Positions 1 to 20,378 of a stretch of 20,378 nt of DNA are shown here, piece after piece; the first letter of the stretch is position 1, and every line of letters begins with the position of its first letter. The DNA is taken from positions 1 through 20,378 of IMG/VR virus record IMGVR_UViG_3300037847_004508; one strand, 5' to 3'. The notes under the pieces are model-generated. The model made no database searches and was not told the DNA's origin. It saw only the letters and a list, made by a program, of their open reading frames with translations. The stretch comes from a virus. The position numbers and the translations under genes were made by a program.

Positions 1-845
1 AGCCCCTCGAGGCTGCGGAGATCTCCAAGGAACTCGGAAACGCGACTGCGACCGTACTCCTCTGCTTCGACTTTATTAAAGGTCAGACAAATCCAAGGGG
101 TGATGTTTTGTGGAGCACGGCTATGAGAGCCATCCACAATCTCACCATCGATTTCTTGGTGCCATTCCCAGTGGCCATCCTTGAGGCGGGCGTGTGTATA
201 GACAGTGGCATCATCCACTGTTGACTCACCAGCCACACCGTACTTAGGACCGTCTTCTCCTGGGGAGTTCACGTCATTGCCCTTTGCCATGACCCGCTGG
301 AACTTAGCGGGCAGCATTGAGCGGTGGATAGATTCGCGGGTGACAACTTCGACTAGGTTTCCATCGCCGTCGCGACAGACAACATATCTCTCGAGTGGGT
401 AGACCTTGAGGTTTTTCTTTCCGGCGTATAACAATACATTGCCAGTGACGATGAGATGCTTCATCGCAGAGTGTAGCTGCACTCGATCAGAACTTTCAGC
501 AATATCCTGAATGATCATCCGCTCCATTTTTGCGAGAGAAAGATCAATCTCTGAGCGTATTTCAGGTGTTACTTCAGGAAGCTTTTCAAGTTCTGAATCA
601 ACAATTTGCAGCTTAAAAAAACTCGTGTTAATTGGAAAGAGAGAGTTCATTAATTTTGAACTCAAGGCGTTGCAACCTTTGGATCCAACTGATTGCCAAG
701 GGATCGGCAGGCGCTCCCCCTTTGACAGACCATCGTCTGTAAGGAGGTAAGGGAGAGTCACCTTTGCACAATCTCTGGCTTCGTCGAGAAATGCTGTTCT
801 GTCTGCGGAGAGCGAAAGGTATCGCGTTTGTGCAGACTCTTTCAT
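1..845 (-). CDS. Portal (head-tail connector) protein, T7 gp8-like, 3' end outside window
   Basis: The N-terminal 281 residues are visible; the frame stays open to the left edge of the window. Portal proteins form the dodecameric ring at the capsid vertex through which DNA is packaged and ejected. The N-terminal part reads KVTLPYLLTDDG, then LPIPWQSVGSKG and LSSKLMNSLFP, which matches the start of T7 gp8-type collar proteins (LP.PWQ.VG..G, LASKLM..LFP). Further on, HLIVTGNVLLY and an NITPWICLTFNKVEAEEYGRS stretch also fit that family. The ATG at 845 overlaps the TAA of the preceding gene (TAATG), which suggests translational coupling. No Shine-Dalgarno sequence is evident. Its position after RNR and a small proline-rich protein matches marine T7-like cyanophages. 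Confidence is high for the family. Confidence 0.93.
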   Translation of the reverse strand, partial: MKESAQTRYLSLSADRTAFLDEARDCAKVTLPYLLTDDGLSKGERLPIPWQSVGSKGCNALSSKLMNSLFPINTSFFKLQIVDSELEKLPEVTPEIRSEIDLSLAKMERMIIQDIAESSDRVQLHSAMKHLIVTGNVLLYAGKKNLKVYPLERYVVCRDGDGNLVEVVTRESIHRSMLPAKFQRVMAKGNDVNSPGEDGPKYGVAGESTVDDATVYTHARLKDGHWEWHQEIDGEIVDGSHSRAPQNITPWICLTFNKVEAEEYGRSRVSEFLGDLRSLEG

Positions 846-1150
846 TATTTAGGAATGTTCAGGCCAGTCTTTTTCTTAGGCTTAGTGCCTGTTGTAGCAG
901 CCTGTTGTGCAGGTGCAGTAGCAATTCCAAGTTTGTTGGTCAGAGCGCTGAGGCCACCAGCAGATTGCTGCAACCGTTGACGCTTACCTTTCTTGCGCTT
1001 CAAGACGCCTTGTTCTTTGCCAGAAGCACTGGATGCCACAGGGGCTGCCAGAGGCAAAGGTGCATCAGGAGTTGGCGGCGGTGGGGGTGCAGGAGCGGGC
1101 GGGGCCATCTCCGGCGGATCGGGGATTTTTGGAGGGCTAGGAGCGCACAT
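845..1150 (-). CDS. Small proline-rich protein upstream of portal (T7 gp7.3-like position)
   Basis: This 101-residue protein has a proline/alanine-rich N-terminal half (residues about 5-40, including runs such as PPAPAPPPPPTP). A basic patch follows at about 50-60 (LKRKKGKRQR), and the C-terminus is lysine-rich and ends KKKTGLNIPK. No membrane segment or catalytic motif is visible. T7-like phages carry a small basic virion protein (gp6.7/gp7.3) just before the portal gene, and T7 gp7.3 also ends in a basic tract plus an INI-like tail. A minor virion or ejected protein is therefore a reasonable inference, but it rests on position and composition, not on clear homology. Its ATG overlaps the TAA of the upstream gene, and its TAA overlaps the portal ATG. 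Confidence 0.75.
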   Translation of the reverse strand: MCAPSPPKIPDPPEMAPPAPAPPPPPTPDAPLPLAAPVASSASGKEQGVLKRKKGKRQRLQQSAGGLSALTNKLGIATAPAQQAATTGTKPKKKTGLNIPK

Positions 1151-1317
1151 TATTCTTCGAGTAGAGATTTAATGTATTCGACAACAGAACGTTGGCCAGC
1201 CATATACATGATCTTGGCGTGTGTGTCGTCGGGTTTTGGTGTATAGAGTGGAAACATGATGTCCACCTCTTCGACGATTTTGAGGAGCTTGTTATCTCCT
1301 ACAAAGATGTCATCCAT
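1150..1317 (-). CDS. Hypothetical 55-aa protein between RNR beta and the proline-rich gene
   Basis: The product begins MDDIFVGDNKLLKIVEEV and ends VVEYIKSLLEE. It is acidic and predicted mainly helical, with no recognised motif. Support for a real gene is its tiling. The ATG at 1317 overlaps the last 8 bases of the RNR beta gene, and its TAA shares bases with the ATG of the next gene (TAATG at 1150). Without this gene the 159-bp space would be the only unexplained gap in this operon. I do not recognise the function. Confidence 0.7.
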   Translation of the reverse strand: MDDIFVGDNKLLKIVEEVDIMFPLYTPKPDDTHAKIMYMAGQRSVVEYIKSLLEE

Positions 1318-2032
1318 ATTGAGGTAGGTTTACATTGGATGCCTCAAAGAAGCTAGGCATACGTGAGCGTTGTGTTTCGGCAAGGCCAGCAGCCAAGCCA
1401 CGGGTATAAAGACTGTCGGATTGATTCATCCAAAAGTCTTTGGAAAGATACTTGTTTTGATGCAAAGGCAGCAGATCAGACATGACCCAATCCACTGTGG
1501 CTTTGCGTAGCTTGTCTAAACCAACTGTGCTTTTGAGACCAAGGTCATGAGCACACATTGCGTGCGTTTTTACGTGCTGAACTTCATCTCTTGAGATGTC
1601 AGCGCTCAGGGATCTCATGCCAATATCTCCCAGGAACCTATACGCTGGGAGCAAAACAAAGAACACAGAACGCTCGAGGATGCTTGCTTTGAGGATTGGA
1701 TGTTCCGGTGCCTCGATCCAAGCCTTGCGGATCACCTCAGCCTCTCGCTCAGCAGCAGGGTCAGTGCCGTGGGCTTGGCATACCAGCTCAAAGCCCAGGT
1801 CATGCTTGTCCTCATCCATCTGATTGTGGATCAAGGCCTCGAGGCAGCCAGGCACATTAGGAAGATCTTTTTCTAAACCCTGCTGTAGAAATTCTTTTAC
1901 AGGCAGTTCCAAGTTGCGGAGAGCGAGCATCTTGTAGATGGTCTTTTCGCTGCCCTCTACAAGTGGACCCCGATCAACTGCCAAGGGAGTCCACTTTCGT
2001 TTTTGTCTAATAGCTTTTATGTAGGGATTCAT
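1310..2032 (-). CDS. nrdB: Ribonucleotide reductase class I beta subunit, lacking the radical tyrosine
   Basis: This 240-residue ferritin-like protein is shorter than E. coli NrdB (376). Two metal-binding ExxH motifs are visible: E74-D-K-H77 and E150-V-Q-H153, with E120 (ILERSVFF) as a likely further ligand. In E. coli R2 the radical Tyr122 lies four residues after the His of the first ExxH; here that position is Phe81 (HDLGF). This resembles class Ic (Chlamydia-type) enzymes, where Phe replaces Tyr and a mixed metal centre stores the oxidant. Beta generates or holds the radical used by the alpha subunit encoded directly upstream. The alpha TAA at 2035-2033 is immediately followed by this ATG at 2032. 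The role is supply of deoxynucleotides for phage replication. Confidence 0.88.
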   Translation of the reverse strand: MNPYIKAIRQKRKWTPLAVDRGPLVEGSEKTIYKMLALRNLELPVKEFLQQGLEKDLPNVPGCLEALIHNQMDEDKHDLGFELVCQAHGTDPAAEREAEVIRKAWIEAPEHPILKASILERSVFFVLLPAYRFLGDIGMRSLSADISRDEVQHVKTHAMCAHDLGLKSTVGLDKLRKATVDWVMSDLLPLHQNKYLSKDFWMNQSDSLYTRGLAAGLAETQRSRMPSFFEASNVNLPQYG

Positions 2033-3418
2033 TTATTCAGCACATGATGCACAAAAGTTGTCAGATGAGTCTTCGGGCTCTTTCTCAAAGATAAATTTAT
2101 AGGCATCGTCCAGCAGATCTGTAACGCTGTCTTTGCGTTGCGTATCAGTCTGCACTTGCAAGCTGTAGTACATCGAGGTCAGAGATGAGTCAAGCCAGTC
2201 TTGAATCAACTTCTCGTCATACTGAATTTGATCGCTCCATGAATTGAAACTGTATCCATGGAACAGGCCTGTACGCTCGAGCATTTCGCAGATGCCAGTG
2301 CTCACGTTCCAGTAGGCCTGCCAGCCAACCTCCTCGGCAATCTCACAATCTGGAGGGTATGCGTAAGAGGTGACACCGAACGTGCCGCTATCGCGATCAA
2401 CGTCACGTGCAATCGGAGGTGCTATCTCAGGGGTCGTTGTATAGCCACGGGCATCCCGATAGCGGTAGGCACATGTTGCTGTGGGCGCAATGGCGAAAGC
2501 GCGAAGCATATCCGCAGCACGGGCAACATTAGCCGCAGCAGAGATAGCCTCTTGGAATTTCGAGGCGAGCCGCCAAGCAGGGGTGGAGGGAACATCGCGA
2601 TTGTTGATTACGTCATGCAGAGCTTCGCCAAAAGATGAATAAGTGACCTGCTCTTGTGCAAGCAAGTTGGCAAGGCCAATGAAGCCCATACCAACTTGAC
2701 GATCATCTTTAGGGTTGAGGTATTCACCTGAGTCCTGAACACCCGTCTTGGCGTGCAGAGCTACAAGGTCTTTCATGACAGCAGTGAACGCCTCTGGAAG
2801 CTCATCTGGCGTGCATTTAGATAGGTTGCAGTGCTCTAAAAGACAAGTGCCCCGGCTGAGCAATGCAACCTCAAGGCAAACGTTAAATCGAATACGCCTG
2901 CCATATTGATCGTGCTTGACTTTGGCAAGCCAGATGTCGCCTTTGCGAATCCCATCGAGAAGAGATTCGCGTAGATCTACCTCCATGTCATCCCACCAGC
3001 TTTGGGTGAGATTGACGCAACGCTTTAGCCACGGAATCTCGTGACGTGGCATCTCAATGAACTCACGCAAGTCAGCATGATTTGCATCGAGGTGAGCAAC
3101 TACAGCGCCTGCTTTGTGATAACCACCACGCCTAAGAACTTCATTCAGCGTTGAATACACTTTCATGAAGGGGCAGGGGCCAGCACTTATCAGCCCTTTG
3201 CCATTGTCAGAACCTGATGGACGTAGCTCACTTAGGTGTACTGCCACACCAGCACCATGCCTAAGGGCGTGTGAGGTGAAGGTGAAACTACTCTCTAGCC
3301 CGTCTTCGCCGGACATACTATCTGTGGGCACGTGAATCGTGCAACTGACCGGGTAACGGTGCTCTGGCGCATCAAGCCAGGACTGCACACGCCCAGTCCT
3401 CGCAATGTACTCTTTCAT
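2033..3418 (-). CDS. nrdA: Ribonucleotide reductase class I alpha subunit (short form)
   Basis: At 461 residues it is far shorter than E. coli NrdA (761) and lacks an N-terminal ATP-cone region. Visible features are the first barrel cysteine C26 (YPVSC), GAGVAVHLSELRPSGS at 55-70, the active-site loop N179-V-C181-L-E183 (NxCxE, thiyl radical Cys), a following cysteine cluster (CNLSKC, 197-202), the adjacent tyrosines Y417-Y418, and a C-terminal CASC (456-459). The YY pair and the C-terminal CxxC are class I features: radical transfer from beta, and re-reduction by thioredoxin. This fits the NrdB gene directly downstream and the phage thioredoxin gene elsewhere in the window. Similar short cyanophage RNRs were once annotated as class II. 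The ATG overlaps the TAA of the MazG-like gene (TAATG). Confidence 0.9.
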   Translation of the reverse strand: MKEYIARTGRVQSWLDAPEHRYPVSCTIHVPTDSMSGEDGLESSFTFTSHALRHGAGVAVHLSELRPSGSDNGKGLISAGPCPFMKVYSTLNEVLRRGGYHKAGAVVAHLDANHADLREFIEMPRHEIPWLKRCVNLTQSWWDDMEVDLRESLLDGIRKGDIWLAKVKHDQYGRRIRFNVCLEVALLSRGTCLLEHCNLSKCTPDELPEAFTAVMKDLVALHAKTGVQDSGEYLNPKDDRQVGMGFIGLANLLAQEQVTYSSFGEALHDVINNRDVPSTPAWRLASKFQEAISAAANVARAADMLRAFAIAPTATCAYRYRDARGYTTTPEIAPPIARDVDRDSGTFGVTSYAYPPDCEIAEEVGWQAYWNVSTGICEMLERTGLFHGYSFNSWSDQIQYDEKLIQDWLDSSLTSMYYSLQVQTDTQRKDSVTDLLDDAYKFIFEKEPEDSSDNFCASCAE

Positions 3419-3858
3419 TACACTAGGTCTTGGAGATAGGGTTTTACATAATTAGGTCCTTTTGTGACCTTTCCATTCGCATCTTTGACAGGCTTGCCAT
3501 CTACAAGCTTGCTGATGTTGCTGCGATGAACACGGTCAAGTGCTTCGTCGAGTTGCCATCCAGCACATGCAGCAAACTGCCAGATCACATAGGAAAGATC
3601 TGCAAGCTCTTTGAGAGCGTGCTCTCTAGTTTCAAAATCACGGATGCGCATCATTCGTTCATAAGCTTCGGTAAACTCCATGAACTCTTCGATGATCAGA
3701 GCTTTTTGCAGATCGAGGTCTGACTTGGAAAAGGAACCGATGGGTTGATCCATTGCAACACGGAATTGCAATGCTTGGCCCAGAAAGTCAGGCGGTAGGG
3801 TTTTTGCGGAGGAGGTCAATTTTTTTGGAGAGGTATGCGCGGGCTTTGAGAAGGTCAT
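3418..3858 (-). CDS. MazG/HisE-like nucleotide pyrophosphohydrolase
   Basis: This is an all-helical MazG-superfamily protein. The metal-binding acidic signature is visible as E-E-F-M-E-F (IIEEFMEFTEAYE) and, about 30 residues later, KELADLSYVIW (ExxD). It ends with a short C-terminal arm, VDGKPVKDANGKVTKGPNY, typical of phage members that resemble phosphoribosyl-ATP pyrophosphohydrolases. Such enzymes cleave NTPs or dNTPs to monophosphates, and in cyanophages are thought to affect nucleotide pools or (p)ppGpp signalling. The start is uncertain. The ATG at 3858 overlaps DUF3310 by 71 bases, an internal ATG at 3753 would remove the conserved-looking FLGQALQF segment, and a non-ATG start between them (TTG before QFRVAM) is possible. 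The TAA at 3420-3418 overlaps the nrdA ATG. Confidence 0.8.
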   Translation of the reverse strand: MTFSKPAHTSPKKLTSSAKTLPPDFLGQALQFRVAMDQPIGSFSKSDLDLQKALIIEEFMEFTEAYERMMRIRDFETREHALKELADLSYVIWQFAACAGWQLDEALDRVHRSNISKLVDGKPVKDANGKVTKGPNYVKPYLQDLV

Positions 3859-4003
3859 CAATCGCATCTTCACCAGGCTTTCGCCCAGCGCGGCTGATGT
3901 ATTTGCAGACGTTGCCGAGGAAGTAATCAAGCTCAGCGTCTGCGATGTAGTCCCAGGTTTCTAGGACTCCAGTCTGGTAGTGCTTTGGTGAAAACTTAGT
4001 CAT
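3788..4003 (-). CDS. DUF3310-family small protein
   Basis: This 71-residue protein has the compact signature of the phage DUF3310 family: KHYQTGVLETWDYI, then LDYFLGNVCKYISRAGRK, then AIDDLLKARAYLSKKI. The family is common in phages, often near DNA metabolism genes, and its biochemical role is unsettled. The ATG at 4003 overlaps the stop region of the upstream 51-aa gene by 8 bases (ATGACTAA). The frame extends further upstream to 4105, but the upstream part is unlike the family and overlaps the 51-aa gene, so the later start is preferred. Confidence 0.75.
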   Translation of the reverse strand: MTKFSPKHYQTGVLETWDYIADAELDYFLGNVCKYISRAGRKPGEDAIDDLLKARAYLSKKIDLLRKNPTA

Positions 4004-4151
4004 CGTGCGGTTCGAGTTCGTCTTCAATTTTTTGCATGAAGCCATCCATCCAGTCTTCCCACAGTTGGACGGAGACTGGGGAGTGCTTGTAAGCGCGTAA
4101 TGCACGGAGGTTGTTCCTGATGAGGATCAACTCTTTAACAGTCAGCTTCAT
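3996..4151 (-). CDS. Hypothetical 51-aa protein
   Basis: The product starts MKLTVKELILIRNNLRALRA and ends KIEDELEPHDD. A basic amphipathic first helix is followed by a tryptophan-containing segment (VQLWEDWMDGFMQKI) and an acidic tail. I recognise no family. Its start overlaps the end of the NblA-like gene by 17 bases and its stop overlaps the DUF3310 start by 8 bases. This matches the dense tiling of the operon and makes it a credible gene. Confidence 0.65.
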   Translation of the reverse strand: MKLTVKELILIRNNLRALRAYKHSPVSVQLWEDWMDGFMQKIEDELEPHDD

Positions 4152-4329
4152 CCCAATGGCCGGTTTTAATAAGTTTCACCATGGTGTTTTGCAGTAGAAA
4201 AACTTGGCGTTGCAATGAGTCTGCAAGCAGACGTACATCCTCGATCTCTGCAATCTCAAGCGCATCTGAAAGCGTGCGCATTTTTAATTGCTGTTCGAGC
4301 GATAGCTCTAGGACTGGCTTAGGAATCAT
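4135..4329 (-). CDS. nblA: NblA-like phycobilisome degradation adaptor
   Basis: This 64-residue, two-helix protein contains LELSLEQQLKMRTLSDAL near the N-terminus, the same pattern as the ELSLEQxFxxR opening of cyanobacterial NblA. It continues with RLLADSLQRQVFLLQNTMVKLIKTGHW, matching the second NblA helix (LL..L.RQ....N....L.K..W). NblA tags phycobilisomes for proteolysis by the Clp protease. Cyanophages that carry it (Microcystis phage Ma-LMM01 and uncultured marine cyanophages) are thought to free amino acids and tune light harvesting during infection. The ATG at 4329 overlaps the exonuclease stop (ATGA). A longer frame to 4368 exists but would overlap the exonuclease by 43 bases and add a non-NblA extension. 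The assignment is by pattern only and needs a profile search. Confidence 0.72.
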   Translation of the reverse strand: MIPKPVLELSLEQQLKMRTLSDALEIAEIEDVRLLADSLQRQVFLLQNTMVKLIKTGHWDEADC

Positions 4330-5060
4330 GGTGTGAAAAGAATTGGTTGTTGGTTTGTTTCGTCCCAATCACTTGCCTGCAAGATGCGAGCAAGTCTTAG
4401 ATTGCGGAGTGCGTCTTCATGTGACAAACCAGCCTTCTCATACGCTTCGACGCAAGCAGGCCAGAACCCGTCTTGCGCTTTAGCAAGAATGGCCTGTGCT
4501 TTTTTCGGTCCGACGCCAGGGATTCCTTTGAATCCGTCAACTGAATCGCCTGTAAGGCACTGTGTGTAAAGCTGAAGCTCAGCATCCTCGGGTTCCACGG
4601 TGTACTCATCTTTGAGATCGAATTGACGGCAGGGGATCTGTTTGAGGTCCTTGTCTGGGCTAACCAGTACAAAGTTCGTGTCTTCGTCTTTGGTGCAGAT
4701 GATGCCTAGAACATCGTCAGCCTCGATGCCTGCAATGGTGAGTGATGGCCATGTTTCCATTGCCCATTTCTTGAGGCGCAGGTAGCCAGCAGGCTTACGT
4801 TTTTTACGGTTTGATTTGTAAGCCGGGTCGATGTCTTTGCGAAAGTTGTGGCGGTCAGTCCACGTCAGCAATACATCTTTTGAGTCAAACTTTTCTTGAA
4901 GGTTGGTGATCTCTTTGGTGAAGACCTTCTGGCCTTCAGAGAGATTGCCGATGATGACCGTCAGATCTTCATCTAGCTCCAGCTCCTCCTCGGCTGCTGC
5001 TGCACTTCTAAAGCAAAAGAAGTCAGCATCAATTCTGAGCTGGGGTGGTTTTAGTTTCAC
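4326..5060 (-). CDS. 5'-3' exonuclease, T7 gp6-like FEN family
   Basis: This 244-residue protein has the FEN/5'-nuclease layout. RIDADFFCF near residue 10 gives the first acidic site. YKSNRKKRKPAGY at about 80-92 is the basic helical-arch region of the YK.NR.....P.GY type. GIEADDVLG at about 111 and FVLVSPDKDLKQIP at about 130 carry the acidic metal ligands. The helix-3-turn-helix follows (GDSVDGFKGIPGVGPKKA, about 172-189). In T7 this enzyme degrades host DNA and removes RNA primers. The ATG at 5060 overlaps the end of the upstream nuclease-like gene by 32 bases, and the stop overlaps the NblA-like start. Confidence 0.93.
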   Translation of the reverse strand: MKLKPPQLRIDADFFCFRSAAAAEEELELDEDLTVIIGNLSEGQKVFTKEITNLQEKFDSKDVLLTWTDRHNFRKDIDPAYKSNRKKRKPAGYLRLKKWAMETWPSLTIAGIEADDVLGIICTKDEDTNFVLVSPDKDLKQIPCRQFDLKDEYTVEPEDAELQLYTQCLTGDSVDGFKGIPGVGPKKAQAILAKAQDGFWPACVEAYEKAGLSHEDALRNLRLARILQASDWDETNQQPILFTP

Positions 5061-5448
5061 GGTAGGTAAGCGGGTGATCAGCTTTGGCCCAAAAGTTCTT
5101 CAGTTCGGGTGGGAATCGATTACGAATCCACTGCACTCGCCATTGCGTGATGTCGCCGGTCGGAATGACCAGCACTGGAATCACACCCTTTGCAACTCGG
5201 TTGGTATTGCCATGCCAACCAGTACCAGAAGGTCGAGCCAGCTTCACGTCAATGGAGTACACCCCACCGTCAAGGGCCAGGATTATGTCGGTCTTACCTG
5301 TGCAGTTGAGGTTCTTGTAAACCTCTGCGCCTTTCCAAGCAGCTAGCAGGCAGACCCAGTGTTCAGCAATATCGCCTAAGCGACTTGGGCAAGCCTTAGT
5401 GGCAGTCTGCCCAGGTAGCTCCGATTTGAGCTTCTGCGTCAAGCTCAC
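5029..5448 (-). CDS. Putative PD-(D/E)XK-type nuclease between polymerase and exonuclease
   Basis: The conserved-looking core reads RLGDIAEHWVCLLAAWKGAEVY, then GKTDIILALDGGVYSIDVKLA. A helix containing GDIAEHW, then a Asp in a strand (KTDIIL), then a D-V-K strand (IDVKLA), is the arrangement of PD-(D/E)XK endonucleases, including resolvase-like and group I-intron-type proteins. I infer a DNA endonuclease, with moderate confidence. The start is unclear. The only in-frame ATG is at 5517, which would overlap the DNA polymerase gene by 122 bases. The GTG at 5448 gives a 53-base overlap and is used here; a TTG at 5442 is also possible. The C-terminus overlaps the exonuclease start by 32 bases. 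Confidence 0.65.
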   Translation of the reverse strand: MSLTQKLKSELPGQTATKACPSRLGDIAEHWVCLLAAWKGAEVYKNLNCTGKTDIILALDGGVYSIDVKLARPSGTGWHGNTNRVAKGVIPVLVIPTGDITQWRVQWIRNRFPPELKNFWAKADHPLTYRETKTTPAQN

Positions 5449-7159
5449 ATCTAAATTGGTAGAAATGTTCAACGTCTTTAATTGCTGCGGTAACGAGAAA
5501 CGCAGCACGTTCCGCATCTTCAGGCTTAACGCTTAACTGCATTTCATCATGGATAAATAACAACGGGTAGTAATCAATCCCAGCCTCTTGCAGTAATTCG
5601 TTCGCACGGATCACCCAAGATTTTGTGATGCAACTACCAGCCGACTGACATAGGTAGTTTGTGGCTGCGTACTTTTTGCCTTGCAGTCGAATAGGACGAC
5701 CGTCAAGACCTGTCAGTACATCAGACTCAGCTCGTTCAGCTAAAGCAGAAGTAAGAGCAGCGAATCCATCGAGGCCATCCATGATGGCTTTGCGGATACG
5801 TTTACCCTCTGCGGCTGCTTTATCTTTCGATGCCTTTGCAGTCAGGCCGATGCGATAATTCGATCCTCCATACAACATTGCGTATGTGACCGACTTCCCA
5901 ATCGAGCGAGAAGTCTTGTAGATCTCGCACAGCTTTGTATGGATGTCGCCTTCGACAACTTCCTTAGCAAAAGCTCGAGAATCGTACCTAGCTAAATAGT
6001 GGCCTAAGACCCGAAGCTCGAGCGATTTTGCATCAGCTCCGACCATAACTCTTCCCTCACCAGGACCGAACAATGCTCGGTATTCAGGTGCAGAATTTGT
6101 CTGGGCAAGGTTGGGACGCATGTGGATATTTCTCCCCGTGTTTGTATTAAGAACACAGGAGTGATGGATGCGCCCATCTGTGACGAGTTTGAGCCAGGCG
6201 TTCTGGCCCTCACTCAGTTGACCAAGAGCTTTTTGTAATTCAAGGATGCGTGCAAATTGCATCGCCTCCTCAGTGCCGATCTCGGTCAAAGTCTTTTCAT
6301 CGATCTTTGGTCTTCCCGTATCGGTCAGCTCATTAGGTTCCCACTGGCGGAATTGCTGGAAGGCCCAGGCAATGTGGGATCGACTCGTGGGATTGAACTC
6401 ACGTAGCCGACAGAAGGTGGCACCTTTGACGTACCCCTTTGTTTTGTTGTCTCGTGCAGGTGTGAACTCGCCACCATCCACGTCACGAAACGTGTTCTTC
6501 ATCGCATTTGCTTTCTGCTCCAGCTCCACCCGGAGAGTGCTCTCCAGCTTGTGTGCCTTCGCTGAGTCGAAAGGGATGCCTTTCTCCTCCTGCCACGCCA
6601 TTATTTTGGCGAGCTGCATTTCTGTGTAGATGGGCTTTTTGTACTGCTCAAGCTTGGGCTCGAACACACGGCACAGCTCAACGTTGGCAGCCACATCAGC
6701 CACGCAATAGTCGAGCATCTGTGGTGTGTACGTTGACCAGTCACCATCGAGTGACTTGCCGTACTCAGACTTGTGCTGGCCCAGACGGTGCCCCCATGAC
6801 TCCAGTGAATGTTTCCCGTACATGCTGGCTGGCATGGTCGGTGGCTTGGATCTGAAGTCACGTTGCAGCATGTCCTGAAAGAACAAGCGGCTTAGGATCA
6901 ACGTGTCAAAAATCTTGCCTTCTGGTTTGAAAAATGGGTAGATCTTTTTGATGACTGGGTAGTCAAAGTTGATCAGGTTGTGGCCCCATACCTCTTCAGC
7001 TACAGCAAGGATGTTGACGCCTGTCGTCAGTGATTCATGCTGGCCGGTGTCGTCATACTTAAAGACTTCACCAGTGTCCAGATCTTGCATGACGATGCAG
7101 TGGATGGTGTCAGCGTTGTGTCTGAAACCATTGCACTCGATGTCAGCGCAAACCCTCAT
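5396..7159 (-). CDS. DNA polymerase family A, T7 gp5-like, with 3'-5' exonuclease
   Basis: The protein has 587 residues. The exonuclease domain shows D6-I-E8 (motif I), HNLINFD66 (II) and YCVAD154 (III), all retained, so proofreading is likely. Polymerase motif A is VGAD376AKSLELR, motif B is RSIGK422SVTY426AMLYGG, and motif C is IHD538E539. Tyr426 corresponds to T7 Tyr526. The thumb segment around 230-260 (FTPARDNKTKGYVKG...FNPTSRSHI) is clearly shorter than the corresponding T7 thumb, which carries the thioredoxin-binding loop. The C-terminus ATWADCH resembles the T7 end NWAICH. The ATG at 7159 overlaps the thioredoxin stop (ATGA) and is better than the ATG at 7207, because MRVCADIEC matches T7 MIVSDIEA. 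Confidence 0.97.
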   Translation of the reverse strand: MRVCADIECNGFRHNADTIHCIVMQDLDTGEVFKYDDTGQHESLTTGVNILAVAEEVWGHNLINFDYPVIKKIYPFFKPEGKIFDTLILSRLFFQDMLQRDFRSKPPTMPASMYGKHSLESWGHRLGQHKSEYGKSLDGDWSTYTPQMLDYCVADVAANVELCRVFEPKLEQYKKPIYTEMQLAKIMAWQEEKGIPFDSAKAHKLESTLRVELEQKANAMKNTFRDVDGGEFTPARDNKTKGYVKGATFCRLREFNPTSRSHIAWAFQQFRQWEPNELTDTGRPKIDEKTLTEIGTEEAMQFARILELQKALGQLSEGQNAWLKLVTDGRIHHSCVLNTNTGRNIHMRPNLAQTNSAPEYRALFGPGEGRVMVGADAKSLELRVLGHYLARYDSRAFAKEVVEGDIHTKLCEIYKTSRSIGKSVTYAMLYGGSNYRIGLTAKASKDKAAAEGKRIRKAIMDGLDGFAALTSALAERAESDVLTGLDGRPIRLQGKKYAATNYLCQSAGSCITKSWVIRANELLQEAGIDYYPLLFIHDEMQLSVKPEDAERAAFLVTAAIKDVEHFYQFRCELDAEAQIGATWADCH

Positions 7160-7470
7160 CGACCTTTCTCCATGTTGTGAATAGCAGTAAGGGCGGCTTC
7201 CCACCATTCTTTTTGGACTGCTGTGATGCCTACACGGCGAGCCATCTCATCCACGTTCCGATCGAGAACCAGAACAGTGGGGTAGATCTTGAGGTTGTAA
7301 GAAGCAACCAACGCGCTGTGATTTTCTTTTTGCATGACAACAACGTGTTGCCGATACTCAGGGTGTTTCTCGAGAACTTCCTCGAGGTAGCCGTGCGCCT
7401 CTTTACAAGGCCCACATTGATCTTTTTTGAAAAAGATAAGTCGATGCGGTTTAGAAGTCTCCGTAGTCAT
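7156..7470 (-). CDS. Thioredoxin-like protein with CGPC active site
   Basis: This 104-residue thioredoxin-fold protein has the redox motif C19-G-P-C22 (FFKKDQCGPCKEA) and a probable cis-proline in LKIYPTVLVLD. No signal peptide is visible, so it is cytoplasmic. It lies immediately upstream of, and overlaps by four bases, the DNA polymerase gene; it overlaps the helicase end by 20 bases. Two roles are possible: electron donor for the phage class I RNR, whose C-terminal CASC needs such a partner, or processivity factor for the polymerase as host thioredoxin is for T7. The short thumb insertion in this polymerase makes the RNR role at least as likely. Confidence 0.88.
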   Translation of the reverse strand: MTTETSKPHRLIFFKKDQCGPCKEAHGYLEEVLEKHPEYRQHVVVMQKENHSALVASYNLKIYPTVLVLDRNVDEMARRVGITAVQKEWWEAALTAIHNMEKGR

Positions 7471-8422
7471 TGGATGAATTCGATGTTTGTATTTCTGTCA
7501 ACCGTCCTGTATCTGGGCTGTACGAAAGAATCGCAGCATGTCCAGTTACTCCAGAGTGCCTGTTCTTGTGGACTGTGACTTGCGTGGTGTTTTCTCCTGA
7601 TGTGATGTTGCGAGACAGTGAAATCACGCAATCTGCTAGCTGGGCTATGGACGCCGATCCGCGCAAGGCGTTCATTGATACGGCTTGGCCATCTTCAAAA
7701 CCTTTGTCACCTTGTGGACGACGTAGGTGTGAAACCACAATTAGATTTATGCCAGTTTCAGCCACAAAGCTTCTTAATTTTGTCATGACCTTATCTATAA
7801 GGCGGCGCTCGTCTGTGGCATCGTTGTCGCTGAGCAGAATAGAAATGTGATCAAGGATCACGAATTTCACATCACAGTTCAGCACCATGAAGCGCACATC
7901 AGCTAGGAGAGAATCTGCATCAACTGAGCCGAAACCGTCGCGCAGATAACAGCGTCCGCTGCCAAGAGAAAGATCAAAAGCTTTACTAAATTCCTCATCA
8001 GGTATTTGGTTGTTTAAGTGCAAGGGTTTATTGGCAGCAACGCTCATGATCCGTAGACCTGCACGCTTCATTGATTCTTCAAGGGGGATGTATAAAACCT
8101 TGAACCCTTGTTCAATCAAGCTGTAGCAGATCTCACCACATGCACTTGATTTGCCCACACCTGAACCGGCTGTCAGAACGACACATTCAGATAGGCGTAG
8201 GCCCCCAGTTTTGTCGTTGACACCTGGCCATGGATAATCGGCGTCTTTGCCGTGGAGTGGTGATTTGACAAGATCGAAGATTGTGCGCCCGTCGATGAGT
8301 GATTTGGGCTGATACTTCTGCTTGTTCCAAATGGCTTGGCGTATAGCCTCAGCATCGTTGTTTGCCAAGGCTTCACAGGCATCCTTGTAGTTGGACAGCC
8401 GAGCGATGTAGCACTTAGTCAT
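7451..8422 (-). CDS. DnaB-type helicase, T7 gp4 C-terminal half
   Basis: This 323-residue RecA-fold replicative helicase begins at the ATG at 8422. Walker A is TAGSGVGKSS (about 84-93), the acidic motif is YIPLEES (about 111-117), and Walker B is FVILDHIS. VVSHLRRP and the arginine-finger region MNALRGSASIAQLADCVI follow. In T7 the same domain is fused to the primase. Here the first 20 residues (MTKCYIARLSNYKDACEALA) look like the last strand and tail of a TOPRIM domain, with YKDACEA matching the T7 CKDANEC. The gene start therefore still encodes the end of the primase module. It overlaps the primase stop by 8 bases (ATGACTAA), in the +1 frame. The stop overlaps the thioredoxin start. Confidence 0.93.
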   Translation of the reverse strand: MTKCYIARLSNYKDACEALANNDAEAIRQAIWNKQKYQPKSLIDGRTIFDLVKSPLHGKDADYPWPGVNDKTGGLRLSECVVLTAGSGVGKSSACGEICYSLIEQGFKVLYIPLEESMKRAGLRIMSVAANKPLHLNNQIPDEEFSKAFDLSLGSGRCYLRDGFGSVDADSLLADVRFMVLNCDVKFVILDHISILLSDNDATDERRLIDKVMTKLRSFVAETGINLIVVSHLRRPQGDKGFEDGQAVSMNALRGSASIAQLADCVISLSRNITSGENTTQVTVHKNRHSGVTGHAAILSYSPDTGRLTEIQTSNSSNDYGDF

Positions 8423-9062
8423 AGCCGAACAAGTAGGCACATTCTTCGGACGCCTCGATACCAGCGGCGTCGTTGTCAAACATGAGGATCACCTCATCAA
8501 ACCTTTGCAGCCATTTGAGTTGGGCTGTCAGCGCTTTCTTAGCGCCCTTTGCACCATTCGGTACTGATACACAAGGCCAGTTGGGTCTCGCCTGCCACGT
8601 TGCGCAGCAGTCAAGTTCCCCTTCGCAAACAACCAGCGTCTTACCACCTCCGAAAAGATGCTGTCCAAAAAGTTGTTGATCCTCGTTCTTACCAACCCAA
8701 CTGAACTCTTTGTTTTGCGAACGTTTCTTGTAAGCAACAAGGCGACCGTTCGAGGAATAGTACGGGAACTGGACGTGTTTGCCATCCGCCGAAATTTTGA
8801 CGTTGTACTTGCGCAGGGTGTCCTCATGAAGTCCTCGTGTTTTGATGGGTGCATAAAAGCCGTCGTAATTAACGAACGCCTTTGGTGGTGCGGTGTCTTC
8901 AGGCATGAAGTCATCAGGTGGTGGTTGCCAATATCCGCAAGAGAAACAAAAGCGGTGCCCATCGGAATAGACCCCGCACGCATCACTTGAAGAACAGCGA
9001 TTACACGGCTCGTGCCGCAGAAACTCACTCTCTGTTGATGACGCAATCATTGGATAAGTCAA
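8415..9062 (-). CDS. DNA primase, T7 gp4 N-terminal half, ends inside TOPRIM domain
   Basis: The 215-residue protein has a zinc-binding domain with C20, C23, C39 and C42 (EPCNRC ... RFCFSCGYW). A central region follows, and then a TOPRIM fold with VVCEGELDCCA (about 143-153) and VILMFDNDAAGIEASEE (about 191-207). It lays RNA primers at the fork and recognises specific template triplets through its zinc domain. The frame stops after AYLFGYD, before the final TOPRIM strand. That strand is encoded at the start of the overlapping helicase gene. The start may be at 9062 or at the internal ATG at 9050; both overlap the small upstream gene. See the finding on a possible frameshift. Confidence 0.92.
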   Translation of the reverse strand: MTYPMIASSTESEFLRHEPCNRCSSSDACGVYSDGHRFCFSCGYWQPPPDDFMPEDTAPPKAFVNYDGFYAPIKTRGLHEDTLRKYNVKISADGKHVQFPYYSSNGRLVAYKKRSQNKEFSWVGKNEDQQLFGQHLFGGGKTLVVCEGELDCCATWQARPNWPCVSVPNGAKGAKKALTAQLKWLQRFDEVILMFDNDAAGIEASEECAYLFGYD

Positions 9063-9171
9063 CGTAGTCCTGCATTACTTGGATGATCACGTTGAATGGA
9101 TACCCGTCGTCTTCTAGACGGGCCACCTCCTCATCGATCTTGATAAAGATGTGGTCGATGTTGACAGTCAT
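9025..9171 (-). CDS. Hypothetical 48-aa protein between endonuclease and primase
   Basis: The product is acidic: MTVNIDHIFIKIDEEVARLE, then a second segment YPFNVIIQVMQDYVDLSND. No family is recognised. Its ATG at 9171 overlaps the endonuclease TGA in the ATGA manner. Its end overlaps the primase start by 26-38 bases, depending on which primase ATG is used. This coupling, and the lack of any other gene in the 105-bp space, support it as real. Confidence 0.6.
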   Translation of the reverse strand: MTVNIDHIFIKIDEEVARLEDDGYPFNVIIQVMQDYVDLSNDCVINRE

Positions 9172-9518
9172 TGGAACCAGTCAGGTGGGATGTTTGGAAA
9201 AACGCACCACTTGAATCCGTGCTTGTCGCACCAATCTCCGTAGCGTGTCTTTGATTTTTTCGAGAGCGTATTGTTACGTTGAAATATGAATCGAACTTCT
9301 AAGTCCGGTTGTTGAGCTTGAAGTGCAAGGTGCTTACGCCTATCACTAGGCGGGAAGAAACCCTTTGACTCCAAGACCAAGCCTGATTGAGTAATAAAGT
9401 CAGGCTTGTATTTACAGCTCAGTTGATATTCCCACGATTCAGCCTCGTAAAGAAACGGGATGTTTTCTTTCTCGAGGTATGCAGCAACACGCTCCTCTAA
9501 ACCGGAGCGATAGCGCAT
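9168..9518 (-). CDS. Endonuclease I (Holliday junction resolvase), T7 gp3-like
   Basis: The 116-residue protein matches T7 endonuclease I through most of its length: FRSGLE-type start (YRSGLEERV), the metal ligands E8, D40 (KYKPDFI), and E50-S-K52 (VLESKGFFPPSDRRKHL). Then comes ARPDLE-like QPDLEVRFIFQ, then YGDWCDKHGFKW, and IPPDWF at the end. T7 gp3 resolves branched DNA and helps break down host DNA. The N-terminus lacks about 12 residues relative to T7. The ATG at 9518 shares a base with the stop of the ssDNA-binding gene (TGATG), which fixes the start. Confidence 0.95.
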   Translation of the reverse strand: MRYRSGLEERVAAYLEKENIPFLYEAESWEYQLSCKYKPDFITQSGLVLESKGFFPPSDRRKHLALQAQQPDLEVRFIFQRNNTLSKKSKTRYGDWCDKHGFKWCVFPNIPPDWFQ

Positions 9519-10081
9519 CAGAAGTCGTAGCTCTCCACAGAAGCGGGCGTTGCGTCAGCCTTGGTGACTGCTGGGCTATCAGCTTTGAAGCCGTCAGCCG
9601 TGCCGAACATGTCTTTGATGTCATCGACCGTGAGGTTGCCGCTGTCGGTTGCTCCTGATCCAGTGACCAGTTCGATGATCTGGACACCCAGCACTTTGAT
9701 CGTTGTGCCTGCTTTGGGTTTGGTGTAAGGCGTCTGCTGGCAGATCACCTTGACCTTTGTGCCCTTGCGAATAGATGCCTGAATGTCTTTAGAGACAACA
9801 TCGCCTGACGTGTCTACGAACACAGGCCGCGGCCTTCCGGTATCACCGTCGAAGCTGTACTTGACTACATAGTCATCCGACCATTTTGGGTCTGTTGTTC
9901 GAGACGATCCAGTTTTAGATTTTGCCCACTCGAGTAGTTCCTCGCGATCTTTCTCGGCTTGCACCAGAACGCTTGCAGGAAGTTTGAAGGCGAACGAACA
10001 GTTGTTGTAAGTGCCAGAGGGTTCTCCACAGTTGACAAATCCTTCGAGTTCAGTAGTGAAAACGTAACGGTTTTTGGTCAT
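9518..10081 (-). CDS. Single-stranded DNA-binding protein, T7 gp2.5-like
   Basis: The 187-residue protein reads as an OB-fold SSB of the T7 gp2.5 type. The N-terminal RYVFTTELEGFVNCGEPSG and FKLPASVLV are followed by KGTKVKVICQQTPYT and IKVLGVQIIELV, which form the later barrel strands. The C-terminal tail is acidic and ends in phenylalanine (VESYDF). The acidic tail with a terminal aromatic is what gp2.5 uses to contact polymerase and primase-helicase. It is encoded first among the recognisable replication genes. Its ATG at 10081 overlaps the stop of a 30-codon membrane-protein ORF (ATGA), and its stop overlaps the endonuclease ATG. Confidence 0.9.
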   Translation of the reverse strand: MTKNRYVFTTELEGFVNCGEPSGTYNNCSFAFKLPASVLVQAEKDREELLEWAKSKTGSSRTTDPKWSDDYVVKYSFDGDTGRPRPVFVDTSGDVVSKDIQASIRKGTKVKVICQQTPYTKPKAGTTIKVLGVQIIELVTGSGATDSGNLTVDDIKDMFGTADGFKADSPAVTKADATPASVESYDF

Positions 10082-10170
10082 TTGGATGAGATGCGGTTGA
10101 GTGCGATTGGGATAATTACGAGTAAGAACGCGGCCAAGAATGGTCCCGTCCAGACGAGTCTTTCAGCCAT
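10078..10170 (-). CDS. Candidate 30-aa single-pass membrane peptide
   Basis: The product, starting MAERLVWTGPFLAAFLL and continuing VIIPIALNRISSK, has one clear hydrophobic helix of about 18 residues with a basic C-terminal end. Its TGA overlaps the SSB ATG in the ATGA manner, the tightest coupling arrangement in this operon. It starts inside the end of the upstream 55-aa frame and overlaps it by 55 bases in another frame, so one of the two may be shorter than drawn. Function is unknown; small membrane peptides are common among T7-like phages. Confidence 0.5.
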   Translation of the reverse strand: MAERLVWTGPFLAAFLLVIIPIALNRISSK

Positions 10171-10283
10171 TTTTTGGTGTTGTTTGTTGGCGTTGGAAGG
10201 TCTTCAAGCTGTTGTTCAATCAGCTCAATCTCGTCCATAAGTTCTGCTAACGTTTTATTTTTAAGTGATACTTGTTTACACAT
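10116..10283 (-). CDS. Hypothetical 55-aa protein with acidic coiled-coil-like helix
   Basis: The frame starts at the ATG at 10283, which overlaps the stop of the 58-aa gene (ATGTGTAA), and reads MCKQVSLKNKTLAELMDEIE, then LIEQQLEDLPTPTNN. A short leucine/acidic helix (about residues 11-29) could form a coiled coil. The last 20 residues overlap the start of the small membrane ORF. No family is recognised. A longer frame to 10352 exists, but the coupled ATG is preferred. Confidence 0.55.
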   Translation of the reverse strand: MCKQVSLKNKTLAELMDEIELIEQQLEDLPTPTNNTKKWLKDSSGRDHSWPRSYS

Positions 10284-10452
10284 CGTAGAAGATTTCACCT
10301 TGCAAATATCGTTCGTATTGATCGTCAATGAATTCATCATCGAACGATTCATCGCCGTGCGCTAACAAATAAGAGAACTGTTCGGGTGTGAGTAGTTCTA
10401 ATTTTTCTTGCGCTAGATACTGGCGTTTGCCAGTTGCGTTAGTGGGATCCAT
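10276..10452 (-). CDS. Hypothetical 58-aa acidic protein, first gene after the terminator and attP
   Basis: The product begins MDPTNATGKRQYLAQEKLEL and continues with LTPEQFSYLLAHGDESFDDE and an acidic C-terminal part ending EIFYDV. LTPEQFSYLL looks like a helix cap plus helix. I do not recognise a family. The ATG lies only 12 bases downstream of the T-tract of the terminator at 10464-10487, so it is probably the first gene of the middle (replication) transcription unit, or it is reached by read-through. Its stop overlaps the next ATG. Confidence 0.6.
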   Translation of the reverse strand: MDPTNATGKRQYLAQEKLELLTPEQFSYLLAHGDESFDDEFIDDQYERYLQGEIFYDV

Positions 10453-10463
10453 CGGATAGCCAA

Positions 10464-10487
10464 TAAAAAAGCGGCTTGTGGGCCGCT
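10464..10487 (-). terminator. Rho-independent terminator after the early/integrase block
   Basis: On the minus strand GCGGC, a 6-base loop and GCCGC are followed by six T residues (10470-10465). It lies between attP and the first gene of the replication block. T7 has its early terminator for host RNA polymerase in the same relative place, between RNA polymerase-region genes and the replication genes. That comparison is inference. Confidence 0.8.
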
Positions 10488-10529
10488 GGGGTTATTTGAA
10501 TTCCACTGCCGAAACTATTCCGCGCTCCA

Positions 10530-10568
10530 ACCTGAAACTAGCGCGTCTACCAATTCCGCCACATCCGC
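10530..10568 (-). other. attP: attP core: 5' half of a tRNA-Leu(CAG) gene
   Basis: The minus strand from 10568 to 10530 reads as the first 39 bases of a bacterial tRNA-Leu. It has acceptor strand GCGGATG, TG, D-stem GCG/CGC around GAATTGGTAGA, anticodon stem CTAGT, and anticodon loop TTCAGGT with anticodon CAG (10534-10532). Right after the loop the sequence leaves the tRNA pattern: the expected ACTAG is absent and no T-arm follows. It is therefore a fragment, not a working tRNA gene. It sits 95 bases downstream of the integrase stop. Prochlorococcus podovirus P-SSP7 has the same layout, with a 42-bp match to its host tRNA-Leu. It is the likely phage attachment site. Confidence 0.82.
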
Positions 10569-10620
10569 GTGGGGATCTCAGCGATTTGCTGACGACCCGA
10601 GCAAGGTAGCAGAGCGCCCT

Positions 10621-10642
10621 GAGAGGCCTTTTCCGGCCCCTC
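10621..10642. repeat. Inverted repeat next to attP
   Basis: GAGAGGCC and GGCCCCTC flank a 6-base spacer, giving an 8-bp stem with one G-T pair in RNA. It lies between the integrase stop and attP. There is no T-tract on either strand. It may be an integrase arm-site region or an RNA-processing hairpin; the sequence does not decide. Confidence 0.45.
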
Positions 10643-10662
10643 TAGTCGCCCCTAGACAGGGC

Positions 10663-11529
10663 TCAGAGGTTCCTGATGGCATTACGGCAGACCTTTTCGT
10701 TTGCTTTGGTGTAGCGCAGCACAGAGGTCACGTCGCGGTGGCCTGTGAGCCTGGCAATGGTGGCTGGACTTTCCGACTCCGCAAGCCAAGTGGCGAACGT
10801 GTGCCGGAATGTGTGCCAGTTGTGGCGTGGACTGAATTCGCAGTAGTCGCGGAGTTTTTTGAAATGTTTGAGCAGTTGGTGTCTGTCGTCCCAGCAGTTG
10901 CCAAACAACAACGCCCGTGCGGTGTGCCCTTCTGATCGCCGTTGAAGGATCTCCTCAAGGCGTGGGGCCATTGGCACCCAGTAGCAGTTGCCTGCCTTGG
11001 TGGGGTTGTCAGGGCGACCACCAACACCGATTCGATTCATGTCCCAATCGATGTCACCAACTTGGGCACGCATCAGGTTTGCTTGACGCATCCCTGTGTA
11101 AGCAGCAAAGACGATGGCATCGCTCATGTCCTGCCACTCGAACATCTTGCGAGCGGTGAGTGATAGCTCTTCGACCTGATCCCGAGTGAAGTATTCGGGT
11201 TTGATCTCGGCTTCTTTCAAGTTGGGGAAGTCAGGGACTTCGATGTCATGCAGGCCAGCACGGCGAGTGCTGTTGATGACGGTCTTTGCCAAACACACCA
11301 CCCTGTTTGCGGTAGCGGGAGCCCACGTGGGGTGCTCATCTTGCAGTTCATTCCTGAACTCAATCCACCATGCAGCCTTCTTGAGTCGCGTTAGTGGAAG
11401 TGACTTGCCACAATAATTAGTGACGTGTTTGCAGTTGATCTGAAACGTCTTGGCTTGCGCCTGACGCCGAGCAACGTTCTTCCAATGCCAGTCGGATGCC
11501 TGGCCCCAGGTGCTAACTGAATCAGTCAT
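10663..11529 (-). CDS. int: Tyrosine-family site-specific integrase
   Basis: The 288-residue protein has an N-terminal SAM-like DNA-binding segment (about 10-100, including WAPATANRVVCLAK). The catalytic domain shows R148 (AYTGMRQANL), K178 (NPTKAG), H239-T-F-R242 (NWHTFRHTFATWLA), H264 (LTGHRD) and nucleophile Y273 (VLRYTK), so the R-K-H-R-H-Y set is complete. It would join attP to a host tRNA-Leu gene. The attP-like tRNA fragment lies directly downstream. Its ATG at 11529 overlaps the TGA of the MarR-like gene (ATGA), so the two are translationally coupled. Integrases occur in a subset of marine T7-like cyanophages, although stable lysogeny has been hard to show. Confidence 0.95.
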   Translation of the reverse strand: MTDSVSTWGQASDWHWKNVARRQAQAKTFQINCKHVTNYCGKSLPLTRLKKAAWWIEFRNELQDEHPTWAPATANRVVCLAKTVINSTRRAGLHDIEVPDFPNLKEAEIKPEYFTRDQVEELSLTARKMFEWQDMSDAIVFAAYTGMRQANLMRAQVGDIDWDMNRIGVGGRPDNPTKAGNCYWVPMAPRLEEILQRRSEGHTARALLFGNCWDDRHQLLKHFKKLRDYCEFSPRHNWHTFRHTFATWLAESESPATIARLTGHRDVTSVLRYTKANEKVCRNAIRNL

Positions 11530-11924
11530 GGAAAGAGGATGCGTTTGAGTTGAGCGACGAAGTGTTTGCCCTTTGGCGTGAGGAAGATCCTCCAGCGCTT
11601 TTGGTCATACGGGTCGCGCTCGCGGTAAACGAGGTGCAGGCCGTCCTTGCCTGTGGTGGTGTTTTTCGATCCCAGCCATGAAACATTTCTGCTTACAGAG
11701 CTGCGGGTAAGGACCGTCGCTTCAGTTAGGTCTTCCTGTAGAACGCCCTTCTCTTGGTCTTGGCTTGCGATGTAGATGAGCACCACTGCTAGTTGCAGCG
11801 GGAACTCGCGGAGACCAGTTTGTCTGAGCTGTTCGAGCGCAAGGTAAAAACGATGAAGCTCGCTGTCAGCAGGATCGGGCGACACGGGACCGAACAAGCA
11901 GTTGAAATAAGGTGTCGCGGTCAT
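11526..11924 (-). CDS. MarR-like winged-helix regulator coupled to integrase
   Basis: The 132-residue protein has a central helix (FPLQLAVVLIYIASQ, about 41-55), a likely recognition helix-turn-helix (VLQEDLTEATVLTRSSVSRNV, about 61-81), and a basic beta-wing (HLVYRERDPYDQKRWRIFLT). LTPKGKHFV follows. That order and the RxxxLTxKGxxxxxxL ending are typical of MarR proteins. It may control integrase or early-promoter expression. Coupling with int by a 4-base overlap suggests related function, but target and ligand are unknown. The start at 11924 is preceded by a 50-base spacer holding the 3' end of the previous gene's trailer, with no clear promoter. Confidence 0.72.
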   Translation of the reverse strand: MTATPYFNCLFGPVSPDPADSELHRFYLALEQLRQTGLREFPLQLAVVLIYIASQDQEKGVLQEDLTEATVLTRSSVSRNVSWLGSKNTTTGKDGLHLVYRERDPYDQKRWRIFLTPKGKHFVAQLKRILFP

Positions 11925-11973
11925 GGGGGTTGTCCCATTAACGCAACAAGCGTAGCTTGGCTGGGGTTTGTCG

Positions 11974-12123
11974 TCAATCGATCACAGAAGGATCGATCGT
12001 CAACTCCCAGTCAAAGCACGACTCAAGATACTCGCCAACCACGGCTAACGCCTGAGCCTTATCCGTATCGTCATCTTGAACGTATCGCATGATGCGATTG
12101 ACAAGCGTTTCATTTTCTTCCAT
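11974..12123 (-). CDS. Hypothetical 49-aa acidic protein after RNA polymerase
   Basis: The product begins MEENETLVNRIMRYVQDDDT and ends FDWELTIDPSVID. It is strongly acidic with one central helix. The ATG at 12123 shares a base with the RNA polymerase stop (TGATG), which argues for coupled translation. I recognise no family. Its position just after the polymerase gene and its acidity are compatible with a small regulatory protein, but nothing in the sequence proves that. Confidence 0.6.
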   Translation of the reverse strand: MEENETLVNRIMRYVQDDDTDKAQALAVVGEYLESCFDWELTIDPSVID

Positions 12124-14459
12124 CAGCAGAAAAAATAAGTAGAAGTTCGGACCTGCTTTATGTCGAGCGTGTTTTGTATCAACCCGTCAGGCACCACAGC
12201 ACCTAAATCAGCCGCCCAACGCTCGAGCACAGGTTGGGAATACATGGATGAGAATCGTTCTCGTATCAAACCAGAAAGTTCATCCATATCTGAACCCCTT
12301 GCAAGACAACAATCGTGGATGACACCAAACGGTTTGTGAAAACTGTTGGGTTCAAACACAAGATGCAATAGGGCTGCATCCCAGCTATGGACAGCGTTTG
12401 GCATGACTGCTGACACATGGTGATCAACGTCTGGGTCGCCCCATCCATCACCGAGCGTCGTCTTGACAACGCTGCCCATCAATCTGGTTTTCACCAGCTT
12501 GCATTGGCTTTTACGAAGGTCTTGAGTAACTACAAATCCTGATGGACTTGTCCACTCAATGTGTTCATGAGTTTCGAGCCTTTGTTTAGCGACTGTTTGC
12601 ATCCATTCCATGACCCGCATTGGTCCGGGGAAAACCTTTGGCTGGGCATGTTTGTAGATAGCTGCGACTATTTGAGATAGGACGCCTGGGCGGGATAGGT
12701 CACGGCCTTCTTTGAGAAGGGCCTCTCGAATGTATTTTCGAGCACTAGTTTGTGTCCCTGAATACACTCTGACCATCGTCGCCCTTTTGGTAATCTTTCG
12801 ATTTAACCAGCATTTATACTCATCATCGACGTAATCTTTAGCGGCTTCAGCAACTGCTGCATAACCGTCTTGAGGCTTATCGCCATCAATAAGGTTGACC
12901 AGTTTGCCGTTGATGTCGCTTGTGGCTGCGCAGAGATGTTGGTAGCCGCTTTGGGTGGCGTCGATGCCGATTGGCTGAAAACTCAGGTTTGTGGTTTTGG
13001 CAATGCAGGTTTCGTAGTAGCTGAAGCAGGCACTGAGAAAGCACCAAGGTTCCGCAGCAGTAGCCCACAGGTCACGATGAGTGATTGGTTCGGTTGCGAT
13101 CTTGGTGATCAGTGCCGTGTTTTCTCTTGCCCATTTGACACGTTCAGCCATTGAGGCTTTGTCCAGTCCGAAGCAGTTAGCCACGTTGAAGGCCTCCCAA
13201 AATTCATTGACTGGACTTGCTTCTGCGAAAAGCAGCAGAGCTTTGTCCGCGTCCGTGCCTTGAGGATTCAGCACTGTGGGCAAGTAGTACATGCGCCCCC
13301 GGTAGTCCAGGCTGGCCGGATACCAGAGGGTTTCTCCTCGAAACTTGCGTGCTGTGTAGATCAGTTCGCTTGTTCTCCAGTTGCGCTGTTGCAACTGAGC
13401 GTTCTCATCTTCACGGCGGCGACGTTCGATCTTGTACGTCTTAAGTTGTTCAGGCGTTGGGTTTTCGCCTGGTGATGCTGGCGGCGGCAGGGCTTCTTGT
13501 CTGACGAATTTGCCGATGCTGTGGAAGTTCTCGAAGCAATGCTCCATCACATCCAGCACACGGTCATTCAGTTTCCAGGCAACACACTGCGCAGCATTGA
13601 GCATTGCAATGGGCACCTCTCCCTGCATACTTGGCCCCAATTTTTTTGAGGCATTGCGCACCATCGGATTGGCATCACGGACCTCTGATAACAGGTATCC
13701 GCCACGCTCTTTGTTAGACCATGGCAATGGTTCGCACACCATGGGCCACTGCACAAAAGCAATGTCGTCCGCTCGTTCGAGAATGGCGTCTCGCATTTGC
13801 ATGAACCCCTCTGTGTAGTTCCAGACGTTGAGCCGTTGGCGTGGTCTACTGATGGTTTTTTTGACAAGCCAGCCAGTAGCTTCGATGAGGCAATTCACGA
13901 GATAAAACCCGATCTTGTGTTTTTCGGTGCGAGTCCATGCTTTCCATGTGATCTCGTTCTTGTTAAACACACGCCTCAGAACGGTCTCGCGTTGTTGCGT
14001 GCCCGATGCGGCATGAAATGATTTTTCGATCTCGCGATAGAGACCGGGGTTGGACTTGAAGTAAAAGTCCAGGCGCAGTTGCTGTTGGATTGCAGCTCCC
14101 ACAGCCACAGTGAGCTGTGCCAGCTTTGGCTGCGCTTCTTTGCCCAGCACGTCCAGGCATTTCTTCATCGTCAGCAGTGCCAGCACGGAGTGGTCGGCAC
14201 CCTTCAAATGTTTGATGATCGTCGCGGCATCCATGCCAGCTCTGCCTGAGCTGAGTGTGCCGAGTCGTCGTTCAATGTTGTCAGCCACTTTCCCGATGTG
14301 GGATTTAATGGCTTTGCGACCGTAGACAGTTGATGACCCATAGCTCCGCTCGTGAGCGGTGCGGGTTTGATTACTGAGACGGTGACGTGCTTCTGTTTGC
14401 GCTTGTGTTTCTCGCTGGAGCTGCCGAGCGATCAGGGGAAACTGATCGTGGAGTGGCAA
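12123..14459 (-). CDS. Single-subunit DNA-dependent RNA polymerase, T7 gp1-like
   Basis: The 778-residue protein is about 100 shorter than T7 RNAP (883). Landmarks are DYRGR at 385-389 (T7 DWRGR), catalytic D500 in IGIDATQSGYQHL (T7 Asp537), TK558-R-ATMVRVY566SG (T7 Lys631 and Tyr639), and IHD716 (T7 Asp812). It ends in YFFC, comparable to the T7 FAFA foot. The segment for T7's promoter-specificity loop (TRLMGSVVKTTLGDGWGDP here) differs strongly from T7, so its promoter should differ as well. The first codon appears to be TTG at 14459, adjacent to the TAA of the upstream gene; no ATG is available nearby. It should transcribe the replication and virion genes. Confidence 0.96.
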   Translation of the reverse strand: MPLHDQFPLIARQLQRETQAQTEARHRLSNQTRTAHERSYGSSTVYGRKAIKSHIGKVADNIERRLGTLSSGRAGMDAATIIKHLKGADHSVLALLTMKKCLDVLGKEAQPKLAQLTVAVGAAIQQQLRLDFYFKSNPGLYREIEKSFHAASGTQQRETVLRRVFNKNEITWKAWTRTEKHKIGFYLVNCLIEATGWLVKKTISRPRQRLNVWNYTEGFMQMRDAILERADDIAFVQWPMVCEPLPWSNKERGGYLLSEVRDANPMVRNASKKLGPSMQGEVPIAMLNAAQCVAWKLNDRVLDVMEHCFENFHSIGKFVRQEALPPPASPGENPTPEQLKTYKIERRRREDENAQLQQRNWRTSELIYTARKFRGETLWYPASLDYRGRMYYLPTVLNPQGTDADKALLLFAEASPVNEFWEAFNVANCFGLDKASMAERVKWARENTALITKIATEPITHRDLWATAAEPWCFLSACFSYYETCIAKTTNLSFQPIGIDATQSGYQHLCAATSDINGKLVNLIDGDKPQDGYAAVAEAAKDYVDDEYKCWLNRKITKRATMVRVYSGTQTSARKYIREALLKEGRDLSRPGVLSQIVAAIYKHAQPKVFPGPMRVMEWMQTVAKQRLETHEHIEWTSPSGFVVTQDLRKSQCKLVKTRLMGSVVKTTLGDGWGDPDVDHHVSAVMPNAVHSWDAALLHLVFEPNSFHKPFGVIHDCCLARGSDMDELSGLIRERFSSMYSQPVLERWAADLGAVVPDGLIQNTLDIKQVRTSTYFFC

Positions 14460-14621
14460 TTACCGCGTTTCGATGACGTGAGTGATGGTGTCGGCCTGGA
14501 CCCATGGCACGTCACGAAGGACGCGCAGGATGCAGTCAGCCTTATTGTCTGCCCACATTTCAACGACTTTGATGTCGCCGTTAGGTCTGCGAGCATGGAC
14601 CTCGTAACGGTGGCTAGTCAT
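14460..14621 (-). CDS. Hypothetical 53-aa protein directly before RNA polymerase
   Basis: The product reads MTSHRYEVHARRPNGDIKVV, then EMWADNKADCILRVLRDVPW, then VQADTITHVIETR. This looks like a small alpha/beta fold. No known family is recognised. Its ATG overlaps the stop of the 71-aa gene by 8 bases, and its TAA abuts the TTG start of RNA polymerase, so it is likely translated with the polymerase. Confidence 0.65.
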   Translation of the reverse strand: MTSHRYEVHARRPNGDIKVVEMWADNKADCILRVLRDVPWVQADTITHVIETR

Positions 14622-14829
14622 TGGTGGCGTGATGAGACAGGCGGTCTAAACGCCAAATGATGTTGAGTAGTTGCGTGGATGTAATCAAGCCATGGGCTCG
14701 ATCGCGCAGTGCCTGACTGGAAAGTTGAGTAATCCCCGTGTGTGACGCAACTGTATGGCTTCGTGTGTGGGATTGTGTAGCGACTTGAACAGACGTAAGG
14801 GGTCTTAACGTTTGCTTCTCATTTTCCAT
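14614..14829 (-). CDS. Hypothetical 71-aa Ser/Thr/His-rich protein
   Basis: The product begins MENEKQTLRPLTSVQVATQS, with a middle rich in Ser, Thr and His (HTRSHTVASHTGITQ) and a helical C-terminal part (LLNIIWRLDRLSHH). Its ATG at 14829 overlaps the last 25 bases of the 60-aa gene, and its TAG overlaps the next ATG by 8 bases (ATGACTAG). The tight overlap at both ends is the main evidence. The same frame stays open far upstream, but that part is low-complexity and lies over the hairpin-rich stretch. No family is recognised. Confidence 0.5.
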   Translation of the reverse strand: MENEKQTLRPLTSVQVATQSHTRSHTVASHTGITQLSSQALRDRAHGLITSTQLLNIIWRLDRLSHHATND

Positions 14830-14987
14830 TGGCCGGAGTGGTCGCGATAGGGCTGGAATAGTTCGAGGCCTTTGGCCTTTGTTTCGATGAAGCTTGAAAG
14901 TGCTTCTCGTGTTTTTTTTGAATTGACAGGCGGAACATCGAAGAACAACTCTTCTTGACGCCACTGAAACATTGAAAAAATAGGCAT
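14805..14987 (-). CDS. Hypothetical 60-aa protein
   Basis: The product begins MPIFSMFQWRQEELFFDVPP and ends DHSGQWKMRSKR. The composition is normal for a soluble protein, with a mixed charged helix in the middle (KKTREALSSFIETKAK). It is the first plausible gene after the hairpin-rich stretch at 15009-15235. No Shine-Dalgarno sequence is visible ahead of its ATG. No family is recognised. Confidence 0.6.
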   Translation of the reverse strand: MPIFSMFQWRQEELFFDVPPVNSKKTREALSSFIETKAKGLELFQPYRDHSGQWKMRSKR

Positions 14988-15008
14988 GGTGTTTCAAATG
15001 AGTTGGGT

Positions 15009-15235
15009 GCCCGTGTATTTCGGCCCACGGGCGAGGCGACTTGGGCTGTAGCAGTGCGGTCCCCTCGTAAACCGCACCTCTTAAACAGCACCCTCGGCCC
15101 AGCAGTTGCTGGGGTGTATCGGGACGGAGTGGCCGGGTTGTATCCCCCGGCTTCTGCCCCGATGCACACAAGATGCGGCATTGTTTCGTTAGCGGCAATG
15201 GAAGAAACAATGAAGATGGCCACGGAGTAGCCGTG
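15009..15235 (-). other. Hairpin-rich stretch without a convincing gene; possible structured RNA
   Basis: Between the 80-aa and 60-aa genes lies a 299-bp gap. It contains six perfect inverted repeats: 15221-15235 (CACGG/CCGTG), 15181-15210 (TTGTTTC/GAAACAA), 15132-15151 (GCCGGG/CCCGGC), 15098-15113 (CCCAGCA/TGCTGGG), 15054-15077 (GTGCGGT/ACCGCAC, 10-base loop) and 15009-15032 (GCCCGTG/CACGGGC, 10-base loop). A long minus-strand frame crosses it but has a poor, Pro/Arg/Cys-rich composition. RNase-processed early leader, regulatory RNA or decayed gene are all possible. No known RNA family was recognised. Confidence 0.5.
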
Positions 15236-15286
15236 CCGACTGATAACTTCCCCCGCCTGTGCCGCAAGACGTGAGAGATAGCAACG

Positions 15287-15529
15287 CTAGTGGGAATGGT
15301 CGATGATGTAATCACGGTTTGACGTGAGCATCCCCATCACCGCGTCCACGGTGTCTTCAACCAGCAGGTTCCAGTCCTCGTAAGGCTGGCCGCATTGGTG
15401 GCCGTGCATGTCAAAGATGCAGTAGGTGGTGCCTATCTCGTCTTTGGTTTCGACGATCTGGCAGCGTGTGGCGTTTTTCAGCAAGGTTGCGTATTCGCGA
15501 ACGCCGAGCGTGGAATAGAGGTGTGGCAT
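15287..15529 (-). CDS. Hypothetical 80-aa early protein
   Basis: The product begins MPHLYSTLGVREYATLLKNA, continues with IVETKDEIGTTYCIFDMHGH, and has an acidic segment (YEDWNLLVEDTVDAVMG). It partly resembles in style the 109-aa gene at 17006-17335: both contain an aromatic strand with D-x-x-G-x-(K/Q)-C followed by an acidic helix (FDMHGHQCGQPYEDW here, MDPYGNKCHEMHGCDGEPFESI there). They may be distant paralogues. The ATG lies 5 bases after the stop of the 56-aa gene. Function is unknown. Confidence 0.65.
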   Translation of the reverse strand: MPHLYSTLGVREYATLLKNATRCQIVETKDEIGTTYCIFDMHGHQCGQPYEDWNLLVEDTVDAVMGMLTSNRDYIIDHSH

Positions 15530-15534
15530 GGTGG

Positions 15535-15705
15535 TCAGCGAGCAGAGCGGAGTTCGATGTAGAGGCGGTCCATCAGGCCTTGCCAGTAATAAAGGGATTC
15601 TTTTTTGTCGTCTTTGGCGTGGTCGCGCACGAACTCCCGCAGGGCGTGGAGGTCGGTGGTGGTCAGTGCTCTAAAACGCTTGTCAGTGGTGGATGCGATG
15701 GGCAT
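15535..15705 (-). CDS. Hypothetical 56-aa basic early protein
   Basis: The product begins MPIASTTDKRFRALTTTDLH, followed by ALREFVRDHAKDDKKES and LYYWQGLMDRLYIELRSAR, suggesting two helices. It is the first gene downstream of the GTACTA/TAGTAC array and its -10-like element, about 64 bases from the nearest repeat. No family is recognised. The next gene starts 5 bases after its stop. Confidence 0.55.
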   Translation of the reverse strand: MPIASTTDKRFRALTTTDLHALREFVRDHAKDDKKESLYYWQGLMDRLYIELRSAR

Positions 15706-15768
15706 GATGTGGAGACGGAGTGGCAGTTACACGGAGTGGCAGCGCAGGCGTGAGTGATGTGGTACGCC

Positions 15769-15843
15769 TGTACTACCCATGACTAGTACCGATGTACTAC
15801 TAGTATAAATACCTAGAACAGGTGTACTATAGTACATGTACTA
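15769..15843 (-). promoter_or_regulatory. Operator-like GTACTA/TAGTAC array with a -10-like element
   Basis: Six half-sites occur within 75 bp: GTACTA at 15770, 15794, 15824 and 15838, and TAGTAC at 15784 and 15830. They form a 14-bp perfect palindrome (TAGTACATGTACTA, 15830-15843), an overlapping 12-bp palindrome (GTACTATAGTAC, 15824-15835) and an inverted pair with a 4-base spacer (15784-15799). Between them, on the minus strand, TATACT (15807-15802) could be a -10 hexamer with no good -35. The array lies just after a terminator and before the 56-aa gene. A regulated promoter bound by a dimeric protein is the simplest reading. Confidence 0.6.
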
Positions 15844-15845
15844 GT

Positions 15846-15872
15846 AAAAAACCCCCGCAAAATGCAGGGGTT
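15846..15872 (-). terminator. Rho-independent terminator after the ArdA unit
   Basis: On the minus strand AACCCCTGC, loop ATTTT and GCGGGGGTT form a 9-bp stem with one G-T pair. Six T residues (15851-15846) complete it, overlapping the last pairs of the stem. It ends transcription of the 87-aa/ardA unit, 20 bases after the stop of the 87-aa gene, and abuts the repeat array. Confidence 0.85.
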
Positions 15873-15892
15873 ATATGTAAAGAATCGGGGGC

Positions 15893-16156
15893 CTAAACTT
15901 GCCGGGTATGTGTCATCAACTGGACACGATGCGCGGCGCACATTGCATGGAAGGGCAACAAATCAAGGCGGGGATCTAACGCATTGGCTGCCCTGTGCCG
16001 TAGCTGTTGATGGGCCACGAGGTAGGCGTCTGTCGCGTGTTGTCCTTGTTCTGCTGCTCTCTCCTGCGCGATGCGGTGCATGTTTCCCAAGGCGGTGTAA
16101 AGGCCACGGGTAGACAGTGGCCCCCATAGGTGGGCGTGATCTTTGCGGTTGATCAT
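15893..16156 (-). CDS. Hypothetical 87-aa protein downstream of ardA
   Basis: The product begins MINRKDHAHLWGPLSTRGLY and continues with RIAQERAAEQGQHATDAYLV and a basic, His/Arg-rich second half ending QLMTHTRQV. It is probably helical and soluble. The chosen ATG at 16156 follows the ardA TGA by two bases; a longer frame to 16213 would run into ardA. No known family is recognised. Being paired with ardA and followed by a terminator, it may act in the same early defence step, but this is only positional. Confidence 0.6.
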   Translation of the reverse strand: MINRKDHAHLWGPLSTRGLYTALGNMHRIAQERAAEQGQHATDAYLVAHQQLRHRAANALDPRLDLLPFHAMCAAHRVQLMTHTRQV

Positions 16157-16158
16157 GA

Positions 16159-16749
16159 TCAGACAGGGGAGAAGATGGCATAGGTGCAAGCGCCCTGATA
16201 GATGGAGAACCATCCATCGCAGCTAAAGACGCCATACCAAACCCGATCCCAATCGATGTATGAGACGAGGGAATCGGTCGGCATCTGTCCCGTCTGTTCG
16301 TAGAAGTCCTCGGCAAAATCAGCCTCTGATTCAAACGTGCCTTGGTAGGCGTCGTTGAACTCGTCAAAGCTCACGGCTTGCCCGATGTGGTCGCAGTACT
16401 CGCGGTAGGTGTCGCCTTCGTTGCCGTTGCCTTCACACTCCTGCCAAGTGGTGACCCATTCGGCCAAGGCCTCGAGGTCTGGATGCTCATCTCTGAGAAT
16501 CGCGGGGATCCCTTGGAAATCGTGGACGGCGTACTCCTCAGCGTTTGGAACCGGGGAGGTTTTCAGCACGTAGTCGATGCCGGCTTGTATGTCGCTGGCG
16601 TCAAGCCTCGGAACGTCTCCAAGGTTGAGCCAAGCGCCGTGCAAGTGGCCGCTGTTGTAGCTGGCGAGGCAAGCCACATAGATCGCAGGGCCGGAGGTGG
16701 CCTTGCTGCAAATGGTGGGCCGTTCAATGGTGGTTGCGGTAGTGGTCAT
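16159..16749 (-). CDS. ardA: ArdA-type antirestriction protein (DNA mimic)
   Basis: The 196-residue, strongly acidic protein has the ArdA opening IYVACLASYNSGHLHGAWLN (about 23-42). It then has SPVPNAEEYAVHDFQGIP (about 65-82) and an acidic C-terminal motif with DAYQGTFESEADFAEDFYEQ. ArdA forms an elongated dimer that mimics B-form DNA and blocks type I restriction-modification enzymes. In T7 the first early gene, 0.3 (Ocr), is an unrelated DNA mimic with the same job, so its place among the early genes fits. A TTGACA element lies just upstream. It could equally be a recent acquisition: ArdA is best known from plasmids and conjugative elements. Length is slightly above the usual 165-180. Confidence 0.87.
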   Translation of the reverse strand: MTTTATTIERPTICSKATSGPAIYVACLASYNSGHLHGAWLNLGDVPRLDASDIQAGIDYVLKTSPVPNAEEYAVHDFQGIPAILRDEHPDLEALAEWVTTWQECEGNGNEGDTYREYCDHIGQAVSFDEFNDAYQGTFESEADFAEDFYEQTGQMPTDSLVSYIDWDRVWYGVFSCDGWFSIYQGACTYAIFSPV

Positions 16750-16756
16750 GATGGAA

Positions 16757-16784
16757 AGCTTAAGGAGGGTTTGGGAGCTGTCAA
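16757..16784 (-). promoter_or_regulatory. Possible sigma70-type promoter for ardA
   Basis: On the minus strand a perfect TTGACA (16784-16779) is followed after 16 bases by TAAGCT (16762-16757), which matches TATAAT at three positions. The ATG of ardA at 16749 lies only a few bases from the expected start point, so the transcript would be nearly leaderless. The weak -10 keeps confidence low. Confidence 0.35.
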
Positions 16785-16803
16785 GCGGTGCAAGCTTGTG
16801 AGC

Positions 16804-16839
16804 CCCTCAGAGAGCCCGCTAAAGGGCTCTGGGAGAGGG
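16804..16839 (-). repeat. Stem-loop between the 45-aa gene and ardA
   Basis: AGAGCCC and GGGCTCT (16811-16830) pair around a 6-base loop, with an outer CCCTC/GAGGG pair (16804-16808 and 16835-16839). There is no T-tract on the minus strand, so it is not a standard terminator. An RNA-processing hairpin, like the RNase III sites between T7 early genes, is a possible role. Confidence 0.5.
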
Positions 16840-16849
16840 TCTTGGGCTG

Positions 16850-16987
16850 TTAGTGGGAATGAACAGACAAAGCTTCAAGGCGTGCCTGTTGGAGTTTCTC
16901 AAGGTCAGTGGCGAGGGTCTGGGCTGCGTGGTTAGCGAAGAACAGGCCGGCCATGGTGGCCACGAGATAGAAGCAAAAGAGGCGCAT
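16850..16987 (-). CDS. Small 45-aa protein with N-terminal hydrophobic segment
   Basis: The product begins MRLFCFYLVATMAGLFFANH and continues AAQTLATDLEKLQQARLEAL. A single hydrophobic stretch (about residues 3-18) after one Arg could be a signal anchor or signal peptide (possible cleavage after NHAA), followed by a charged helix. It lies 18 bases after the stop of the 109-aa gene. No family is recognised. A competing minus-strand frame here (16819-17022) is Pro/Ser-rich and unconvincing. Confidence 0.5.
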   Translation of the reverse strand: MRLFCFYLVATMAGLFFANHAAQTLATDLEKLQQARLEALSVHSH

Positions 16988-17005
16988 GGTGATGAGTGAT
17001 GGGTA

Positions 17006-17335
17006 TCAGAGAGCGTCGGCATTGAGCAAAGCGGTCAGGCGTTGGTCCTCTGCGTGCTGCTCGTCGCGTGCGACTTGTGCCTCGTACTCGTGGACCTTGA
17101 ACTCCGTTTCGCTGATGAGATCTTCGATCGACTCGAAGGGCTCACCATCGCAGCCGTGCATCTCGTGGCATTTGTTCCCGTAGGGATCCATGACCCAGAA
17201 GCACAGCTCACCGTCCTCAACAGTGACTTTCACGTAGCAGCCGGTGGCGTCCTCAAGGCGGGCGCTGTAGCTGTTCCATGCGTCACGGGCTCGGCCGGTG
17301 CGGATGGTGGTTTCAACGGATGACATGGTGGTCAT
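17006..17335 (-). CDS. Hypothetical 109-aa acidic early protein
   Basis: The product begins MTTMSSVETTIRTGRARDAW and contains CYVKVTVEDGELCFWVMDP, then a Cys/His-containing turn (YGNKCHEMHGCDGEPF), an acidic helix and a charged C-terminal helix. The Cys/His residues (C, H, H, C within 10 residues) might bind a metal, though the spacing is not a standard finger. Starts at 17335 (MTTMSS) or 17326 (MSS) are both possible; the frame stays open to 17428, but that part is not convincing. Similarity in style to the 80-aa protein at 15287-15529 is noted there. Function is unknown. Confidence 0.65.
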   Translation of the reverse strand: MTTMSSVETTIRTGRARDAWNSYSARLEDATGCYVKVTVEDGELCFWVMDPYGNKCHEMHGCDGEPFESIEDLISETEFKVHEYEAQVARDEQHAEDQRLTALLNADAL

Positions 17336-17452
17336 TGGTTGGTGTTGCGGTAGTGGGATTGAGCGGGCAACGGTGTGGGCTGCTCGCTTGTCCCTATTAT
17401 TGCCGCACTGTTGCGTTAGTGGGAGCACTGCTCAAGAACTTGTAACACTTTG

Positions 17453-17707
17453 TCATAAGTCTTCAGCATTGCTCTCTAGGTCCAGCGGTGACAGGTACGC
17501 CCGCAGTCGCTCGTCAAGGATCCATTCTTGGGTGATCGCGTGAATCCTGAGGCACAGTTCCAGCGCGTCGTCGTCTGTCTCGAGGTCCACGTCGTCGGGA
17601 ATCATGTTCACGAAATCCTCGATTCGTTGCCATTGTTGAACGACCGATTGAATCATCATTCTTTGCATAAACTCTCGGCCTGGTTTGTAATACTTTCTCT
17701 TGCTCAT
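17453..17707 (-). CDS. Hypothetical 84-aa early protein, first gene after the GC-rich gap
   Basis: The product begins MSKRKYYKPGREFMQRMMIQ (basic) and becomes acidic: FVNMIPDDVDLETDDDALEL. A helical tail follows (IHAITQEWILDERLRAYL). It is the first gene downstream of the GC-rich gap that may hold the genome end, so it would be the first gene to enter and be transcribed in the host. No family is recognised, and no clear promoter is seen in front of it. Confidence 0.65.
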   Translation of the reverse strand: MSKRKYYKPGREFMQRMMIQSVVQQWQRIEDFVNMIPDDVDLETDDDALELCLRIHAITQEWILDERLRAYLSPLDLESNAEDL

Positions 17708-18006
17708 GTTGTTGTTAGTTAATGAACACCGAACGCCAACAGATCAGGGGAGGGAGACGCGGGCCTCGCGGGCGGGCGGCTGCCCGTGCTCGCGTGCGCG
17801 TGCGCGTTACCTGTTGCCCGCGTGATCCGTGCCGCGCTAGATCGGGGAACTAGCACCATCCCTTGCGGCGCAGTGGATCTTGATGGCCCCCACCCCCTGC
17901 CTAGGCAGATATACCCACCCCCCTCCGGTTTTTCCACAGGGGGAGGGGCTACGGGGGAGTCGCGGCGGCGCGATATTGCTGTATCCCTTCACAAATTTTT
18001 GTTGTT
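17708..18006. other. Very GC-rich 299-bp gap; candidate genome-end region
   Basis: No convincing gene is seen on either strand. About 17750-17840 is extremely GC-rich with alternating GC/CG runs (around 17790-17807). A perfect 12-bp palindrome, CTGCCTAGGCAG, lies at 17897-17908, and runs of C or G follow at 17920-17960. The composition differs sharply from the AT-richer 18170-18480 next to it. It lies between the last genes after terminase and the first early gene, where a terminal repeat would be expected, but the repeat cannot be seen because only one copy is present. Confidence 0.45.
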
Positions 18007-18174
18007 TTACTCGGGATTAGTGCCCCCGAAGCGTGGAGCAATCTCGTCTATGCCCACTGAGTGCCCCTCCAAGGCCGCTCTAATGCTCTTTGCTAGGTAA
18101 GGGTTACCCTTCTCTTCCACAGCCTTTAGAGCCGCTTGCAGACGCCTGCGACGGTTGTTATCTAAGTTAGACAT
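18007..18174 (-). CDS. Hypothetical 55-aa protein after terminase
   Basis: The product begins MSNLDNNRRRRLQAALKAVE and continues with EKGNPYLAKSIRAALEGHSV, ending PRFGGTNPE. A basic N-terminus and two short amphipathic helices are visible. The ATG at 18174 overlaps the stop of the 85-aa gene by 8 bases (ATGTCTAA), so the two form a pair. No family is recognised. Its place, after terminase and before the proposed genome end, is like that of the small T7 genes 19.2-19.5. Confidence 0.55.
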   Translation of the reverse strand: MSNLDNNRRRRLQAALKAVEEKGNPYLAKSIRAALEGHSVGIDEIAPRFGGTNPE

Positions 18175-18424
18175 TAGTCTCTACTGGTTTAGTTTCTTTC
18201 TCAGCCCTCTCATATTTCTCGATCATTTCATCACACCAATCCCCAATAGCTTTGACGGTTGGCGTGAACTTGGCAGTACCAAATGCCCGTTTAACGGTTA
18301 TTCGGTCTCTACACACAACAGCACGTTGTTTGTAATAGACGACGAAATAGTTGAGTTCTATTTTATTACGGTGATATTCAACTTGTACTGAGTTATCACC
18401 ACCGTTATCATACTTGTAGATCAT
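18167..18424 (-). CDS. Hypothetical 85-aa protein after terminase
   Basis: The product begins MIYKYDNGGDNSVQVEYHRN and continues with KIELNYFVVYYKQRAVVCRD and a helical C-terminal half (VKAIGDWCDEMIEKYERAEK). Beta strands followed by helices suggest a small alpha/beta fold. The local sequence is more AT-rich than the neighbouring genes. It follows the inverted-repeat cluster at 18426-18731. No family is recognised. Confidence 0.6.
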   Translation of the reverse strand: MIYKYDNGGDNSVQVEYHRNKIELNYFVVYYKQRAVVCRDRITVKRAFGTAKFTPTVKAIGDWCDEMIEKYERAEKETKPVETNV

Positions 18425-18425
18425 A

Positions 18426-18731
18426 CGGTTATAGGGGTGAGGTGAAATACCTCACGAGAATATATGTACTGTATAACCGCTCTGTGGTGGGTGGTTGATA
18501 TTCATCAACACCACCGCAATCGCGGTGTGCCTGTGGACTTAAAAGTCCTACGGCCTGCGGCCTGTGATTGTTGTCATTTTTATACAGAGAACATCCCGCC
18601 TGCAAGGATGTAATCGGGAATGAGGTGTGTCATTCCATAAGTTGTGGGTGGGTTGGAAAAGACCCTCTGAAAAGAGATCGAGAGGGTCTAAACACCGCGT
18701 TTATCCACACAGGAGAGCACCACTTCTCCTG
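18426..18731. repeat. Cluster of eight inverted repeats in a gene-free 325-bp gap
   Basis: The gap 18425-18749 holds no convincing gene. Perfect inverted repeats are CGGTTATA/TATAACCG (18426-18479), enclosing GTGAGGT/ACCTCAC (18437-18455). Then come GTTGAT/ATCAAC (18494-18509), CACCGC/GCGGTG (18512-18527), GGACTT/AAGTCC (18535-18548), GGAATGA/TCATTCC (18617-18636), GACCCTCT/AGAGGGTC (18661-18688) and CAGGAGA/TCTCCTG (18710-18731). The seventh acts as a terminator. The rest could be operators, RNA-processing hairpins or packaging-related structures near the genome end. Confidence 0.6.
18657..18688 (-). terminator. Rho-independent terminator after terminase
   Basis: On the minus strand GACCCTCT, a 12-base loop and AGAGGGTC form a perfect 8-bp stem followed by TTTT (18660-18657). 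It lies 61 bases after the terminase stop, a natural end for the late transcript. Confidence 0.75.
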
Positions 18732-18749
18732 CATACATGGCCCTACTGT

Positions 18750-20378
18750 CTATCGGACCTTATCAACCCAGTCATAGACACGGTTTGGGGTGATCTTTGC
18801 TGCATTGAACGTGCCGCCTGTCACAAGGATGTCTGTGGCTGCTTGTGGGTCATTGTCAAAGGCATCCATCATTGCCTGCCATTCCTGGTTACGGCGGAGG
18901 GCTTGGGACTTGAAGGCGGACTGAGCAAGGGCGTCGATGTAGTAACGACAGCCGAGGGCTAGACAGTCAGCACGGTCGTCATGACGGACAGCACCGACCT
19001 CTCGGGTCATACGGCTTAGTTGCGTACCGAGCATGTACTGGATGCGTTTCTCTGGTGGTTCTTTGGGATTAGAGGCGTAGTCCCATTCCCAGACCCGAGG
19101 ATCGACGATGAGCTTGTGTTGGTTCAGGATCGGCTCCAGAGTGTCGATAATGCGCTCTTCCTTACGGGAGGTCACACGCACCCCTTCAAGGGCCACAGAG
19201 GCTCCCTGCTGGGTCACGTGGCGCTTAAACAGCTCGAGGATCATGCCATCCCCGAAATTTTCTTCTACGAGGAGTGTTGTGGCTTTGTAGTTCTTACAGA
19301 GGCGGACAATATCGCTCAGGGTTTCATCGCTATAGCCGTCTCTATAGGCCTTCATCCTGCGAAGGAAAATGTAGCCATTAGCTTGGCTAAGGACGGTGGC
19401 CACACATTCGTCTTGACCCTTCCCCGCAGGGTCACACGCCACAATCGTCTCAGCGTAAGGAATTGCTGCCTCGTCAATAAACATGGGGCGATAGAAGCGG
19501 TCACCAGGAAGACCGACAGGATTGAGGTCGCCAATGACATACCGAGGATCAGAGGACCACACATATCTTTCAGCACACTCGTCTCCTAAGGGTGTAACGA
19601 TCAGATCAGCAAACTTGAGAGGGAACTTCTCAGCATCGCTAAGGGTTGTATTGAGTTGGAACTGAAGTTGGAAGTTAGAGCGACCCATAGCCGCTTCACG
19701 TTCATTCAGATCGAAGTCCGTAAATCGTGTGTCGGTGGGTGTCCCCGTCTCCACTCCACGCTCAAGATCTGCGACAAGTTCTGGAGCGAGGTTTCCCGCG
19801 TAAGGGTCTGCGGACTCTGGATAGCGTGCAGGCCACACGTAGGGCCTGTACCCGCGAGTGGATAAAGTATTGTAGACAGAGAAGCTTGATTGTGGAGTAC
19901 CGAGGAAAAGTATTCGCGAGTTGTCATCAGGAGTCAGAATAGATTCGGCTTCTGTGCATAACTGAAGCAGCTTTGATCTTTGGGCATCAGTGGCTGCATT
20001 GAGGGGCACCTCGATGTCATCAAAGACCAAAAGATCGGCCCTCGAACCAGTCAAACTGGACGTGATTCCGCCACTCTTACAGCTTGGTGCCTGGTGAGGT
20101 TTTGCAGGGCCTACATCAAAACTTATACGGCTCCATCGTTGATCGTCGCTTCTCGGTGCCAGATGGTTTAAGAAGCTGATGTCGGAGATGAGCTTCTGAC
20201 AAAATATCGAGAAGTTGTCGGCGCGTTCTTTGCTCGCACTGACAACCAGGATTTTTACATCCGGGTCTCGGTAGAGGGTCCATAAAACAAATGCAGAGGT
20301 AATCCAGCTTTTGCCTACGCCTCGAAAGGCTTGTATCTGTAAACGTTTAGGCCCATGCTGGAGATAAGCAGCAATGCC
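18750..20378 (-). CDS. Terminase large subunit, T7 gp19-like, 5' end outside window
   Basis: The visible 542 residues lack roughly 40 at the N-terminus compared with T7 gp19 (586). Near the window edge the frame reads KRLQIQAFRGVGKSWITSAF, with Walker A FRGVGKSW at visible residues 18-25. ILVVSASKERADNFSIF follows, and Walker B LLVFDDIE lies at about 116-123. The RNase H-like nuclease has its first Asp at about 316 (TIVACDPAGKGQDE), with LLVEENFGDG and HDDRADCLALG later on (HDDRADAL-type ending). It cuts concatemers and drives DNA into the prohead through the portal. A shorter frame starting with TTG at 20054 would lack the Walker A motif. The gene ends before a terminator. Confidence 0.96.
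   Translation of the reverse strand, partial: GIAAYLQHGPKRLQIQAFRGVGKSWITSAFVLWTLYRDPDVKILVVSASKERADNFSIFCQKLISDISFLNHLAPRSDDQRWSRISFDVGPAKPHQAPSCKSGGITSSLTGSRADLLVFDDIEVPLNAATDAQRSKLLQLCTEAESILTPDDNSRILFLGTPQSSFSVYNTLSTRGYRPYVWPARYPESADPYAGNLAPELVADLERGVETGTPTDTRFTDFDLNEREAAMGRSNFQLQFQLNTTLSDAEKFPLKFADLIVTPLGDECAERYVWSSDPRYVIGDLNPVGLPGDRFYRPMFIDEAAIPYAETIVACDPAGKGQDECVATVLSQANGYIFLRRMKAYRDGYSDETLSDIVRLCKNYKATTLLVEENFGDGMILELFKRHVTQQGASVALEGVRVTSRKEERIIDTLEPILNQHKLIVDPRVWEWDYASNPKEPPEKRIQYMLGTQLSRMTREVGAVRHDDRADCLALGCRYYIDALAQSAFKSQALRRNQEWQAMMDAFDNDPQAATDILVTGGTFNAAKITPNRVYDWVDKVR

Follow-up and report, generated by a model that had tools for sequence, protein, structure and literature searches.

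Does the short reading frame that follows the exonuclease gene in this viral DNA encode a phage NblA, and what would such a protein do for the phage? The window, that is, the whole stretch of DNA analysed here, is an IMG/VR virus record of 20,378 bases and represents a fragment. A first-pass annotation had placed a 64-aa NblA-like product at 4135-4329, with the strand left out. On the plus strand this segment is broken by many stops, and it is the minus strand that holds an intact 64-aa ORF, read from 4329 to 4135, with the product MIPKPVLELSLEQQLKMRTLSDALEIAEIEDVRLLADSLQRQVFLLQNTMVKLIKTGHWDEADC followed by its stop. The gene and its surroundings are as follows, all on the minus strand.

3788..4105 (-): DUF3310 protein, called 'nucleotide kinase' in relatives (PF11753, E 1.5e-12)
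3996..4151 (-): Syn5 gp30 homologue, 51 aa (phrog_17835, E 1e-15; 57% identity to Syn5 gp30)
4135..4329 (-): nblA-like gene, 64 aa (ATG at 4329-4327, stop TAA at 4137-4135)
4326..5060 (-): T7-type 5'-3' exonuclease (PF02739, E 5.9e-14), upstream of nblA and joined to it by an ATGA overlap
5396..7207 (-): DNA polymerase of the P60/Syn5/S-CBP42 clade (62.5% identity to S-CBP42)

The ATGA link to the exonuclease, also proposed in the first-pass annotation, is present: bases 4326-4329 read TCAT on the plus strand and ATGA on the minus strand, and the TGA stop of the exonuclease overlaps the ATG of nblA. Because of this overlap, translation of nblA is probably coupled to that of the DNA-replication genes. 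At its other end, nblA is overlapped by 17 bases by the start of the gp30 homologue, and the DUF3310 gene probably starts further in than listed, as its listed ORF overlaps its neighbour. Promoter and terminator scans around nblA gave signals no higher than those in shuffled sequences.

First, the reality of the gene has to be considered. A frame overlapping the end of another gene could arise by chance, and the counterparts of this one, which in relatives match at the end of the exonuclease or immediately behind it, are often unannotated (e.g., in S-TIP37, S-SBP1, and S-RIP2). That the ORF is not a gene at all is nevertheless contradicted by comparison with three contigs (L008, L010, and L011) having about 96.4-96.9% DNA identity to the window (~3-3.5% divergence). 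Their nblA differs from that of the window at 11-12 bases, all of them synonymous, with 0 amino-acid changes, and the start overlap and the place are conserved as well; a chance ORF is thus almost out of the question. In the same comparison, the 245 codons of the exonuclease carry 17-20 synonymous differences, plus 6 that fall in changed codons. Since the differences among these near relatives are all synonymous, the NblA-like protein is under strong purifying selection. Per base, nblA has more synonymous differences (12 in 195) than the exonuclease (17-20 in 735), a pattern for which recombination is a possible explanation.

Second, what kind of phage carries the gene? Judged from its genes, the window is a fragment of a clade-A (P60/Syn5/S-CBP42-like) cyanopodovirus. 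The clade names follow polymerase and exonuclease likeness as computed in the present analysis: clade A is the set of S-CBP42, SS120-1, Syn5, S-TIP28, P60, and S-CBP2, and clade B comprises S-CBP4-type phages. The minus strand carries nearly all window genes, arranged in the order of T7, i.e., terminase, RNA polymerase, integrase, endonuclease I, helicase, thioredoxin, DNA polymerase, and exonuclease, followed by small genes, a MazG-like protein, ribonucleotide reductase, and portal. A podovirus replication block, as had been claimed, is indeed recognisable from the T7-type RNA polymerase, endonuclease I, DnaB-type helicase, DNA polymerase, exonuclease, and ribonucleotide reductase. The DNA polymerase is 59.7-61.2% identical to those of P60, S-CBP2, SS120-1, S-TIP28, and Syn5 and about 44% to that of S-CBP4, and the exonuclease is 54-60% identical to those of Syn5, P60, S-CBP42, and SS120-1. 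In Syn5, gp30 directly follows the exonuclease, so that the nblA of the window sits exactly between these two genes. Further photosynthesis genes may be encoded beyond the ends of the window, as it is a fragment. Elsewhere on the minus strand are a 196-aa protein of the anti-restriction family phrog_2059 (16159-16749, E 6.8e-20) and a tyrosine integrase (10663-11529, Pfam Phage_integrase, E 2e-18), which Syn5 and S-CBP42 have at the same place; no tRNA gene was found in the window alongside this integrase. Between polymerase and exonuclease lies a 162-aa protein (5029-5517, minus strand; phrog_23404, E 1.8e-33), at the place of which relatives have endonuclease-like genes.

Third, is the protein truly related to NblA? 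In a Pfam search, the family PF04485 (NblA) was the sole match of the window protein, with residues 8-55 aligned to positions 1-48 of the 50 in the profile, at E 0.0071 and 17.2 bits. The curated cut-off of PF04485 is 25 bits, which is an annotation threshold rather than a biological trait, so that the profile check fails narrowly on the window sequence alone, and a search of NCBIfam with the window protein returned no match. A small coiled-coil or helical-hairpin phage protein, unrelated to NblA and resembling it by chance, would account for such a score, and short helical proteins are prone to chance matches. Against this, NblA is the only match and it runs end to end, and the same check passes through the relatives: the seven clade-A homologues tested from the same slot, 34-53% identical to the window protein, all exceed the cut-off at 28.6-40.2 bits (L207, 40.2; L260, 38.0; L238, 35.6; L218, 35.0; L027, 33.4; L232, 31.2; L230, 28.6). 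In clade B, S-TIP37 is also over it (27.8 bits) and L048 falls just short (22.8 bits). All 51 aligned homologues match NblA, with a best E of 2.9e-10. The window protein itself matches phrog_27006, the NblA of cyanopodoviruses, at E 4.4e-7, and as a single sequence against the PDB it matches only NblA (E 0.24 and 0.8). With the profile of the 51 homologues, the NblA structures 3cs5, 1ojh, 2q8v, and 2qdo are matched at 2e-6 to 8e-4, and the next chain appears at 0.33; below E 0.3, NblA is the only family in the PDB search. Nine clade-A phage proteins aligned by hhalign with 17 cyanobacterial NblA sequences gave a probability of 97.6%, E 2.7e-12, and about 25% identity. PF04485 is also specific, since Synechococcus elongatus was its sole match among 14 control genomes. 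A resemblance by chance is therefore contradicted and very improbable. From the same-slot relatives over the cut-off, the PDB result at 2e-6, and the hhalign result, it is well supported that the window gene is a divergent NblA homologue, and the first-pass call of an NblA-like gene holds through relatives and profiles. It also follows that the Pfam cut-off alone undercounts phage NblA.

The anatomy of the protein agrees with this assignment. In the AlphaFold model of a single chain (mean pLDDT 87.5), helices are predicted at 11-24 and 29-55. In a control model of Anabaena-type NblA they lie at 9-23 and 27-55, an equal layout after an offset of two residues. The ELSLEQ...R opening and the RQ...N...L.K..W second helix that had been pointed out earlier are both found (ELSLEQ and R18; RQ, N48, L53, K55, and W59). 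In the alignment, L9, E12, Q13, R18, K55, and W59 are the commonest residues of cyanobacterial NblA at their positions, and E12 and Q13 are invariant across the aligned phages and cyanobacteria. Anabaena NblA has Leu51 and Lys53 at the positions aligned to L53 and K55, and its Trp is the counterpart of W59. Work by Bienert and colleagues in 2006 reportedly found Leu51 and Lys53 to be needed for phycobilisome binding. Two residues, T56 and G57, are inserted before the conserved W59 in the lineage of the window; they are absent from the other aligned phages, and cyanobacteria usually have one. A Foldseek search of the PDB with the window model retrieved no NblA, and a model of a true NblA used as control likewise retrieved none, so that the fold search was dropped as uninformative. 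A second look at the window model with VIA-align found nothing.

How widespread is the gene at this place? The window protein matches 26 phage records, all of cyanophages or uncultured marine phages, and dozens of cyanopodoviruses have homologues at the corresponding position. Clade-B cyanopodoviruses have them directly after the exonuclease. A survey of clade-A-type exonucleases covered 84 loci (79 from IMG/VR, some redundant, and 5 named phages), and an NblA homologue was directly downstream in 21, about a quarter; 61 were without it and 2 were too short. It is absent after the exonuclease in P60, Syn5, S-CBP42, S-CBP2, and SS120-1, and P60, S-CBP42, and S-CBP2 carry in that slot another small ORF, 78-80 codons long and membrane-bound in appearance. 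In S-RIP1 (L314, 2995-3111), the NblA homologue is split over two frames and the exonuclease is split too, through either decay or errors in sequencing. A tree of 70 sequences separates phage from cyanobacterial NblA with support of 100/99, and clade-B NblA forms a group with 98/97. The window NblA is the longest end branch and has no resolved place among the clade-A and other phage sequences in this tree, so that neither transfer from a host nor transfer from clade B is claimed.

What, then, would the protein do? In cyanobacteria, NblA is a ClpC adaptor delivering phycobilisome proteins for degradation (PMC7966870; PMC7760959), and its dimers form four-helix bundles (PMC7966870). Expression of freshwater and marine phage NblA in cyanobacteria resulted in phycobilin loss (PMC9602691), and it is from this published work that the role suggested in the first-pass annotation, dismantling of the host antenna with release of amino acids, is drawn. 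Very probably, the window gene encodes a phage NblA that brings phycobiliproteins to the ClpC protease of the host. Its helix-turn-helix hairpin would dimerise into a four-helix bundle with putative phycobiliprotein binding chiefly by the C-terminal end of the second helix. Through ClpC, the host Clp protease would then dismantle the phycobilisome in the replication phase, and the phage would benefit from free amino acids and lower light capture.

The host was also expected to have phycobilisomes, as the first-pass annotation reasoned. This is likely, but carriage of the gene is no strict proof of it, because a homologue is kept in the Prochlorococcus phage NATL1A-7 (L022, 3001-3186). To our knowledge, Prochlorococcus has no phycobilisomes. 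The same case, together with the long branch and the atypical C-terminus close to the antenna-binding part, would fit a homologue that has drifted from its task, still binding ClpC and either delivering other host proteins or blocking it, with the phycobilisomes spared. Such a drift seems unlikely, given that L53 and K55 are kept at the positions of the two Anabaena residues with the reported binding role and that near relatives encode an identical protein. A further conjecture, which we regard as doubtful, is that the post-exonuclease slot of clade A is an exchange site and that the two-residue insertion near the antenna-binding end has retuned this divergent NblA to another phycobiliprotein or to some other client of ClpC.

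Among auxiliary genes, phage NblA is one for which an effect on light harvesting by the host has been reported. According to PMC9602691, Nadel et al. (2019) predicted nblA in 14 cyanopodoviruses. Viral NblA in the ocean was the subject of Nadel et al. (2025; Nature, doi 10.1038/s41586-025-09656-x), as cited in a 2026 review (PMC12892361), which on this basis gives an estimated loss of as much as 5% of photosynthetic light capture worldwide. Because phage NblA, that of cyanopodoviruses included, was already published between 2019 and 2025, the window gene is a divergent addition to something known; it adds a divergent branch in P60/Syn5-type phages, of which the named isolates checked are without the gene.

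Among the known systems close to it, NblA-like clade-A ORFs from IMG/VR (L027, L207, L218, L238, and L260) share with the window the slot, the ATGA overlap with a clade-A exonuclease, an I-P-x-P start, and, where there is enough sequence (not in L027), a Syn5 gp30 homologue next to it. They are over the Pfam cut-off, whereas the window protein is under it. The clade-B NblA proteins (S-TIP37, S-SBP1, S-RIP2, S-CBP1/3/4, S-B28, and S-SRP01; phrog_27006) are 33-48% identical to it, with the size class, the EQ...K motif, the LQ.Q.F.L.N...N.V..W second helix, and the place just after the exonuclease in common. They differ in a longer N-terminal tail and a P-rich C-terminal tail, both of which the window protein lacks, and in the two extra residues that it has before the conserved W. 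Cyanobacterial NblA (PF04485; 1ojh, 3cs5, and 2q8v) is separated from the phage proteins by one well-supported branch. In common with the window protein it has the two-helix hairpin, the ELSLEQQ motif, and conserved residues towards the end of helix 2 (L/F, K, and W).
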